From Clostridia bacterium (GTDB lineage Bacteria; Bacillota; Clostridia; Oscillospirales; CAG-382): a stretch of DNA of 64,000 nucleotides. The notes under the pieces are model-generated. The model saw nothing but the letters and a program-made list of their open reading frames with translations, ran no database searches and was not told where the DNA came from. The position numbers and the translations under genes were made by a program. This document shows positions 1 to 64,000 of the stretch, in pieces; position 1 is the first letter of the stretch, and each line of letters begins with the position of its first letter. The stretch spans positions 1 through 64,000 of the forward strand of contig JAFTIR010000039.1 in assembly GCA_017456765.1 (NCBI GenBank), given 5' to 3'.

Positions 1-2
1 AT

Positions 3-803
3 CTGTTTCTATACAAGATTTTGCTTCCGAGTTATCAAAAAGCCAGGGTGTTCTTTTCTTCTGGTTGGTGGAAACTTAATGTTATATTAGTTTTCTTTTT
101 CATACAGTTTTTGAATCAATATGCTTTCAGTATTGATATGAGCAATGCTCGTAATATAGTTTTTGATTTTGTTATTTTCAGTATTATTTTTTATTTAACA
201 TTAATTTTGATTTTTAATTTAGTAAAAGATAGCGCCGAAATGAATAAAAAAACATATGAAAATGATGAACTGAAAAATGTTGCGTACACAGACGCTTTGA
301 CAAATATGAAAAATAGAGCAGCATATGAGAGATTTACCATAAGACAAGTATTAAACCACAGAAAGAATCCCGGTGCACAGTTTATTTTTGTTATGCTTGA
401 TATCAATGGATTTAAAAATATCAATGATACAAGAGGACATGTCGCAGGGGATGAAATTTTAAAACAAGTAGGTAAGGTTATTACTGAATATTTTGAGAGT
501 TATAATTGTGAAAGTTTTAGATTTGGTGGCGATGAATTTGTTTTGCTGATAGAAGATATACAATTATCTTATGTCGAGAATCTAATTGTAAAGCTGAATG
601 AAGAATTAGTTAATTTAATTAATGTTACATTATCTCACGGTTGTTCAGAGGTGGACTTCAATAACGCAAAACCTTTTCACGTCGCTTTGAAAAAAGCTGA
701 TGCAATTATGTATTCTAATAAAGAGCAATATTATTTGAATTGGCGTAATAGTGAAAAAGAATTAAATGGTGAGAAGTTTTCAGCTGAATCAGATGACATC
801 TAA
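3..803 (+). CDS. Membrane-anchored GGDEF protein (probable diguanylate cyclase), 5' end cut by window
   Basis: The C-terminal half is a GGDEF domain with the motif RFGGDEFVLL intact, so cyclic-di-GMP synthesis is likely. Two hydrophobic stretches precede it (about residues 18-37 and 46-68, counted from a TTG at 21), followed by a short linker. The reading frame stays open to the window edge without a stop, so the true start and perhaps more membrane helices lie upstream. No RxxD product-inhibition site is seen in the residues before GGDEF. The gene is visibly more AT-rich than most of the window. It ends just before a hairpin terminator. Family assignment is firm; the sensed signal cannot be told. 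Confidence 0.88.
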   Translation: MFLYKILLPSYQKARVFFSSGWWKLNVILVFFFIQFLNQYAFSIDMSNARNIVFDFVIFSIIFYLTLILIFNLVKDSAEMNKKTYENDELKNVAYTDALTNMKNRAAYERFTIRQVLNHRKNPGAQFIFVMLDINGFKNINDTRGHVAGDEILKQVGKVITEYFESYNCESFRFGGDEFVLLIEDIQLSYVENLIVKLNEELVNLINVTLSHGCSEVDFNNAKPFHVALKKADAIMYSNKEQYYLNWRNSEKELNGEKFSAESDDI

Positions 804-819
804 ACCATTCGGCTCTTCC

Positions 820-858
820 AAAAATCCGTACACAACAGTGTGCGGATTTTTTCTTTTT
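820..858 (+). terminator. Intrinsic terminator after the GGDEF gene
   Basis: AATCCGTACAC and GTGTGCGGATT form a hairpin around a short loop, followed directly by a T-run. Confidence 0.85.
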
Positions 859-1005
859 ACTTCTTTACTCTTCGCTTTTCACTAAAAAATGTTGTTTTTG
901 GGAAAGTAATAGTGAAAAAGAAGAAATGAAGATGCCTTTGCGATAGCATAGCTTTTTTTATGCATAATTATTATGTCTTTTTCAAAAACCTACGCAAAGA
1001 AACAA
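859..1005. other. Intergenic stretch without a gene
   Basis: No reading frame with a ribosome binding site is seen. A short ATGC/GCAT stem followed by a T-run (about 933-960) may be a second weak terminator. Confidence 0.4.
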
Positions 1006-1036
1006 GCCCACAGCATTTCTACCGCGGGCTCGTCGT
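1005..1036 (-). terminator. Probable terminator after the AraC gene
   Basis: On the minus strand GCCCGCGG and CTGTGGGC form a hairpin with a T-rich tail, about 60 bases past the stop of the AraC gene. Confidence 0.55.
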
Positions 1037-1097
1037 GTTTGTTGCTAATTATTAAAGTGTTATTCGTGAAAATTCCTTACCGTCAGCTGTAAGTGCA

Positions 1098-1859
1098 CTA
1101 TCCCTTTGCATACTGTGCAGGCGACATTCCATATTTCTTCTTAAAAGCCCTACTGAAATACAGAGGGTCACTATAACCGACGGAGGCGGCAACAAGCGAA
1201 ATTGTATCGTAATCACCGCTGTCAATAACTGATTTTGCATGGGAAAGGCGTTTTGAAAGTATGTATTTCTGAGGACTTGTGCCGTATTTGGAACGGAAAA
1301 TTTGCTGAAAATATGTATCGGATATTCCGCAAAGACTTACTAACGTTTCAACCTTCAGCTCACAGTCATAAATGTGCTTTTTCAGGTATGAAACGGCAGG
1401 GGAAATAATATCTGCTTTCTTTTTATCTATGTATGTCAGATTTTCGAGGTTTTCTAAGTATGCCAGCAGATTGTAAAAAACAGAGTAACATCTGTAATGC
1501 TCTGCTTTTCCGCCGAATTTCCATAAATCAGTAAGATTGTTTGTAAACTCGTCCATGTCCTGAAAACTCTCAAGGGGATATGAAAACGGAACGGCATTTT
1601 CAAGTTCCGCATCAAAGCTGATTATGATATATTCACATGGGGTATCTGCAACGCACGCGTAATCATAGTTGCATCCTTTTGGCAAAAAAAGAATTTTACC
1701 TTGTTCAGCTTGAATAGAAATTTCGGGAAATGTGTATTTGACACATCCTGCGGTACGAAAAACGAAGGAGTTGTATTTGCGTTTTTGCACCGAACCCTGC
1801 CGTTTTGAAGCCCCTTTGTAGATGTTTTCAATTCTCAGATTTTCTATGTTTTTGAACAT
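1098..1859 (-). CDS. AraC family transcriptional regulator
   Basis: A 253-residue protein with an N-terminal cupin-like ligand domain (FLPKGCNYDY region) and a C-terminal double helix-turn-helix of AraC type ending in the signature VGYSDPLYFSRAFKKKYGMSP. The ATG at 1859 is chosen because AGGTGA lies six bases before it; a GTG at 1868 would sit inside that ribosome binding site. It is transcribed away from the MATE transporter that starts at 2022, and AraC regulators commonly control such a divergent neighbour; that link is inferred. The ligand is unknown. Confidence 0.9.
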   Translation of the reverse strand: MFKNIENLRIENIYKGASKRQGSVQKRKYNSFVFRTAGCVKYTFPEISIQAEQGKILFLPKGCNYDYACVADTPCEYIIISFDAELENAVPFSYPLESFQDMDEFTNNLTDLWKFGGKAEHYRCYSVFYNLLAYLENLENLTYIDKKKADIISPAVSYLKKHIYDCELKVETLVSLCGISDTYFQQIFRSKYGTSPQKYILSKRLSHAKSVIDSGDYDTISLVAASVGYSDPLYFSRAFKKKYGMSPAQYAKG

Positions 1860-1891
1860 ACATTTCACCTATCATTTTTAATACTGTCTGT

Positions 1892-1920
1892 ATTGTATCA
1901 TAAAAACGAGATATATTCAA
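1892..1920 (-). promoter_or_regulatory. Promoter of the AraC gene
   Basis: Minus strand TTGAAT, 17-base spacer, TACAAT, about 30 bases before the start codon. Confidence 0.7.
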
Positions 1921-2021
1921 TACCGCCAGTGATTTTTTGTTGCGAAAAGTCCATGTTGTTGCAAGAATTCTATGTACATATTCTATTTAAATGCTAAAAT
2001 AGTATAGAACGAGGTGAGGAT

Positions 2022-3389
2022 ATGGCAGTGACAAAAAGTAACAGCGTTGATATGGTAAACGGTTCTCTTTGGGGCAAAATATTAAAGTTCTCGGCGCTAT
2101 ACATGCTGACGGCACTTCTTCAGGAGCTGTACAGCGCGGCAGATGTTATGGTTGTTGGGAATTTTGCAGGTGATGCGGCTCTTGCAGGAGTCGGAACGTG
2201 TACTGTAATTGTAAATTTCTTCATTAACGTTATACTTGGACTTTCCGCAGGTGCAACAATTGTCCTCGGTCAGGCCATCGGAGCCAAAAACGAAGAAGAA
2301 ATATCAAAGGTTACACACACCTCGATTGCAACGGCGGTTGTGTGCGGATTCTTTGTAACACTTATTTGTCAAGTTTTTTACAGACAGCTTCTCGGCATGA
2401 TTGATGTTCCCGAGGATATTTTCCCCGAGGCATCAAGCTACTTAAGAATTGTTTCAATTGGTTTTATACCATCTCTTTTATATAATTTTGGTGCCTCTAT
2501 TCTTCGTGCCAAGGGAGACACAAAGCGCGCACTTTATATTGTTACAGCCTCCGGCATAATCAATGTGCTTCTCAACCTGTTTTTTGTGTGTGTTGTAAAA
2601 ATGACAGCAAGCGGTGTTGCTGTGGCAACGGTGATTTCACAGATTTTTACTGCTGTTTCGATTTTGTACATTCTTTACAAGGAAAATGATGAAACAAGAC
2701 TGATTCTTAAAAATATTCGTATCTATAAGGTGCAGTTCTTGAGGATTTTAAGATTTGGGTTGCCGTCAGGCATACAAAGCTCGGTGTATTCTGCCTCCGG
2801 AATGATTGTTCAGGCAAGTGTAAATGGCTTTGGCAAGGCTGCTATTGCGGCAAGCTCGGCTGTAACAAGCATTACAAGCTTCTATAACGTAATGGTCAAT
2901 AGCTTGTATCAGGCATCAATGGTGTTTACCAGCCAGAATTTCGGTGCGGCAAAGTTTAACCGAATCAAGAAAACCATTTTTGTGTGTATGACGTATGTAG
3001 TATGTCTTGGCATCATTCAATCGTTTGTGACATATTTCTTTGGTGAATCTTTGATCGGGCTTTATGTGGGTGATGACGTTCAGGTTCTCGGATGGGGTCT
3101 GCGCAAATTAAATACAATAGGATATACATATGCACTTTTAGGATTTATGAATATCATGAGCGGGGCACTCAGAGGCATGGGAGCTTCTTTTGTCAACATG
3201 ATAACATCAATTGTTGGCGTTTGCGGAATACGAATTGTGTGGATTATGACAGTGTTCAAATCAGTAGGCACTATTGAAGCACTTTTCCTGTGTTATCCTG
3301 TTTCGTGGGTAGGAACAATGTGTCTTCATATAATTATGTTTGTTATCGTGTTCAGAACAGAAAAAAGAAAACATCCGGTATCCGTATAA
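2022..3389 (+). CDS. MATE family multidrug/Na+ antiporter
   Basis: A 455-residue integral membrane protein with about 12 helices and typical MATE sequence (YSAADVMVVGNFAGDAALAG near the N-terminus, GLPSGIQSS opening the second half), matching the family length. It should export toxic organic cations or other small molecules using an ion gradient. GAGGTGAGGAT gives a good ribosome binding site. It is divergent from an AraC regulator. A TAAAAT box is present near 1994 but no good -35, as expected for an activator-dependent promoter. The substrate is unknown. Confidence 0.92.
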   Translation: MAVTKSNSVDMVNGSLWGKILKFSALYMLTALLQELYSAADVMVVGNFAGDAALAGVGTCTVIVNFFINVILGLSAGATIVLGQAIGAKNEEEISKVTHTSIATAVVCGFFVTLICQVFYRQLLGMIDVPEDIFPEASSYLRIVSIGFIPSLLYNFGASILRAKGDTKRALYIVTASGIINVLLNLFFVCVVKMTASGVAVATVISQIFTAVSILYILYKENDETRLILKNIRIYKVQFLRILRFGLPSGIQSSVYSASGMIVQASVNGFGKAAIAASSAVTSITSFYNVMVNSLYQASMVFTSQNFGAAKFNRIKKTIFVCMTYVVCLGIIQSFVTYFFGESLIGLYVGDDVQVLGWGLRKLNTIGYTYALLGFMNIMSGALRGMGASFVNMITSIVGVCGIRIVWIMTVFKSVGTIEALFLCYPVSWVGTMCLHIIMFVIVFRTEKRKHPVSV

Positions 3390-3416
3390 GCACTGCCAAA
3401 GCAGTGCTTTTCTTTT
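3389..3416 (+). terminator. Terminator after the MATE gene
   Basis: AGCACTGC-CAAA-GCAGTGCT hairpin, overlapping the stop codon and followed by TTTTC. Confidence 0.85.
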
Positions 3417-3427
3417 GCACAATATAC

Positions 3428-3456
3428 TTGATTTTTAGACATATTTACAGTATAAT
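3428..3456 (+). promoter_or_regulatory. Promoter of the sugar kinase gene
   Basis: TTGATT, 17-base spacer, TATAAT, about 38 bases before the GTG start. Confidence 0.75.
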
Positions 3457-3493
3457 TAAATCAACGATATGATTTGTTGACGGAGGGATTTGC

Positions 3494-4522
3494 GTGGATT
3501 TTATAAAGCCAAAAGCAGAATTTGATTTAATCAGTTTTGGTGAGGTTATGCTCAGACTGTCACCGCCCGATAAAGAAAAGATTTCGCAGAGTGAGGTTTT
3601 TGAAAAAAACTGTGGAGGTTCTGAATTTAATGTTGCATCCGGTGCGGCAAATCTCGGCATCCGTTCTGCAATTATTACAAAACTTCCAAAGAATAAAATG
3701 GGGCATTTTATCGCAAGACGAATAAGATACGGAACTGTTTCTGACGATTACGTTGTATGGGATAATAGCGACAGCAAAAGACTTGGTATTTACTATTACG
3801 AAAGCGGTGTATATCCCCGTAAATCTGCTGTTGTTTACGACAGGGCAGGAGCATCTGTTTGTTCCCTTGACCTTTCGGAAATTCCCGACGAAATATATGA
3901 AAAAACAAGGATATTTCATATAAGCTCCATATCTTTGGCGCTCGGTGAAACGCTGAGAAAGACGGCAATAGAAGTGATTAAAAGAATGAAAGCAAGCGGC
4001 GTTGCTATCAGCTTTGACGTTAATTACCGTGCAGCTCTGTGGAGTGAAGAAGATGCAAGAGAGCTTATAAAGACAATATTACCTATGGTTGACATTCTGT
4101 TCGTATCAGAGGAAACCTCCAGAAGAATGATGCAGAAGGTGGGAACTCTTGACGAAATAATGAAGAGCTACTCCGACGAATATGGCTGTAAGATTGTTGC
4201 CACAACGCGCCGAGAGGTTGTAAGCCCGACAAGGCACAATTTTGGCTCAAGAATTTATTTTGACGGCAAATTCTATGAAGAACCTCACTATAAGAACATT
4301 GAAGTAATTGACCGCGTAGGAAGCGGAGACGCATATGTAGCGGGAGTACTCTACGGGATTCTTTCGGGTGCGAACATTGAAGACTGTATGTCCTACGGTA
4401 ATGCCTTGAGTGCCGTTAAAAACACGGTGTCGGGTGATATGTCAATCAGCTCAATTGATGAAGTGAATTCTATCATTGAATCTCACAGAGCAACAGGACT
4501 ACAGGATGAAATGGTGAGATAG
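3494..4522 (+). CDS. kdgK: 2-dehydro-3-deoxygluconokinase (PfkB family)
   Basis: A 342-residue ribokinase-fold sugar kinase. The N-terminal FGEVMLRLSPP and CGGSEFNVASGAANLG motifs are those of KDG kinases, and the C-terminal anion hole with catalytic base RVGSGDAY puts the base at Asp279. It would phosphorylate 2-keto-3-deoxygluconate to KDPG, which the aldolase encoded at 59.3 kb could cleave to pyruvate and glyceraldehyde 3-phosphate. The start is GTG, six bases after GGAGGG. Another PfkB sugar substrate (fructose, tagatose) cannot be excluded, but the N-terminal motif favours KDG. Confidence 0.82.
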   Translation: MDFIKPKAEFDLISFGEVMLRLSPPDKEKISQSEVFEKNCGGSEFNVASGAANLGIRSAIITKLPKNKMGHFIARRIRYGTVSDDYVVWDNSDSKRLGIYYYESGVYPRKSAVVYDRAGASVCSLDLSEIPDEIYEKTRIFHISSISLALGETLRKTAIEVIKRMKASGVAISFDVNYRAALWSEEDARELIKTILPMVDILFVSEETSRRMMQKVGTLDEIMKSYSDEYGCKIVATTRREVVSPTRHNFGSRIYFDGKFYEEPHYKNIEVIDRVGSGDAYVAGVLYGILSGANIEDCMSYGNALSAVKNTVSGDMSISSIDEVNSIIESHRATGLQDEMVR

Positions 4523-4609
4523 CATGAAATTTTCAACATATTTATTTGATTTTTCACAGCTACCCGAGCTGTAACAGAATGAAACCCTTAACGAACGGAG
4601 TATAATACG

Positions 4610-5842
4610 ATGGCACTTCATGTTTTAGACGAGGCAAACCGTTGCCTGCAATGTAAAAATCCGTCATGCCGAAAAGGCTGTCCGATAAATACACCCATTC
4701 CTGAGGTTATTGCTCTTTTGAAGGACAACAAACTCGATGAGGCAGGGTGGTTGCTGTTTGAAAACAACCCTCTTACTACTATTTGCAGTTTAGTATGTAA
4801 TCACGAGAAGCAGTGCGAGGGTAATTGTGTACTTAACAAAAAGGGGACTCCCGTCCACTTTTCTGCAATTGAAAACTATATATCGAGTGCATATGCACCA
4901 AAAATGGTAAAAGGTCCTGCGAAATCAAACGGTCAAAGGGTTGCCATTGTAGGCTCAGGACCTGCAGGACTTACAATAGCAATTATTCTTGCAAGATATG
5001 GCTATCAGGTAACGATTTTCGAGAGTAAGGACAAAATAGGTGGCGTTTTGCGCCATGGAATTCCTGAATTTCGTTTGCCCAAAAGCGTGCTTGACGACCT
5101 TCAGTACCGTCATATAGAGCTCAAGGGAATAAAGATTCGTCCCAACATCCGCATAGGCGATGCTATCGGTATTGATGATTTGTTCAGAGACGGATATAAG
5201 GCTATTTTTATAGGCACAGGTGTTTGGCGTCCAAATACGCTACATATTAAGGGCGAAACCTTTGGAAATGTTCATTTTGCTATAAATTATCTCAATAATC
5301 CTTCTGTATACAAATTGGGTGAAAAAGTAACAATTATCGGTGCCGGTAATGCTGCTATGGACGTTGCGAGAACTGCGGTGAGAAGCGGTAGCAGGCAGGT
5401 GACTTGCTTTTCACTTGAAAAAAAGGTTGCGGCAAGTGATTATGAATTCAGCTACGCAAAACTCGAGGGCGTAAATTTCATGTATAACCTCAAACCCGTT
5501 GAAATTCTTGATGATGGAGTAATTTTCCGTGAAGTAATTGAGCATGAGGACGGTTCCTTTGAAGAGGTTGAGGGCAGTGACAAGGTTTATTCTTCCGATT
5601 CTGTTATTATTGCTATCAGTCAGGGACCGCGTAATATTATTGTGTCTACAACAACAGGGCTTGAAGCAAGTAAATCCGGACTTTTGGTGGCAGACGAGTA
5701 TGGAAATACAAGCAGACCCGGCATTTTTGCATCCGGCGATGTGGTAAACGGTGCGCGTACTGTAGTTGAAGCAGTTGCTCACAGTAAAATTGTTGCGGAA
5801 ACTATGCACAGGTATATTCAGGGATTAAATAACAATATCTGA
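4610..5842 (+). CDS. FAD/NAD(P)-dependent oxidoreductase, glutamate synthase small-subunit (GltD) type
   Basis: A 410-residue flavoprotein. Two cysteine clusters at the N-terminus (CLQCKNPSCRKGCP and CSLVCNHEKQCEGNC) bind 4Fe-4S centres as in GltD/NfnB-type proteins. An FAD Rossmann motif GSGPAG at about residue 115 and an NAD(P) motif GAGNAAMD at about residue 247 follow, and the protein ends with the FAD signature FASGDVV. No large glutamate synthase subunit is adjacent, so the electron partner is unknown and a role in glutamate synthesis is not assured. It follows kdgK by 87 bases and may be co-transcribed. Confidence 0.85.
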   Translation: MALHVLDEANRCLQCKNPSCRKGCPINTPIPEVIALLKDNKLDEAGWLLFENNPLTTICSLVCNHEKQCEGNCVLNKKGTPVHFSAIENYISSAYAPKMVKGPAKSNGQRVAIVGSGPAGLTIAIILARYGYQVTIFESKDKIGGVLRHGIPEFRLPKSVLDDLQYRHIELKGIKIRPNIRIGDAIGIDDLFRDGYKAIFIGTGVWRPNTLHIKGETFGNVHFAINYLNNPSVYKLGEKVTIIGAGNAAMDVARTAVRSGSRQVTCFSLEKKVAASDYEFSYAKLEGVNFMYNLKPVEILDDGVIFREVIEHEDGSFEEVEGSDKVYSSDSVIIAISQGPRNIIVSTTTGLEASKSGLLVADEYGNTSRPGIFASGDVVNGARTVVEAVAHSKIVAETMHRYIQGLNNNI

Positions 5843-5860
5843 TTGTTAAACGGCGTTTTA

Positions 5861-5889
5861 AAGGGCATACACATTAGTGTATGCCCTTG
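5861..5889. terminator. Hairpin between convergent genes
   Basis: AAGGGCATACAC and GTGTATGCCCTT form a strong stem between convergent genes. The T-run is weak on both sides, so termination is likely but not certain. Confidence 0.6.
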
Positions 5890-5901
5890 CTGGGTTTATA
5901 T

Positions 5902-6948
5902 TTAACAAACAGTAAAAGTAAAATCCTCCCAGGGGATATTCACTTCCTTTTTGTCGCAGATTATCTCGTCAATGTGAAGCAAAAGCGGAAAATCTTCCTC
6001 CTTAAGTGTTCCCTTTGCAATACCTTTCTTTACGGCTCTTGCAACTCTTTCTGCAACAACGAGAGATTCGAGTGTCACACCGCAAAGTTCTTCCTTCGCC
6101 TCATCTATGTTAAGTCCTTTGCCGAGAAGGATTCCGACGAGACGGGTACGTCCACCGTAAACCGTAACATAAAGGTCACCAACACCTACACACAAATTGT
6201 CAAGAGTAAGCGCATTCTGGAACTCTAACAGTTTGTACATTTCCTTTGCTGCCTGGCCAAAAACGGCTGCTTGGGAGTTGAAGTGAAGAGTGTCGTTTCC
6301 AAAAGATTTCTGATTGAGTCCTATTGTGAGGGCAATTCCGAGCGCATATCCGTTCTTTAATGCAACGGCGCTTTCAATACCGGTAACATCAGTTGTTATG
6401 CTTATGTGATAATAATCTGTTTGCATAACCTCTTTAAGAAAGCGAAGCGTTTCGATGTTTTCGCCGCAGAAAGCGACTTCTGTTTGGTCGTGGGCAACAA
6501 GCTCATAGCTTGTGCAAGGGCCGCCGATTGCATTGAGAGAAAGCTTTTTGCCGATAGAATTGAGTTTTTTCTTCCACAGGTCAGGATATGTCAAAAGTTT
6601 TCCGTCCTCTGTGTCCATAAGTCCCTTTGTAACGGTCAAAACCGGTGCATCCTCAGGAATTACGGGAAGCACATTGTCAGCAAACCATTCAACACCAAAA
6701 CTGCTGACACCGCCGATTACAACATCTGTATCGCAAAGTGCGTTTTCAAGCTCTTCAAGCTGATAGAATTTGATTCCATTTGGAAAATCCTTTTCAAATT
6801 TCGGGTGTCTGTTGTTTTTTATGCAGCCATTTATAATTTCTCTGTCAAGGTGAGTGCCTACAAGTCTTACCTCGTGTCCGTTTTCTCTTGCGGGAAAAGC
6901 AAGCGCCGAGCCCATCATGCCGGCTCCCACAATTGTTATTATTGCCAT
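5902..6948 (-). CDS. NAD(P)-dependent glycerol-3-phosphate dehydrogenase family protein
   Basis: A 348-residue protein beginning with the Rossmann motif VGAGMMGSA. It has the two lysine motifs of GpsA-type enzymes, VTKGLMD and ESAVALKNG, and a C-terminal helical domain with GDLYVT. GpsA reduces dihydroxyacetone phosphate to glycerol 3-phosphate for lipids. The second motif departs from the usual ALKNVIAIA and the gene faces a sugar-type DeoR operon, so a related polyol phosphate is a real alternative. AAAGGAG before the ATG supports the start. It shares its upstream region with the DeoR gene. Confidence 0.8.
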   Translation of the reverse strand: MAIITIVGAGMMGSALAFPARENGHEVRLVGTHLDREIINGCIKNNRHPKFEKDFPNGIKFYQLEELENALCDTDVVIGGVSSFGVEWFADNVLPVIPEDAPVLTVTKGLMDTEDGKLLTYPDLWKKKLNSIGKKLSLNAIGGPCTSYELVAHDQTEVAFCGENIETLRFLKEVMQTDYYHISITTDVTGIESAVALKNGYALGIALTIGLNQKSFGNDTLHFNSQAAVFGQAAKEMYKLLEFQNALTLDNLCVGVGDLYVTVYGGRTRLVGILLGKGLNIDEAKEELCGVTLESLVVAERVARAVKKGIAKGTLKEEDFPLLLHIDEIICDKKEVNIPWEDFTFTVC

Positions 6949-6973
6949 TTTTCTGCTCCTTTTCGAATTTTTT

Positions 6974-7084
6974 TGAAATTTTGTGAAAATGTTTGAAAAA
7001 GTTGAAATGCTATGATATAATCAATTATACGAAAAGCAAGAAGGGCGGTCAAGATGTGGTGAAAATCTTGAAACATTTTCAAAG
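6974..7084. promoter_or_regulatory. Phased TGAAA repeats, probable DeoR operator region
   Basis: TGAAA occurs at 6974, 6984, 6994 and 7003, then at 7060 and 7069, at 9-10 base intervals. GAAAATGTTT near 6985 recurs as its reverse complement AAACATTTTC near 7071. The block lies between two divergent genes and overlaps the DeoR promoter. Confidence 0.6.
6993..7021 (+). promoter_or_regulatory. Promoter of the DeoR operon
   Basis: TTGAAA, 17-base spacer, TATAAT, inside the TGAAA repeats. Confidence 0.75.
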
Positions 7085-7107
7085 TTTGCCAAAAGGATGG
7101 ACAGAAT

Positions 7108-7821
7108 ATGGTTGTATATGAGCGTCAGCGGGAGATTATGAATTATCTCAAAAAGAATCAGTTTTCAACGGTAAAAGAGCTTGCAAAGCTTGTCTTTACC
7201 AGCGAGTCATCGGTGAGGCGCGATATAAAGCTTCTTGAACAGAAAGGATATGTCAGCCAGATATACGGTGGTGTTGTATGGGCAGAGTATGTAAATAGCA
7301 CTGTCCCCGTAAATCTTCGTGATAATTATAACTCTGTAATCAAGGAAGAAATTGCAAAACGGGCGGCAGAATATATTTTTGACGGTGCAACGGTTTTCAT
7401 GGACGGTTCTTCTACGGTCAGAAGAATTATCAAATACATGAGTCACTGTAAAGGGGTCAAAATAATAACAAACAATCAGCGAGTTTTTGAGGAAAACAAC
7501 AATCCCGAAATTCAGCTTTATTGCACAGGCGGGCTTTTTGTAAATCAGAGTAATATTTTTGTGGGTAGTACCGCAGAGAGCTATGTCAACAATATCAACG
7601 CCGACATTCTGTTTTTTTCAAGTCAGGCACTTTCGGATGACGGATGGATAAGTGATGTATCTGAAGAGGAAACTTCTCTTAGGAGGGTGATGCTTTCACG
7701 GGCGAAAAAGAAGATTTTTCTTTGTGATTCCACAAAACTGGGACTAAGGAAAACATTTACATTATGCTCCAAGGATGATGTTGATGCAGTGATATGTGAT
7801 AAGGCATTGCCCTGGGAATGA
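7108..7821 (+). CDS. DeoR family transcriptional regulator
   Basis: A 237-residue repressor-type protein. The N-terminal winged helix carries the DeoR signature (SSVRRDIKLLEQKGYVSQIYGGV, residues about 31-53), and the rest is the ribose-isomerase-like sugar-phosphate sensor domain (FMDGSSTVRRII region). AAAGGA precedes the ATG. It is the first gene of a four-gene operon and is divergent from the GpsA-like gene, so it probably controls both directions and senses a phosphorylated metabolite. Family members usually repress in the absence of effector; the effector here is unknown. Confidence 0.92.
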   Translation: MVVYERQREIMNYLKKNQFSTVKELAKLVFTSESSVRRDIKLLEQKGYVSQIYGGVVWAEYVNSTVPVNLRDNYNSVIKEEIAKRAAEYIFDGATVFMDGSSTVRRIIKYMSHCKGVKIITNNQRVFEENNNPEIQLYCTGGLFVNQSNIFVGSTAESYVNNINADILFFSSQALSDDGWISDVSEEETSLRRVMLSRAKKKIFLCDSTKLGLRKTFTLCSKDDVDAVICDKALPWE

Positions 7822-7848
7822 AAGTAATTACAGAAAGGAATTTGTACT

Positions 7849-8553
7849 ATGTTTAACAAAGCAATAACATTCAGCTATGATGACGGTGTAACGCAAGACA
7901 TTCGCCTCATAGAAATCTTCAACAAGTATAATCTCAAAGCTACGTTCAACCTGAATTCCGAGCTTCTCGGAATTGAGCATACACTTGTGCGTGAAGGGGT
8001 AAATATCAAACACATAAAGAATAACCCCGGGGACGTAAAATATATTTATGACGGACATGAGGTGGCAGTGCATACGCTTACACACCCGAATCTTACACAA
8101 GTCAAGGATGATGCGGAAGTTTTACGTCAGGTTAAAAAGGACAGGGAAAATCTATCACAGCTTGTTGGCTATGAGGTTGAAGGCATGGCGTACCCCAGCG
8201 GCGGCGTTAATTGCGACGACAGAGTTGCAAAAATAATAAAGGACAATACAATTATAAAATATGCCCGTACAATAGGTGTTACTCATAGCTTTGAGCCTTA
8301 TGAAGATTTGTATCAGTACAAGGGAACGCTTTATCACCACGGAAACTGGAATGAGCTTTTTGATATGGGGCAAAAGTTCCTTGAACTTGAAACGGACACA
8401 CCAAAGGTATTTTACATATGGGGACATGCATATGAATTTGATATTTTCCCCGAGAGATGGGCAATTTTTGAAGAGTTTTGTAAAATGATGAGTGGCAAAA
8501 AAGATATATTCTACGGCACAAATAAAGAAGTGCTGTGCGGAGAATGGAGATAA
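7849..8553 (+). CDS. Polysaccharide deacetylase (NodB) family protein, cytoplasmic
   Basis: A 234-residue protein beginning almost directly with the NodB motif SYDDG (Asp11-Asp12) and carrying the metal-binding HTLTH motif near residue 75. These are the catalytic base and zinc ligands of carbohydrate esterase family 4-like deacetylases. There is no signal peptide, so it acts inside the cell, probably on a small imported N- or O-acyl substrate rather than on the wall. It lies 27 bases after the DeoR gene with AGAAAGGA as ribosome binding site. The D-aminoacylase downstream suggests a shared theme of deacylation, which is inferred. Confidence 0.83.
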   Translation: MFNKAITFSYDDGVTQDIRLIEIFNKYNLKATFNLNSELLGIEHTLVREGVNIKHIKNNPGDVKYIYDGHEVAVHTLTHPNLTQVKDDAEVLRQVKKDRENLSQLVGYEVEGMAYPSGGVNCDDRVAKIIKDNTIIKYARTIGVTHSFEPYEDLYQYKGTLYHHGNWNELFDMGQKFLELETDTPKVFYIWGHAYEFDIFPERWAIFEEFCKMMSGKKDIFYGTNKEVLCGEWR

Positions 8554-8560
8554 ACTGAAA

Positions 8561-9400
8561 ATGCAAAAGAACTTTTTCTTTGTAAACACATATGACTGTC
8601 CCGATATTGCGGGCGATCTTGATAAGATGTTTAATCTTTTGGAAGAGGAGAACATAAAGGGACTTCAGATACCCTATGACAACCTCACCGCGCTTGATAA
8701 AGAAGATTTCAAAAAACGACTTGATGAAAGCGGCACGCGGCTTATTTGCACTCATATTGTTGCACGTCTTCTTTCAAAGGACAAAACAGTTTTCGAAAGT
8801 GCAATAAACGGATGTAAGAGGGCGCTGGAATACATAAACTATTTTGGTTGTGAATATTTCATGGTTGTACCTTTCACACCAACAGATGTAGAGGGCTTTG
8901 ATGACAGACCAAGAGCGATGCAGAGCTTTATCAAGGGACTTAAAATTATCATGGAAGAAGCGAAAAAGTACGGAATAAAAGTGGTTATCGAAAATATTTC
9001 ACAACTCATTCTTCCCTTTTCAAAAATAGAGGACCTTGAGTATATTCTTGACAATGTCAAAGAACTCGGTTTCTGTTTTGATACGGGTAACTTTTTGTGC
9101 ATGGGAATTGATGATACCACCGAGGCTTTTGAACGTTTGAAGGACAGAATTGAGATGGTTCATATAAAAGAACTGGAGCTTTGTGGCATCGAGGGCGGTC
9201 TTGGCTGTGACAGCGGAAGATATGTAAGACATACTGATTTTGGCAAGGGACAGACAAACCTTTCCGTTATGCTCTCAAAGCTTTATGAAAACAACAAAGA
9301 CGTTCCCTTTATAATAGAGGTACAGAATGGTAGTCCTGAGCTTTCATGGATTAAGCAGGCAAGCAAGTACTTTGATGAGTTTTTCGGTAATAGAGAATGA
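8561..9400 (+). CDS. Sugar phosphate isomerase/epimerase-like TIM barrel
   Basis: A 279-residue xylose-isomerase-like TIM barrel. The metal ligands expected for the family are visible: Glu in VVIENIS, Asp in CFDTGNF, His in MVHIKE and Glu in IIEVQ. It probably isomerises or epimerises a keto sugar or related acid. The ATG at 8561 is preferred because GGAGA lies ten bases before it; starting at 8492 would overlap the deacetylase gene by 62 bases. The stop codon overlaps the next start as ATGA, so it is translationally coupled to the aminoacylase. Confidence 0.85.
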   Translation: MQKNFFFVNTYDCPDIAGDLDKMFNLLEEENIKGLQIPYDNLTALDKEDFKKRLDESGTRLICTHIVARLLSKDKTVFESAINGCKRALEYINYFGCEYFMVVPFTPTDVEGFDDRPRAMQSFIKGLKIIMEEAKKYGIKVVIENISQLILPFSKIEDLEYILDNVKELGFCFDTGNFLCMGIDDTTEAFERLKDRIEMVHIKELELCGIEGGLGCDSGRYVRHTDFGKGQTNLSVMLSKLYENNKDVPFIIEVQNGSPELSWIKQASKYFDEFFGNRE

Positions 9401-11019
9401 AGACGTACGACATAATAATAAAAAACGGTCTTGTGGTTGACGGCACCGGAAACGCTCCCTTTGTTGCAGATATTGCAATTTGTGACGGAAAAATTGCATT
9501 TATCGGAGATGCTGACGAAAAAAACGCAGTGAAAATCATTGATGCAAGCGGAAAATACGTAACCCCGGGTTTTATTGACTCCCACTCCCATTCCGATTCG
9601 TCCATATGGATAAATCCCGAGGCACAAAGCTCTGTTCATCAGGGGGTTACAACGGAAATTGTAGGTAACTGCGGTTTTTCAATGCGCCATACAATAAGCG
9701 TCCCCTTCGACAAAGCGGGTGATGGAATTGAGTGTGTCTACGACCTTGCGAACAAGAATGTGGAAATACCAAAAGGTGCTTTTGCAAACACACTTTTGAA
9801 AATGGAAAAAATGGGCGCATCCATAAACACGGCATGGCTTTGCGGACACAACGATTTGAGGGTGATTGCGGACCTTCATACAGAGGACTATACAGAAAAG
9901 CAGTTTGCTGTTATGGAGGGCTTTCTCAGAGAGGCAATGGAGGCGGGATACATAGGCTTTTCAACGGGTCTTGAATTTGACCCCGGAATTCTCAGCCGTC
10001 CCGAAGAGATTGAAAGACTTGCCGCCATCGCTGCAGAATACGGCGGAATTTACACTACCCACATGCGTGATGAGGGAACATATATAATAGAGGCCGTCGA
10101 GGAATTTTTAAGCGTTATCCGCAAAACAGGAATGCGAGGAATGGTTTCGCATCTCAATGTGAAGTACGACAACGGAATTCCAAATGATTACCTCGAAAAG
10201 TGCATGAATATGCTGAAGTGTGCAAGAGAACAAGAAAATCTTGATGTATTTACCGATATGCTTTCCACCACCTATGGCACAGGCTGCGCACAGGCAATGC
10301 TTCCGCCTTGGCTGTATGAAAACGGTTGGGACAAGGCAAGGAAGATTTTGGCTGATGAAGAGGGCAGAGAAAGAGTAAAGGCTGACATGGACCGCTACTG
10401 GAGATTTCTTGGTTACGGTCAGTGGTCAAGATTACTTCGGATTATTGCGCCTCATATGCCGCATGTTACGGCGATGTCATTCTCCGAGATTTGCCGGGAA
10501 TGGAACAGAGAGCCTTGTGATGCTTTTCTTGATGTGTTCATGAAAACAGAAACAATCGAAGAGGTTAGAGCAACCGAGATGGTAGGCGTTATGTTTGACG
10601 AACAGACCATGATTGACACGGTTGTCAAAGACCCGCTTTATTTCTGGATGGCAGACTCATATACCGCGGTAGAAGAGGGCGACGCAAGAACAGGAAATAT
10701 GTCAGACTATATGGGCTATCTTTATTTCTTTACAAGATACGTAAAGGAATTGGGGGTTATTTCGATAGAGAATGCCGTTCACAAAGCAACAAAACGTGTG
10801 GCTGATCATTTTCGCCTTGAGGGGCGTGGACAGCTCAAAGAGGGATACTTTGCCGATATAAACATTTTTGAGCTTGAAAAGCTCAGAATCAATGCGACCT
10901 TTACCGAGCCTTGTAAATATTGCTCCGGTTTTGACTATGTAATTGTCAACGGTACTCCCGTAATTGAAAACGGGGAGCATACAGGTAAAAGGTCCGGTAT
11001 GGTTTTGAGACGTAAATAA
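9397..11019 (+). CDS. N-acyl-D-amino-acid deacylase (D-aminoacylase) family amidohydrolase
   Basis: A 540-residue amidohydrolase of the D-aminoacylase group. It opens with IIKNGLVVDGTG, has the metal motif DSHSHSD (around residue 65), the family motif EIVGNCGF with the bridging Cys, the ligand His in YTTHMRDEG, and ends with the small beta-sandwich (GYFADINIFE). These enzymes remove the acyl group from N-acyl-D-amino acids or cleave related D-configured amides. It is the last gene of the DeoR operon, coupled by ATGA to the isomerase. The real substrate may be an amino-sugar-linked or D-amino acid conjugate. Confidence 0.87.
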   Translation: MKTYDIIIKNGLVVDGTGNAPFVADIAICDGKIAFIGDADEKNAVKIIDASGKYVTPGFIDSHSHSDSSIWINPEAQSSVHQGVTTEIVGNCGFSMRHTISVPFDKAGDGIECVYDLANKNVEIPKGAFANTLLKMEKMGASINTAWLCGHNDLRVIADLHTEDYTEKQFAVMEGFLREAMEAGYIGFSTGLEFDPGILSRPEEIERLAAIAAEYGGIYTTHMRDEGTYIIEAVEEFLSVIRKTGMRGMVSHLNVKYDNGIPNDYLEKCMNMLKCAREQENLDVFTDMLSTTYGTGCAQAMLPPWLYENGWDKARKILADEEGRERVKADMDRYWRFLGYGQWSRLLRIIAPHMPHVTAMSFSEICREWNREPCDAFLDVFMKTETIEEVRATEMVGVMFDEQTMIDTVVKDPLYFWMADSYTAVEEGDARTGNMSDYMGYLYFFTRYVKELGVISIENAVHKATKRVADHFRLEGRGQLKEGYFADINIFELEKLRINATFTEPCKYCSGFDYVIVNGTPVIENGEHTGKRSGMVLRRK

Positions 11020-11022
11020 AAA

Positions 11023-11056
11023 AGTAAAAGCACTTGCAAAATGCAAGTGCTTTAAT
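11023..11056. terminator. Bidirectional terminator
   Basis: AAAGCACTTGC and GCAAGTGCTTT form a hairpin with A-run before and T-rich sequence after, between convergent genes. Confidence 0.85.
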
Positions 11057-11058
11057 AG

Positions 11059-12099
11059 TTATGAATTCTTTTTGAAAATACGCTTTTTCAGGTCGTTCCA
11101 TACAAAGCATGCAGTGATTGTAAGTCCATATGCACAGACAGCCCTGACACCAAAGCCGAGAAGCTGTGATTGAACGGCAAGCTTTTCGATAATGAAGTTT
11201 GCAAAGAAAACGAAAAGCATGTGCCAGAGATAAATGTCATAGCTTGCTCTGTCCATTTTCTGTAAAATAGAGGGGATATTCTTTGGCAGCTTCATAAAGA
11301 GCGCGTAAAGAAAAACAATTACACAAATCGAATACAGGCTATGAACCTGATTCATAAAAGGAATGTATGTGATATAATTGAAGGCAAGATATGTGTAGTA
11401 AAAGAAAAGAGCAAGGGAAATTGTAAAGCACACACAAATTGCCTTAAAGTTTTTTTCGAGAATTTCTGTAAACTTGTCGTAATATTTGCCTATATAGCAC
11501 CCGATTATCCAGTAGGCAAGGTATGTGGTAAAGAGTCTGTCATTGTATATAAAATTGATATTAGGGAAAGCCGTGCTTACCATGTTAGGAAAATAGATTT
11601 CAAAAATAAGTGAAAAAAGAAGAATAAATGGGATAACAATTATTGGAGAACAGTTATTTATAATCCTTTTCCATACAGGAAACAGCAGGTCAAACTGAAA
11701 AAGCAGAGGGATAAAATAGAAGTGGCAGACAAGCGAACCTAAAAGCAGGTGCTTTGTGATAAACACAATGTCGAGAGGGTAGTCGTATACTAAAAAATAG
11801 AAAACATAGTAAATTACATAGCTGAAAACGTATGGGAGAATGACTCCCTTTATTCTTGATACAAGATAATGCCCGTATTTCTGCTCGTCTTTTTTTGTCA
11901 GAAACAGCTTGACACCCGACAGCAGAATAAATCCCTGCACAACAAACGATACCATGCGCCACGGGAACATGGCAAGGTTATAGGAAAGCGTGCCGTACTG
12001 AAAGTTTGATACGGCAAATGAGATTATATGTATGAAAATTACAAACAAACATAAAATTATATTCAGATACGATATTTCACTTTTTCTGCTTTGCGCCAT
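11059..12099 (-). CDS. Acyltransferase 3 family membrane protein
   Basis: A 346-residue polytopic membrane protein with about ten helices. The N-terminal pattern (YLNIILCLFVIFIHI) with its conserved His and the C-terminal SYDIYLWHMLF are typical of the acyltransferase 3/OafA-YrhL superfamily, which moves acetyl or other acyl groups onto surface sugars. GGAGG stands before the ATG. It is a single-gene unit with its own promoter. The acceptor cannot be told. Confidence 0.88.
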   Translation of the reverse strand: MAQSRKSEISYLNIILCLFVIFIHIISFAVSNFQYGTLSYNLAMFPWRMVSFVVQGFILLSGVKLFLTKKDEQKYGHYLVSRIKGVILPYVFSYVIYYVFYFLVYDYPLDIVFITKHLLLGSLVCHFYFIPLLFQFDLLFPVWKRIINNCSPIIVIPFILLFSLIFEIYFPNMVSTAFPNINFIYNDRLFTTYLAYWIIGCYIGKYYDKFTEILEKNFKAICVCFTISLALFFYYTYLAFNYITYIPFMNQVHSLYSICVIVFLYALFMKLPKNIPSILQKMDRASYDIYLWHMLFVFFANFIIEKLAVQSQLLGFGVRAVCAYGLTITACFVWNDLKKRIFKKNS

Positions 12100-12129
12100 A
12101 TCAAAGCCTCCGTTTCTTCTGATATTGTA

Positions 12130-12158
12130 AGTATACCATAAAATTGCACTGTTGGCAA
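12130..12158 (-). promoter_or_regulatory. Promoter of the acyltransferase gene
   Basis: Minus strand TTGCCA, 17-base spacer, TATACT. Confidence 0.75.
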
Positions 12159-12171
12159 TAGCAGTTTTTTG

Positions 12172-13023
12172 TTATGCAAATACAGACACAAAAATACCCG
12201 AAAGGACAATAAGGCAACAGAAAAGTTTGTAAGGGATGTTTTTTTCTTTGTATATAAGCCAGCCGAGAAGTACCGTTACAATAACCGCCGACTGCTTTAT
12301 TACTGTCATTACAGTAACTTCGCTCGAAGGATAGCCGTTTGCCTCGAACAAAAACTTGTCACCAAGTACAAGCGAAAGACTCATAAGAGGAATCCAAAAG
12401 TTTGTTTTTAGTTTTTTCAGGCATATGGTTTCTCTTTTTGCAAAAAGTATACAGCCGTAAATCGTGCTTATGAAAAACATAAACCAGAACTGAAGCTGCC
12501 CCGAGCTCATATATTTCATCAGTGCCTTGTCCATAGTTCCTGAGATTGAGTTGAATATACAGCAGAGCAGGGCGCAGACAAGTACCGAAAAAGATGCCTC
12601 CTTAACGCAGGAGGTTTTCTTTAAGTTTACAAGCAGAATTCCCGTGATTACAAGTAAAGCTCCCACAGCCTTTGCAACCGTCATGTCCTCGCCAAGAATA
12701 AATACTCCCATCAGTATTGAGAAAACAACACCCGATAAATCCATGATTGCGTAAAGACTTACGGGCATTTTGCCGAGAGCCAAAAAAGAGAATACCCACG
12801 CAAGGCATATGACAACCGATTTTATAAACACAAGGAATATGTATTTGGGTAAGAGGGTAAGAGCCTGTGTAATATTCGGCAGAGCAAGCAGAAAGCCTAT
12901 GAATGTATAAAAGAATAAAACCTCAAAAAGAGAGCTCTTTTTGAGAGATGCTTTTTTCATGCAGTCGCGCGTGCTTTTGAGTATGCTGTATATTAACACA
13001 AATATTACCCAGAGGTATTCCAT
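12172..13023 (-). CDS. DMT superfamily (EamA-like) transporter
   Basis: A 283-residue membrane protein made of two five-helix halves, as in EamA/RhaT-type drug/metabolite transporters. The first half ends with GVFILGEDMTVAKAVGALLVITGI and the second with LIYKEKNIPYKLFCCLIVLSGIF, the usual end-of-repeat pattern. GAAGGAG precedes the ATG. A second, more distant member lies upstream in the same orientation. The exported or imported metabolite is unknown. Confidence 0.85.
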   Translation of the reverse strand: MEYLWVIFVLIYSILKSTRDCMKKASLKKSSLFEVLFFYTFIGFLLALPNITQALTLLPKYIFLVFIKSVVICLAWVFSFLALGKMPVSLYAIMDLSGVVFSILMGVFILGEDMTVAKAVGALLVITGILLVNLKKTSCVKEASFSVLVCALLCCIFNSISGTMDKALMKYMSSGQLQFWFMFFISTIYGCILFAKRETICLKKLKTNFWIPLMSLSLVLGDKFLFEANGYPSSEVTVMTVIKQSAVIVTVLLGWLIYKEKNIPYKLFCCLIVLSGIFVSVFA

Positions 13024-13048
13024 AATCTCGCTCCTTCACATTACAATT

Positions 13049-13077
13049 ATTGTACTATCAAAAAAAGAAAAAATCAA
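13049..13077 (-). promoter_or_regulatory. Promoter of the DMT transporter gene
   Basis: Minus strand TTGATT, 17-base spacer, TACAAT. Confidence 0.7.
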
Positions 13078-13079
13078 TA

Positions 13080-13115
13080 GCAAACCCAAAGCCATACTGC
13101 TTTGGGTTTGCTTTA
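13080..13115 (-). terminator. Terminator of the upstream DMT transporter gene
   Basis: CAAACCCAAAGC and GCTTTGGGTTTG form a hairpin. Being next to the promoter of the following gene, it separates the two transporters into independent units. Confidence 0.75.
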
Positions 13116-13121
13116 TATGTA

Positions 13122-14066
13122 TTATTTTATGAGGTTTGTGAGAATTTCGCCGAGCTGTGCAAAGGTAACCTTCTCACAAACCGTGATTCCCACAAGTCCT
13201 ATTGCCATAAGGATACATCCTATAACATTTACGCGTGTTAGCTTTTCCTTAAAGCATATCATGGAAAGAACAACGCTAAGTAACATGATGCTTGCACTCT
13301 GTATTGTGTAGAGTACGCCTGTATTGATGTCGAGAAGAAGAATAATTACAAGTGAATTTATCGCAAGGGCTGTACAGAGAGCGTAAGCAATGAGATGAAG
13401 TGCGGATTTTTTTGTCTGCTTTAATGCTGCTTTCAAATCTGCTTTTTGGAAAATCAGAGATAAAAGAGAAATTATCGCGACACAAATGAAGGTAATAATG
13501 ATGAGTTCTTCCTTTTCATCTGCACCCGTAAATTCTTGCTGAAGAACAAGAATTGAGTTATATATACCGTTGCTTGCACAAAGACCAAGACAGGATAAAA
13601 TGAATTTAATTGTTATTTTGCTTGTAGAGTCACCACCAGGCTTTTTGCTTACGAGATATACCGCAATCATTACAAGCACAAGGAAACAGATTGCAGGGCC
13701 GGTCATAGCCTCTTCAAAGCCTATCCATTTTGTTGCGGACGGGAAAGCAATTCCACCGAAAATGGCAAACACCATGAGCACAGAATAGGGGCCGGTGGCT
13801 GAACACCTAAGAAAGAAATAGTTGTATCCGTAGAACGCGGCGGAATTAAGTATACCCAAGACAACCGTAAGTCCCTGTGCCTCGAATTTCATTCCTGAGA
13901 AGAAAAAGGAAATAATGGCAACAACAATTCCTCCGAATACAGTAAGTACGGGGGTTGTGTATGCCGCATTACCTTTATAATGGTAAGAAAATGTCTTGCA
14001 GAAGAAATTCTGAAAAACATAAAGTGCTATCATTAAAGCAATAAACAAAACCTGTGTTATGTCCAT
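13122..14066 (-). CDS. DMT superfamily (EamA-like) transporter, second copy
   Basis: A 314-residue protein with about ten helices and two inverted DMT repeats; the last repeat ends CFKEKLTRVNVIGCILMAIGLV, typical of EamA. The start is the ATG at 14066, six bases after GGAGG; an upstream TTG at 14081 falls within the ribosome binding site and is rejected. It has only family-level resemblance to the neighbouring transporter (12172-13023), so the two are not a recent duplication. Confidence 0.84.
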   Translation of the reverse strand: MDITQVLFIALMIALYVFQNFFCKTFSYHYKGNAAYTTPVLTVFGGIVVAIISFFFSGMKFEAQGLTVVLGILNSAAFYGYNYFFLRCSATGPYSVLMVFAIFGGIAFPSATKWIGFEEAMTGPAICFLVLVMIAVYLVSKKPGGDSTSKITIKFILSCLGLCASNGIYNSILVLQQEFTGADEKEELIIITFICVAIISLLSLIFQKADLKAALKQTKKSALHLIAYALCTALAINSLVIILLLDINTGVLYTIQSASIMLLSVVLSMICFKEKLTRVNVIGCILMAIGLVGITVCEKVTFAQLGEILTNLIK

Positions 14067-14099
14067 ATTATAAACCTCCAATTAGATATACCACAGTTT

Positions 14100-14127
14100 A
14101 TTATACAGATAAATATAAAAAATTCAA
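14100..14127 (-). promoter_or_regulatory. Promoter of the second DMT transporter gene
   Basis: Minus strand TTGAAT, 16-base spacer, TATAAT. Confidence 0.65.
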
Positions 14128-14209
14128 GAGATTTTTTCGACAAATGTAAATGCAATAAAGAGAGTATTTTTATACATTTCACTGCATAAAATATTTTCGA
14201 GGTGATTTT

Positions 14210-14683
14210 ATGAAAACCAAAACAAAGACATATGTCTACTGCATACTCATAACACTTGCTGTAGGCGGACTGTCAGCACTGCTTACACGAAACAACATGG
14301 ATGTGTACGAAACAATAAATAAACCGCCGCTTGCACCGCCCGCAATTCTTTTTCCGATAGTGTGGGGTATTCTTTATGTCATTATGGGCGCTTCTCTTGC
14401 AAACATTCTCATCAAAGGACGGGAAAACGGAATATATACTGTTCCCTGTGTCAAAATCTATGCACTCCAGCTTGCGGTCAACTTTTTCTGGAGCATTATT
14501 TTCTTTAATATGAGGGCGTTTCTGTTTTCATTCATATGGCTGTTATTGCTTTGGGTGCTGATAATAATAATGATTGACCGTTTTTCTAAAATCAGCAAAG
14601 TTTCCGCATATGTAAATATTCCGTATTTCCTTTGGGTGAGCTTTGCGGCATATCTTAATTTCATGATTTATAGATTAAACTGA
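14210..14683 (+). CDS. tspO: TspO/MBR (peripheral benzodiazepine receptor-like) membrane protein
   Basis: A 157-residue five-helix protein with the family motifs NKPPLAPPA after helix 1, FPIVWGILYVIMG in helix 2, and LQLAVNFFWSIIFF in helix 3. TspO proteins bind porphyrins and may transport or break them down; bacterial roles are mostly stress-related. CGAGGTG precedes the ATG. The C-terminal helix has the usual IPYFLWVSFAAYLN sequence. The gene appears to stand alone. Confidence 0.92.
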   Translation: MKTKTKTYVYCILITLAVGGLSALLTRNNMDVYETINKPPLAPPAILFPIVWGILYVIMGASLANILIKGRENGIYTVPCVKIYALQLAVNFFWSIIFFNMRAFLFSFIWLLLLWVLIIIMIDRFSKISKVSAYVNIPYFLWVSFAAYLNFMIYRLN

Positions 14684-14692
14684 AAAAAAGAC

Positions 14693-14720
14693 TTGATTTT
14701 TCATTCTTTAGTGGTAAAAT
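14693..14720 (+). promoter_or_regulatory. Promoter of sfsA
   Basis: TTGATT, 16-base spacer, TAAAAT, about 30 bases before the start. Confidence 0.6.
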
Positions 14721-14750
14721 ATAGTTTAGAAGCCGCAGAGGATGAATTGA

Positions 14751-15431
14751 ATGAAATACGACAATATGAGAAATGCTGTGTTTGTCAGCCGAAAGAACCG
14801 TTTTGTCTCTCAGATTGAGATTGACGGCAAGGAAGTGCTGTGCCACGTGAAGAATACGGGAAGGCTTCGTGAGCTTCTTGTAAAGGGCGCAGAAATTTAT
14901 GTTCAGGAGCATGACAGTAGCCAAAGAAAAACAAAATACAGTCTTATTGCTGTCAAAAAGGAAAAAGAACTTGTCAACATTGACAGCCAGGCGCCCAACA
15001 AGGTGTTTTATGAGTGGGTGAAAAATGGCGGATTTTGTGACAATGTGACGTTTATAAAACCCGAAACCACATACGGAAGTTCGCGGTTCGACTGCTATAT
15101 TGAAGCAGGTGACAGAAGAATATTTGCAGAGATTAAGGGGGTTACCCTTGAAAAAAACGGAACAGCTATGTTTCCCGATGCGCCAACGGAGAGGGGACTT
15201 AAGCACTTAAGAGAGCTTTGCAAATGTGTAGAGGATGGCTTTGAAGCATATATTGTTTTTGTGGTGCAGATGAAGGGCGTACATACATTTACGCCAAATG
15301 TACAGACCCACAGGGAATTTGCAGAAATGCTTTCCGAATGTGACAAAAACGGAGTAAAAATAGTATGTGTTGACTGTAATGTGACGCCGGAGACACTTGA
15401 AATTTCACAAAAAATAGAAGTAAAACTTTAA
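14751..15431 (+). CDS. sfsA: SfsA family protein (sugar fermentation stimulation homolog)
   Basis: A 226-residue protein with the SfsA N-terminal OB-like part (FVSRKNRFVSQIEIDG, HVKNTGRLREL) and the C-terminal PD-(D/E)XK nuclease-like core with SRFDCYIE, AEIKGVTLE and FPDAPTERGLKHLREL. E. coli SfsA was first linked to maltose metabolism; the domain binds DNA and has a nuclease-like active site. Length is normal. AGAGGAT precedes the ATG. It is followed 12 bases later by a YitT gene, probably co-transcribed. Confidence 0.95.
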   Translation: MKYDNMRNAVFVSRKNRFVSQIEIDGKEVLCHVKNTGRLRELLVKGAEIYVQEHDSSQRKTKYSLIAVKKEKELVNIDSQAPNKVFYEWVKNGGFCDNVTFIKPETTYGSSRFDCYIEAGDRRIFAEIKGVTLEKNGTAMFPDAPTERGLKHLRELCKCVEDGFEAYIVFVVQMKGVHTFTPNVQTHREFAEMLSECDKNGVKIVCVDCNVTPETLEISQKIEVKL

Positions 15432-15443
15432 CAGAGGTTAAAA

Positions 15444-16298
15444 ATGAAAGAAACAATCAGAAAAACTTATCTTAAAAACATACTGATGTTTGCTGTCGGG
15501 ATTGCGCTTACGGCACTTGCCATAGCACAGTTTACTCTTCCGAACAAGATTGTAGGCGGTGGCGTGTCGGGTATATCTACCATTCTCTACCATACTCTCG
15601 GCATAGGTCCCGGTATTTCAACGGCGGTAATAAATGCAATTCTTTTGCTTATAGGCATAAAGGTGCTGGGTAAAAGATTTGTCGTGGCAACACTTGCAGG
15701 CGTTTCGCTTTTGTCGGTGCTTGTTGAACTCTTTTCATATCTTCCGCCAATTACCGAAAATATTATTCTTGCTTCTGTTTTCGGCGGAGTGTTTTACGGT
15801 GTAGGTATAGGCCTTGCACTTGCGGCAGGCGGTTCGTCGGGCGGCACGGACATCCTTGGACGACTTATACAGCATTTCTTCCCTCATTTTCCTATAGGAA
15901 CACTTATTATGTTTGTTGATGGTGTTGTCATCGCGTTTTCTTACGTATTCTTCGGTAATCTTGAACTCACCCTTTTCGGCGTTGTGACACTTGCTGTTTC
16001 TACCTATGCAATAGATTCGGTAATAAGAAAACTCAATGTATCAAAACTTGCTTTTATTGTTTCCAAAAAGGGAGACGAAATAGCAAAAATGCTTGTTACA
16101 ACAGCACCGAGAGGCTGTACAATCATAAATACGGTTGGTGCATATACACAGGAGAATAACAAAATGCTTGTGTGTGCCTTAAAGGATAATGAGCTTCCTG
16201 CTTTTCAAAGAAAGGTACTTGAAATTGACCCTATGGCATTTATAATTTTCTCTGAATCCTCGCAGATTGTGGGTAACGGATTCCATGTTTACAGATGA
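15444..16298 (+). CDS. YitT family membrane protein (DUF161/DUF2179)
   Basis: A 284-residue protein with about five or six N-terminal helices (ALAIAQFTLPNKIVGGGVSG, ALAAGGSSGGTDILGR) and a soluble C-terminal DUF2179 domain of about 80 residues. This is the standard YitT architecture. Function is not established; a transport role is often suggested because of the membrane part. GAGGT precedes the ATG. It is the last gene before a terminator. Confidence 0.9.
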   Translation: MKETIRKTYLKNILMFAVGIALTALAIAQFTLPNKIVGGGVSGISTILYHTLGIGPGISTAVINAILLLIGIKVLGKRFVVATLAGVSLLSVLVELFSYLPPITENIILASVFGGVFYGVGIGLALAAGGSSGGTDILGRLIQHFFPHFPIGTLIMFVDGVVIAFSYVFFGNLELTLFGVVTLAVSTYAIDSVIRKLNVSKLAFIVSKKGDEIAKMLVTTAPRGCTIINTVGAYTQENNKMLVCALKDNELPAFQRKVLEIDPMAFIIFSESSQIVGNGFHVYR

Positions 16299-16307
16299 AT
16301 ACAAAAC

Positions 16308-16336
16308 AAAAGAGATGCCGCAGCATCTCTTTTTTC
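16308..16336 (+). terminator. Terminator after the YitT gene
   Basis: AAAGAGATGC-CGCA-GCATCTCTTTTTT hairpin and T-run. The A-rich left side may also serve the convergent stalk-domain gene. Confidence 0.85.
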
Positions 16337-16354
16337 ATAGGTGTCTTTTAAGTT

Positions 16355-17029
16355 TTATTTTACGACAATGTTACCAAAGCCTACTTCGCCGGCACCGCTT
16401 ACGGAGATTTTAAGATTCTGTCCGTTATAAAGGTTTACGGCATATCTCTGAGGCTTGCAGCCTGCAGGAAGTGAAACTGTGCCGACATTTCTTCCGTCAA
16501 CGAGGAAGGTGACGGTTTTTGATCTGTCGAAGTAATCGGTGTGTCCGATTGTTACTTCCATTGTGCTGTATTTGTTCTGGAGGTTGTACTGTGCGTAACC
16601 GGAAGATGTCCAGAGTCTGAAACCGCTGTGGTATGCTACATTGTCCATGTAGAAATATTCATCTGCGTCGTAAATGGAGCAGTTCTTGGAATCATACGGA
16701 GAAGCTACAGCAACAAGATAGTAGGAATCAGAAGGTCTCATGTTCTGCCAGAGATAAACACTCTTTGTGGCGTTGTCCCATGTTACATCCATACCTGCAA
16801 GATTTGCTACCGCTCTTACGGGAAGATATGTTGTTCCGTTGTAGATGAAAGGCTCAATTGTGGCGCCGTTTGCATCCTTGAGTGTGGTGAGTTGTTTGTC
16901 CTTGTAAACCTTTACATTGTTATAGTTAACCTGAATGTTCTGGGTTGCGACTTTACCTATTGCGATGCTGCCTGTAAGAAGTACACCGAGAAGGAAGCCG
17001 ATAACTATACCCTGAAGTCTCTTGCTCAT
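16355..17029 (-). CDS. Secreted or anchored stalk-domain (copper amine oxidase N-terminal-like) protein
   Basis: A 224-residue protein. An N-terminal hydrophobic helix (residues 8-25) acts as signal or anchor. A copper amine oxidase-N-like stalk domain follows (FIYNGTTYLPVRAVANLAGMDVTWD), common in Clostridia surface proteins. The C-terminal 120 residues look like an NPCBM-type beta-sandwich (HSGFRLW, LVDGRNVGTVSLP) that may bind carbohydrate. No catalytic domain is present. GGAGG precedes the ATG and a strong promoter lies upstream. It is a single-gene unit. Confidence 0.82.
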   Translation of the reverse strand: MSKRLQGIVIGFLLGVLLTGSIAIGKVATQNIQVNYNNVKVYKDKQLTTLKDANGATIEPFIYNGTTYLPVRAVANLAGMDVTWDNATKSVYLWQNMRPSDSYYLVAVASPYDSKNCSIYDADEYFYMDNVAYHSGFRLWTSSGYAQYNLQNKYSTMEVTIGHTDYFDRSKTVTFLVDGRNVGTVSLPAGCKPQRYAVNLYNGQNLKISVSGAGEVGFGNIVVK

Positions 17030-17062
17030 AAAAAATCCTCCGAGAATGATATATTTTTCTAA

Positions 17063-17091
17063 ATTATATCACATTGGGCTTGGATTTGCAA
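17063..17091 (-). promoter_or_regulatory. Promoter of the stalk-domain gene
   Basis: Minus strand TTGCAA, 17-base spacer, TATAAT. Confidence 0.75.
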
Positions 17092-17097
17092 GACTTT

Positions 17098-18129
17098 TTA
17101 GAAGCATTTTTCAATTCCTTTTGATTTGCAGTTATCAATTTTGCCGCAATGATAGCAAAGTTCGTTGGGGCAAGCACCCTTTTCGAAGAAAATTTTTATA
17201 TTTTCGACTGTTGTTTCGGCAATGTTTGAAAGCGCTTCTTTTGTAAGATACCCCTGGTGGCTTGTTACAATAACATTAGGCATTGAGATAAGACGAGCAA
17301 GGGTGTCGTCTTCAACAATGTGTCCTGAAAAATCGCGGAAGAAAAAGTCTGATTCTTCTTCGTATACGTCAAGGCACGCAGCACCCACTTTTCTCTGTTT
17401 TATTCCCTCAATAAGAGCCTCGGTATCAATGAGAGCACCGCGGGAGGTATTTATAATGACAACACCTTTTTTCATTTTCTCAATGCTGTCATGGGTTATC
17501 ATGTGATGCGTTTCGTCTGTAAGGGGACAGTGAAGCGAGATTATGTCGCACTTTTCAAAGATTTCGTCAAGGCTTACATATTCTACTCCAAGGTTTTCGT
17601 TCGGATATTTGTCAAAGCATAGGATGTTCATGCCAAAACCCCGGCAGATATTTATAAAGCTTTGCCCGATTTTACCTGTACCCACAACACCTACGGTTTT
17701 TCCGTGTAAATCAAAGCCGTCAAGATTGTTTAGGCTGAAATTGAAATCTCTTGTTCTGATATATGCCTTGTGAATACGTCGGATTGAGGTAAGAAGCATC
17801 GCAATGGCATGCTCTGCAACGGCAAACGGGGAATAGGCAGGCACGTGAACTACGTGAACTTTGCCATAACAGTACTGTATGTCGACATTGTTGTAGCCTG
17901 CACAACGCAGGGCTATTATTTTTACTCCGTATTCGCACAGCTTGTCGATGACAGCTTTGTTTACAGTGTCATTTACAAAAACACATACGCCGTCGAAGCC
18001 TCCGGCAAGATTTACTGTGTCCTCTGTCAGTTTTGTTTCAAAATATTTGAACTTTATTCCGTTTTCTTCTCCGAATTTTTCAAACCCCGGTTTATCGTAG
18101 GGTTTTGCATCAAATAAAGCAATTTTCAT
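17098..18129 (-). CDS. D-2-hydroxyacid dehydrogenase (D-lactate dehydrogenase type) with cysteine-rich tail
   Basis: A 343-residue NAD-dependent dehydrogenase. It has the catalytic Arg in LRCAGYNNVD, the Rossmann motif VGTGKIGQ, the signature INTSRGALIDTEAL, and the catalytic His in VTSHQGYLTKEA, as in D-lactate dehydrogenases that reduce pyruvate. After the usual NEL end there is an added tail with CYHCGKIDNC and a further Cys, reminiscent of a metal- or Fe-S-binding knot. The ATG at 18129 follows GGAGTG by seven bases; longer forms lack a ribosome binding site. Substrate could be another 2-keto acid. Confidence 0.86.
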   Translation of the reverse strand: MKIALFDAKPYDKPGFEKFGEENGIKFKYFETKLTEDTVNLAGGFDGVCVFVNDTVNKAVIDKLCEYGVKIIALRCAGYNNVDIQYCYGKVHVVHVPAYSPFAVAEHAIAMLLTSIRRIHKAYIRTRDFNFSLNNLDGFDLHGKTVGVVGTGKIGQSFINICRGFGMNILCFDKYPNENLGVEYVSLDEIFEKCDIISLHCPLTDETHHMITHDSIEKMKKGVVIINTSRGALIDTEALIEGIKQRKVGAACLDVYEEESDFFFRDFSGHIVEDDTLARLISMPNVIVTSHQGYLTKEALSNIAETTVENIKIFFEKGACPNELCYHCGKIDNCKSKGIEKCF

Positions 18130-18256
18130 TTCTTTCACTCCGTTTGGTTTTGTGATTATTCTTTCACTCAACACTCAATTTATACTTATTGTAATGGTTA
18201 TTTGTTAAAAAGTCTACCATAAATTTTATTGCAAATGGAGAGTTTACAATAAGGTG

Positions 18257-18285
18257 TTGAATAAATATAGAAAGTATGTTATCTT
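18257..18285 (+). promoter_or_regulatory. Promoter of the orphan beta-sandwich gene
   Basis: TTGAAT, 17-base spacer, TATCTT, about 30 bases before the start. Confidence 0.5.
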
Positions 18286-18315
18286 TTTAGTATCACAATG
18301 AAAGGGGAGACTATA

Positions 18316-18975
18316 ATGCTAAAGAAAATACTGGGAGAAGCTCCCTTTGATGCAGAGCTTTGTGACAGCATAGTTGTATCTCCCTATAAATCTCATAAAG
18401 CGGAAATTGTTTTCCAAAACGATTCTGAATACGATTTACCGCTATCCTGTAATATAAAACCAGGCTCGTTTATAGATGTGACCAAGACGAGCTTTGATGT
18501 GATTTTACCGGCAGAAGGTAAAACAAATGTGCAGATAAACTTTTCCGTATCAAAGGATTCAAGGATTTTCGGTGGAAGCAAAATATGCGAGCTTGAAATT
18601 GTCGACAGAATATTCGACAGCAGAACCGAATATGAATTTGAAGTTGCCTGCGAGCTTTCGTATAAGTGCGGTGATAGTAAGGTGGGTGCATTTGAAGCAT
18701 CAGATGAAGTATTCTTTTCAAGGAACGGCGTTGTTTTTGCAAATGCCGGAGAGGTTATTTCTCTTGAGGTGCCGTGCCTTGAAAGAAAAGAAATTTTGCT
18801 TAATATTATTTCAGGAAAAATCAAGAATTTCAAGGACGGAGAAACAATAATTCTCTCTGAGGGGCTAAGCCGTCTGTGCTTTGAAATGGAGGAGGATGGA
18901 AGTTTTGAGTTTCAGAATCCTCAAAGCCTTGAAAAGGTTTATCCCGACACACTAAATCCTAAATGCTTTATGTGA
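18316..18975 (+). CDS. Unrecognised Ig-like beta-sandwich protein
   Basis: A 219-residue protein not recognised by function. Residues about 20-115 (AEIVFQNDSEYDLPLSCNI, then VILPAEGKTNVQINFSV) have the alternating hydrophobic pattern of immunoglobulin-like domains of BACON/MSP type. There is no signal peptide or membrane helix, so it is probably cytoplasmic. The ATG at 18316 is chosen because AAAGGGGAG lies just before it. It is a single-gene unit between an outward promoter and a terminator. Confidence 0.65.
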   Translation: MLKKILGEAPFDAELCDSIVVSPYKSHKAEIVFQNDSEYDLPLSCNIKPGSFIDVTKTSFDVILPAEGKTNVQINFSVSKDSRIFGGSKICELEIVDRIFDSRTEYEFEVACELSYKCGDSKVGAFEASDEVFFSRNGVVFANAGEVISLEVPCLERKEILLNIISGKIKNFKDGETIILSEGLSRLCFEMEEDGSFEFQNPQSLEKVYPDTLNPKCFM

Positions 18976-18980
18976 AAGAT

Positions 18981-19016
18981 AACTCCCAAGTCAGATGATT
19001 TGGGAGTTTTATCTTT
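18981..19016. terminator. Bidirectional terminator
   Basis: AACTCCCAA and TTGGGAGTT form a hairpin between convergent genes, flanked by A/T-rich tails. Confidence 0.8.
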
Positions 19017-19848
19017 ATTTGTTTTCCTCTATGGTTTCTTTTTCCTTGTCTCTTATGAGTGTTATTTTGCAGTCCTCATAGTTTTCGGAAACACCCTCAA
19101 CCATGATTCGTCTGCCCTTTATAAGCTCAAGGACGGCAAGAAATGTTGCTACAATTTCGCTTCTTGACTCCGCTTTTTCAAAAAGGCCTGCAAATGAGCA
19201 ATTTCCACGTCTTACGAGGAGCTTCATCACATGAAGTATTCTTTCGTTTACGGGAACATGGCGTGTGGACTTGAGAAGATTGTCGAGCTTTTCTGTGTTT
19301 GCCTGTGCCTCCATAAGCTCAAGCCGTCTCTGATATATTCTCATGTATGCCTCTTGGAGAATCTTGATGTCATGAGTCAGCTTATATTCGCTTTGGCTTA
19401 TGTTTTTGATTTCTTCCGGCGGCTTTTCGTATCTTCCGCTGTAAGTGAGCTCTCTGTCGTGGAGGATTTCGGCAGTCTGCTTTGCTCTCTGATATTCAAG
19501 AAGCATATCAACAAGCTCTTGCCTCGGGTCTTCCTCGTCCTCGACTTTAGGCAGAAGAAGCCTTGACTTTATAACCATAAGCTGACTGGCCATAACAATA
19601 AATTCGCTGGCTATTTCCATGTTGAACATTTCCATGGTATGGAGATAATCCATGTATTGCTCAAGGATTAAGGCTATCGGAATATCGTAAATATTTACCT
19701 TGTTTTTTGTAATAAGGGACAGCAAAAGCTCTAAAGGACCCTCAAAAATTTCAAGTTTGAAGGAAAGTGCGCCATCGTCTTTTGCGTACTGCTCAATGGC
19801 AGCCTCGTCAATTTGTTCCTGACCGACAGGAAGCATTGTTTCGGACAT
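19015..19848 (-). CDS. scpA: Segregation and condensation protein A
   Basis: A 277-residue kleisin. The N-terminal SMC-binding part has FEGPLELLLSLITKNKVNIYDIPI and the middle SEFIVMASQLMVIKSRLLLP, both hallmarks of ScpA; the C-terminal winged helix contacts the other SMC head. It bridges the SMC dimer in chromosome condensation. AGAGGTAAC precedes the ATG. Its usual partner gene scpB is not adjacent; the next gene upstream encodes a site-2 protease, and the two probably share a transcript. Confidence 0.95.
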   Translation of the reverse strand: MSETMLPVGQEQIDEAAIEQYAKDDGALSFKLEIFEGPLELLLSLITKNKVNIYDIPIALILEQYMDYLHTMEMFNMEIASEFIVMASQLMVIKSRLLLPKVEDEEDPRQELVDMLLEYQRAKQTAEILHDRELTYSGRYEKPPEEIKNISQSEYKLTHDIKILQEAYMRIYQRRLELMEAQANTEKLDNLLKSTRHVPVNERILHVMKLLVRRGNCSFAGLFEKAESRSEIVATFLAVLELIKGRRIMVEGVSENYEDCKITLIRDKEKETIEENK

Positions 19849-19864
19849 TTGTTGTTACCTCTGT

Positions 19865-20569
19865 TTATAAGAATGTAAAGGGGATAAGCGTTACAATAAA
19901 GTCAAGTCCTGCAAGTAATTTGTCGCCAAGGAAAATAATTATACTGTCAAGGCTTCCTCTCCAAAGAAGAAAGAGTACGACAAGCATAATGTAGTTTTCG
20001 TATTTGTCAAAGAAGTACGCGACCTTTGCAGGCAAAATTGTTGAAATAATTCTTGAGCCGTCAAGAGGTGGTATAGGGATAAGGTTAAAGACAGCAAGAG
20101 TTGCGTTACTGGTTATAAACATGGATATAAAGGTACGCCACATTATGAATAGATTTGAGGTTGTGATTGATATAAGTGTACTTGTGTCCTGTAAAAAAAC
20201 AATCTGCAAAACGCCGTAATGAAGAAGAAGTCCTATAAGACAAAGAAAAACATTTGAAAGCGGACCCGCAATCGAAACAATACACAAATCGCGTTTGTAA
20301 TTGTTGAAGTTTCTGGGATTTATCGGCACAGGTCTTGCAAACCCGAAGCCGAAGAGAAGCATCATTATTGTGCCTATCGGGTCAAGATGCTTTATGGGGT
20401 TTAGCGTCAGTCTGCCGTTCCATGCCGCAGTATTGTCGCCGCACTTATATGCAGCATATCCGTGACAGTATTCGTGAACTGTTAAGGATATGAGAATGAC
20501 AGGCAAGAACAGTATAAGTGAAATTACGGATTCTCTTGAAAATCCGCTTCTGAATAAATCTATTAACAT
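19865..20569 (-). CDS. Site-2 protease family (M50) intramembrane metalloprotease
   Basis: A 234-residue membrane protein. The zinc motif HEYCH is at residues 32-36 inside the first helix region, and the third ligand motif NLIPIPPLDGSRI lies near residue 165. This is the short single-core YwhC/S2P form without PDZ domains. It would cleave a membrane-bound regulator or signal remnant; the substrate is unknown. Its GAGGAATTAA ribosome binding site falls within a repeat shared with 22.4 kb. Confidence 0.92.
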   Translation of the reverse strand: MLIDLFRSGFSRESVISLILFLPVILISLTVHEYCHGYAAYKCGDNTAAWNGRLTLNPIKHLDPIGTIMMLLFGFGFARPVPINPRNFNNYKRDLCIVSIAGPLSNVFLCLIGLLLHYGVLQIVFLQDTSTLISITTSNLFIMWRTFISMFITSNATLAVFNLIPIPPLDGSRIISTILPAKVAYFFDKYENYIMLVVLFLLWRGSLDSIIIFLGDKLLAGLDFIVTLIPFTFL

Positions 20570-20570
20570 T

Positions 20571-20603
20571 TAATTCCTCATTTCTAATTCCTAATTTGAA
20601 ATC
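20571..20603. repeat. Short AATTAGGAATTA-type repeat, copy 1
   Basis: TAATTCCTCATTTCTAATTC and the following CTAATTTG match, in reverse complement, the AATTAGGAATTA block at 22401-22431. It provides the ribosome binding site of the site-2 protease gene. Confidence 0.5.
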
Positions 20604-21099
20604 ATTCAATGAATAATTTCAAGAATCCTTCACCCTCAAGACCACTGAAATTCTGCTGTCTTAACACTTCGTAAACAGCAATGGCTACCGAGTTTGAAAG
20701 ATTCAGACTTCTTATATCCTCAAGCATTGGGATTCTGACACATTTGTCGAGGTTTTTCTTTAGTATTTCCTCGGGTATTCCTGCCGATTCCTTGCCGAAG
20801 ATTAAATATGTATTTTCGGGATATTCCACCTCTGTGTAGCACTTTGGTGCTTTTGTGGAGAGATAATAGAAATTCCCGCCTTTGTTTTTTTCGTAGAAAT
20901 CCTCTATGTTTTTGTAATAATGTACATCAAGATACTGCCAGTAATCGAGCCCTGCTCTTTTTAGTTTCGCGTCTGTGATTTCAAAGCCGAAAGGCTCTAT
21001 CATGTGAAGGGAAACACCCGTTGCGGCGCAGGTTCTTGAAATATTGCCCGTGTTCTGGGGGATTTCAGGCTCTAAGAGCACAACGTTGAGCTTTGCCAT
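20602..21099 (-). CDS. trmL: tRNA (cytidine/uridine-34-2'-O)-methyltransferase
   Basis: A 165-residue SPOUT methyltransferase. It starts LNVVLLEPEIPQNTGNISRT and ends with the SAM-binding knot FGKESAGIPEEIL and IPMLEDIRSLNLSNSVAIA, the TrmL/YibK signature. It methylates the wobble ribose of some leucine tRNAs. Length is normal. The gene lies one base after the LUD-domain gene and is co-transcribed with it. Confidence 0.95.
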   Translation of the reverse strand: MAKLNVVLLEPEIPQNTGNISRTCAATGVSLHMIEPFGFEITDAKLKRAGLDYWQYLDVHYYKNIEDFYEKNKGGNFYYLSTKAPKCYTEVEYPENTYLIFGKESAGIPEEILKKNLDKCVRIPMLEDIRSLNLSNSVAIAVYEVLRQQNFSGLEGEGFLKLFIE

Positions 21100-21100
21100 T

Positions 21101-21733
21101 TCAATAACCCAGTTCCTCTCCGATAAGTATAACCTTTATTCTGTTCTGTACGCGCTGTCTTCCCGTAATGACGGTTGTCGCACAGATTCTCTGTGGCGAT
21201 GAACAGTTCATACAGTGACCTGTTTTTGTGCAGGGTGTTTCACAGCCAAGTCTTGTGGCATTTGCGGGGGCTGCAATTTCCTGCACCCTTACCTTTGCTT
21301 CCTCAATATCCTTTACAATCTTGTTGTAGCCTGCAACGACGATAACGCTTTTCGGTCCCCATATGAGAGATGCAACTCTGTTTCCATTTCCGTCAACGTT
21401 GTAAAGCTCGCCCTTTTCTGTGATTGCATTTGAACTCATGAGATAAACATCGCTTGTGAATGCCGCCTCGTAAATACCTTGAACATCGGCATTTTTTGTA
21501 TATCTGTCAAGGAAATTGTATCTTCCGCCGCGAAGCATGTCTATAACTCCTGCTTCAAACAAAGTCATTGAGCCTCCGACAGTTACCGTATCACCATCGT
21601 TCATGAGAGATTCAATTACATCGAGAGCTTCCTCTGCGCTGTCAACACACTCGCAATACATGTTGTTGTCACGAAGCGCTTCTGCTGTTCGCTCCATCTT
21701 GAGTCTTATAACGTCATACTTGTTCTTGTCCAT
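21101..21733 (-). CDS. LUD domain protein (LutC/DUF162-like) with cysteine cluster
   Basis: A 210-residue protein with the LUD fold (DTVTVGGSMTLFEAGVIDML, VYLMSSNAITEKGELYNVDG, VIVVAGYNKIVKDIEEA). LUD proteins are linked to lactate utilisation and NAD(P)-type ligand binding. The C-terminal part holds five cysteines within 20 residues (CETPCTKTGHC, then MNC and RIC), which could hold a metal or Fe-S centre. It is the stand-alone form seen in many Clostridia, without LutA or LutB. GAGGAAAG precedes the ATG. Confidence 0.87.
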   Translation of the reverse strand: MDKNKYDVIRLKMERTAEALRDNNMYCECVDSAEEALDVIESLMNDGDTVTVGGSMTLFEAGVIDMLRGGRYNFLDRYTKNADVQGIYEAAFTSDVYLMSSNAITEKGELYNVDGNGNRVASLIWGPKSVIVVAGYNKIVKDIEEAKVRVQEIAAPANATRLGCETPCTKTGHCMNCSSPQRICATTVITGRQRVQNRIKVILIGEELGY

Positions 21734-21744
21734 AATTCTTTCCT

Positions 21745-22335
21745 CTATTCAGCAAGATTTATTATCTGTACATCATGCAGTTTTGCGTAGTTTACAGTGT
21801 AAGCCGTGCCGCCTTTTTCGTGCTTGTGATAGCACACGCAATAATGAGATTTGTCGATGAGAATTCTGTTTCTGCCGAGAAGCGCCTTTACGGCTTCTTC
21901 TTTGTTTTTTGGATTTTTGAAGTGAATATTGACTTCGTTTGCTTTTGATTTTAGAAATTTGTAATACTTTTTTTGATTTTCTTTCCACTTACACGATTGG
22001 TTTTCGTAAGGGAGCTCCAGGACGAGCTTTATATCAGGATGTTCTCTCGAAACATCAAAAACAACACTTGCCGCAAGTGTGTCAAAGCCTATTGCTCCGC
22101 CGCAGTGAAATTCCTTTACCCCTTGTGAGAGCAGATAAAGAATTGTACTTTTAAGAGCGGGAAGAAGAGTCTTTTTCTCTTCATCCGTAATAATTCTGTG
22201 TCCTGTAAAGGAACAGGAAATCCTCCTGTTGTCATATTCAAAATACGGCTCTGCTGATATTGCCGTAAGGTCAAACTCTATTTCGGCATCACTTATGTCA
22301 AAAAAATCCTCATCGAGAAATTCGGGACCGTTCAT
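21745..22335 (-). CDS. SLOG family protein (DUF1273/YspA-like)
   Basis: A 196-residue protein. After an acidic N-terminal 40 residues comes CSFTGHR, then a Rossmann-like core with FHCGGAIGFDTLAASVV and CYHKHEKGGTAYTVNYA. These are motifs of the SLOG/DprA-like superfamily of nucleotide-binding proteins. Function is unknown; relatives bind nucleotide-derived ligands. GGTGA stands five bases before the chosen ATG; a GTG at 22347 is less likely because it lies upstream of that site. It leads the minus-strand unit with the LUD gene. Confidence 0.8.
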   Translation of the reverse strand: MNGPEFLDEDFFDISDAEIEFDLTAISAEPYFEYDNRRISCSFTGHRIITDEEKKTLLPALKSTILYLLSQGVKEFHCGGAIGFDTLAASVVFDVSREHPDIKLVLELPYENQSCKWKENQKKYYKFLKSKANEVNIHFKNPKNKEEAVKALLGRNRILIDKSHYCVCYHKHEKGGTAYTVNYAKLHDVQIINLAE

Positions 22336-22363
22336 CGGCTTCACCACACTTTTAACTATATTT

Positions 22364-22391
22364 ATTATATTCTAAACCTCTTATGTGACAA
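22364..22391 (-). promoter_or_regulatory. Promoter of the SLOG-LUD-trmL unit
   Basis: Minus strand TTGTCA, 16-base spacer, TATAAT. Confidence 0.65.
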
Positions 22392-22400
22392 GAGTATTAA

Positions 22401-22431
22401 GAAATGAGAAATTAGGAATTAGGAATTACGG
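22401..22431. repeat. Short AATTAGGAATTA-type repeat, copy 2
   Basis: GAAATGAGAAATTAGGAATT followed by AGGAATTACGG. The same core in inverted orientation is at 20571-20603. Confidence 0.5.
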
Positions 22432-22442
22432 ATAAAAACGTG

Positions 22443-22480
22443 AAAATCCCTTGCATCGGTGTTTGATGCAAGGGATTCGT
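22443..22480 (-). terminator. Terminator of the EF-G-like gene
   Basis: AATCCCTTGCATC and GATGCAAGGGATT form a long hairpin, followed on the minus strand by T-rich sequence. Confidence 0.8.
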
Positions 22481-22542
22481 ATTTACGTGAATAAGAAGCT
22501 TGTTTTACACGAGTGCTATTCTGTGCGAAACTGCCACGGGTG

Positions 22543-24609
22543 CTATCCGGCGAAGCCCGCCTTCTTTGCTTCTTCAATAATCTTCTGAGCATTGGGGCCG
22601 GGAACTTCTTCGTATCTTGCAAGCTCCATGTCGAAGCTACCTCGACCCTGAGTCATGGCTCTGAGGCTGATTACGTAGTTTGCAAGTTCTGCCAAAGGAG
22701 CTTCAGCATCAATAACCGTGTAGCCGTTTCTGTCTTCAACGGGATTCATGCCCAGAACTCTTCCGCGTCTCTTGTTGAGGTCACCCATAACGTCACCAAC
22801 GAGGGATTCGGGAACTGTAACCTTAAGTGAGTTCACAGGTTCGAGGATTACAGGGCCTGCCTTGGGAAGACCTTCCTTGAATGCGAGAATTGCCGCGAGC
22901 TTGAAGGAAATTTCGTTGGAGTCAACATCGTGGTAAGAACCGTCAAAGAGATCGGCTGCAAGGTTTACTACAGGATAGCCTGCAAGAACACCTGTGTTCA
23001 TGGCTTCGAGAAGACCCTTTTCAACTGCAGGGTAGAAGCCCTTGGGAACTGCACCGCCGACAACCGACTGTGTAAATGTAAGGCCGTCTTCGTAGCCGTG
23101 GCTGAATGTAATCTTAACGTGACCGTACTGACCCGAACCGCCCGACTGCTTCTTGTGCTTACCTTCAACCTGAACGCTCTTCTTGATTGTTTCGCGGTAT
23201 GCAATCTTTGCATCCTTGAGTTCAACGTTTGCGCCGTATCTTGACTTAAGCTTGGAAACGATAACATCAAGGTGAATGTCACCAAGACCCGAGATTGTAA
23301 GCTGCTTTGTTTCGGGATCGTTTTCATAGAGCATTGTTCTGTCTTCTTCGAGAAGGCGTGCAATACCCTGGCTTATCTTATCTTCGTCTCCCTTGTCCTT
23401 GGGAAGAATTGCCTTCTTCATGTAGGGCTTGGGATATACGATTGCTTCGTAATCGAATGTGCCGCCGAGAGTGTCGTTTGTGTTTGTGTCGGAAAGCTTT
23501 GCAGTCATACCGATATCACCGCAAGCGAGCTCGTCTACTTCTGTCTGCTTTTTACCGCGGATAACATAAATATGGCTGAACTTTTCGGGCTTGCCTGTTC
23601 TGCGGTTTGTGAGGGTTGCGTCCTTTTTGAGAGAACCGTTCATTACCTTGAAGTAAGACATCTTACCTACAAACGGGTCAGCGACTGTCTTGAATACGAA
23701 AATTGATGCTTCGCCAACTTCGCTTGGCTTAACCTGCGTTCCTTCAGCATCACGTTCTCCCATTCTGTCGAGAGGGTTGGGGAAGGAGGAAGCAACGATG
23801 TCGAGGAATGAAGCGATACCTGTTGCCTTTGCGGCAGAACCCACGAATACAGGAGAGATAGCGCCTGAAATAATACCCTTGTTGAGAGCTTCCTGCATTT
23901 CTTCGAGGGTGAATTCTTCGCCTTCAAAGAACTTTTCAAGCATTTCGTCGCTTGTGGAAGCAACTGATTCTACAAGTCTCTCACGGAAGTGTGCAATCTT
24001 GTCAACACTTTCTTCGGGAACGGGAATTTCACTTGTCTTACCGTCACCGAGGTACTCAAAGCCCTTCATTGTTACAAGGTCAACGTAGCCTTTCAGCTGT
24101 CTGTCGATGATGATGGGAACTTCAATAGGACATACGGAGTTGCCGAATTTAATACGCATAGCTTCAATAGCCTTACCGAAGTTTGCGTTTTCGTCGTCCA
24201 TCTTGTTGATGAAGAATGCCTTGGGTACTCTTGCTTTTGTTGCATATTCCCACGCAAGCTCACTGCCTACGTCAACACCGCTCTTTGCGTCCATTACGAT
24301 AAGTGCAGTACCTGCAACGCGAAGACCTTGCGCAACTTCACCGGAGAAATCCTGGTAACCGGGGGTGTCGATTAAGTTTATCTTTACGCCCTTCCAAGTA
24401 AGGGGAGCGACAGCAGTCGATAATGAGAACTTTCTCTTTGTTTCTTCTGCGTCAAAGTCGCATACTGTATTTCCGTCATCTGTCTTTCCGAGACGGTCGG
24501 TTTCCTTTGCTATGTACAGCATTGCTTCTGCAAGAGAAGTCTTTCCGTTACCTCCGTGTCCGAGAAGACACACGTTTCTGATGTTTTTGGTTTCAATTAA
24601 ATTGCCCAT
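22543..24609 (-). CDS. Elongation factor G-like GTPase (second EF-G type)
   Basis: A 688-residue translational GTPase with the domain order of EF-G. The P-loop is GHGGNGKT (residues 17-24) and switch II is DTPGYQDF, instead of GHxDAGKT and DTPGHVDF of canonical FusA, while NKMD is kept. Domain IV and V sequences are present (RETIKKSVQVEGKHKKQSGG, PVNSLKVTVPESLVGDVMGD). This pattern fits the FusA2/EF-G-like group, whose role is unclear (recycling or ribosome rescue have been proposed). No rpsL/rpsG neighbour is present. Codon use suggests strong expression. Confidence 0.88.
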   Translation of the reverse strand: MGNLIETKNIRNVCLLGHGGNGKTSLAEAMLYIAKETDRLGKTDDGNTVCDFDAEETKRKFSLSTAVAPLTWKGVKINLIDTPGYQDFSGEVAQGLRVAGTALIVMDAKSGVDVGSELAWEYATKARVPKAFFINKMDDENANFGKAIEAMRIKFGNSVCPIEVPIIIDRQLKGYVDLVTMKGFEYLGDGKTSEIPVPEESVDKIAHFRERLVESVASTSDEMLEKFFEGEEFTLEEMQEALNKGIISGAISPVFVGSAAKATGIASFLDIVASSFPNPLDRMGERDAEGTQVKPSEVGEASIFVFKTVADPFVGKMSYFKVMNGSLKKDATLTNRRTGKPEKFSHIYVIRGKKQTEVDELACGDIGMTAKLSDTNTNDTLGGTFDYEAIVYPKPYMKKAILPKDKGDEDKISQGIARLLEEDRTMLYENDPETKQLTISGLGDIHLDVIVSKLKSRYGANVELKDAKIAYRETIKKSVQVEGKHKKQSGGSGQYGHVKITFSHGYEDGLTFTQSVVGGAVPKGFYPAVEKGLLEAMNTGVLAGYPVVNLAADLFDGSYHDVDSNEISFKLAAILAFKEGLPKAGPVILEPVNSLKVTVPESLVGDVMGDLNKRRGRVLGMNPVEDRNGYTVIDAEAPLAELANYVISLRAMTQGRGSFDMELARYEEVPGPNAQKIIEEAKKAGFAG

Positions 24610-24723
24610 TACCTTTTAGCTCCTTTCACAGCTTTATAAGGAAGCGTAGTTTTGTTAAAAAATGGGGTACGCTCTTTCATTGGATTTGGTAATTTTTATT
24701 TGAAAGCTTTGTCCTTATTAGTT

Positions 24724-24752
24724 ATTATATAACAAATGGCGTTTGTTTTCAA
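24724..24752 (-). promoter_or_regulatory. Promoter of the EF-G-like gene
   Basis: Minus strand TTGAAA, 17-base spacer, TATAAT; leader of about 110 bases. The rest of the 24610-24911 intergenic region shows only this and the opposite promoter. Confidence 0.8.
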
Positions 24753-24849
24753 TGCACAATAATCATAGATATTGACCGGAAACTTTGTGAAAATTGAACA
24801 AAATTTTCTGTGTTGTGCCGGGATGAATTTCAAATGATAATTTTAACAC

Positions 24850-24878
24850 TTGACGAATACATGAATTTGTGGTAGAAT
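24850..24878 (+). promoter_or_regulatory. Promoter of the PH-like membrane protein gene
   Basis: TTGACG, 17-base spacer, TAGAAT. Confidence 0.75.
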
Positions 24879-24911
24879 ACAGTCACGTTTTGTAGAAAAG
24901 AGGTTTTTTGA

Positions 24912-25325
24912 TTGGATAACATAAATGGTGTGATTTCGGCAAAATTCAGTTCAAAAGGAGCATGGATAACTCTTTGGGCCTTTGCGGTTGCAGGCGTGAT
25001 TCTGTCGCTTCGTGCGCTGTCGCTTATAATGCCTAAAACGTGTATTGCACTAAGTGTTGCAGCTTTTGTTTTTTCGGTTTTGGGAACGCTTGTAGGCGTT
25101 TATGCAATGAAAACCAAACTTGAAATAGATGAAAAATTCATTTGTTATAAAACATTTTTTGGAAAGCAGTTATATCTTCCCATCGATTCTGTTACGGGAG
25201 TAAAGGGAACTCTGTTCAGTACGGTTGGTATTTATGCACCGTCTTTCAGATTGAAGTGTTGTTTTGTGAAAAACAAGGACGAAATTATTCGTGCAATAAA
25301 AGAAAAACTTGAAAACAGAAAATAA
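24912..25325 (+). CDS. Small membrane protein with bacterial PH-like domain
   Basis: A 137-residue protein with two helices (about residues 17-38 and 42-64) followed by a 70-residue domain (LEIDEKFICYKTFFGKQLYLPIDSVTGVKG) resembling bacterial PH domains of the YdbS type. The start is TTG, eight bases after AGAGG. The function is not known; such proteins are membrane-bound and often stand alone. It has its own promoter and terminator. Confidence 0.72.
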   Translation: MDNINGVISAKFSSKGAWITLWAFAVAGVILSLRALSLIMPKTCIALSVAAFVFSVLGTLVGVYAMKTKLEIDEKFICYKTFFGKQLYLPIDSVTGVKGTLFSTVGIYAPSFRLKCCFVKNKDEIIRAIKEKLENRK

Positions 25326-25330
25326 AACGA

Positions 25331-25356
25331 AAAAGGAGTCGCAAAAGCGACTCCTT
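25331..25356. terminator. Bidirectional terminator
   Basis: AAGGAGTCGC-AAAA-GCGACTCCTT hairpin between convergent genes. Confidence 0.85.
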
Positions 25357-25369
25357 AAATTATGCTTTT

Positions 25370-26125
25370 TTAAAAAAGATTTTCAAGCACATCAGACATA
25401 TTGTACATACCGGCGGGCTTTCCAGCAATAAACTCTGCGGCCTTAAGTGCGCCGTCAGCGAAAACCTCACGTGAAAGCGCCGAATGACGAAGGGTAACAT
25501 TTTCATTTCTTCCGGCGAAAATCACTTCGTGTTCGCCGACAATGGAGCCGCCTCTTACCGAATGAATACCGATTTCATTCGCCTGTCTTTTGCGGCGTAC
25601 CTGTGTTCTGTCATATACATAATTTGAGTCTTCCCGCACTTCTTTTATGCCGTCGGCAATCATAAGAGCCGTACCGCTGGGAGCATCAAGCTTCTGGTTG
25701 TGGTGCTGCTCGATTACTTCAATGTCAAAGTCTTCGAGTATTTCGGCGGCTTTTTTCGAAAGTTCAATAAGAAGATTGATGCCAAGACTCATGTTGCCGC
25801 TTCTGAAAACAGCAACCTTTTCACTTGTATTTCTTATGATTTCAAGCTCTTCGTCTGTATAACCGGTTGTACAGAAAATTACAGGTGTGTTTGTCTTTGC
25901 GGCATATTCACAAAGTTTATTTGCCGCCGAGTGATGCGAAAAATCTATAAGTGCATCTGCTTTGCAGGATAGCTCGTTTATATCGGAAACCGTTGGGAAT
26001 TCATGGGGGATACCAAGGTTTACATCAACCCCGGCAACGATTGTGTATTTGTCACTGTTCTTACACATTGCTTCAATAGCTCTTCCCATTCTTCCATTTA
26101 TACCGCTTACAATTATGTTTACCAT
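25370..26125 (-). CDS. dapB: 4-hydroxy-tetrahydrodipicolinate reductase
   Basis: A 251-residue enzyme of lysine/diaminopimelate synthesis. It has the Rossmann motif VSGINGRMGRAI, the catalytic motif EQHHNQKLDAPSGTA (His pair and Lys) and the substrate-binding RGGSIVGEHEV. It reduces the DapA product using NAD(P)H. It follows dapA by 63 bases in the same transcript, which starts at the lysine riboswitch. Length is normal. Confidence 0.96.
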   Translation of the reverse strand: MVNIIVSGINGRMGRAIEAMCKNSDKYTIVAGVDVNLGIPHEFPTVSDINELSCKADALIDFSHHSAANKLCEYAAKTNTPVIFCTTGYTDEELEIIRNTSEKVAVFRSGNMSLGINLLIELSKKAAEILEDFDIEVIEQHHNQKLDAPSGTALMIADGIKEVREDSNYVYDRTQVRRKRQANEIGIHSVRGGSIVGEHEVIFAGRNENVTLRHSALSREVFADGALKAAEFIAGKPAGMYNMSDVLENLF

Positions 26126-26154
26126 ATATCTTTACCATTCCTTGATATTTTTTC

Positions 26155-26176
26155 GGGCGGTCAGAAATGACCGCCC
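26155..26176 (-). other. Hairpin in the dapA-dapB intergenic space
   Basis: A perfect nine-base-pair stem, GGGCGGTCA and TGACCGCCC with a four-base loop, and no T-run downstream on the coding strand. It may stabilise the dapA part of the message or mark a processing site. Confidence 0.55.
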
Positions 26177-26188
26177 CGACATTTGAGT

Positions 26189-27073
26189 TTAGAATTTAAT
26201 TCCTGCTTCTTTCATTATCTGCACCATCTTAGCTCTGTTGCCCTGGGACATTTCGCAAAGGGGAAGTCTGATTTCCTCGCCGCAGAAGCCAAGCTCTGCC
26301 ATAGCAGCCTTTACGGGAATGGGGTTGGTTTCGCAGAAGAGAGCGTTGATGAGGGGGAGATAATCAAGCTGAAGCTTTGCGGCATCTGCCACTCTGCCTT
26401 CGAGCATAGCCTTGCACATTTCGTGTGTTTCTTTGGGAACTACGTTGGAAAGCACCGAAATAACGCCCACGCCGCCGAGAGCCATGATAGGAACTATCTG
26501 GTCGTCGTTACCGGAAATTATTTCAAGGTTTTCGCCGCAGAGGTGGATTGTTTCCGCAACTGCAGAAATGTTTCCGTTTGCTTCCTTTGCCGCTACAATC
26601 TTTTCGTTGTAGGAAAGCTCTTTGTAGGTTTCGGGAAGGATGTTGAGACCGGTTCTCGAAGGAACGTTGTAAACAATCATGGGTTTGTCAACAACATTTG
26701 ACACAGCCTCGAAGTGTTTAACCAAGCCTCTCTGTGTTGTCTTGTTGTAGTAGGGAGTAACGAGAAGAAGCATATCGGCGCCCATTTCGCAGGCATGAGC
26801 CGAAAGGTCGATTGCGTATCTTGTATCGTTGCTTCCCGTACCTGCAATGACAGGGACTCTATGATTAACCGTGTCGATACAGAACTTGATTAAATCCCTG
26901 TGCTCCTTGTCATCAAGCGTTGCGGATTCACCGGTTGTACCGCATACAACAAGCGCATCTATTTCGTTTTTTATCTGGTCTTCGATAAGAGCTTCAAAGC
27001 TTGCATAATCGATTTTGCCGTCTTTCATTGGGGTGATAAGGGCGGTTGCGGCCCCTCTGAATGTGTTTTTCAT
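26189..27073 (-). CDS. dapA: 4-hydroxy-tetrahydrodipicolinate synthase
   Basis: A 294-residue TIM-barrel aldolase that condenses pyruvate with aspartate semialdehyde. It has CGTTGESAT, the catalytic Tyr in MIVYNVPSRTG and the Schiff-base Lys in IVAAKEANGN. The ATG at 27073 follows GGGAGA by nine bases; upstream starts extend into the riboswitch expression platform and are rejected. It is first in dapA-dapB and controlled by a lysine riboswitch. A paralogous NanA-type family member is encoded at 51.2 kb. Confidence 0.96.
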   Translation of the reverse strand: MKNTFRGAATALITPMKDGKIDYASFEALIEDQIKNEIDALVVCGTTGESATLDDKEHRDLIKFCIDTVNHRVPVIAGTGSNDTRYAIDLSAHACEMGADMLLLVTPYYNKTTQRGLVKHFEAVSNVVDKPMIVYNVPSRTGLNILPETYKELSYNEKIVAAKEANGNISAVAETIHLCGENLEIISGNDDQIVPIMALGGVGVISVLSNVVPKETHEMCKAMLEGRVADAAKLQLDYLPLINALFCETNPIPVKAAMAELGFCGEEIRLPLCEMSQGNRAKMVQIMKEAGIKF

Positions 27074-27123
27074 AAAAGTAAATCTCCCTTCGGATGAAAA
27101 AGTAAGTAGTACAGGATTTGCAA

Positions 27124-27150
27124 CAAAAAACGCCGAAAGTACTATCGGCG
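27124..27150 (-). terminator. Expression-platform terminator of the lysine riboswitch
   Basis: On the minus strand CGCCGA and TCGGCG pair across an eight-base loop and are followed by six Ts, about 50 bases before the dapA start. Confidence 0.85.
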
Positions 27151-27198
27151 GTAAAGAATCCTCTGACACCGCACCTCATTTTGCGGCATTCTTTCATC

Positions 27199-27376
27199 CG
27201 ATAGCACAACACACAAAGACTCTTGTGTGACAGTCGCAAGGCTGTTAACCTTACGCCCAGCTTTCGGAATTGTCCTTTCCGACGCTTCGGCACTTTCCCC
27301 TTTGACCTTTTCTCTTTGCTGACACTGCAAAGTTTTACAAGAAAAAGCTACTGATGTCAAATGCTCCTCTATCTAC
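27199..27376 (-). promoter_or_regulatory. Lysine riboswitch aptamer (L box)
   Basis: On the minus strand the closing P1 stem is GATAG (27373-27369) with CTATC (27204-27200). Between them lie the L-box landmarks GATAGAGGAGC, AGTAGC, GGGGAAAGTGCCGAAGC, GCTGGGC, ACAGCC and GCGACTGTCAC in the right order. It lies directly ahead of the terminator and dapA, so lysine excess should switch dapAB off. Confidence 0.9.
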
Positions 27377-27444
27377 ATTATATTTTGTTTTCCTGAAAAT
27401 GCTAAAAAGTAATATGTAAAAATGCACAATACTTTCTTACCTGT

Positions 27445-27473
27445 ATATTACCACTTTCCCTTTGATTTGTCAA
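27445..27473 (-). promoter_or_regulatory. Promoter of the riboswitch-dapAB transcript
   Basis: Minus strand TTGACA, 17-base spacer, TAATAT. A weaker alternative (-10 TATAAT at 27377-27382) lies right before the aptamer. Confidence 0.75.
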
Positions 27474-27554
27474 GATATTTTTGCCAATTAGACTTATTGC
27501 ACAGTTTTGAGGACGAAATATATGAATTTTTCATAAAAAATACTCCTTATGCTA

Positions 27555-27583
27555 TTGACATTTGCTACAAAAAACGATAAAAT
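27555..27583 (+). promoter_or_regulatory. Promoter of the prmA operon
   Basis: TTGACA, 17-base spacer, TAAAAT; leader of about 80 bases. Confidence 0.8.
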
Positions 27584-27671
27584 AGGATAGACATATTTGC
27601 TAATTGGCAAAATAACCAAAAATGCGAGCGGAAACTTGATGCTTTGTAACTGCTCCCGAAAGGAACGTTTT

Positions 27672-28664
27672 ATGTATTGGATAGAAGCGGTTGTTCATAC
27701 AACCAGCAAGGGAATAGAGCCTGTTGCGGGAAGACTGCTTATGAACGGAATTACGGGATATGCTGTCGAGGACAGTGCTGAGTTTGAGGAATTCCTCGAA
27801 GGAGAGGGAGTCTTCTTTGATTATGTCGAGGATGAGCTGCTTAAACTCAAGGATTGTGAAACAACGGTGAAGTTTTATGTTGCAGAGAATTCCCAGGGCG
27901 TTGAGATTCTTCTTGCGGTAAAAAAATCCCTTGAGGAATTGAAAAATATGGACACAGAAGGAGAGTTCGGAACTCTTCTTCTTACAACCGATTCAAAGCT
28001 TGAGGAACAGGATTGGGAGAACAACTGGAAAAAGTATTTCAAGCCCTTTGCTGTCGGAAGGAATCTTTGCATCAAGCCAAGCTGGGAAGAACTTCCGGAA
28101 GAGCTTGCGGGCAAGGTGGTAATTGAACTTGATCCGTCGAGCTCGTTTGGCACGGGTTCTCACACAACCACAAGGCTCTGCCTTGAAATGGTTGAAAAGT
28201 ACATGGAAAAGTCGAGTGGCAATGTGCAGGTGCTTGATATGGGCTGTGGAAGCGGAATATTAGGCATTGCGGCATCTCTTTTGGGCGCTGAGTTTATAAC
28301 GGCTGTTGATATTGACGAAAACTCTGCAAGAATAGCAGGAGAAAATTTTGCGGAAAACAAGATTGCAAAAAACAAGTATAAGGTGCTGGCAGGTAATATT
28401 CTTAACGATCAGAACTTTTATGATAAAGTGACAGCACGGAAATGTGACCTTATTGCGGCAAACATTGTTGCCGATGTCCTTATATGGATGGCACCGGTTT
28501 TCAAAAAGGTGCTGGCAGATGACGGGTATCTTCTTGTTTCCGGAATAATTTCCGAAAGAAGCACTGAGGTTGTGGATGCACTCAGAGAAAACGGACTCGA
28601 GGTTAAGGAATTTGCCGAAAGTCAGGAATGGGCGGCGGTAGTGTTATGCCACGCTTCTTTGTAG
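27672..28664 (+). CDS. prmA: Ribosomal protein L11 methyltransferase
   Basis: A 330-residue SAM-dependent enzyme that methylates ribosomal protein L11. It has an N-terminal L11-recognition domain starting MYWIEAVVHT, then the SAM-binding part with DPSSSFGTGSHTTT, DMGCGSGILGIAAS and LIAANIVADV. The ATG at 27672 is preceded by AAAGGAA; a start at 27597 lacks a ribosome binding site. It overlaps rsmE by 19 bases, the common prmA-rsmE pairing in Firmicutes. Confidence 0.95.
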   Translation: MYWIEAVVHTTSKGIEPVAGRLLMNGITGYAVEDSAEFEEFLEGEGVFFDYVEDELLKLKDCETTVKFYVAENSQGVEILLAVKKSLEELKNMDTEGEFGTLLLTTDSKLEEQDWENNWKKYFKPFAVGRNLCIKPSWEELPEELAGKVVIELDPSSSFGTGSHTTTRLCLEMVEKYMEKSSGNVQVLDMGCGSGILGIAASLLGAEFITAVDIDENSARIAGENFAENKIAKNKYKVLAGNILNDQNFYDKVTARKCDLIAANIVADVLIWMAPVFKKVLADDGYLLVSGIISERSTEVVDALRENGLEVKEFAESQEWAAVVLCHASL

Positions 28665-29398
28665 ACAAAAGCGACATCCTTGCAGATAAAAAGATTGTAA
28701 TCGGCGGCGAGGATGCGAAGCATATATCCCTTTCACTCAGGGCACGGGTCGGAGAAAGACTTGTTGCCTGTGACGGTCAGGGAACGGACTACGACTGTGA
28801 AATATCGGATATAACGAAAAACGAGGTAACTCTTTCGGTTCTCGAAGAAAAAAAGAGTGATGCAGAACCCGATGTAGAGGTGACTCTTTACCAGGCGCTT
28901 GTAAAATCGGATAAATTTGATTTTATTGTGCAGAAATGTACAGAACTTGGTGTTTCAAGAATCGTCCCGGTTGTGACTGACAGATGTGTGTCAAAACCGG
29001 ATGATGCGTCTTTGGAAAAGAAACTTTTGCGGTGGAACAAAATCGCGAAGGAAGCAGCAATGCAAAGCGGCAGAGGAAGAGTACCTGCGGTCGAAAATGC
29101 GGTTTCTTTTGGAGAAGCCATTGACCGGTTAAAGGTTTCAGACTGCGGATTTGTCTGCTATGAAGCAAATCCGCATATCCCCATAAACGAGATATATGAA
29201 AAATGCGGTGAGAAAGGAAAGATAAAAAATATATCCTTTCTCATAGGGCCGGAGGGCGGCATATCCGAAAAAGAGGCAGGGAGTGCAATTGCAAATGATG
29301 TTTTTCTTGCAAGCCTCGGACCGAGAATCCTGAGGGCGGAAACAGCACCGCTTTGTGTAATGTCATCTCTCATGCTTTTGTCCGGAAATATGATATAG
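28646..29398 (+). CDS. rsmE: 16S rRNA (uracil-1498-N3)-methyltransferase
   Basis: A 250-residue SPOUT methyltransferase with an N-terminal PUA-like domain (MPRFFVDKSDI, GEDAKHISLSLRARVGE) and the SAM knot LIGPEGGISEKEAG and LGPRILRAETAPL. It modifies U1498 of 16S rRNA. The ATG at 28646 lies inside the end of prmA, so translation is coupled. Length is typical. Confidence 0.96.
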   Translation: MPRFFVDKSDILADKKIVIGGEDAKHISLSLRARVGERLVACDGQGTDYDCEISDITKNEVTLSVLEEKKSDAEPDVEVTLYQALVKSDKFDFIVQKCTELGVSRIVPVVTDRCVSKPDDASLEKKLLRWNKIAKEAAMQSGRGRVPAVENAVSFGEAIDRLKVSDCGFVCYEANPHIPINEIYEKCGEKGKIKNISFLIGPEGGISEKEAGSAIANDVFLASLGPRILRAETAPLCVMSSLMLLSGNMI

Positions 29399-29447
29399 AA
29401 ATTTGACTTTTTAAAAATAAATTTAATTCAGATACGGAGTGTTGGTA

Positions 29448-30287
29448 TTGTCATCATTTAAGAAAAAACAGAATGACAGATATGTCCTGAAAAAAGCAGA
29501 CATTGACTTTTACAAAATGACAGGCGTGTTTGCCATTGCCTGCGTTTTTGTTCTGCTGGTGCTAAAAATGCAGGATACGGGACTCGAAAGGATAGCATCG
29601 GGTAAAAATCTCACCCATAATTTCTATTCCTTCTGTCATACACCGCTGTTTGCGGTAATATCCCTTGTGGCTTTGGCGGGCGCCGTGGCTTGGTTTGCAT
29701 ATTGCAAAGCAAAAAAAGTTGATGAAACGTACAGGATTTTTTCGAGTACAAACTGCCTTGCGGTTGTTCTTTACCTCGGTTTCTTTTCGGCTTGCTTCGG
29801 TCTCAGGAGTGCGAGCTCGCTCCACAGCTTTTTCATTGTAGTGACAATCTGCCTTGCTCTTTTGTATTATTCTTCAAAAATATATAATATTGACTTTGTT
29901 GTTTATTCGTCCATGACTCTGGCCGTGGCGGTTGCCGTGTACCTTTGGGCGATGCGGTTTGAAACGCACATGGTGATTCTTAAGCTTATAATCGCGGCGG
30001 CAGGAATTGCGGTATGCGTGATGTTTAAGAAGAATGTTTCGGGACTGAAAATTTCAAAACACAGAAAAGAATCGTTTTTGATTTTTCCATGCTACATAGC
30101 GCTGATATTCGGAATAGTGTTTATGTTCTGGGCTTACTTCCAAAATATGGAATTTTTCAGAACAAGCGATATGCTGATGAGTATTCAGCGGGCAATTTTC
30201 CTCAATCGAAGCATGATGCTCATAGTAGTCTTTGCACAGTATATTGTGTTTGCGGTGGTTTATACCGTAAGACGCATCAAGGATTAA
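29448..30287 (+). CDS. Unrecognised polytopic membrane protein
   Basis: A 279-residue protein with a short basic N-terminus (SSFKKKQNDR) and about seven or eight helices spread over the whole length. No family motif is recognised. A TTG at 29448 is chosen because GGAG lies eight bases before it; a GTG at 29439 overlaps that site. It sits between rsmE and a PucR-type regulator within the run leading to ftsEX, so it may have an envelope role, but this rests on position only. Confidence 0.7.
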   Translation: MSSFKKKQNDRYVLKKADIDFYKMTGVFAIACVFVLLVLKMQDTGLERIASGKNLTHNFYSFCHTPLFAVISLVALAGAVAWFAYCKAKKVDETYRIFSSTNCLAVVLYLGFFSACFGLRSASSLHSFFIVVTICLALLYYSSKIYNIDFVVYSSMTLAVAVAVYLWAMRFETHMVILKLIIAAAGIAVCVMFKKNVSGLKISKHRKESFLIFPCYIALIFGIVFMFWAYFQNMEFFRTSDMLMSIQRAIFLNRSMMLIVVFAQYIVFAVVYTVRRIKD

Positions 30288-30317
30288 GACGGACAATCAG
30301 AAAGGATGAAATAATAA

Positions 30318-31403
30318 ATGTCTACAAGAGTTTTTCAGAGTGTTATAAATCAGCTTAAGGATACGGTTGACAGAACAATTGCCGTAATTGACGACACAGG
30401 CGTTATAATTGCCTGTAGCGAGCTCGTCAGAATCGGAGAAAAGCAGACAGGCGTTGTTGACTTGTTCTCTTCCGATGATGAGGTTGTTACGGCCGGAGGA
30501 AATACATACAGACTTATAGGCAGCATCGCAAAGATTGATAATATCATAATGGTGCAGGGTGAGGACAGAGAAAGTGCGGATGTGTGCGCTGTTCTTGCAG
30601 TTTCCTTTATGAATATCAAGAATCTTTACGGAGAAAAATACGACAAATCCAGCTTTATCAAGAACATTATCCTTGACAATATACTTCCCAGTGATATTTA
30701 TATAAAGGCAAAGGAGCTTCATTTCAATGCCGAAGCTTCAAGAGCAGTGTTCTTTGTACGTTTTGCAGAAAAGGGAGAGGTTATTCCCTATGATATAATG
30801 CAAAATATGTTCCCCGATAAAAACAAGGACTATGTTATAAGCATCGGCGAAAACGATGTTGTTCTCGTCAAAGAAGTAAAGACGGGAATTGACCAGAAGG
30901 AACTCGAAAAAATTGCGCACTCCATTGTTGACACAATAAGTGCAGAGTTCTTCCATTCCGTGACAATCGGTATCGGTTCCGTTTCTGAAAACATAAAAGA
31001 CCTTGCAACCGCCTTCAGAGAAAGCCAGGTTGCGATTGAAGTCGGAAAGGTGTTTGACACCAAGAAGAGTGTCATCAGCTATGAGAACCTCGGTATAGGT
31101 AGACTTATTTATCAGCTTCCCACAACACTTTGTGAAATGTTTTTGCAGGAAGTGTTCAAGAAGGGCAGTCTTGAAAGTCTTGACCATGAAACCCTTATGA
31201 CAATTCAGGCATTCTTTGAAAACAACCTCAATGTTTCTGAAACATCAAGAAAGCTCTTTGTACACAGAAATACTCTTGTGTACAGGCTTGAAAAAATCAG
31301 AAAGATTACAGGACTTGACCTTCGTGAATTCGAGCATGCCATTACATTCAAGGTTGCACTCATGGTTAAAAAGTATCTTACCTCCAAACCCGTCAAATAC
31401 TAA
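30318..31403 (+). CDS. PucR/CdaR-type transcriptional regulator
   Basis: A 361-residue protein. The N-terminus (residues 1-110) is similar to a sugar-diacid recognition domain: VFQSVINQLKDTVDRTIAVIDDTGVIIACS. A central GGDEF-like region follows, and the C-terminal PucR helix-turn-helix has NNLNVSETSRKLFVHRNTLVYRLEKI, which fixes the family. AAAGGA precedes the ATG. It lies 15 bases before ftsE and shares its transcript, an unexpected place for a metabolite-responsive regulator. The ligand is unknown. Confidence 0.87.
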   Translation: MSTRVFQSVINQLKDTVDRTIAVIDDTGVIIACSELVRIGEKQTGVVDLFSSDDEVVTAGGNTYRLIGSIAKIDNIIMVQGEDRESADVCAVLAVSFMNIKNLYGEKYDKSSFIKNIILDNILPSDIYIKAKELHFNAEASRAVFFVRFAEKGEVIPYDIMQNMFPDKNKDYVISIGENDVVLVKEVKTGIDQKELEKIAHSIVDTISAEFFHSVTIGIGSVSENIKDLATAFRESQVAIEVGKVFDTKKSVISYENLGIGRLIYQLPTTLCEMFLQEVFKKGSLESLDHETLMTIQAFFENNLNVSETSRKLFVHRNTLVYRLEKIRKITGLDLREFEHAITFKVALMVKKYLTSKPVKY

Positions 31404-31418
31404 TAAAGGAATACCCAA

Positions 31419-32162
31419 ATGATTGAATTTAAGAACGTATCCAAAACATATGACAACAGAGAATACGTCCTCAACGATGTGAATCTTCGTATTGAGGATG
31501 GAGAATTTGTTTTTATAGTGGGAAAATCGGGCTCAGGTAAAACCACGCTTACAAAGCTTCTTCTGAGAGAAGAAAAGGTGAGCTCGGGAAGAATTGTTAT
31601 AAACGGTTTCCGCCTTGATAAGATGAGAAAAGGAAAGGTGCCGTATCTCAGAAGAGAAATCGGTATGGTTTTTCAGGACTTCCGTCTTTTCCCAAAGAAA
31701 AACGTATATGAAAATGTTGCTTTTGCCATGCAGGTTATTGGTGCATCTTCGAGTTCTATAAAGAAAAGAGTGCCGTTTTTCTTGAACCTTGTGGGGCTTT
31801 CAAATAAGATGAAATCCTTTCCCACACAGCTTTCGGGAGGCGAGCAGCAGAGAGTTGCCCTTGCACGTGCCATTGTAAATAATCCCAATATTATTATTGC
31901 GGACGAGCCTACAGGTAACCTCGACCCGGAAATGAGCCGTGAAATCATGGACCTTCTCATGACACTCAACGAAAAACTCGGAAAGACAGTCATCGTTGTA
32001 ACTCATGAGCAGAATCTTGTAAGCATGTGCAACAAAAGAGTTATAACTATAGGCGAGGGCGGAATTGTAAGCGACATTCCTTCACACCCTTGTGATTTTG
32101 TGAAAAAAGATGAGGAAGAAAACCTTGTCGAAGAAACGGGCGGTGCAGAAAATGAAGTTTAG
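31419..32162 (+). CDS. ftsE: Cell division ATP-binding protein FtsE
   Basis: A 247-residue ABC ATPase. Walker A is [11 protein letters not shown], the signature [15 protein letters not shown], and Walker [13 protein letters not shown]. The sequence start [13 protein letters not shown] is typical of FtsE. It drives FtsX to activate a peptidoglycan hydrolase at the division site or side wall. The C-terminal 20 residues are an acidic extension. It overlaps ftsX by 11 bases. Confidence 0.95.
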
Positions 32163-33048
32163 ACTTTTCACCTTCATTAAAGAGGGCTTCAAAGGCTTTT
32201 TCAGAAACGGTCTTATGAGTATTGCTTCAATTCTTGTTCTGTTTTCGTCGCTTTTCCTAATTGGTATTTTCACAACTCTTATACGAAATGTAAACTATAA
32301 TCTCGATGAGATGCAGGATTTCAAGGAGCTTATCTGCTATATGGAGCTTGATGCGACCGACGAGCAGATTGCGAATGCGCAAACCGAAATCAATGGCTTC
32401 AGTCATGCTACAAAAGTTACATTTGTTTCCAAAGAAGAGGCACTTGAAAAGGAAAGACAGAAGTATAACAACCAAGAATATAAACAACTTTTTGAAATGT
32501 ATGAAAACGGCAGAGCAAATCCTCTTCCCGATGCCTTCAGAGTTGAATACGATTCGGTAAGCAGCCTTGATACCTTGGAGGAACAGCTTATCCGTGTTGA
32601 CGGTGTTGAAAGTATCCGTAACAGCAACGAAATTGCGCAAAACATTGAAAAATTAAAGAACATTATCACAATCGGCGGCACCTGGCTTATGGTTCTGTTG
32701 GTTGTAGTATCGGTGTTTGTTATCGCAAATACGATTAAAATTACGTATCATTCAAGAGAGCTTGAAATCGGAATAATGAGATATATCGGCGCAACAAAGT
32801 ATTATATAACAATGCCATTTGTTGTTGAAAGTATAATAATATCCGCGGTTGCAGCGGGACTCGGTTATCTTGCACAGTGGTATACTTATACTCGTTTTGT
32901 TGAAGGGATTACTGCAAAGTACCAGATAATAAAGGTAATTCCTTTTGCTGAAATGAATGATTTGTTCCTTATTATTTATTTTGGTGCCGGTCTTTTTATA
33001 GGTGTATTCGGCAGTATAGTCACAATCAGAAAGTACATGAAAGTGTAA
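32152..33048 (+). CDS. ftsX: Cell division protein FtsX
   Basis: A 298-residue membrane protein with the FtsX layout: one N-terminal helix (about residues 22-44), an extracellular domain of about 110 residues that binds the hydrolase partner, and three C-terminal helices with HSRELEIGIMRYIGATKYY. The ATG at 32152 overlaps the ftsE end and gives the normal length; a longer form has no support. The M23 hydrolase 25 bases downstream is the likely partner. Confidence 0.95.
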   Translation: MKFRLFTFIKEGFKGFFRNGLMSIASILVLFSSLFLIGIFTTLIRNVNYNLDEMQDFKELICYMELDATDEQIANAQTEINGFSHATKVTFVSKEEALEKERQKYNNQEYKQLFEMYENGRANPLPDAFRVEYDSVSSLDTLEEQLIRVDGVESIRNSNEIAQNIEKLKNIITIGGTWLMVLLVVVSVFVIANTIKITYHSRELEIGIMRYIGATKYYITMPFVVESIIISAVAAGLGYLAQWYTYTRFVEGITAKYQIIKVIPFAEMNDLFLIIYFGAGLFIGVFGSIVTIRKYMKV

Positions 33049-33073
33049 TTTGTCAGAAAGGAGGGCTTTTCGG

Positions 33074-34282
33074 ATGTCATATAGGAGCCGCAGGTTCATC
33101 GGAACTTTTGCAATGATTGTTGTAATGAGTTTGGTTACTGTTTTTCTTATGTGTTTTGATACAGTGAGCGTTTCGGCAACTTCTGCAAGCAGCGGAGTTT
33201 CCATACACGAACTCGAAAACAGTTTGAAAAATGCGCAGGCTGAGGAAAAGAAATTAAAACAGTTAAAGCAAGACGCTGCAGCACAGGTGGCATCTTATGA
33301 GGCCCAGATACAAGAACTTGACAGCGAAATATCCAATCTTACCGAACAGTTGACACTTGTTGAAAGACTTTTCGAACAGTGGAATCTGGACAAGGAAGAG
33401 ACGGAGAAGAATATCGCTTCACTTGAAGAAAAAAAAGAACATGAAATTCAGGCATTTGAATCAATGCTGAGAATGTCATATCAGTATGGCTCAGATACAT
33501 ACTTTAATCTGATTTTCGGCTCTCAGGATATAGGAGATTTTCTCTCAAGGGCAGACCTTATCGGATATCATCTCAAAGCAAATGATAACATTCTTGACAG
33601 TCTTTCGGGTACTATAAATGAACTTGAGACTGCCAACGAACAGTATACAAAGTCTATCAATAAAATAGACAGTTACTCAAATCAGCAAAAAGAGCTTCAG
33701 GCGCAGCTTGAAGAACGAAGTGAATTTGCAAGACAGAAAAAGCTCGAATTTGAAGCGGACAGAAAGAAGTATGACGAGCAGCTCAGTGCAAAGAGTGCTG
33801 AAATGGCTGATATGCAGGCACAAATCCAGGCATATTATGCAGAACAGCTGAAGAACGGAAACACTCAAAAGTACGAGGGCGGCACATTCTTTATTCCTCT
33901 TCCCATAGGAAGCTATAGATTAACATCGCAGTTTGAAGTAAGAACAAGCCCGATTACGGGTAAAATAGAAAGCCACAACGGTCTCGATATGGCGGCTCCC
34001 GGCGGAACCCAGATTTACGCTGCAGCCGGCGGAACGGTAATTGACTCAAGATATAGTAACTCTTGGGGAAATGTCATACAGATTGACCACGGCGGAGGAC
34101 TTGTGACTCTCTATGCTCATTGTAGCTATAGGGGAGTTCAGAAGGGACAGACTGTAGCCAAGGGTACGCCTATAGGAAAAGTAGGAACAACAGGTTGGTC
34201 AACGGGAAATCATCTGCATTTTACCGTTTATGAAAACGGAGTTGCGGTGAATCCTCTGAAATACCTGCCTTCAAACGTTTAA
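33074..34282 (+). CDS. FtsEX-associated coiled-coil M23 peptidoglycan hydrolase (EnvC-like)
   Basis: A 402-residue protein with an N-terminal membrane helix or signal (residues 9-33), a long coiled coil (about 40-260) of the kind that docks on FtsX, and a C-terminal LytM/M23 domain. The zinc motifs HNGLDMAAPGG, YAHC and HLHFTVYENG are all present, so the enzyme is probably active, unlike E. coli EnvC. AAAGGAGGG precedes the ATG at 33074. It follows ftsX and ends before a terminator. Confidence 0.93.
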   Translation: MSYRSRRFIGTFAMIVVMSLVTVFLMCFDTVSVSATSASSGVSIHELENSLKNAQAEEKKLKQLKQDAAAQVASYEAQIQELDSEISNLTEQLTLVERLFEQWNLDKEETEKNIASLEEKKEHEIQAFESMLRMSYQYGSDTYFNLIFGSQDIGDFLSRADLIGYHLKANDNILDSLSGTINELETANEQYTKSINKIDSYSNQQKELQAQLEERSEFARQKKLEFEADRKKYDEQLSAKSAEMADMQAQIQAYYAEQLKNGNTQKYEGGTFFIPLPIGSYRLTSQFEVRTSPITGKIESHNGLDMAAPGGTQIYAAAGGTVIDSRYSNSWGNVIQIDHGGGLVTLYAHCSYRGVQKGQTVAKGTPIGKVGTTGWSTGNHLHFTVYENGVAVNPLKYLPSNV

Positions 34283-34291
34283 TTTTATAAA

Positions 34292-34326
34292 ACTACGGCG
34301 GTTTTGCTCACCGCCGTGAGTTTGTT
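34292..34326 (+). terminator. Terminator after the M23 gene
   Basis: ACGGCGGT-TTTGCTC-ACCGCCGT hairpin followed by GAGTTTGTTT. It lies 33 bases before the S41 peptidase start and may only partly stop transcription. Confidence 0.7.
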
Positions 34327-34358
34327 TATATACCCGAGAAAGAAACAGAGGTGCGAGA

Positions 34359-35588
34359 ATGAAAAAACTTGTTTCATGTTTACCTGTTGTTGTGTTTTTT
34401 ATTGTGTCGGCATGTTTTCTGACATTTCAGGTGACATATACAATGACAGACAATTTCTGGAAAAGCAGAATAGATGATATGCTCAACACTTCGGGGGCAG
34501 ATATTTCGCAGGGACTGTCGGAATTATCTGAAACTGTCGATAAAAATTATTTGTATCCGTTGGATGAAAAAACGTTGACAGCCGGTGTCATTGAAGGATA
34601 TGTCAAGGCACTTCCTGACAGCTTTTCAATGTACATGGATGAGAACGAGTATCGAAATTATCTTGATTTTGAAAATGTGGTAAGCAATGTTGGTATAGGT
34701 GTGAACACACTTTACGATTCTTCGCTTGACGGTATATGTGTGATAAATGTGTATAAGGGTTCTCCCGCAGAATCTGCAGGAATTGTTCCCGGTGACCTTA
34801 TTGTCGGCGTCAATGGAGTCCAGGTGAAACAGCTTGGTTATTACGGTGTTATGGCTGAGCTTGGTACGGGCAGTGAAAATGAGAAGGTTATTGTCGATGT
34901 CAGGAAAAGGACAGGAACTGACGTATCCTTTACACTTTCCAAAAGTAAGGTGGATGCCAAAAGAATTGAGGGGCAAAAGCTCAAAAACAAAATTGGTCTT
35001 ATTACTATACGGGGATTTGAAACGGGCGACGAAGAAGCCTTCAAGGAAGAAATGCGTTCTCTTATAACCTCGGACTGCGAAAAATTTGTTATAGATGTCA
35101 GAAATAATTCGGGTGGAAACATAGAGACTGTCTCTAAAATACTTGATTTCCTTATGCCGGAGGGAAATATGTTTGCAATTACCGATAAGGCGGGGGCGAA
35201 AAATACAATTATTTCCGATGCCAACTCGGTTCCGTATCCGCTTGCAGTGCTTGTCAATGAAAGGACTGTTTGTGGAGCGGAGGTGTTTGCTTCGGTTTTG
35301 GCATCAGGTGAAACCACAAGACTTTTCGGTGTTCGAACATACGGAAAAGCTTCTAATCAGAGCGTGTTTAAACTTACCGGCGGCGGTGCTGTAAGCCTTT
35401 CAACAACGAAATTTATACCGTCCTCAGAAGCTGATTTTGATATAAACGGTGTCATTCCCGATGAAACGGTTGACCTTTCCGATGATGCAAAGCTTCGTTT
35501 TACGTCGCTTCCGTCAGAGGAAGATGCACAGCTTCAGGCGGCAATAGAGTATCTTAAAACACAGAAACAGACATCAGTAAAGGATTAA
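34359..35588 (+). CDS. S41 (C-terminal processing) peptidase with Cys in the nucleophile position
   Basis: A 409-residue protein with an N-terminal membrane anchor (residues 6-30), a PDZ domain (about 100-170; SPAESAGIVPGDLIVGVNG) and an S41 core. The family nucleophile Ser, three residues before a conserved Glu and 25 before the catalytic Lys, is replaced by Cys305 (TGT at 35271-35273) in RTVCGAEVF. Lys330 and Gln334 (YGKASNQ) are in place. Family members trim exported proteins and hydrolase regulators. GAGGTGCGAG precedes the ATG. Activity as a Cys-Lys enzyme or loss of activity are both possible. Confidence 0.9.
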   Translation: MKKLVSCLPVVVFFIVSACFLTFQVTYTMTDNFWKSRIDDMLNTSGADISQGLSELSETVDKNYLYPLDEKTLTAGVIEGYVKALPDSFSMYMDENEYRNYLDFENVVSNVGIGVNTLYDSSLDGICVINVYKGSPAESAGIVPGDLIVGVNGVQVKQLGYYGVMAELGTGSENEKVIVDVRKRTGTDVSFTLSKSKVDAKRIEGQKLKNKIGLITIRGFETGDEEAFKEEMRSLITSDCEKFVIDVRNNSGGNIETVSKILDFLMPEGNMFAITDKAGAKNTIISDANSVPYPLAVLVNERTVCGAEVFASVLASGETTRLFGVRTYGKASNQSVFKLTGGGAVSLSTTKFIPSSEADFDINGVIPDETVDLSDDAKLRFTSLPSEEDAQLQAAIEYLKTQKQTSVKD

Positions 35589-35632
35589 ATGATACAATTT
35601 TTTCCAATAACCGTATTTTCGACAAAATGCTC

Positions 35633-35661
35633 TGTACAAATGTGGTATTGTATGTTATAAT
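35633..35661 (+). promoter_or_regulatory. Promoter of rlmB
   Basis: TGTACA, 17-base spacer, TATAAT. Confidence 0.6.
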
Positions 35662-35704
35662 TAAGTGAAAAATGTACGAAAAAACTGTTTGAAAAAGGAA
35701 GATT

Positions 35705-36565
35705 ATGAGTAATAACAGATTGGTTGGCAAAAAAAAGGATCATAAAGGTGCAAACGGCAAAAAAGGCTTCTACGCCGAAAGCCGCAGGGGCACAAAACAG
35801 TATAATGACGGAAACGGCTATGAGGAAGGGCTTGAAAACGGCTCTGTTCCCGGAAGAAATGCTGTAAGAGAACTGCTGAAATCGGGAAGAACTGTTGAAA
35901 AAATTTATGTGCAGAGCGGAGAACGGGAAGGCTCAATTACCGTTCTTGCGGCAGAAGCAATAAAAAGAGGAATTCCTCTTATCGAGGTTGAAAAGGCAAA
36001 GCTCGATAAGCTCTGCGGTTATGAACAGCATCAGGGAATTGTTGCGATTGCTTCCGAAAAAGAGTATGTTGAAATTGAAGATGTGCTTAAGATTGCCGAG
36101 GACAGAGGCGAAAAGCCGCTTATAGTAATTGCGGATAACGTATCGGATCCTCACAATCTTGGCGCGATTATACGCTGTGCTGAGGGCGCAGGCGCCCATG
36201 GCGTTGTTATCCCAAAAAGACGAAGTGCGTGTATTACACCTGCGGTTGCAAAGGCGAGTGCCGGTGCGACGGAGCATCTTGCGTGTGTTAAATGTGTAAA
36301 TGTTACCGAAACAATAAAAAAACTCAAAGAATACGGTCTCTGGGTGTTTGCCGCTGAGGCTGACGGTGAGGATTATACCAAGGTTGACTATACGATACCT
36401 TGTGCTATTGTTGTTGGCAGTGAAGAAAACGGTGTTTCGGCACTTGTAAAGAAAAACTGCGACTATATTGTTTCTCTTCCCATGAGAGGAAATGTAAATT
36501 CGTTAAATGTTTCGACTGCTGCTGCTGTGCTTCTTTATGAGGCAATAAGGCAGAGGGGTTATTAA
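35705..36565 (+). CDS. rlmB: 23S rRNA (guanosine-2251-2'-O)-methyltransferase family protein
   Basis: A 286-residue TrmH-type SPOUT methyltransferase. A basic N-terminal extension of about 45 residues precedes PGRNAVRELLKSGRTVEKIYV, the substrate-binding domain. The knot domain has IADNVSDPHNLGAIIRCAEGAGAHGVVIPKR, VVGSEENGVSALV and LPMRGNVNSLNVSTAAAVLLYE. AAAAGGAAG precedes the ATG. It is followed closely by the pseudo-ATPase gene. Confidence 0.92.
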   Translation: MSNNRLVGKKKDHKGANGKKGFYAESRRGTKQYNDGNGYEEGLENGSVPGRNAVRELLKSGRTVEKIYVQSGEREGSITVLAAEAIKRGIPLIEVEKAKLDKLCGYEQHQGIVAIASEKEYVEIEDVLKIAEDRGEKPLIVIADNVSDPHNLGAIIRCAEGAGAHGVVIPKRRSACITPAVAKASAGATEHLACVKCVNVTETIKKLKEYGLWVFAAEADGEDYTKVDYTIPCAIVVGSEENGVSALVKKNCDYIVSLPMRGNVNSLNVSTAAAVLLYEAIRQRGY

Positions 36566-36582
36566 ATAGAACAGGAGGTCAA

Positions 36583-39069
36583 ATGATGCAGAACAACACA
36601 GATTCCATGAACAAAACAAAAGAAATACCGGGAGTACGTGCCAATGAAAATGTGCAGGAACAAGAAGTACGCACCGATGTTCATGAGGACCAGCAGAGCC
36701 TTTTTGATGCGGAAAACGCTTTTTCCGAATCAATACTTGTCGAAAAGGATATTGTTGAAATAAACTCGTCGGAAACCAAAGAAAAGGCTGCGCATAATAG
36801 CGGAGATACGGCGGTGTTTGATTTGCCTGAAAAGAACACAGAAGAAAAAGATGTTTCGGTCAAAGAACTTCAGGACTCTGCTAAAGACTATTACGATGCG
36901 ACTCATTCCGATAGTATAGAAGAAAAAGTCAATGAGCTTTGCAAGCTCGCTGACAAAGGATTCGGTGAAGACGAAACCGAAGGTTTTGTTGTTGAAAAGT
37001 CGGAAGTTGTCATTGATGAAAAAAAGAAGAAAAAGGACAGAAAGCTGCGACGCCGTGGAGTTATTCTTGACGATGACATGGAGATGCTTTCGGGCGGTCT
37101 TGTTTCGACGGCTGTGTCGGAGGAACAGGCTTTCGAAGATGTAAAAACCTGGAATCCGAACCAAGAAAACGAAATAGATACAGATGAGCCTGTGCTTTCG
37201 GAAGAGCGGGGTGTTGAACACAAAAATCCGCTTGGAATTTATGATGAAACCGATAATGAGAATGAGGAAGAATCCGAAGAGGATAAGCTGATAAAGGCAC
37301 TCGGAGGTTCAAAAAAGCATTTTAAGACATTTGAAGCTGTATTTGGCGATGATGAGCCTGAGGTGGAATATACCGACAGAAATCAGGAGGCAACTATTCT
37401 CAAGGATCTAAGGAAGGGTGCTATATTATCGGCGGTGTCCGTTGTTCTTACTTTCATTGCAACAGCAATTTGTTTTTATTTTGAATTTGCTGCAGGCACA
37501 AAGCTTGCACATCCTGCATTTTTTGAGGCGGGCAAATTCGGCGTAACATATTCAATGAGTATGCTCCAGATAATGTTTATCTGTGTAATTTTCAACCTTG
37601 ATGGTATGAGAAGAGCATTTAAGGGACTGAGACCTGCCAAGCCTTCAGCAGAAGGTTTCTGTGCGGCGGCAGTGGTTGTGTGTACCGTACATAGCGTACT
37701 TTCTGCGATACTTGTGTCTCACAGCACAGAACTCAAATCCTTCTGCTCGGTCGGATGCCTGTCATTGCTGTTCCTTTCGGTAAACAGCTTCATTAAGGCA
37801 CATACATCCCTTACTGCGTTTTGCTTTGCTGCCTCAAAGGCTCCGAAATATTCGTCTGTTGATCTTGACGTGGCTTCTGGAGAAGCCAAAGCCTTTGAAA
37901 AGTACCTTGACAAAGAAACATCACTTTTCACAGTAGGAAAGAGTGATTTTGTAGACGGATTTTTCAAAAAATGTATGTCAGTACCCAAAGCCTCAAAGAA
38001 TACTCTGAAACTTGTGCTTTTGGGATTATTTGTAGCGATTGTGACAGGCGTTGTATGCGGAGTAATCAAGGGAGCATATTCCGGCGTGTGTACATTTACG
38101 GTAGTATGTCTTGCATCTTTCCCTGCAAACGCGCTTATTTCAACGGCACTTCCGTTTTTTGCAGCCTCATCAAAGGCTAAAAAAACACAGACTGCATACA
38201 TAGGTGAAGCGGCATGCGATGTGTATGAGAGCGCGGGAGTTATATCCTTTGACGACACAGAAGTTTTTCCTGCCAAGAGTGTTAAGGTGTCCAGCATAAG
38301 AACGTATGGAGATAACCGTATTGACAAGGTGATTCTTTATATGGCAAGAATTTTTGACAAGGTTGAGGGACCTCTTTCGTTTGTTTTTGCAAATTCGGTG
38401 CAGAGTCTTGAAGACCGCGATATGGATGTGCAGATTTCAGAGCATTTTTCTGACGGAATCAGTGCCAAGGTTGATACAAGAGAGGTTCTTGTGGGAACGG
38501 ACAACTTCATGAGACTTTATGATGTTGAAACACCCCTTGATAATATTGATGAATCGTTTACACGCTCGCTTGGAAGTATAATGTATATGGCGGTAGACGG
38601 AAAGCTCGCGGCGAAATTCTACATTAAGTATACGATGTCCAGAAACTTCGAGCCTATTTTGAGAGCATTTTATGATGCAGGTATCTGTGTTGGTATAAAA
38701 ACGCATGATCCGTGTATTACAAATGAAATTGTTTGCGGAAACCTTAAGGGTAGCAATTATCCCGTTTCTGTTATAAAGAAGCATGACGAAAAGCAGGAAA
38801 ATGACGGTATTGCAAAGAGTACGGAGGGAGCAATCATTTCACTTTCCGGCACACACAATTTCCTTAAGGGCTTTATCAGACTTGATAATCTGAGAAATGT
38901 ATACCGTTCCAACACGATTATCAGTATTTTCTCGGCTATTGCAGGCGCTCTTCTGTCTGCATTTATGAGTGTTACGGGATTCTTTGGAATGGGAATAGTT
39001 ACGTTGATTGCATTCCAGCTTGTATGGTGTATTCCTACCGTTCTGTTCTCATTATTGTCAAAAAAATAA
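36583..39069 (+). CDS. Large acidic-N-terminus membrane protein resembling a degenerate P-type ATPase
   Basis: An 828-residue protein. Residues 1-270 are acidic and low in complexity apart from a basic KKKKKDRKLRRR patch near 147-158. Helices follow at about 283-305 and up to about 530. LASFPANALISTALPFF stands where P1-type ATPases have the CPCALGLATP helix; AGVISFDDTEVFP stands where FDKTGTLT would be (Asp557 kept, Lys and Gly lost); an N-domain-like part follows, then KTHDP (707-709) in place of TGD, and the GDG loop is missing. Two helices end the protein. It should not pump. AGGAGGTC precedes the ATG. Role unknown. Confidence 0.7.
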   Translation: MMQNNTDSMNKTKEIPGVRANENVQEQEVRTDVHEDQQSLFDAENAFSESILVEKDIVEINSSETKEKAAHNSGDTAVFDLPEKNTEEKDVSVKELQDSAKDYYDATHSDSIEEKVNELCKLADKGFGEDETEGFVVEKSEVVIDEKKKKKDRKLRRRGVILDDDMEMLSGGLVSTAVSEEQAFEDVKTWNPNQENEIDTDEPVLSEERGVEHKNPLGIYDETDNENEEESEEDKLIKALGGSKKHFKTFEAVFGDDEPEVEYTDRNQEATILKDLRKGAILSAVSVVLTFIATAICFYFEFAAGTKLAHPAFFEAGKFGVTYSMSMLQIMFICVIFNLDGMRRAFKGLRPAKPSAEGFCAAAVVVCTVHSVLSAILVSHSTELKSFCSVGCLSLLFLSVNSFIKAHTSLTAFCFAASKAPKYSSVDLDVASGEAKAFEKYLDKETSLFTVGKSDFVDGFFKKCMSVPKASKNTLKLVLLGLFVAIVTGVVCGVIKGAYSGVCTFTVVCLASFPANALISTALPFFAASSKAKKTQTAYIGEAACDVYESAGVISFDDTEVFPAKSVKVSSIRTYGDNRIDKVILYMARIFDKVEGPLSFVFANSVQSLEDRDMDVQISEHFSDGISAKVDTREVLVGTDNFMRLYDVETPLDNIDESFTRSLGSIMYMAVDGKLAAKFYIKYTMSRNFEPILRAFYDAGICVGIKTHDPCITNEIVCGNLKGSNYPVSVIKKHDEKQENDGIAKSTEGAIISLSGTHNFLKGFIRLDNLRNVYRSNTIISIFSAIAGALLSAFMSVTGFFGMGIVTLIAFQLVWCIPTVLFSLLSKK

Positions 39070-39080
39070 GGTAAATAAGA

Positions 39081-39108
39081 AATCCGCCGTTTTTACGGCG
39101 GATTTTTG
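39081..39108 (+). terminator. Terminator after the P-type-ATPase-like gene
   Basis: AATCCGCCG and CGGCGGATT hairpin followed by TTTTTG. Confidence 0.85.
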
Positions 39109-39116
39109 CACGCAAA

Positions 39117-39145
39117 AAATCGACACCGATAAGGTGTCGATTTCT
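39117..39145 (-). terminator. Terminator of glnN
   Basis: AAATCGACACC and GGTGTCGATTT form a hairpin with T-run on the minus strand. Confidence 0.85.
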
Positions 39146-39146
39146 T

Positions 39147-41237
39147 TTATATGTTGAAAAGTAATTCGCTGTATGTGGGAACAGGCCAGATTGTCTTGGG
39201 TACATGAGGCTCGATTTCATCAACGATTTCACGCATATTCTGCATGATTTCAAATATTTCATTTCGGAAGTATTCCGCTTTCTTGAGGGCATCGAAATCC
39301 TTCGGAACATTCTTGACATTATGTTCAAGAACCTTGCCTGTTTCGTAAAGCTTTTTGTTGAGAGAGGAAATCTTCGTAAGAAGCTCGGTTTCGGGGGTTG
39401 AATCAATAAAGTCTCCCACAGCCTTCTTTGCAGCGATGTCTCTTGCAAGATGTGCAGAGTATTCACAAATCGCCGGAATAATCTGCTTTTTCATCATGTC
39501 AACAAATGTGCGCGCCTCAATGTTGATTGTCTTTGAATATGTCTCAAGAAGAATTTCAAGACGGGAGTGCATTTCTGCTTCGCAGAATACCTTGTGAGAA
39601 GTAAAAAGCTCTATGTTCTGTTTGTCGACAAAGTGGGGGAGCGCTTCAACCGTATTTGCATAGTTGTGAAGTCCGCGTTTCTTAGCTTCTTCCTTCCATT
39701 CGTCGCTGTAACAGTTGCCGTTGTATATAATCCTCTTGTGAGCCTTGATTGTTTTTCTTATAAGCTCGTTGAGTGCCTTGGGGAAATCCGACGCCTTTTC
39801 GAGTTCATCGGCAAACTGTCTGAGCTCCTCAGCGACAATTGTGTTAAGAACAATGTTGGGGTCGGAAATCGACTGCGAAGAGCCGAGCATTCTGAACTCG
39901 AACTTGTTGCCTGTAAATGCAAAAGGACTTGTTCTGTTTCTGTCGGTTGTGTCCTTTGTGAATGTGGGAAGCACGTGAACGCCGATTTCCATTTTCTGCT
40001 TTTCAGCTCCGCCGTAGCTCTTGCCCGATTCGATTGCCGAAAGGATAGCCTCAAGCTCGTCCCCGATGAACATGGAAACGATTGCGGGAGGAGCTTCGCC
40101 TGCACCGAGTCTGTGATCATTTCCTGCGGATGCAACTGAAATCCTGAGTAAATCCTGATATTCGTCAACCGCTTTGATAACCGCAACGAGGAAGAGCAGG
40201 AACTGTGCATTTTCGTGGGGCGTTTTGCCTGCCTTGAGAAGACTTTCGCCGGTATCTGCGTTTATTGACCAGTTGTTGTGCTTGCCGCTTCCGTTAACGC
40301 CTGCAAAAGGCTTTTCATGAAGAAGGCAAACAAGTCCGTGCTTGTCGGCAACCTTTCTCATGATTTCCATAATGAGCTGATTGTGGTCGGTTGCAATGTT
40401 GGTGCTCGAGAATATGGGAGCAAGCTCATGCTGTGCGGGAGCCGCCTCGTTGTGCTTTGTCTTTGAGAGAACGCCGAGCTTCCACAGTTCCTCGTCAAGC
40501 TCCTTCATGAACGCAGCAATTCTCGGCTTGATTGTACCAAAGTAGTGGTCGTCCATTTCCTGCCCCTTAGGGGGATTAGCACCGAAAAGTGTTCTTCCGC
40601 AGAAAATGAGGTCCTCTCTTTTGTTAAAGCTTTCTTTGTCAACAATGAAGTATTCCTGTTCTGCACCTGCCGAAGAAACAACACGCTTGACTGTATTGTT
40701 GCCAAAAAGGCGAAGTATACGAAGAGACTGTTCGTTGATTGCTTCCATAGAGTGAAGAAGAGGTGTCTTTTTGTCAAGAGCTTCTCCACCGTAGGAACAG
40801 AATACTGTTGGTATGTAGAGCGAGCCGTCCTTTACAAAGGCGTAGCTTGTGGGGTCCCATGCGGTGTAACCTCTTGCCTCAAAGGTGGCTCTGAGACCTC
40901 CCGAGGGGAAACTCGAAGCATCCGTCTCTCCCTTTATAAGCTCCTTGCCGGAAAATTCCATAATTACATGGCTGGGGGAGATGGGGGTGATAAAGCTGTC
41001 GTGCTTCTCGGCGGTAATGCCTGTAAGAGGTTGGAACCAGTGTGTGAAGTGGGTGGCTCCGTGTTCGACAGCCCAGTCCTTCATGGCGTTTGCAACAACA
41101 TTTGCAACACTCTTGTCAAGGTCTTCGCCGTCTTCTATTGTCTTGCGTAAGGATTTGTATACATCCTTTGGTAATTTGTCACGCATTACATCGTCGTTAA
41201 AAACGTTTGATGCAAAAATTTCGGGTACTGATGTCAT
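39147..41237 (-). CDS. glnN: Type III glutamine synthetase
   Basis: A 696-residue enzyme, the length of GSIII rather than the 450 residues of GSI. It has [31 protein letters not shown], the ammonia/ATP-site motif [14 protein letters not shown] and [16 protein letters not shown]. It makes glutamine from glutamate and ammonia and is the main ammonia-assimilating enzyme in many gut anaerobes. AAAGGAAAC precedes the ATG. It is a single-gene unit with a palindrome next to its promoter. Codon use indicates high expression. Confidence 0.97.
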
Positions 41238-41279
41238 GTTTTTTGTTTCCTTTCATGGAATAATACCTATACATAATAT

Positions 41280-41308
41280 ATAATACACTTAAAAGTATAA
41301 AAAGTCAA
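41280..41308 (-). promoter_or_regulatory. Promoter of glnN
   Basis: Minus strand TTGACT, 17-base spacer, TATTAT. Confidence 0.75.
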
Positions 41309-41324
41309 GTTACACAAGTGTAAC
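41309..41324. promoter_or_regulatory. Palindrome abutting the glnN -35 box
   Basis: GTTACAC-AA-GTGTAAC, perfect seven-base arms, immediately upstream of the -35. It recalls but does not match the GlnR consensus (TGTnA-N7-TnACA). Confidence 0.55.
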
Positions 41325-41378
41325 AAAGAATGTTTTTTCGTGTTGGTGAGTGAGGTGATGTTATTTTTTCAAAATCTA

Positions 41379-41407
41379 TTGACAAAATTGCAAAAAAGTT
41401 GTATAAT
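41379..41407 (+). promoter_or_regulatory. Promoter of the serS T-box transcript
   Basis: TTGACA, 17-base spacer, TATAAT, a full consensus. Confidence 0.9.
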
Positions 41408-41411
41408 TCAA

Positions 41412-41632
41412 ACACTCATATGGCGTTGACGGAAAAAATGCAGACTTGATTTCTTTTGGAGAGAGTTGCACCATGGCTGGAAGTGCGACAAAGAGATGCT
41501 GTTTTCCATTCCCGAGCTTCTTATGATGAGTAAGACGCAGACCAGCGTTACGGGCGAGAGTTAAACACAAGGTGGTACCGTGTGAAGTTTTGCACCCTTG
41601 ATTCTTTCGTTGGAATCATGGGCTTTTTTATT
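41412..41632 (+). promoter_or_regulatory. T-box leader of serS with terminator
   Basis: About 220 bases between a consensus promoter and serS. The T-box core GGTGGTACCG is at 41571-41580, preceded by a GTAAGACGC/GCGTTAC stem, and followed by the terminator hairpin CCCTTGATTC/GAATCATGGG with a T-run (41593-41632). Uncharged seryl-tRNA should favour the antiterminator. The specifier codon was not resolved by eye. Confidence 0.9.
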
Positions 41633-41675
41633 TAGTGTTCAAAAAATAATATACATTCCAAAAGGAGAAAAGAAA

Positions 41676-42962
41676 ATGTTAGACTTAAAGTTTGTCAGAG
41701 AAAACCCCGAAATCGTAAAGCAGAATATCAGAAATAAGTTCCAGGAAAATAAGCTCCCCCTTGTTGACGAGGTAATAGAGCTTGATATTAAGGACAGAGC
41801 CTTAAAGCAGGAAGCTGAGGCAATCAGAGCCGACAGAAATAAATACTCGAAGCAGATTGGTATGCTCATGGGTCAGGGAAAGCGCGAAGAAGCGGAAGAA
41901 ATGAAGAGACTTGTTACAGAACAGGCAGATAAAATGGCGGCACTCGAAGCAGAAGAAGCACAGATTGCAGAGCGCATCAAGGTTATTATGATGACTATTC
42001 CCAACATCATCGATCCCAGTGTTCCGATAGGCAAGGACGACTCCGAAAACGTTGAAGTTCAGAGATACGGCGAGCCTGTAACTCCCGACTTTGAAATTCC
42101 CTATCATACAGATATTTTCGAAAGGTTTGAAGGTATTGACCTTGACTCTGCAAGAAAGGTTGCAGGAAACGGCTTTTACTACCTTCAGGGTGATGTTGCA
42201 AGAATTCACTCTGCTGTTATTTCCTATGCAAGAGATTTCATGATCAACCGCGGATTCACTTATTGTATCCCTCCCTTTATGATCAGAAGCGAAGTTGTAA
42301 CGGGTGTTATGTCCTTTGCCGAAATGGATGCCATGATGTATAAGATTGAGGGAGAGGACCTCTACCTTATCGGTACAAGTGAACATTCCATGATTGGTAA
42401 GTTTATTGACACGATAATCCCGGAAGAAAAGCTTCCCTATACTCTTACCAGCTATTCTCCTTGCTTCCGTAAGGAAAAAGGCGCGCATGGTATTGAAGAA
42501 AGAGGAGTTTACCGTATCCACCAGTTTGAAAAACAGGAAATGATTGTTGTATGTAAGCCTGAAGACAGTATGGCATGGTACGATAAACTCTGGCAGAATA
42601 CAGTTGACCTTTTCCGTAGCCTCGATATTCCCGTAAGAACACTTGAGTGCTGCTCCGGCGACCTTGCTGACCTTAAGGTTAAGAGTGTTGACGTTGAGGC
42701 GTGGAGTCCCAGACAGCAGAAGTACTTTGAAGTAGGCTCATGCTCAAATCTTGGCGATGCTCAGGCAAGAAGACTCAAGATAAGAGTAAACGGCAAGGAC
42801 GGAAAGTACTTTGCTCATACCCTTAACAATACAGTTGTTGCTCCTCCCAGAATGCTCATTGCTTTCTTTGAAAACAACCTTCAGGCTGACGGTTCCGTAA
42901 GAATACCCGAGGCTCTCAGACCTTACATGGGCGGAATGGAAAAGATTGTTCCCAAAAATTGA
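41676..42962 (+). CDS. serS: Serine-tRNA ligase
   Basis: A 428-residue class II aminoacyl-tRNA synthetase. It starts MLDLKFVRENPEIVKQN, has the N-terminal tRNA-binding coiled coil (about residues 30-100), then motif 2 (CFRKEKGAHGIEERGVYRIHQFEKQE) and motif 3 (PPRMLIAFFENN). It charges tRNA-Ser with serine. The ATG at 41676 is preceded by AAAGGAG; a start at 41598 would lie in the T-box terminator. nadA follows two bases after the stop. Confidence 0.97.
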   Translation: MLDLKFVRENPEIVKQNIRNKFQENKLPLVDEVIELDIKDRALKQEAEAIRADRNKYSKQIGMLMGQGKREEAEEMKRLVTEQADKMAALEAEEAQIAERIKVIMMTIPNIIDPSVPIGKDDSENVEVQRYGEPVTPDFEIPYHTDIFERFEGIDLDSARKVAGNGFYYLQGDVARIHSAVISYARDFMINRGFTYCIPPFMIRSEVVTGVMSFAEMDAMMYKIEGEDLYLIGTSEHSMIGKFIDTIIPEEKLPYTLTSYSPCFRKEKGAHGIEERGVYRIHQFEKQEMIVVCKPEDSMAWYDKLWQNTVDLFRSLDIPVRTLECCSGDLADLKVKSVDVEAWSPRQQKYFEVGSCSNLGDAQARRLKIRVNGKDGKYFAHTLNNTVVAPPRMLIAFFENNLQADGSVRIPEALRPYMGGMEKIVPKN

Positions 42963-42964
42963 TT

Positions 42965-43879
42965 ATGAAGATAAGAGAAATTCAGGACGAAATACTGCGT
43001 CTTAAAAATGAAAAAGACGTATGTATTCTCGCCCATAGCTATCAAACTCCCGATATATGCGAAATCGCCGATTTTGTAGGGGATTCCTATGCCCTCAGTG
43101 TAAAAGCGCAGGGGGTACAGAATAAAAATGTGCTTATGTGCGGCGTGCGCTTTATGGCTGAAACGGCGAAGATTTTGTCTCCCGAAAAGAGAGTTTTCCT
43201 TTCCCATAAAGACGCAGGCTGTCCCATGGCGGAGCAGTTTACAAAAGACTATATCCTTGCCCATAAAAAGCGGTTTCCCGACCATAAGATTGTGGCATAT
43301 ATCAATACAACGGCAGAACTTAAAACGGTGTGCGATGTGTGCGTAACAAGCTCGTCGGCGCTTAAAATCGTAAAGAATATGAGTGCCGATAAGATTTTGT
43401 TTATACCCGACATCAACCTTGGTTCGTATATTGCAGAAAACTGTCCCGAAAAGGATGTGCAGTTGCTTCGCGGAGGATGTCCCATTCACGGTGACATAAA
43501 AGAGGAAGAGGTGCTTTCTGCAAAGAAAGAACACCCCGAAGCACTTTTTCTCGTTCATCCCGAATGTGCGCTTGATGTCACAAAGCACGCCGACATGGTT
43601 GGCTCAACGAAGGACATAATGGATTTTGCAAGACAAAGTGATGCGTCGGAATTTATTATCGGCACAGAAAACAGTATTGCAGAGCATTTAAGTCTTGAGA
43701 TGCCAGAAAAGAAGTTCTATACTCTTTCCAAAAACTTCATCTGTCCCGACATGAAGCTGACGACACTTACGAATGTGCTTGATTTTTTGAAAACAGGTAA
43801 GGGTGAAGAAATTGTGCTTGATGAAGATACACTCGCAAAGGCAAGGCATTGCATTGATGAGATGTTGAGATTGGGTTAA
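42965..43879 (+). CDS. nadA: Quinolinate synthase
   Basis: A 304-residue enzyme that condenses iminoaspartate with dihydroxyacetone phosphate to quinolinate for NAD. The three 4Fe-4S ligands are visible in MCGVRFMAETAKIL, VHPECALDV and ICPDMKLTTL, along with AHSYQTPDICEIADFVGDSY at the N-terminus. It begins two bases after serS and so is probably under the same T-box. nadB and nadC, the usual neighbours, are not in the window. No strong ribosome binding site is seen, so coupling to serS translation is likely. Confidence 0.95.
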   Translation: MKIREIQDEILRLKNEKDVCILAHSYQTPDICEIADFVGDSYALSVKAQGVQNKNVLMCGVRFMAETAKILSPEKRVFLSHKDAGCPMAEQFTKDYILAHKKRFPDHKIVAYINTTAELKTVCDVCVTSSSALKIVKNMSADKILFIPDINLGSYIAENCPEKDVQLLRGGCPIHGDIKEEEVLSAKKEHPEALFLVHPECALDVTKHADMVGSTKDIMDFARQSDASEFIIGTENSIAEHLSLEMPEKKFYTLSKNFICPDMKLTTLTNVLDFLKTGKGEEIVLDEDTLAKARHCIDEMLRLG

Positions 43880-43911
43880 AATACAGATAAGACTAACGGA
43901 GGTTTTTTACC

Positions 43912-44730
43912 ATGAGTCAGAAAAGAATACTTTTTATCGGTGCGCATCCCGATGATGCGGACATCCTTTGTGGCGGTACTGCTATAAAACTCTCCCGAGC
44001 AGGACATTTGGTGAAGTTTGTTTCGGTTACAAACGGAGATACAGGTCACCACATCCTTTCTCGTGCGGAAACCGCACGTGTTCGTGCGCAGGAAGCGCAG
44101 AAGGCGGCAAAGGCATTCGGACTTTGTGAATATCAGATTCTTGAGCATGACTGCGGAATCGAACCCTCGGTTGAAAACCGCAGAGAAATTGTTCGCCTTA
44201 TTCGCGAGTTTGCTCCTGATGTACTTATTTCTCACCGTTTGTGCGACTATCACCCCGACCACCGTGCAACGGCACAGCTTGTGCAGGACTGTGCATATGT
44301 CTGCATGGTACCGCATTTTTGCGAGGATTCACCCATCCCCGAAAAAGCTCCGGTGTTTGCTTTCGCATATGACCACTTTGTTGAGCCTCGTGTACATCGT
44401 GCGGATGCTGCAATAGAGGTTGATTCCGTGATAGAAGAAAAGATTACGGCTCTTTCAAACCATGTTTCGCAGATGTTTGAGTGGCTTCCTTGGGTAGACG
44501 GAGATAGAGATTTTGATGCTTCGAAGCTCAGCGAGCAAGAGAAGCGTGATTATGTAGAGGGTCGTTGCATGGGTCGCCAGAAAAAAGCGGCAGATGAAAA
44601 CAGAGAGCGTCTTATTGCCGCATACGGCAAGGAAAAGGGTTCAGCTGTTGTTTATGCAGAAACCTTTGAACAGTCCCCGTACTCTCGCACTGTTTCTGTC
44701 GAAGAATTTCAGGCACTTCTTGAGCCTTAA
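43912..44730 (+). CDS. PIG-L/LmbE family deacetylase
   Basis: A 272-residue zinc-dependent deacetylase-like protein. It has the N-terminal motif IGAHPDDADILCGGTA and the second metal motif HRLCDYHPDHRAT. Family members remove acetyl groups from N-acetylglucosamine conjugates such as thiol or lipid precursors. GGAGG precedes the ATG. It comes 32 bases after nadA and may share the transcript. The substrate is unknown. Confidence 0.9.
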   Translation: MSQKRILFIGAHPDDADILCGGTAIKLSRAGHLVKFVSVTNGDTGHHILSRAETARVRAQEAQKAAKAFGLCEYQILEHDCGIEPSVENRREIVRLIREFAPDVLISHRLCDYHPDHRATAQLVQDCAYVCMVPHFCEDSPIPEKAPVFAFAYDHFVEPRVHRADAAIEVDSVIEEKITALSNHVSQMFEWLPWVDGDRDFDASKLSEQEKRDYVEGRCMGRQKKAADENRERLIAAYGKEKGSAVVYAETFEQSPYSRTVSVEEFQALLEP

Positions 44731-44782
44731 GACCGCAGGATATAGAAAAGTCCATGTAAGAATAAAAATTCCAAAAAAACAC

Positions 44783-44811
44783 TTGACAAACAGAGATTCC
44801 TATGGTATACT
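44783..44811 (+). promoter_or_regulatory. Promoter of the rplU operon
   Basis: TTGACA, 17-base spacer, TATACT. Confidence 0.85.
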
Positions 44812-44817
44812 AACAAA

Positions 44818-44897
44818 GCCGCATGATAGGGGTCTCTAATTTTATGCCCATTTTTATGAGCGTAAAACCTCTTATATCAGCGAGTTCTATATGAAAG
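44818..44897 (+). ncRNA. Probable ribosomal protein L21 leader
   Basis: An 80-base structured leader directly before rplU, with GGGGTCTCTAATTTTATG and AGCGTAAAACCTCTTATA elements and a closing AGAGAGG. Position and size fit the L21 leader of Firmicutes, thought to mediate autogenous control. Pairing was not modelled. Confidence 0.6.
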
Positions 44898-44910
44898 AGA
44901 GGTGCTTTTC

Positions 44911-45207
44911 GTGTACGCAATCATTATGACAGGCGGAAAGCAGTATAAGGTTCAGGAAGGCGACATCATCTTCGTTGAAAAGCTCGGCGTAGAAGAAAAT
45001 GAAAAGGTTTCTTTTGACGTAATTGCAGCTTCCACAGAAGGCGGTATCAAGACAGGCGATACAGGTGTTACTGTTGAAGGTACTGTTCTCAGAAACGCAA
45101 AGGCTAAGAAGGTTGTTGTGTTCAAGTACAAGTCCAAGAAGGGCGAAAAGAAGAAGCAGGGCCACAGACAGCCTTATTCTAAGGTACAGATCACAAAGAT
45201 CGGTTAA
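44911..45207 (+). CDS. rplU: 50S ribosomal protein L21
   Basis: A 98-residue ribosomal protein with the L21 start YAIIMTGGKQYKVQEGD and the C-terminal GHRQPYSKVQITKI. The GTG at 44911 is chosen because it gives the conserved N-terminus and follows GAGAGG. The codons are strongly biased as expected. It opens the rplU-prp-rpmA cluster behind its own promoter and leader. Confidence 0.97.
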   Translation: MYAIIMTGGKQYKVQEGDIIFVEKLGVEENEKVSFDVIAASTEGGIKTGDTGVTVEGTVLRNAKAKKVVVFKYKSKKGEKKKQGHRQPYSKVQITKIG

Positions 45208-45212
45208 TTGAC

Positions 45213-45548
45213 ATGACAAGAGTAATATTTGAAAAAAACGAGGACACTGCCTACGGCAGAATTCGTTCCGAAGGGCATTCGGGATACGCGGAAGAAGGCT
45301 CGGACATTGTATGTGCGGCAATTTCCTCTGCAACAGAACTCGTTGTGAATATTCTCGAACAGTTTTCTGTCGACATCGACGTCGAGGTCGATGAGGAAAC
45401 ACCAAGTGTTCTTGTTATAATTCTTGACGGTGAGGATAACCGCAAAAAGAAGAATGTAATCAAGAATATTGTAGAGGGATACAAAAGCTACATTAGTGAT
45501 TTAGCCGAAGCGTATCCGGAATTTATAGAAACATCAACGGAGGTGTAA
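45213..45548 (+). CDS. prp: Ribosomal-processing cysteine protease Prp
   Basis: A 111-residue protein with the conserved His in [21 protein letters not shown] and the Cys of the same stretch (DIVCAA), the catalytic pair of Prp. It removes the N-terminal extension of L27, whose gene follows four bases after the Prp stop. The L27 leader in this window carries the Prp site, so both halves of the system are present. Confidence 0.95.
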
Positions 45549-45552
45549 TAAA

Positions 45553-45831
45553 ATGTTAAGATTAAACATTCAGTTTTTCGCTCATAAAAAGGGTGTTGGT
45601 TCTACAAAGAACGGTAGAGACTCTGAATCCAAGAGACTCGGCGTAAAGAGAGCTGACGGTCAGCCCGTTCTCGCTGGTAACATTCTCGTTAGACAGCGCG
45701 GAACACATATCCATCCCGGCGTAAACGTTGGCAAGGGTTCTGACGACACACTTTTCGCACTTGTTAGCGGTAAGGTTAAGTTTGAACATATGGCCGGCGG
45801 CAAGAAGCGCGTTAGCGTTTACGAAGCATAA
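45553..45831 (+). CDS. rpmA: 50S ribosomal protein L27 with Prp-cleavable leader
   Basis: A 92-residue protein. The first ten residues [10 protein letters not shown] form the Firmicutes-type leader, and cleavage after FFA exposes [14 protein letters not shown], the peptidyl-transferase-reaching N-terminus. The remainder ([20 protein letters not shown]) is standard L27. GGAGGTG precedes the ATG. A terminator follows. Confidence 0.97.
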
Positions 45832-45852
45832 CGCTTGTCAGAATAGGTTGAA

Positions 45853-45884
45853 TGAGGCTGTTGGGATACCCTGACAGCCTTTTA
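45853..45884 (+). terminator. Terminator after rpmA
   Basis: AGGCTGT and ACAGCCT hairpin followed by TTTT, separating rpmA from obgE at least partly. Confidence 0.75.
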
Positions 45885-45931
45885 TCTTGATTTTTAAATA
45901 AACGTCAATCTCCAGAACAGGAGGCGAAGTA

Positions 45932-47218
45932 ATGTTTATAGATAAAGTAAAAATATATATAAAAGCAGGAAACGGCGGTAACGGCTGTGTTTCCTTCAGA
46001 CGTGAAAAATACGTTTCCCATGGCGGACCTGACGGTGGCGACGGCGGAAAAGGCGGAGACGTTATATTTGTGGCAGATGAGGGTAAGAATACTCTCCTTG
46101 ACTTTAAGTACAGAAGAAAGTTTGTGGCTCCCAACGGCGGCGATGGCACTGCAAAAAAATTCCACGGTGCCACTGCTGAAAACATTGAAATTCCAGTTCC
46201 TCCCGGAACTGTTATAAAGGATGCACAGAGCGGTAGAATTATCAAGGATATGTCTGATGCAGATGTTGCAGAAACAGGGAGATTTACAATTCTCAAAGGC
46301 GGCAAGGGCGGCTTTGGCAATACTCATTTTGCAACCCCTACACGTCAGGCACCAAACTTTGCAAAGGCGGGCATAAAGGGAAAAGAGCTTGAGGTTGAGC
46401 TTGAACTCAAAATGCTTGCAGATGCGGGTCTTGTGGGTATGCCGAGTGCAGGTAAGAGCACAATCGTGTCAATGGTAAGCGCGGCAAAACCCAAAATTGC
46501 CGAGTATCACTTCACAACACTTTCTCCCGTTCTCGGAGTGGTCGATGCAAAGGCAGGCTCGTATGTCCTTGCAGATATTCCCGGTCTTATTGAGGGAGCA
46601 AGTGACGGAGAGGGACTTGGACACCAATTCCTCAGACACGTTGAAAGATGCAGACTTCTTGTAAATGTAGTTGATGCATCTGGTTATGAGGGCAGAGACC
46701 CTGTTGAGGATATAAAGGTTATCAACGAGGAGCTCCAGAAGTATAGTCCCGAGCTTGCGTCGAGACCCAGAATTATTGCGGCTAATAAAATTGACATGAT
46801 GCCTGAAGAGAATAAGGCGGCACTTGAAGCATTTGCAAAGGAAACAAATACCCCTATAATCTTCATGTGTGCAGGAATAGGCGAGGGCACAGATGAGCTC
46901 AAGGAGCTTATCGGCAAGATGCTGCAGGATTTGCCTCCGCTTAAAATTTACGAGGCAGACTATACAATCGCAGACGAGCTTGATAATGAAGAAGTTTCTG
47001 AGGAAATCACCGTTACAAATGTCAACGGACTTTATGTTGTCGAAGCTCCGAGAATCATCAAGGTTATCGAGTCTATTAACTTCAATGACTATGAATCAAT
47101 GGCATATTTCCAGAAAGTACTGAGAAATTCCGGTATTATTGAGGCACTTGAAGCTAAAGGCATCAAGGATGGAGATACTGTCAGCATTTATGATGTGGAA
47201 TTTGATTATTATAAATAG
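45932..47218 (+). CDS. obgE: GTPase ObgE/CgtA
   Basis: A 428-residue GTPase with all three Obg parts: the glycine-rich N-terminal fold (GNGGNGCVSFRREKYVSHGG), the G domain (GMPSAGKST, DIPGLIEGASDGEGLGHQFLRH, NKIDMM) and a C-terminal OCT domain of about 80 residues. It acts in 50S maturation and stress signalling. CAGGAGG precedes the ATG. It completes the conserved L21-L27-Obg neighbourhood. Confidence 0.97.
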   Translation: MFIDKVKIYIKAGNGGNGCVSFRREKYVSHGGPDGGDGGKGGDVIFVADEGKNTLLDFKYRRKFVAPNGGDGTAKKFHGATAENIEIPVPPGTVIKDAQSGRIIKDMSDADVAETGRFTILKGGKGGFGNTHFATPTRQAPNFAKAGIKGKELEVELELKMLADAGLVGMPSAGKSTIVSMVSAAKPKIAEYHFTTLSPVLGVVDAKAGSYVLADIPGLIEGASDGEGLGHQFLRHVERCRLLVNVVDASGYEGRDPVEDIKVINEELQKYSPELASRPRIIAANKIDMMPEENKAALEAFAKETNTPIIFMCAGIGEGTDELKELIGKMLQDLPPLKIYEADYTIADELDNEEVSEEITVTNVNGLYVVEAPRIIKVIESINFNDYESMAYFQKVLRNSGIIEALEAKGIKDGDTVSIYDVEFDYYK

Positions 47219-47221
47219 GAA

Positions 47222-47247
47222 AAGGAAGGCTTCCGCCTTCCTTTTTA
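47222..47247 (+). terminator. Terminator after obgE
   Basis: AGGAAGGC-TTCC-GCCTTCCT hairpin followed by TTTT. Confidence 0.88.
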
Positions 47248-47268
47248 TGTGTATTGAATTTCTGCCGA

Positions 47269-48114
47269 TTAAAGAGTGTTAAGAATCTTCATGAGCTCCT
47301 GCACAGCAAAAGCATACTTCATGGCTTTGTGCTCTGTGAAAGCACTTGCCATAACGCCTGCGTCCGTGGGAAGTGTGAATTTTGTAAGGTGGGGTTCCAT
47401 AGCAACAAAGCCACGATAGCCGTTCTTGTAAATATCTGAGAGAATCTCCTGGATGTGTCCGTCGCCCCAGCCGGCAGGAACAACCTCTTCGCCACCATTG
47501 TTATCCTTGATGTGGATATATTCAATGTAAGGCTTTAACATTTCGTATGCTTCAAGACAGTCTTGTCCACATTCAATAAAGTTAGAAAAGTCAAAGGCAC
47601 AACGGAAGTTTGGTGACTGAATACGCTCAAAGAGTGTCTTACATCTGCTTGCAACGTTTCCGTAGATACCCTTTTCGTTTTCGTGAAGAAGAATCACATC
47701 ATTTTCTTCTGCATATTTTACGAGCTTTTCAAGTCTTTCAACAACCCAGTCTGTGTAGGAGTCGAAATCTGAGTCTGCGGGAAGATAGAACGAGAACATT
47801 CTTATGTACTTTGTACCGGCCTTCTTTGCAACATTAACAACACGCTTGAACTGTTCGAAGTGTGCATCGAAATCACCGTCGGTTTTCATTTTACCGATGA
47901 AAGAGCCTATGCAGGTAACTTCAAGGTTGTAGTTGCGACCCATCTGAAGAACTGCATCAATAACCTCGTCGGAAAAGTCAAGAGGATTTCTTGCATTTAT
48001 AAGTCTGAAATCGTAGTATTTGATTCCGAGTGTCTTGAGTGCTTCAAACTGAATTGGGTTATAGTCGTGGATTTCATCACAAAAACCTGTGATTCTGAGT
48101 TTTGTATTAAGCAT
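47269..48114 (-). CDS. Sugar phosphate isomerase/epimerase-like TIM barrel
   Basis: A 281-residue xylose-isomerase-like barrel. Likely metal ligands are Glu in LLHENEKG, Asp in CAFDFSNF, His in IHIKD and Glu in FVAMEPH. It may epimerise a keto sugar or oxidised sugar. The ATG at 48114 follows GGAGG; an earlier ATG at 48132 has none. It has its own promoter just past the AraC gene, so it need not belong to that module. It is distantly related in fold to the protein encoded at 8561-9400. Confidence 0.84.
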   Translation of the reverse strand: MLNTKLRITGFCDEIHDYNPIQFEALKTLGIKYYDFRLINARNPLDFSDEVIDAVLQMGRNYNLEVTCIGSFIGKMKTDGDFDAHFEQFKRVVNVAKKAGTKYIRMFSFYLPADSDFDSYTDWVVERLEKLVKYAEENDVILLHENEKGIYGNVASRCKTLFERIQSPNFRCAFDFSNFIECGQDCLEAYEMLKPYIEYIHIKDNNGGEEVVPAGWGDGHIQEILSDIYKNGYRGFVAMEPHLTKFTLPTDAGVMASAFTEHKAMKYAFAVQELMKILNTL

Positions 48115-48143
48115 TTGTTTTTCCTCCGTCAAGTTATATTTGT

Positions 48144-48172
48144 ATTATATCATTGGTTGTGTTTTTTTTCAA
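48144..48172 (-). promoter_or_regulatory. Promoter of the isomerase gene
   Basis: Minus strand TTGAAA, 17-base spacer, TATAAT. Confidence 0.75.
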
Positions 48173-48176
48173 GAGC

Positions 48177-48923
48177 TTACTCGTCATTTTTTGAAAAAGA
48201 TACCGAAAGCCTTGTGGCGGCTTTCCAAAAGCCTGCATACGAGTCATAGCCGACGTATTGTGATATTTCTTTGAGAGACATGTCTGTGGAGCTGTGTAGC
48301 ATTTTTGCAATGCCAAGTCGTATTGAAGAGAGCTCTTCTTTAAAGCTGTTGCCTGTGTGTTTAACAACAAGTCTTTCGGTTTGTCTTTCCGAAAGATGAA
48401 GCTCCTTTGCCAAATCCGAAAGACAGATGTTACTGTTATAGTGAAGCAAAAGATATTCCCTGATTAAAAAACCGTAGTCGGTGACAGGATTTGCACAGAG
48501 CTTTTCAACAGGACAAAGCTGACTGCAGAACAGGGAAATATAGGAGGCAATTTTACTGTAGTCTTGTGAATTTCTGCACGCATCTATTTCGCCAAAAAAG
48601 TTTTCTATTGTAGATGTACCTATGCTGTATGATTTTGTTTCGCTTACGGTGTAATCAACCTGAAAGGCGTTGTGTATAACATCCTTGTCGCATTTTATGC
48701 AACAGTGAAAAACGTCGCATGGAATAACCGTTATACTTCCGTCGTTCAAAGGGTACAGCTCGTTGCCGATCCGGAAGATGGCATTGCCGCCGATAATCAG
48801 GTGGATTTCGGCAAAGTTGTGCTTGTGGAGATTTGAGGTTGGCTGGCTTGCCGTAAAAAAACCGTTCATAAAAAAAGCGCGGTGTTTTTGATTTGATGTC
48901 GTAATAATCAGCTCGTTGTACAT
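48177..48923 (-). CDS. AraC family transcriptional regulator
   Basis: A 248-residue regulator with an N-terminal cupin-type ligand domain (NLHKHNFAEIHLIIGGNAIF, with metal-like His spacing) and a C-terminal AraC double helix-turn-helix (LSDLAKELHLSERQTERLV, then ISQYVGYDSYAGFWKA). The ATG at 48923 follows AGGAA; a farther start lacks a ribosome binding site. It is divergent from the sialidase-fold pair, and an inverted repeat in the shared region is a candidate site. It probably senses a sugar handled by those genes. Confidence 0.9.
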   Translation of the reverse strand: MYNELIITTSNQKHRAFFMNGFFTASQPTSNLHKHNFAEIHLIIGGNAIFRIGNELYPLNDGSITVIPCDVFHCCIKCDKDVIHNAFQVDYTVSETKSYSIGTSTIENFFGEIDACRNSQDYSKIASYISLFCSQLCPVEKLCANPVTDYGFLIREYLLLHYNSNICLSDLAKELHLSERQTERLVVKHTGNSFKEELSSIRLGIAKMLHSSTDMSLKEISQYVGYDSYAGFWKAATRLSVSFSKNDE

Positions 48924-48962
48924 TTCACATTTCCTAATCTGACATTTAGTTTTATGAATTGT

Positions 48963-48992
48963 CAATGTGGAATATTTACATTTCGCACATTG
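48963..48992. promoter_or_regulatory. Inverted repeat between AraC gene and sialidase-like operon
   Basis: CAATGTG and CACATTG, perfect seven-base arms 16 bases apart, overlying the -35 and spacer of the rightward promoter. Confidence 0.6.
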
Positions 48993-49003
48993 TATTTTAT
49001 AAT
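48975..49003 (+). promoter_or_regulatory. Promoter of the sialidase-like/nanA operon
   Basis: TTTACA, 17-base spacer, TATAAT. Confidence 0.75.
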
Positions 49004-49045
49004 TGTATTATAGTAAAAAAATAAAAGGAAGTCAAGGTGATTGAC

Positions 49046-50104
49046 GTGAAATTGGTAAAAATCGGGGATGTGCAAACTGTTATGAGCAATCCCGACAGCA
49101 AACACAATTATTTCGGCTGGCCGACTGCCTGTCGTTTGCAGAATGGCAAAATTGCAGTTGTCGCATCGGGCTTTCGTCTCGGACACGTTTGTCCGTTTGG
49201 GAAAATGGTTATCAGCTACAGCGAGGACGAGGCGAATACGTACACCTATCCTGCACCCTTAATTGATACACCTTTAGATGACCGTGATGGCGGAATTGTT
49301 GCGTTTGGGAAAAGTGGTGTGATTGTCACATCTTTCAATAACAGCGCGGCATTTCAGCGGAGCAGTACAGATGACCCCTATCTTCTTTCTTACATAGATA
49401 CAATAACAGAGGAAGAAGAGAAGAAATATATCGGCTCAACATACAGGATAAGCCATGATTGCGGAACAACTTTCGGAGAAATACGCAAGAGTCCCGTAAC
49501 CATCCCCCATGGCCCGCTTGAAATGCCGAACGGCGAGCTTTTGTGGATTGGACGTCCCTATGACCACAGAAACGAAAAGGACTGCATAAAAGCATATAAA
49601 CTTCTTGAAAACGGAAAGTTTGAACTTTTGGGTGAAATAGAAAATGTGCAGAACAGTAATGGTGAAACGGCTGTTTCCTGTGAGCCTCACTCAATCCTGC
49701 TCCGTGACGGAAGTATCCTTACACAGATTCGTGTTCAACAGGCGGGTTTCTTTACAATATTCCAGTCCAAATCCTCCGACGGCGGAAGAACCTGGACAAC
49801 CCCAAGACAGATTCTTTCGGATTCGGGTGGGGCGCCGCCGCATCTTTTCAGACACTCATCGGGGCTTCTTATCTGTACATACGGATACAGACTTGCACCT
49901 TACGGCGTAAGAGTAATGTTCAGCCGCGATGAGGGAGAAACATGGGACGTAGACCATGACCTTTATATAAATAATGTAAGTCCCGATGTCGGATACCCTT
50001 CGACAGTTGAACTTTCGGACGGAAGTCTTGTAACAATTTTTTATGCCATTCCCGCGCAGGGAGAAAAAGCAAAAATAATGCAACAGAAATGGAGATTTGA
50101 ATGA
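49046..50104 (+). CDS. Sialidase-fold (BNR/Asp-box) protein, copy 1
   Basis: A 352-residue six-bladed propeller-type protein. Asp-box motifs are visible as SSDGGRTW and SRDEGETW, plus the degenerate SHDCGTTF. There is no signal peptide, so it is cytoplasmic. No FRIP motif is seen, so true sialidase activity is unproven. GTG at 49046 is chosen because its neighbour copy starts at the matching residue and AGGTGA lies before it. It is the first of a tandem pair followed by a NanA-type aldolase, which suggests intracellular release and cleavage of a nine-carbon or related keto sugar. Confidence 0.8.
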   Translation: MKLVKIGDVQTVMSNPDSKHNYFGWPTACRLQNGKIAVVASGFRLGHVCPFGKMVISYSEDEANTYTYPAPLIDTPLDDRDGGIVAFGKSGVIVTSFNNSAAFQRSSTDDPYLLSYIDTITEEEEKKYIGSTYRISHDCGTTFGEIRKSPVTIPHGPLEMPNGELLWIGRPYDHRNEKDCIKAYKLLENGKFELLGEIENVQNSNGETAVSCEPHSILLRDGSILTQIRVQQAGFFTIFQSKSSDGGRTWTTPRQILSDSGGAPPHLFRHSSGLLICTYGYRLAPYGVRVMFSRDEGETWDVDHDLYINNVSPDVGYPSTVELSDGSLVTIFYAIPAQGEKAKIMQQKWRFE

Positions 50105-50139
50105 ATCTCGTCTTATAACAAAAGCAAAGGTGAAAGAGC

Positions 50140-51207
50140 ATGAAAGTGATAAAAATCGGTGATGTTCAGACTGTTATGAGTAATCCTGATAGCAAGCACA
50201 ACTACTTTGGCTGGCCGACTGCCTGTCGTTTGCAGAACGGTAAAATTGCAGTTGTCGCATCGGGATTTCGTCTCGGACATGTTTGTCCGTTTGGGAAAAC
50301 GGTTATCAGCTACAGCGAGGACGAAGCGTGTACATATACTGTGCCTGCTCCCGTAATCGATACACCGTTGGATGACCGAGACGGCGGAATTGTTGCCTTT
50401 GGCAAAAGCAGTGTGATTGTAACATCTTTTAATAATACTGCAGCGTTTCAGCGAAAGAGCACACAGGACCCCTACTATCTTTCCTACATAGATACAATAA
50501 CCGAGGAGGATGAAAGCAAATATCTCGGCGTAACCTATAGAATAAGCAGAGACTTCGGTACTACATTCGGAGAAATCCGAAAGAGTCCTGTTTCAAATCC
50601 TCACGGTCCTATCGAAATGTCGAGTGGTGAGCTTTTGTGGGTGGGCAGACCCTTTGACAGAACCGGCGGAGATTTTATACAGGCGTATATTCAGGATAAG
50701 GATGAAGAATTCCACTATCTTGGCGGAATTGAAAACGCATGGAACAGCAAGGGAGAAGAAGCGACTTCCTGCGAGCCACATTCAATACTTCTAAAGGACG
50801 GAAGTATACTTACACAGATACGTGTTCAGAAAGCAGGCTACTATACAATATTCCAGTCCAAATCGTCTGACGGCGGACGGACATGGACAAAACCCAGACA
50901 GATTTTAGAGGATATGGGCGGCGTACCGCCTCACCTTTTCAGACATTCGTCGGGACTTTTGATTTGTACATACGGACGCATACTTGAACCCTTCGGTGTA
51001 GGGGTGATGTTCAGCCATGATGAAGGCGAAACATGGGACATTGGTCATGACTTGTATGTAAATCCCGTAAGCAATGATTGCGGCTATCCTACTACGGTAG
51101 AGCTTCGTGACGGCAGTCTTGTAACAGTTTTCTACGGAACACCCTCGGAGGGTGAACAATCAATAATAATGCAACAGAAATGGAGATTTGAAGATGATGA
51201 AATTTGA
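50140..51207 (+). CDS. Sialidase-fold (BNR/Asp-box) protein, copy 2
   Basis: A 355-residue protein highly similar to copy 1 over its full length, with long identical runs such as GWPTACRLQNGKIAVVASGF and the same Asp boxes SSDGGRTW and SHDEGETW. Differences concentrate in the loop around residues 185-215. It is cytoplasmic by sequence. AAAGGTGAAAG precedes the ATG. The end of the gene overlaps the aldolase start. The two copies probably arose by tandem duplication and may differ in substrate choice. Confidence 0.8.
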   Translation: MKVIKIGDVQTVMSNPDSKHNYFGWPTACRLQNGKIAVVASGFRLGHVCPFGKTVISYSEDEACTYTVPAPVIDTPLDDRDGGIVAFGKSSVIVTSFNNTAAFQRKSTQDPYYLSYIDTITEEDESKYLGVTYRISRDFGTTFGEIRKSPVSNPHGPIEMSSGELLWVGRPFDRTGGDFIQAYIQDKDEEFHYLGGIENAWNSKGEEATSCEPHSILLKDGSILTQIRVQKAGYYTIFQSKSSDGGRTWTKPRQILEDMGGVPPHLFRHSSGLLICTYGRILEPFGVGVMFSHDEGETWDIGHDLYVNPVSNDCGYPTTVELRDGSLVTVFYGTPSEGEQSIIMQQKWRFEDDEI

Positions 51208-52075
51208 AGGAATTATGCCGGCGCTTGTAACGCCGCTCGATAAAGACGAAAGAATTAACGTGCCTGTGTTGCACTCTCTTATTGGTTACTTTGTGAAAAA
51301 GGGCGCCGATGGATTTTACGTAGGCGGTGCAACGGGTGAGGGACTTGCGCTGAGACTTTCTGAAAGAATAATACTTGCGGAAGAGTCAATGCGTGCAATA
51401 GATAAAAAATGCCCCTGCATTATTCAGGTTGCTTCTACAAGCTTCAATGATGCAATTGACCTTGCAAAGCACGCAGAAAGCATAGGCGCAGACGCAATTT
51501 CCGCAACACCACCTCTCTTTTTTGGCTATGATGAGCATGATGTATACGAATATTACAAGAGACTTGCCGATGCTGTACATATCCCTGTAATGATATATTA
51601 CAATCCTGCGGCAGGTTTTAAGTTCAATGCAAAAATTGCGGCAAAGATGTTTGAGGTTGACAACATTACTGCAATCAAGTGGACAAGCTCTGATTACTTT
51701 GAAATGATTCGTCTTAAGGATTTGACTCACGGTGAAATGAACATCATAAACGGTCCCGACGAAATGCTTCTTATGGGGCTTTGTGCAGGAGCCGACGGCG
51801 GCATAGGTACTACATATAACTATATGTTTGATATGGTGAAGGCTGTATATGATAACTTTAAGGCGGGAGATTTGGCAGCGGCACAGCAAATGCAGAACAA
51901 GGTTGACAGAATTATTGGAGAAATGAAGAATTACCGAGCAATTCCTGCTACAAAGGCTATTCTTGAACAGATGGGATTTGCTGTAGGACATCCTTCGTTC
52001 CCCATGAAGCAGTACGACGAAAAAACAAAGAAGGAAATTTTTGAGGCTGCAAAAGGCGCAGGTCTTACAGTTTAG
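51194..52075 (+). CDS. N-acetylneuraminate lyase/dihydrodipicolinate synthase family aldolase
   Basis: A 293-residue TIM-barrel class I aldolase. GGATGEGLALRLSERI resembles the NanA form of the pyruvate-binding motif, the Tyr is in MIYYNPAAGF and the Schiff-base Lys in AIKWTSSDYF. It would split a 2-keto-3-deoxy acid such as sialic acid into pyruvate and an aldehyde sugar. The first of two adjacent ATGs follows GGAGA by seven bases and overlaps the preceding gene. No ManNAc kinase, epimerase or transporter is adjacent, so sialic acid is likely but not certain. Confidence 0.82.
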   Translation: MMKFEGIMPALVTPLDKDERINVPVLHSLIGYFVKKGADGFYVGGATGEGLALRLSERIILAEESMRAIDKKCPCIIQVASTSFNDAIDLAKHAESIGADAISATPPLFFGYDEHDVYEYYKRLADAVHIPVMIYYNPAAGFKFNAKIAAKMFEVDNITAIKWTSSDYFEMIRLKDLTHGEMNIINGPDEMLLMGLCAGADGGIGTTYNYMFDMVKAVYDNFKAGDLAAAQQMQNKVDRIIGEMKNYRAIPATKAILEQMGFAVGHPSFPMKQYDEKTKKEIFEAAKGAGLTV

Positions 52076-52117
52076 TAGTGGCGACCCTTGGTCGACCGTT
52101 AGGTTTGACAATTGTTT

Positions 52118-52147
52118 TGGGACGACTTTGGTCGTCCCCTTTTTTTG
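52118..52147 (+). terminator. Terminator of the sialidase-like/nanA operon
   Basis: GGGACGAC-TTT-GTCGTCCC-type hairpin followed by seven or more Ts. Confidence 0.88.
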
Positions 52148-52207
52148 TGTCATTGGGCGCTTCTTTTTCATAAACTGTAATATCCCACCATTAAGGAGGC
52201 ACACGCC

Positions 52208-52291
52208 GTGACAAATAACATAACCTCATTTCTGTCCGATAACCTCGGTCTTGTATTGCTCATAGTCCTTGTACTTATTCTTCTCCTTTAA
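52208..52291 (+). CDS. 27-residue hydrophobic peptide
   Basis: GTG start with AAGGAGG eight bases before it, then 27 codons to TAA. The product begins MTNNITSFLSDN and ends in a run of Leu/Ile/Val long enough for one membrane helix, with no charge at the C-terminus. It lies between two terminators, so it would need its own promoter, which was not clearly seen. No function is known; it could be a small membrane peptide or a toxin-like peptide. Confidence 0.6.
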   Translation: MTNNITSFLSDNLGLVLLIVLVLILLL

Positions 52292-52343
52292 TATCCATGA
52301 CAAAAAGCGGAAAATAAACGAAATATAAATTATATGGTTTTTG

Positions 52344-52381
52344 CCGTCCGAAAAATAATGAAAATCGGACGGTTATTTTTT
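52344..52381 (+). terminator. Terminator after the small peptide gene
   Basis: CCGTCCGA and TCGGACGG hairpin followed by a T-rich tail. Confidence 0.8.
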
Positions 52382-52402
52382 GTCGGATTTCCACTTGTTT
52401 AC

Positions 52403-52432
52403 TTGTATACCAATCATATACAGGTATACCAA
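52403..52432. promoter_or_regulatory. Repeated GTATACCAA elements before the CAP-domain gene
   Basis: GTATACCAA occurs at 52405 and 52424, 19 bases apart. TGTATA-N7-TATACA (52404-52422) and the palindrome GGTATACC (52423-52430) overlap them. The reverse complement, TTGGTATAC twice, recalls GntR/HutC-type sites. Confidence 0.5.
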
Positions 52433-52442
52433 ATTCCGAGTG

Positions 52443-52471
52443 TTGAAAACAGCGGTGGAAGCGTGTACAAT
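52443..52471 (+). promoter_or_regulatory. Promoter of the CAP-domain gene
   Basis: TTGAAA, 17-base spacer, TACAAT, directly downstream of the repeated elements. Confidence 0.75.
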
Positions 52472-52495
52472 AATTGGTGAAAGGAGGAGATTTTA

Positions 52496-53212
52496 ATGAA
52501 AAAGCAAATTGCTCTCATTATTATTTCAATGCTGGCAGCAATGTCAGCGTCTGCACAAAATGTAAATTATAATGAAATGTGCAACTATCCGCAAAGAACA
52601 CCGATATGTGAAATGGGACCGGGTGTTATCCAGCCTGACCTTGATGAGATTTTTGGTACTTGTCCTGAAATCCCCGACTTTGAAGTAAAACCTGAAATTC
52701 CCGAGACACCGGAAAAGCCTGACACGGATATACCTGTTATTCCTGAAGAACCGGTAGTTCCTGAAGAGCCGCCTTTTCCCGAAACACCTGAGAATCCGGA
52801 TATTCCCGAAGTGCCTGACACAGAAACCGAAACTCCCGACACCTCTTTAGCATCACAGGTTCTTGCCCTTGTGAACGCAGAGCGTGCAAAGTACGGACTT
52901 TCCTCTCTTACATATGATGCTACTCTTGGCAGGGCGGCAGATATAAGGGCAGTGGAAATTAAAAAACTGTTTTCACATACCCGGCCAAACGGTCAAAGCT
53001 GCTTTACTGTTCTTGATGAGATAGGCTATTCCTACCGCACAGCAGGAGAAAATATTGCATATGGTCAGAGGTCTCCCGAAGAGGTAATGACCGCATGGAT
53101 GAACAGCGAGGGACACAGAGCCAATATCCTTGGTGAAAACTATACTCACATCGGAATCGGTGTATATGAATCGGGTGGTGTCATTTACTGGTCTCAGTTT
53201 TTCGCCAATTAG
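52496..53212 (+). CDS. Secreted CAP/SCP-domain protein with proline-rich linker
   Basis: A 238-residue protein. Residues 1-20 are a signal peptide (MKKQIALIIISMLAAMSASA). Residues about 60-118 are a Pro/Glu-rich linker of repeated PEIPETPEKP-like units. The C-terminal CAP domain has VNAERAKYGLSSLTYD, SHTRPNGQSCFTVL, AGENIAYG and WMNSEGHRANIL, with the conserved His/Glu pair. This is the common Firmicutes YkwD-like form, exported, of unknown role. AGGAGGAG precedes the ATG. It has its own promoter and terminator. Confidence 0.92.
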   Translation: MKKQIALIIISMLAAMSASAQNVNYNEMCNYPQRTPICEMGPGVIQPDLDEIFGTCPEIPDFEVKPEIPETPEKPDTDIPVIPEEPVVPEEPPFPETPENPDIPEVPDTETETPDTSLASQVLALVNAERAKYGLSSLTYDATLGRAADIRAVEIKKLFSHTRPNGQSCFTVLDEIGYSYRTAGENIAYGQRSPEEVMTAWMNSEGHRANILGENYTHIGIGVYESGGVIYWSQFFAN

Positions 53213-53224
53213 TTCAGCCGCCAG

Positions 53225-53252
53225 ACCGTCTCTTTTGAGGCGGTTTTTTTTG
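53225..53252 (+). terminator. Terminator after the CAP-domain gene
   Basis: ACCGTCTC-TTTT-GAGGCGGT hairpin followed by Ts. Confidence 0.9.
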
Positions 53253-53275
53253 TTATTTTGATTTTGTAAAAAATA

Positions 53276-53304
53276 TTGAAAAACATCTTTGTTTTTGCTA
53301 TAAT
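53276..53304 (+). promoter_or_regulatory. Promoter of the glycerate kinase gene
   Basis: TTGAAA, 17-base spacer, TATAAT. Confidence 0.8.
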
Positions 53305-53324
53305 ACTCACATGAGGTGATTATT

Positions 53325-54476
53325 TTGAAAGTAACAGTTGCGATAGATTCCTTCAAAGGAAGTCTTTCTACCTTTCAGGCAGGAGAAGCAATATCCGAGG
53401 GAGTAAAACTTGCATATCCCGATTCCGATGTAAAAATATGTCCCATTGCCGACGGTGGCGAGGGAACGGTGGAAGCTATTATATCTGCCACAGGCGGTGA
53501 AATAGTTGCGGTAGATGTTTGCAATCCGTTGGGAAAGAGAATCACAGCGAGCTATGGAATTATCCGCGAAACAAAAACAGCGGTTATCGAAATGTCGGCA
53601 GCGGCGGGAATCACTCTAATAAAAGATGTTGAGAGAAATCCCCTTAACACAACAACCTACGGTGTAGGCGAAATGATTGCCGATGCAATAAGCAGAGGAT
53701 GCCGTAAATTTGTGGTGGGAATCGGCGGCAGTGCCACCAATGACGGCGGTGTCGGTATGCTTCAGGCACTCGGCTTTGAGTTTCTCGACAAAAACGCCAA
53801 TCAGGTAGCAACAGGTGCAAAGGGCATAAAAGATATTGTTGAAATAAAAACAGATAAAGCATTGAAAGAGCTTGGAGAATGTACTTTTTCGGTTGCGTGC
53901 GATGTTAAGAATCCCTTGTGCGGCGAAAATGGCTGCAGTGCCATTTACGGTCCCCAAAAGGGTGCAACTCCTGAAATGATAAAGAACATGGATTTGTGGC
54001 TTCATAATTATGCTTCTCTTACAAAAGAAATTATTCCGAAATCGGATGAAAACACCCCCGGCACAGGTGCGGCGGGCGGTATGGGTTTTGCACTTCTTTC
54101 GTACCTCGGTGCAAAACTTGAATCGGGAATTGAGCTTGTAATGAAGGAAACGAAACTCGAAGAATATGTAAAAGAAGCTGACATTGTGGTAACAGGTGAG
54201 GGCAGACTTGACGGTCAGTCCTATATGGGAAAAGCCCCGATAGGGGTTGCAAAACTTGCAAAAAAACACGGTAAACTCGTTGTTGCTTTCTCGGGTTGTG
54301 TAACAGACGATGCCGTACTTTGCAACGGGCATGGAATTGACGCATTTTTTCCGATACTCAGAAAGCCCTGCACTTTGCAGGAGGCAATGGATTGTGACAA
54401 TGCTTATAAAAACCTCAGAGATACGGTATGCCAGGTGTTCAGACTGATAAAAGCCACAGTAAATATTTATAGATAA
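53325..54476 (+). CDS. glxK: Glycerate kinase (GlxK/GarK type)
   Basis: A 383-residue kinase of the class that phosphorylates D-glycerate. It begins VTVAIDSFKGSLSTFQAGEA and has CPIADGGEGTVEA, VGIGGSATNDGGVGMLQALG and PGTGAAGGMGFAL, all family hallmarks. Start is TTG, eight bases after GAGG; a GTG at 53316 would overlap the ribosome binding site. It is a single-gene unit. Its product feeds lower glycolysis from glycerate made during sugar acid breakdown. Confidence 0.93.
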   Translation: MKVTVAIDSFKGSLSTFQAGEAISEGVKLAYPDSDVKICPIADGGEGTVEAIISATGGEIVAVDVCNPLGKRITASYGIIRETKTAVIEMSAAAGITLIKDVERNPLNTTTYGVGEMIADAISRGCRKFVVGIGGSATNDGGVGMLQALGFEFLDKNANQVATGAKGIKDIVEIKTDKALKELGECTFSVACDVKNPLCGENGCSAIYGPQKGATPEMIKNMDLWLHNYASLTKEIIPKSDENTPGTGAAGGMGFALLSYLGAKLESGIELVMKETKLEEYVKEADIVVTGEGRLDGQSYMGKAPIGVAKLAKKHGKLVVAFSGCVTDDAVLCNGHGIDAFFPILRKPCTLQEAMDCDNAYKNLRDTVCQVFRLIKATVNIYR

Positions 54477-54491
54477 ATTGAGATAAATCTA

Positions 54492-54520
54492 TTGACAAAA
54501 CAGATGTAGTGTGCTATAAT
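54492..54520 (+). promoter_or_regulatory. Promoter of the ROK regulator gene
   Basis: TTGACA, 17-base spacer, TATAAT, a full consensus. Confidence 0.88.
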
Positions 54521-54523
54521 TCA

Positions 54524-54546
54524 ATTTGTACAGTCATTGGACAAAT
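54524..54546. promoter_or_regulatory. ROK operator, site 1
   Basis: A 23-base palindrome with arms ATTTGTnCA and TGnACAAAT, lying over the expected transcription start of the ROK gene. A related site is at 55840-55862. Confidence 0.65.
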
Positions 54547-54661
54547 CGGAACCCGAGCACTTTGTCAGTTTATTTGCCAAGGTTTTTAAAAACACACTTT
54601 ACAATCCCCGATTTATGTGGTATAATAAACTTACAGTTACTTGAATTTTTCGGGGGATAGA

Positions 54662-55777
54662 ATGACAGATACAGGCAAATCTTCACAGCAGTTGATAAAA
54701 GAGGCGAATATGAATCTTGTTTTTCGCCTCATACATAAAAACGGTGCAATTTCAAGAGCCGATATAAAAAAGATTACCTCTCTCAGTGCAACAACTGTTT
54801 CTTCACTTGTGGAGGAGCTTATAGGGGAAGGCTTTGTTGAAGAATGTGGGATTAAAAAGACAAAATCAAGCGGCAGAAAAGCGGTAATGCTTAAAGTCAA
54901 GGCTGACGGAGGCTTTTTTGCAGGACTTGATGTCAAGAAGAATATAATAAGAGCTGATCTTTACGGACTTGATTTTACCCTTGAAAAGAGCATTGAACGC
55001 TCTCTTTCCGACGGTGAAAGCCTCGCTATGGGTATTATGCAGGCGATAGGCACACTTTCTCGTAATAAAAAGATTATCGGTGTAACAATCGGACTTCCCG
55101 GTGTGATTGACCCCGGAACAAATTCTCTTATTTCTTCAACGGTTCTTGCGGCTGACGACGTAAAGGATATTTACAGTATTCTCAAAGAGGCAATGCCGGA
55201 TGTTGATGTGTACATTAAGAATAATTCCGGACTTATTGCACTTGCGGAAAAGGAATTCGGTAATCACGGAAGGGCAGATAATCTTATTTCCGTAGATATA
55301 AATGATGGCGTAGGCGCAGGTATTCTGGTAGACGGCAAGATTTACGAAGGAAGCGGCATGGGCGGTGAATTCGGTCACATGAGTGTTGACTTTGGCGGAA
55401 GAAAGTGTAAGTGCGGCTCCTACGGATGTCTTGAGCTTTATGCGAGTGTCCCTGAAATTTTAAGTCTTACAGAAACATCAAGTCTTGGTGAGCTTGCAGA
55501 AAAGCTCAGCTTTGGACAGAAGAAAAAAGAAGTGTTGCAGGTAACAAGGGCACTTGCTTTTGGAATAAATAATATTGTGAATTTACTTGACCCCGAAATT
55601 ATTGTAATCGGCGGCTCGGTAATAACACTTGGTGAGCATTTCTTAGATGCAATAAAAGAAAGCTTTAGGGAGATTGCTCTTATAAAGGACAAGAAAATTG
55701 TCTACTCGGACATAAAGGAAAATCCCGTAACCCTCGGCGGTGTAAGATTTTCTTTTGATAGAATGTTCGGCTTTTAA
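54662..55777 (+). CDS. ROK family transcriptional regulator (NagC/XylR type)
   Basis: A 371-residue protein with an N-terminal winged helix (about residues 25-75; SRADIKKITSLSATTVSSLVEEL) and a C-terminal ROK sugar-kinase-like domain. The zinc motif is present as GEFGHMSVDFGGRKCKCGSYGCLE, while the kinase DxGxT motif is replaced by FAGLDVKKN, as in repressors. GGGGGATAGA precedes the ATG at 54662. It likely represses itself and the DegT-led operon through matching palindromes. The inducer sugar is unknown. Confidence 0.92.
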   Translation: MTDTGKSSQQLIKEANMNLVFRLIHKNGAISRADIKKITSLSATTVSSLVEELIGEGFVEECGIKKTKSSGRKAVMLKVKADGGFFAGLDVKKNIIRADLYGLDFTLEKSIERSLSDGESLAMGIMQAIGTLSRNKKIIGVTIGLPGVIDPGTNSLISSTVLAADDVKDIYSILKEAMPDVDVYIKNNSGLIALAEKEFGNHGRADNLISVDINDGVGAGILVDGKIYEGSGMGGEFGHMSVDFGGRKCKCGSYGCLELYASVPEILSLTETSSLGELAEKLSFGQKKKEVLQVTRALAFGINNIVNLLDPEIIVIGGSVITLGEHFLDAIKESFREIALIKDKKIVYSDIKENPVTLGGVRFSFDRMFGF

Positions 55778-55788
55778 ATGTAAAACAA

Positions 55789-55830
55789 AAAAACCGCTTT
55801 CGGGGCAGGAAACTACCCTTGCGGATTTTT
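55789..55830 (+). terminator. Terminator after the ROK gene
   Basis: CCGCTTTCGGGG and CCCTTGCGG form a hairpin followed by seven Ts. Confidence 0.75.
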
Positions 55831-55839
55831 TTGAAAATA

Positions 55840-55862
55840 ATTAGTCCAATCAATGGACGAAT
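55840..55862. promoter_or_regulatory. ROK operator, site 2
   Basis: Palindrome with core GTCCA-N5-TGGAC and outer ATT/AAT, the same spacing as site 1. A weak promoter (TTAGTC-17-TAAAAT, 55841-55869) overlaps it. Confidence 0.65.
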
Positions 55863-55886
55863 ATAAAATGAAAGGGTGTTTTTATT

Positions 55887-57161
55887 ATGGCAAACGAAAA
55901 GGAAATAGTAATGAACGGTTCGGGTATTGAGGAAATCGGTTTCCCCGGATGGCCCCAGTTCAATGAAAAGTCTTATGACGATGTAGTTGAATGCCTCAAG
56001 TCAGGTAAGGTTAACTACTGGACAGGTAAGAAGGGTATGGAATTTGAAGAAAAGTGGGCAGAATGGATGGGTGCTAAGATGGCAATCTCCTGCACAAACG
56101 GTACTGCTGCTCTTCACATTGCTCTTGCAGCTCTCGGCATAGGCCCCGGCGATGAAGTTATCGTTACTTCCTATTCCTTTATCGCTTCTTCCTTCGCAGT
56201 TCTTCAGGCAGGTGCTATTCCTGTGTTCGCTGATGTAACAGACGACCACACACTTGACCCTGAGAGCATTGAAAGCCTTATTACAGAAAGAACAAAAGCT
56301 ATTCTCGTTGTTCACCTTTACGGTGTCGTTGCTGATATGGGCGGCATTATGGCTGTTGCTAAGAAGCATGGTCTCAAGGTTGTTGAAGACTGCGCACAGT
56401 GCTTTGGCGGTGAATATAACGGCGTAAAGGCTGGTCTTATCGGTGACGTAGGATGCTTCTCCTTCTGTCAGTCCAAGCACTTCACAACAGGCGGCGAAGG
56501 CGGCATGGTTGTTACAAATAACGAAGATATCGGTTGGGAATGCCGTTCCTTCCGTGACCACGGTTATGACGTTAAGACAAGAATGAACATGCTTGCTCTT
56601 GAAGAAAAGCTTCCTTACATCCACAGAAGAGTTGGTTTCAACTACAGAATGACAGAAATGCAGTCTATCATCGGTATCAACGAGCTTGAAAGATTTGACT
56701 CTTGGAACCTTGCAAGAAGATTTAAGTATGCAAAGATGTATGACGAAGCATTCACAGGCATGAAGGGTATCAAGAAGCTCCCTGTAAATACTGCTGAAAG
56801 AAAGAACTCTTACTGGTGGTATCCTATCCTTGTTGACCTTGATGTTCTCGACTGCGACGCTCCTGCAATCGTTAAGGAACTCGGCGCAAACAAGATTCCT
56901 TGCTACGGTATTCAGTGGCCTGAAGCATACATGGAAAAGGCTTATACAGAACACGGCGGCTTTGGCGAAGCTAAGTTCCCCTTCGAATCCAAGGAATACA
57001 CAAATCCTGAAGCTGTCAAGTACGAAAAGGTATTCTGCAAGAACGCAAATGCACTCCGTTCTCAGACAGTATGTCTGTTCCTTCATCCCTCGTGGGAAGA
57101 AGTACACATCAATAAGTGTATTGAAGGTCTTAAGAAGGTTATTGAGGCTCACCTCAAGTAA
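55887..57161 (+). CDS. DegT/DnrJ/EryC1/StrS family aminotransferase
   Basis: A 424-residue PLP enzyme. It has SCTNGTAALHIALAALGIGPGDEVIV, VEDCAQCFGGEYNG and the PLP-Lys motif FSFCQSKHFTTGGEGG, so it should be catalytically competent. Family members transaminate keto sugars or keto-cyclitols. Lysine codons are almost all AAG (one AAA was noticed), like the ribosomal protein genes here, which implies heavy expression. It is not in a surface polysaccharide cluster but behind a ROK operator with a ceramidase-like gene, suggesting catabolic use. AAAGGGTG precedes the ATG. Confidence 0.9.
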   Translation: MANEKEIVMNGSGIEEIGFPGWPQFNEKSYDDVVECLKSGKVNYWTGKKGMEFEEKWAEWMGAKMAISCTNGTAALHIALAALGIGPGDEVIVTSYSFIASSFAVLQAGAIPVFADVTDDHTLDPESIESLITERTKAILVVHLYGVVADMGGIMAVAKKHGLKVVEDCAQCFGGEYNGVKAGLIGDVGCFSFCQSKHFTTGGEGGMVVTNNEDIGWECRSFRDHGYDVKTRMNMLALEEKLPYIHRRVGFNYRMTEMQSIIGINELERFDSWNLARRFKYAKMYDEAFTGMKGIKKLPVNTAERKNSYWWYPILVDLDVLDCDAPAIVKELGANKIPCYGIQWPEAYMEKAYTEHGGFGEAKFPFESKEYTNPEAVKYEKVFCKNANALRSQTVCLFLHPSWEEVHINKCIEGLKKVIEAHLK

Positions 57162-57176
57162 TAGAAAACATGTAAA

Positions 57177-57197
57177 GGCTGCGGCATTGCCGCAGCC
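57177..57197 (+). other. Hairpin between the DegT and ceramidase-like genes
   Basis: GGCTGCGGC-ATT-GCCGCAGCC, a perfect nine-base-pair stem without a T-run. It may modulate the ratio of the two products or stabilise the first message. Confidence 0.6.
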
Positions 57198-57233
57198 CTT
57201 GCCCTATGGGGCACTTGAAAGGAAGAATCCATT

Positions 57234-58577
57234 ATGAATAAACTTAAAGCAGGCTTTGGAAGAGTTGAAGTAAATCCGAAGCTCGGAACACCTATTTCAG
57301 GCTATTTCCACGAGAGACTGACTGAGGGGTATCTTGATAATCTCGAAGCCAATGTACTTGCACTGTCCGACGGAAAGGAAACAGTTCTTTTCATTGTGGT
57401 TGATAACTGTGGCTTTAATCTCAAGGTTCAGTTGCCTTATCGTGAAGCAATTTCAAAAGAGATTGGTATTCCCATGAAGAATATCATTGTTTCTTCAACA
57501 CATACTCACACAGGTCCTGTTACTAAGGTTGACAGCGGCTATGAGCTTGTTGACGAATACATAGTGTTCCTCGGAGAAAAGCTTATCGAGGCTTCAAAGG
57601 CGGCGGTGGCTGACCTTACAGATGCAAAGATGGGCTATGGTCTCGGTAAGGCTGAGAACATATCCTTTGTAAGGCGTTACGTAATGAAGGACGGCAGTAT
57701 CAAGACAAACCCTGGTGTAAACAACCCCGATATTGTTGAGCCTGTCGGACGCGTTGATGAGAGAGTAAGCGTTGTAAGATTTGACAGAGCAGACGGCGAA
57801 ACGATTGTGTTTGTAAACTTTGCAACACATCCCGATGTAGTTGGCGGAAATCTCATTTCAGGTGACTGGCCTACACTTCTCAGAAAGACTGTTGAAAAGG
57901 TTATCGACAACTCCAAGTGTATTTTCATTAACGGAGCACAGGGAGATGTTAACCATGTAAATGTTCACCCCAAGGGTGGAGATTTCAACGGAATGTTCAA
58001 TGACTTTGACGATGTTGCAAGAGGCTATGCACATTCACAGCATATGGCGAATGTTGTTACAGGCGGCGTTCTTCAGTGCTTCTCTAAGGTTCAGTATGTT
58101 GATGTTGATGAAATTATCGCTAATGAAAAGAAGATAGATGTACCCTCCAATATGCCAAAGAAAGAGGATATACCCGAGGCTCACAGAATCAATGATCTTC
58201 ACCTTGCAGGCAGAGATAACGAGCTTCCTTATGAGGGCATGATGCTTACAACTGTTGTTGCAGAAGCAGGAAGAATGGTAAGACTCGAAAATGGTCCCGA
58301 AAGCTTTGAAATGATTATCAATGCCGTTACCTTTGGCGGTATAGGCTTTGTAACCATTCCCGGCGAAGGCTTTACCGAAATCGGTATGGCTCTCAAGGAA
58401 ACAGAGGGCTTTGACATAGTAATACCGCTTGGTCTTTCCAACGGATATGAAGGATATTTCCCCATGGCATCAAATTATGCCGAGGGCGGATATGAGGCAA
58501 GAAGCTCGAACTTCAAGGCAGGCGTTGCAGAACGCATCATTGATGAAGGCAAGGCTCTTCTCAAATCCTTAAAGTAA
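57234..58577 (+). CDS. Neutral/alkaline ceramidase superfamily amidohydrolase, cytoplasmic
   Basis: A 447-residue protein with the ceramidase core. VSSTHTHTGP carries zinc ligands, NFATHPDVVGGNLISGDWP has the second His and the SGD turn, INGAQGDVN matches the family NxGDV, IPGEGFTEIG holds the Glu ligand and LSNGYEGYFPMASNYAEGGYEA the Tyr. No signal peptide is present and the C-terminal sandwich domain of secreted ceramidases is missing, so a small intracellular N-acyl substrate is more likely than ceramide. AAAGGAAG precedes the ATG. It lies 72 bases after the DegT gene. Confidence 0.82.
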   Translation: MNKLKAGFGRVEVNPKLGTPISGYFHERLTEGYLDNLEANVLALSDGKETVLFIVVDNCGFNLKVQLPYREAISKEIGIPMKNIIVSSTHTHTGPVTKVDSGYELVDEYIVFLGEKLIEASKAAVADLTDAKMGYGLGKAENISFVRRYVMKDGSIKTNPGVNNPDIVEPVGRVDERVSVVRFDRADGETIVFVNFATHPDVVGGNLISGDWPTLLRKTVEKVIDNSKCIFINGAQGDVNHVNVHPKGGDFNGMFNDFDDVARGYAHSQHMANVVTGGVLQCFSKVQYVDVDEIIANEKKIDVPSNMPKKEDIPEAHRINDLHLAGRDNELPYEGMMLTTVVAEAGRMVRLENGPESFEMIINAVTFGGIGFVTIPGEGFTEIGMALKETEGFDIVIPLGLSNGYEGYFPMASNYAEGGYEARSSNFKAGVAERIIDEGKALLKSLK

Positions 58578-58595
58578 GTTCGAAAGAAGTGATAA

Positions 58596-58634
58596 AAAAG
58601 ACAATTTTCTTTTAGAAAGGGGATTGTCTTTTTT
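58596..58634 (+). terminator. Terminator after the ceramidase-like gene
   Basis: AAAAAGACAAT and ATTGTCTTTTT hairpin with T-run; its right arm also contains the -35 of the next promoter. Confidence 0.8.
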
Positions 58635-58653
58635 TGTTTTTGGTTGTATAATT
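58625..58653 (+). promoter_or_regulatory. Promoter of the kinase-aldolase unit
   Basis: TTGTCT, 17-base spacer, TATAAT. Confidence 0.65.
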
Positions 58654-58686
58654 GGCATATATGGTATATGGAAAGGAGAAACGCAT

Positions 58687-59283
58687 ATGAAGAAGAAAAT
58701 GGTTTTTGTTGCTGCTCCGCCCGCTTGCGGAAAAACATATGTTTCCGAATTGATAGCCAAGTCGGTTGGAAATGTAGTTTACCTTGACAAAGACGACCTT
58801 GCAGATTTAGTTCGTACGTCCTTTGAAATTTCAGGTAATGAGATGGATATGGACGGTGATTTTTACATAAACAACATACGTTCTGCGGAGTACTCAACCT
58901 TGCTAAATATAGCTTTTTCTGCGCTTCGTTTCGAAAATCTCGTCCTTATTAATGCGCCTTTTGGAAAAGAGGTCAGAAATACAGAATATATGCGGATGCT
59001 TAAAGAAAAAGCAAATGAAAACGATGCCGAGCTTTTTGTGGTATGGATAACCACATCTCAAGAGCTTTGTTATGAAAGGATGAAAAAAAGGAATTCGACC
59101 AGGGATATTCATAAGCTTAATAACTGGGAAGATTATGTAAAAAAAATTAATTTTTCACCGCCTTTTGAACTTGAAAAAAAAGATGCGGTTGACAGACTTA
59201 TACTTTTTGATACCAATAACGAGGAAACCATTAGAGAGTCCTTGGACAAAACACTGAAAATATTACAGGAGAGCGGAAAATGA
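58687..59283 (+). CDS. P-loop small-molecule kinase-like protein
   Basis: A 198-residue P-loop protein. Walker A is APPACGKT (residues 9-16), followed by VVYLDKDDLADL, the substrate-site Asp pattern of AAA_33/gluconokinase-like kinases, and a lid with YERMKKRNSTRD. AAAGGAG precedes the ATG at 58687. The stop overlaps the KDPG aldolase start (ATGA), so the two are made together; phosphorylation of a 2-keto-3-deoxy sugar or its precursor is the natural guess, not shown. The gene is AAA-rich in Lys codons, unlike its left neighbours. Confidence 0.72.
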   Translation: MKKKMVFVAAPPACGKTYVSELIAKSVGNVVYLDKDDLADLVRTSFEISGNEMDMDGDFYINNIRSAEYSTLLNIAFSALRFENLVLINAPFGKEVRNTEYMRMLKEKANENDAELFVVWITTSQELCYERMKKRNSTRDIHKLNNWEDYVKKINFSPPFELEKKDAVDRLILFDTNNEETIRESLDKTLKILQESGK

Positions 59284-59930
59284 TTAATCGAGAAAAGGTT
59301 TTAAGAGATATTGAAGAAAATAAAATTATTGTTATAATGCGCGGATTTACAAAAGAACAGCTGTTAAATTCCGTAGACGCTATGGAAAAGGGAGATATAA
59401 AGCTTGTTGAAGTTACTTTTGATCAATCAGGGGCAGTGAGCGATGAAACTACTGCCACATATATTCGTGACCTTAAAGAAAAATTTGAAGGCAAAGTAAG
59501 AATCGGAGCGGGTACGGTTATGACTGAAGAACAAGTTGAGCTTGCGTATCGGGCAGGAGCGGAATTTATTATTTCGCCTGACTGTTGTGAGAAGATTATA
59601 AGAAAAACCCGTGAGCTTGACATGGTGTCAATTCCCGGGGTATATACTCCTACTGAAGCTGCAAATGCTCATCGCTTTGGTGCTGACTTTGCCAAACTGT
59701 TCCCAAACTCAGAATTTAAACCGTCTTACCTCAAAGCATTGACAGTTCCTCTTTCACATATAAAATTTCTTGCGGTCGGCGGAGTTAATCACGAAAATAT
59801 GAAAGATTATTTTGATGCAGGTGCAAAGGGAATAGGTGTTGCTACTGCCATAGCGAATAAAGAAGCGATATTTGCAGGTGATTATGAAGAAATAACGCGC
59901 CGTGCAAAACTCTTTACTTCACAACTCTGA
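59280..59930 (+). CDS. eda: KDPG/KHG aldolase
   Basis: A 216-residue class I aldolase. It has VIMRGFTKEQ at the N-terminus, the catalytic Glu region VEVTFDQSG, RIGAGTVMT, SPDCCEKI and the Schiff-base Lys in FAKLFPNSEF (near residue 139), then VGGVNHENM. It cleaves 2-keto-3-deoxy-6-phosphogluconate to pyruvate and glyceraldehyde 3-phosphate. It is coupled by ATGA to the kinase-like gene. Its natural partner kdgK is at 3.5 kb. Confidence 0.92.
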   Translation: MINREKVLRDIEENKIIVIMRGFTKEQLLNSVDAMEKGDIKLVEVTFDQSGAVSDETTATYIRDLKEKFEGKVRIGAGTVMTEEQVELAYRAGAEFIISPDCCEKIIRKTRELDMVSIPGVYTPTEAANAHRFGADFAKLFPNSEFKPSYLKALTVPLSHIKFLAVGGVNHENMKDYFDAGAKGIGVATAIANKEAIFAGDYEEITRRAKLFTSQL

Positions 59931-60052
59931 AAAATAAATCTCTACGCGCGGATGTTTTATTCGGCAGAGGAATTATACTCTTTGTGATAATTGTGCTTTC
60001 AGCTGTGAGGTGCATAAAATCAATCTTTTTTATAAAAGAGGAGGAATTTTAC

Positions 60053-62629
60053 ATGAATACTGAAATTTGCAGAGCTGAAAGGGGCGATATGAGGCTCTTT
60101 GATAATCTCTCTGGAATGCAGCATGACAATCTTGCTGGATACTATCTTATTCACGGCGAAAGCCACGATAAAATAGCGCGCGAGCTTAGGGCAATATATG
60201 ATAACAATATCCGATCGGTGGTTTTTGAATCACGCTATCACCCCGATTATTGCGGCGAAAAATATTTTGAGGATGTCCGCTTTATGTTCGAGGAATGCAG
60301 AAGGCTCGGCATGAGGGCATGGCTCATGGATGATAATAATTGCCCCTCGGGAAACTGCAATAAAATGCTGCAAGAGTCTGAATACTTTGAGTACCGTCCC
60401 TGGGAAGTGCGTGAATTTCATCTTGATGTAGCAGGCCCCGTGGTTGATGGAAGCGTTGTGACGGATATGTGGCTGAAGGGCGAAAGCGAAAGTTATCTTG
60501 CAATACTTGCAGTAAAGCATGTTCCCGATAGTCTTTTTCTTTCTGATGAGGTTGTTGATTTGACGGAAAATGTACATGACGGCATGGTTTATTTCAATCT
60601 CGGAGAAGGTGTCTGGCGTATTTTCTTTTTGATAAAAACCAAGGAAAATACAGCACCTCTTATAGATAAACTCCGACCCGAATGTACCGAATTTTATATT
60701 GAACAGGTGCATCAGAAGATTTATGATAACCTGTCCGAATACTTTGGAAATACATTCCTTGGCTTCTTTAATGACGAAGCGGGATTTCATAATAACGGAA
60801 AAATGCAGTATGTAACACCAATGGGTGTTGAAGAAGCCCAGTACCCCTGGGGAGACTGCGTGCTTGAAATGCTCAAAGAAAAGTACGGCGATAGGGCATT
60901 TTTCAGGCTTCTCGGTATCTGGTATTGCTTTGAGGATGGCTCTGAGGAAAAGGTTCGTGTCGAATATATGGATACCATAACAAAGGCGTTCTATAACAAC
61001 TATTCCAAAAAGATTGCCGAATTCTGCCACTCTCATAATATCCGTCTTATAGGACATTTTCTTGAGGATGGAAACGGACATGCAAAAACGGGACACGGCT
61101 GCGGTCACTTTTTCCGTGCTGTCGGCGACCAGGATATGTCGGGTATTGACACAGTACTTCAGCAGCATATTCCCGGCATGACTCAGTGCAGAAATAAAGC
61201 AATGACATCCTTCAAGCATCACGACAATGTGTTCTATAACTATTATCTTGCAAAGCTTGGCGCATCCTATGCTCACATTGATAGCCGTAAAAAAGGCCGT
61301 CTCATGCTTGAAATATTCGGTGCGTATGGTCATAATGAGGGCACGAAGATGATGAAATACATCGCAAGCCATATGCTTGTGCGCGGCGTAAACTATTTTC
61401 TTCCTTGCCTGTATTCAACAAACGAGAGTATAGCAAATCATTTTCCGCCTATTTTCTACTGTGAAGGAAAGAATGCTCTCTATCCGCACTATACATCCAT
61501 CATGGATTATATGAACCGCACAGCTCACCTGCTTACAGACGGTATTCATGTGCCTTCCTGTGCGATTTTCTATGATGCACACGGACACTGGGTGAACAAG
61601 AATTTTGTGCAGGCGCAGGACCTTGCAAAGGTGCTTTATGATAACCTTTATGACTATGATATTCTTCCGATAGAGTATGTTGAAAAGATAGATGAAAACG
61701 GCGTTCTTAACGGAGAAAAGTATCCCATTCTTTTTTTGCCGTATTGTTCTTATCTTCCCGATGATGTTATTACATCCCTTAAAAATGCGAATATCAGAGT
61801 TGTTTGTGTAAGTGATAAAGGACAGAAGTCACCGCATTTTGAAACAATCGACCTTAAAGAAGTCCCTGACTTTATGGCAAACAATGGACTTTATGATGTG
61901 AGAGCAGATTATGAGGGCATATATCTCAGACCCTATCACTATGTAAGAGATACAACTCATTACTATATGTTTGTCAATGAGGATATTGCTAATACAATAT
62001 CGACAGACATTACACTTTCTGCTTTTAGCGGCGGAGATTACGCGATTTATGATATTCAGGAAAACAAGGCATGGCACGCATATTCTAAGGATGGCAAAAT
62101 TCATATTGAGCTTCCCTCATACAGCTCGTTGATTGTTGTTTGCGGTGACCTTGATTATGAGCGTCTGCCTTCTCTTCCAAAGCTTGCTCTTATAGAGGAG
62201 AAGGAAATCGCGGGAACATATAAAATAAGCCTTGGCGAAGAGGGCGGCGAATATGCTGCTTACATGACAACGGAAAAGCTGTTCAATGTAACTGGTCACG
62301 AATATAAGCCTCGCTTCTCAGGAAACATGCGCTATGAAACAACAGTAAATCTTGAAAAAGCGGACAGAATGATGCTTGACCTTGGTTATGTCGGCGAAGC
62401 GGCAGAGGTCAAGCTCAATGGCATATCTGTCGGAAAGCGCCCTGCACCGCCATATGTTTTTGACCTGACTGACTTTGCAAAGGATGGCGAAAACAGCCTT
62501 GAAATTATTGTTACAAACCACCTCGGTTATAGCAGAAGAGACCGCTATTCAAGCCATTTGCTGTTTGAACCGTCGGGGCTTCTCGGACCTGTAAAGGTAT
62601 GTACCTATAAAAGTGAAAGCGAAAAGTAA
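60053..62629 (+). CDS. Large glycoside hydrolase-like protein (GH106-like architecture)
   Basis: An 858-residue protein without a signal peptide. The N-terminal two thirds look like a TIM-barrel glycosidase (MRAWLMDDNNCPSGN, FLGFFNDEAGF, RLIGHFLEDGNGH, MLEIFGAYG), and the C-terminal 150 residues are a galactose-binding-like sandwich (LDLGYVGEAAEVKLNG, PPYVFDLTDFAKDGEN). This arrangement resembles GH106 alpha-L-rhamnosidases and related GH2-like enzymes. AGAGGAGG precedes the ATG at 60053. Substrate not determinable; rhamnose- or uronate-containing glycans are plausible given the aldolase and esterase neighbours. Confidence 0.68.
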   Translation: MNTEICRAERGDMRLFDNLSGMQHDNLAGYYLIHGESHDKIARELRAIYDNNIRSVVFESRYHPDYCGEKYFEDVRFMFEECRRLGMRAWLMDDNNCPSGNCNKMLQESEYFEYRPWEVREFHLDVAGPVVDGSVVTDMWLKGESESYLAILAVKHVPDSLFLSDEVVDLTENVHDGMVYFNLGEGVWRIFFLIKTKENTAPLIDKLRPECTEFYIEQVHQKIYDNLSEYFGNTFLGFFNDEAGFHNNGKMQYVTPMGVEEAQYPWGDCVLEMLKEKYGDRAFFRLLGIWYCFEDGSEEKVRVEYMDTITKAFYNNYSKKIAEFCHSHNIRLIGHFLEDGNGHAKTGHGCGHFFRAVGDQDMSGIDTVLQQHIPGMTQCRNKAMTSFKHHDNVFYNYYLAKLGASYAHIDSRKKGRLMLEIFGAYGHNEGTKMMKYIASHMLVRGVNYFLPCLYSTNESIANHFPPIFYCEGKNALYPHYTSIMDYMNRTAHLLTDGIHVPSCAIFYDAHGHWVNKNFVQAQDLAKVLYDNLYDYDILPIEYVEKIDENGVLNGEKYPILFLPYCSYLPDDVITSLKNANIRVVCVSDKGQKSPHFETIDLKEVPDFMANNGLYDVRADYEGIYLRPYHYVRDTTHYYMFVNEDIANTISTDITLSAFSGGDYAIYDIQENKAWHAYSKDGKIHIELPSYSSLIVVCGDLDYERLPSLPKLALIEEKEIAGTYKISLGEEGGEYAAYMTTEKLFNVTGHEYKPRFSGNMRYETTVNLEKADRMMLDLGYVGEAAEVKLNGISVGKRPAPPYVFDLTDFAKDGENSLEIIVTNHLGYSRRDRYSSHLLFEPSGLLGPVKVCTYKSESEK

Positions 62630-62632
62630 AAA

Positions 62633-63625
62633 ATGAAACTGACACTTAATAATATAAAGGAAATCACAACGGGCGCTGCGGACATAGCATACAGAGACGG
62701 AAAATATTGTTTTTACAGATTAAGCAGCGAGGAAATGGAAGTTGTAAAGCATCCGCTAATGTTTGCACCTGCAGGCGTGCAGATGAGATTCAAAACAGAT
62801 GCAAAGCTTTTAAGACTTAAGGTGAATGTACGCAAGGCACTTCTCACAAGAAGCTTTTTCTCATTTGACATTTTCGTAAACGGCGAAATGACAGGCAGTA
62901 TTCAGAATTTCAAGGACGAAGAATGCATAGGCGCATACAGCGACAAAGAGTATCCTCTCGGAAGCTTCGAGGGTGAGTTTGAACTTTCAGGTGGAGAGAA
63001 TACCGTAAGGATTGTTTTTCCCCATTCGCTTGCTGCCGATGTTGAAGAGGTTGAACTTGCAGATGCAACATATTGCTCTCCCGTAAAATACGACAAAACT
63101 ATAATATTTTATGGTGACTCTATTACCCAGGGCTTTGACTCTGTGCATCCGTCAAGAACATATGCATCAATTGTGGCGGAAAAGTTCGGTGCAAATGTCA
63201 TAAATAAGGCTATCGGCGGCGCAGGTTTTTCTCCGGCGTTTGCCAAAATTCCGAGAAACGAAAAGGCAGACCTGCTCTTTGTGGCTTATGGAACAAATGA
63301 CTGGGGCGGATATGACCTTGAAACCCTTAAGAATAACACGAAGGGCTTTGTCGAGGGCATAAAAATGAATTATCCGGATATACCTGTATATGTAATCACT
63401 CCGCTTTGGCGTGCCGACTGGCAGGAAACCAAAAAGGGCGGCACATTCAAGGAAAACTTCGATGTAATAAACGATGCGTTCGGAAAAGAGGAGAACATGA
63501 CGGTAATTCCCGGCATTGACCTTGTTCCGCATGACAATAATATGTTTGGCGACCTGTGGCTGCACCCCAACGAACAGGGCTTTGGACATTATGTGGATAA
63601 TTTGATGAAATATTTGATTTGGTAA
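62633..63625 (+). CDS. SGNH/GDSL family esterase with N-terminal sandwich domain
   Basis: A 330-residue protein. An N-terminal jelly-roll-like domain (about 1-145) precedes an SGNH hydrolase with block I FYGDSITQG, block II GGAG, block III YGTNDW and block V DLWLHPNEQG (Asp and His). This is the layout of carbohydrate esterases that deacetylate sugars. There is no signal peptide. It begins three bases after the glycosidase stop with no clear ribosome binding site, so translation is coupled; it probably removes acetyl groups from the same oligosaccharide. Confidence 0.86.
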   Translation: MKLTLNNIKEITTGAADIAYRDGKYCFYRLSSEEMEVVKHPLMFAPAGVQMRFKTDAKLLRLKVNVRKALLTRSFFSFDIFVNGEMTGSIQNFKDEECIGAYSDKEYPLGSFEGEFELSGGENTVRIVFPHSLAADVEEVELADATYCSPVKYDKTIIFYGDSITQGFDSVHPSRTYASIVAEKFGANVINKAIGGAGFSPAFAKIPRNEKADLLFVAYGTNDWGGYDLETLKNNTKGFVEGIKMNYPDIPVYVITPLWRADWQETKKGGTFKENFDVINDAFGKEENMTVIPGIDLVPHDNNMFGDLWLHPNEQGFGHYVDNLMKYLIW

Positions 63626-63627
63626 AA

Positions 63628-64000
63628 ATGATAAAGAACATAATTTTTGATTTCGGTAATGTAATTGCACAGTTTTATCCCGAAAAGCTGACGGCACCAT
63701 TCGTATCGGACGAAAAGACAAGAAAACAAATAAGCGATGTTGTGTTTGACAGACTCTACTGGGACAGGCTCGATGACGGCACAATATCGGACGATGAGGT
63801 TAAGGCAGAAATATGCAAAAGAGTCCCGAAAGAGCTCTGCCGGGTTGCCTGCACCGTGTACGACAACTGGATTTGCAGTATGACTCCGGTTGAAGGCATA
63901 AAAGATATTGTTTTCGCCTTGAAAGAATCGGGAAAAAAGCTGTATCTTCTGTCAAATATCAGTATAGGCTTTGCCGAGAACTATCACAAGGTGCCCTGGA
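63628..64000 (+). CDS. HAD family hydrolase, 3' end cut by window
   Basis: The first 124 codons are visible. It opens IKNIIFDFGNVIAQF, the nucleophile motif of HAD subfamily IA, and reaches KKLYLLSNIS, the motif II Ser region. It would dephosphorylate a small phosphorylated metabolite. It begins two bases after the SGNH gene, so it belongs to the same operon. The C-terminal part with motifs III and IV is outside the window. Confidence 0.85.
   Translation, partial: MIKNIIFDFGNVIAQFYPEKLTAPFVSDEKTRKQISDVVFDRLYWDRLDDGTISDDEVKAEICKRVPKELCRVACTVYDNWICSMTPVEGIKDIVFALKESGKKLYLLSNISIGFAENYHKVPW

Follow-up and report, generated by a model that had tools for sequence, protein, structure and literature searches.

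Within the window (the whole 64,000-nucleotide stretch of DNA analysed here), the plus-strand gene at 36583–39069 encodes what we regard as almost certainly a pseudo-P1B ATPase of single origin, with its membrane part and N-domain intact, the residues of the phosphorylation cycle gone, a tight link to rlmB, and strong selection acting on it. P-type ATPases are textbook pumps; this dead pump is a near-universal, single-origin and strongly conserved gene of a whole order and not a one-genome curiosity. The host order, if it is Oscillospirales as we suspect, includes many abundant gut commensals.

The open reading frame is intact (828 codons, 828 amino acids). Its ATG start lies 17 bases past the rlmB stop, with AGGAGG 5 bases upstream. 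Because a promoter-like site stands 5′ of rlmB and two terminator-like hairpins stand 3′ of the pseudo-pump gene, the two genes look like one two-gene unit, as judged from consensus matches. The promoter-like site, 43 bases 5′ of the rlmB start, is suggestive only, as such sites are not in excess in the region (14 versus 12.9 in shuffles). The elements of this putative unit are:

35633–35661 (+): promoter-like site TGTACA-17-TATAAT, with TG before the second hexamer (consensus scan)
35705–36565 (+): rlmB, 23S rRNA (guanosine 2′-O) methyltransferase, first gene of the unit (Pfam SpoU_methylase 3.1e-43, SpoU_sub_bind 2.3e-22)
36583–39069 (+): pseudo-P1B ATPase gene, 828 aa
39087–39143 (+): terminator-like hairpins closing the rlmB–pseudo-pump unit, at 39087–39101 and 39117–39143 (scan)

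As a single query against Pfam, the window protein had no match at E 1, and a Pfam search with 47 divergent family members gave one weak match to E1-E2_ATPase only. In NCBIfam, the window protein hit the heavy-metal P-type ATPase model TIGR01525 (E 1.3e-8), scoring 34 bits where the cut-off is 346, and the same model matched 28 of 48 family members. The sole phmmer match in the PDB was the copper ATPase 3rfu (E 4e-4, residues 496–737). We built a family profile, A1, from 48 relatives and compared it with true P1B ATPases, almost all of which came from genomes of the same class, Clostridia. The hhalign comparison gave a probability of 100 and E 4.9e-44 over 502 columns, spanning the complete core (residues 276–828), so that sequence homology to the P1B superfamily covers the whole body: membrane part, P-domain and N-domain.

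Predicted structures gave the same assignment. The AlphaFold2 model of the window protein had 501 residues at pLDDT ≥90, including most of the core at >90. Foldseek and VIA-align searches with it (residues 266–828) placed the CopA, ATP7B, HMA4, Cd-ATPase and ZntA structures on top, with a Foldseek E of 6.6e-16 against 4bbj, and Z 22.5 over 488 residues at rmsd 7.8 against CopA 3rfu. A high full-chain rmsd is expected because of domain movements, and single domains fit closely: the modelled N-domain matched the Menkes N-domain 2kmv over 124 residues at rmsd 2.6 Å and 20% identity. A second model, of a family member approximately 18% identical to the window protein, again had CopA 3rfu as its best match (Z 24.1, 480 residues, rmsd 9.4). 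The predicted structure contains MA, MB and M1–M6, with the P- and N-domains between M4 and M5. A reading of the window made earlier from the sequence alone (hereafter the sequence-only reading) had assigned the membrane part the order of a P1-type ATPase, and CopA, ATP7B, HMA4 and ZntA indeed outranked all other folds for both models; these two divergent members agreed in having a HAD-like P-domain and in showing no clear homology to another membrane family. By profile alignment and predicted structure, residues 266–828 are a P1B-type (copper/heavy-metal) ATPase by descent. The protein divides as follows:

36583–37377 (+): disordered acidic N-terminal arm, residues 1–265 (composition; pLDDT <50 over most of it)
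36721–36747 (+): FSESILVEK, residues 47–55, the divergent copy of the arm motif in the window's genus (assigned by eye; one residue short and off pattern)
37378–37830 (+): helices matching MA, MB (kinked at 338), M1 and M2, residues 266–416 (model; CopA 3rfu alignment from residue 275)
37831–38001 (+): actuator domain remnant, residues 417–473, with the TGE-bearing core deleted (two strands and short helices in the model; profile alignment)
38002–38184 (+): M3 and M4, residues 474–534; M4 breaks at Pro514 (CPC in CopA) and lacks the cysteines (model, family alignment)
38248–38268 (+): FDDTEVF, equivalent of the phosphorylation loop, residues 556–562, with the catalytic Asp position 557 variable in the family (profile alignment)
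38278–38634 (+): full-size N-domain, residues 566–684, with the ATP-recognition His of SEHPL replaced (2kmv match; family counts)
38635–38850 (+): second half of the P-domain, residues 685–756, about 34 residues shorter and missing the GDGxND strands (family spacing)
38698–38709 (+): KTHD, equivalent of TGD, residues 706–709, family form TxDPNI, with Asp709 the most conserved residue
38851–39066 (+): M5 and M6, the last two helices, residues 757–828, with near-invariant Trp815 (model, alignment)

The motif equivalences proposed from the sequence alone were borne out by hhalign, which pairs FPA with the CPC of P1B ATPases within LASFPANAL (residues 510–518), F556-D557-D558-T559-E560 with F-D-K-T-G within FDDTEVF, and T707-H-D709 with T-G-D within KTHD. 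The N-domain-like segment, which had been called small, turned out to be of full size: D558 and D709 are 151 residues apart, versus 153 in true P1B ATPases.

We counted catalytic residues over 99 distinct family members. The phosphorylation loop, F-D-K-T-G-T in active pumps, has become F-[ADTSN]-D-T-E-V-F-P, and DKTGT occurs in no member. Asp stands at the catalytic position 557 in 23 of the 99 and at the neighbouring position 558 in 77, with 8 having it at neither; residue 557 of the window protein happens to be Asp, so that its FDDTEVF is nearer to FDKTGTL than is the family at large. The sequence-only reading had seen neither an actuator TGE loop nor a GDG hinge, and comparison of the segments with those of true P1B ATPases traced both absences to deletion. 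Between M2 and M3, where the A-domain belongs, only 50–80 residues (median 63) are left, and the middle of a true A-domain, including TGE, has no counterpart in the family profile (hhalign). TGE is lacking at its expected place in the window protein, and the few TGE strings among the 99 members are scattered with no conserved position. GDG is likewise not at its expected place in the window protein, nor in the last 200 residues of any member (0/99). The TGD-equivalent Asp lies 68 residues before the first M5 Asn, versus 102 in true P1B ATPases, with GDGxND and its strands deleted.

The remaining signatures have also been lost. TGD itself is broken by replacement of its Gly, with Thr or Ser at 707 and the Asp kept in 83/99; the His of the HP motif (position 596) is found in 0/99; the first Gly of the N-domain GxG survives in 4/99 and the second in 95/99; both CPC cysteines occur together in 0/99, with Pro514 kept in 79/99; and no N-terminal CxxC metal-binding domain was found in the family. 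No member has any full catalytic motif at its own place. What is kept is the full-size N-domain, all eight membrane helices and the residues G541, F562-P563, G625, G638, Y683, D709 (97/99) and W815. With the defining functional features of a P-type pump absent, the protein is, by its sequence, no P-type pump, and the E1–E2 cycle should be unable to run in its known form because the phosphorylation, dephosphorylation and hinge residues are absent. The earlier description of a pump fold turned into a non-catalytic membrane protein holds as far as loss of the catalytic loops across the 99 members is concerned; its further implication, that the family does nothing catalytic at all, is something we infer, and, with Asp709 and the acidic residue 560 well conserved, some residual chemistry stays conceivable.

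In front of the pump body is the acidic N-terminus of about 270 residues that the sequence-only reading had described: 274 residues before TM1 in the window protein, with 27% D/E and a net charge of −39. Across the family, the arm is predicted to be disordered and has a median of 281 residues and 23% acidic residues, being short or near-neutral in a few members. Four members of one family (f23; L037, L072, L073, L139) have a very long arm, with a total protein length of up to about 1,200 aa. Near the start of the arm is a motif, [FY][ST]L[DE][DE]ILAE[FYIV], with the wider consensus [FY]-[ST]-[LVI]-[DE]-[DE]-I-L-[AE]-E-[FYIVA]. Its loose core was found in 49/99 members versus 1.0 expected by shuffling (maximum 5 in 200 shuffles), a test that somewhat overstates the strength of the motif as the pattern was written after viewing the sequences. 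In the second model, the motif forms a helix (residues 21–28) with confidence above that of its surroundings. The strict form FSL[DE][DE]IL[AE], searched at the DNA level, had five occurrences in 147 genomes. Because every one of these lies inside a pseudo-pump gene, the arm motif is, on this genome search, family-specific; by its form it is docking-like. The same search led us to reject the strict form as a proteome-wide recruitment tag. We also rejected a basic tail of RlmB as an electrostatic partner of the acidic arm: the RlmB tails of the order are short, with a median net charge of 0.

To survey the range of the gene, we searched genome samples with the family profile. Counting matches with E below 1e-40, we found it in 291 of 297 nearly complete genomes of the host order, representing 143 of 145 genera and 25 families, with one match per genome in all but two of the 291 carriers. 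Gene starts were set mechanically, and many of the genomes are metagenome assemblies. In a class sample of 291 genomes, 12 genomes of the host order matched at full length (E 5e-92 to 2e-256); the matches listed from other orders span profile positions ~443–738 only and are no better than 1e-37, and the highest-ranking of them, which carry DKTGT and GDGIND, are conventional CPC pumps. In a phylum sample of 299 genomes, three matched at 1e-40, all from the host order. The gene was not found outside this order in any genome of the two samples.

In a tree of 30 family members and 35 P-type ATPases, the family formed one clade with 100/100 support. Because it is one fully supported branch, the family has, on this tree, a single origin, which dates to the order's ancestor or earlier. 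Pairwise dN/dS, calculated where dS was unsaturated, was about 0.02–0.21 for the core and about 0.03–0.29 for the arm. The gene is under strong purifying selection and is not decaying. Of the six genomes without it, in which single assembly gaps are possible, G347 has a contig that stops just within the gene, and the other five also lack a clear rlmB. Two of these, G371 and G421, belong to the same genus, which suggests a joint loss of the pseudo-pump gene and rlmB. In G057 (L040), an in-frame TGA splits the open reading frame, which may be an error of assembly or a frame that broke recently.

Linkage to rlmB was assessed at 101 distinct family loci, of which 95 were readable upstream (the exceptions were L008, L010, L069, L072, L073 and L164). 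The suggestion that the gene always follows rlmB proved accurate for 94 of these 95. At 90 of the 101 loci, rlmB lies ≤300 bases upstream on the same strand, mostly with gaps of <65 bases and with several 4-base overlaps; four further loci (L050, L150, L161, L040) were counted as adjacent despite over-extended ORF starts or a broken frame. The sole true exception was G037, in which the pseudo-pump gene (L054) and rlmB (L167) are on different contigs.

The best overall explanation, and one that we consider probable, is a single-origin pseudo-P1B ATPase that serves as a non-catalytic membrane scaffold or receptor. In the ancestor of one Clostridia order, a P1B metal ATPase gene would have been captured downstream of rlmB; its product would then have lost the catalytic loops, and the order would have retained it in its core genome as a membrane protein without catalysis. 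Held by the pump body at the inner membrane face, the N-domain, without its normal ATP contacts, would serve as a docking surface, and the acidic arm with its short helical motif would reach into the cytosol and capture a partner. The putative co-expression with RlmB points to a partner that may work close to the membrane in translation or in the maturation of ribosomes, with RlmB or the ribosome as first candidates. We infer the scaffold or receptor role from the arm and from the parts that have been lost; for such a role in general, we see the chances as evenly balanced. Ribosome maturation or translation is the first place to look because of the constant RlmB linkage, although position alone is no proof: the linkage could simply reflect an inherited operon, and G037 has the two genes separated. 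RlmB or the ribosome as partner is a tentative and rather doubtful proposal, and the specific version, in which the pseudo-pump uses the arm and its [FY][ST]L[DE][DE]ILAE motif to tether RlmB, the large ribosomal subunit or a translation factor to the membrane, is unlikely as it stands.

Other functions can be proposed for the same set of retained and lost parts. Without coupling to ATP, the membrane part might still let a metal or another ion through, as a passive transporter or channel gated by the N-domain and arm. The eight helices all persist, as do the kink in MB and the M4 break at its proline, and a dead enzyme with a functioning membrane path is conceivable; yet both CPC cysteines are gone from every member, the N-terminal CxxC metal-binding domain is missing, and few membrane residues other than Pro514, Pro524 and Trp815 are conserved, unlike what is expected of a selective path, which together leave us with little belief in conduction. 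The conserved acidic residues raise instead the prospect of residual HAD-type chemistry, as a membrane phosphatase or phosphate sensor. The loop D-x-[DE]-h-F-P resembles the DxD of HAD phosphatases and has T707 and D709 close by, and conservation is high at 560 (acidic in 91/99), 558 (D/E in 82/99), 709 (D, 97/99) and 707 (S/T, 83/99). A nucleophile should be invariant, however, and the 8 members without Asp at either 557 or 558 break this rule; moreover, every member has lost HAD motif IV, the metal-binding GDGxND, together with its strands. Such chemistry is improbable.

Pseudoenzymes often regulate active relatives, and true P-type ATPases are present in the same genome, so the protein could pair with an active P1B or other P-type pump and tune it. 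P1B pumps are mostly known to act alone, though, and the linked gene is rlmB, with linkage to pump genes not seen; we find this regulator quite improbable. A decaying pseudogene or an assembly artefact would account for the lost catalytic motifs and for the in-frame TGA in G057, but the gene is intact in nearly all of the 291 genomes and its dN/dS is well below 1, and we attach next to no weight to decay.

Compared with known systems, the pseudo-pump is closest to the P1B copper ATPases (CopA, ATP7B, HMA4; TIGR01525, TIGR01511), its best structural and profile matches, with which it shares the helix order, kinked MB, M4 proline break, fold and size of the N-domain, and frame of the P-domain. 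It differs from them in lacking the phospho-Asp motif, TGE, GDGxND, HP and CPC, and in having a disordered, usually acidic arm where they have the N-terminal CxxC metal-binding domain. KdpB, the P1A ATPase of KdpFABC, is a fold match and an example of a P-type pump inside a larger membrane complex, but is catalytically active and a weaker match than P1B. HAD phosphatases have the P-domain core and the D-x-[DE] loop in common with the pseudo-pump, which is unlike them in missing motif IV and in its non-invariant nucleophile. A degenerate P-type ATPase body has likewise been kept in evolution in the apicomplexan guanylate cyclases (PfGC-beta, TgATPaseP-GC), which are described as carrying a degenerate P4-ATPase-like body (PMC6592433; PMC7858053); for P. 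falciparum GC-alpha, activity of the ATPase domain is reported to be essential (PMC7858053). Being eukaryotic, of P4 type and fused to a cyclase, these are an independent case.

Pfam and NCBIfam have no model for the family, their best match being the weak 'heavy metal ATPase' one, and we found no report of a bacterial pseudo-P-type ATPase family in the literature searched, which included few subscription journals. If the membrane-receptor reading is true, this would be, as far as we found, the first prokaryotic core pseudo-P-type ATPase. The gene is a marker for the order, and the family offers a clean system for how a transport machine gets reused after its chemistry is removed.

Several neighbouring genes were considered as context. 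A divergent EF-G-like gene (GTP_EFTU, EFG_III, EFG_IV, EFG_C) lies 3′ of the pseudo-pump gene in several of the order's families, for example:

L049, 3586–5667: EF-G-like gene
L058, 3294–5363: EF-G-like gene

Similar placements occur in many members. We rejected it as a fixed partner: it is mostly >90 bases away and is absent from the window. Directly upstream of rlmB in the window (31419–35588) is a row of genes for an FtsE-type ABC ATPase, FtsX, an M23 peptidase and an S41 (CtpA-like, PDZ) protease, also present in the sister genome G003 and not seen in other families. Being found in the window's genus only, the row was rejected as meaningful context. A terminator-like hairpin (34294–34318) follows the M23 gene, and the promoter-like site then precedes rlmB. 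On the other side of the unit is a minus-strand gene at 39147–41237, which we take to be glutamine-synthetase-like. Just beyond its start side and oriented away from it, at 41379–41407, is a perfect 12/12 match to a sigma-70 type promoter, TTGACA-17-TATAAT.
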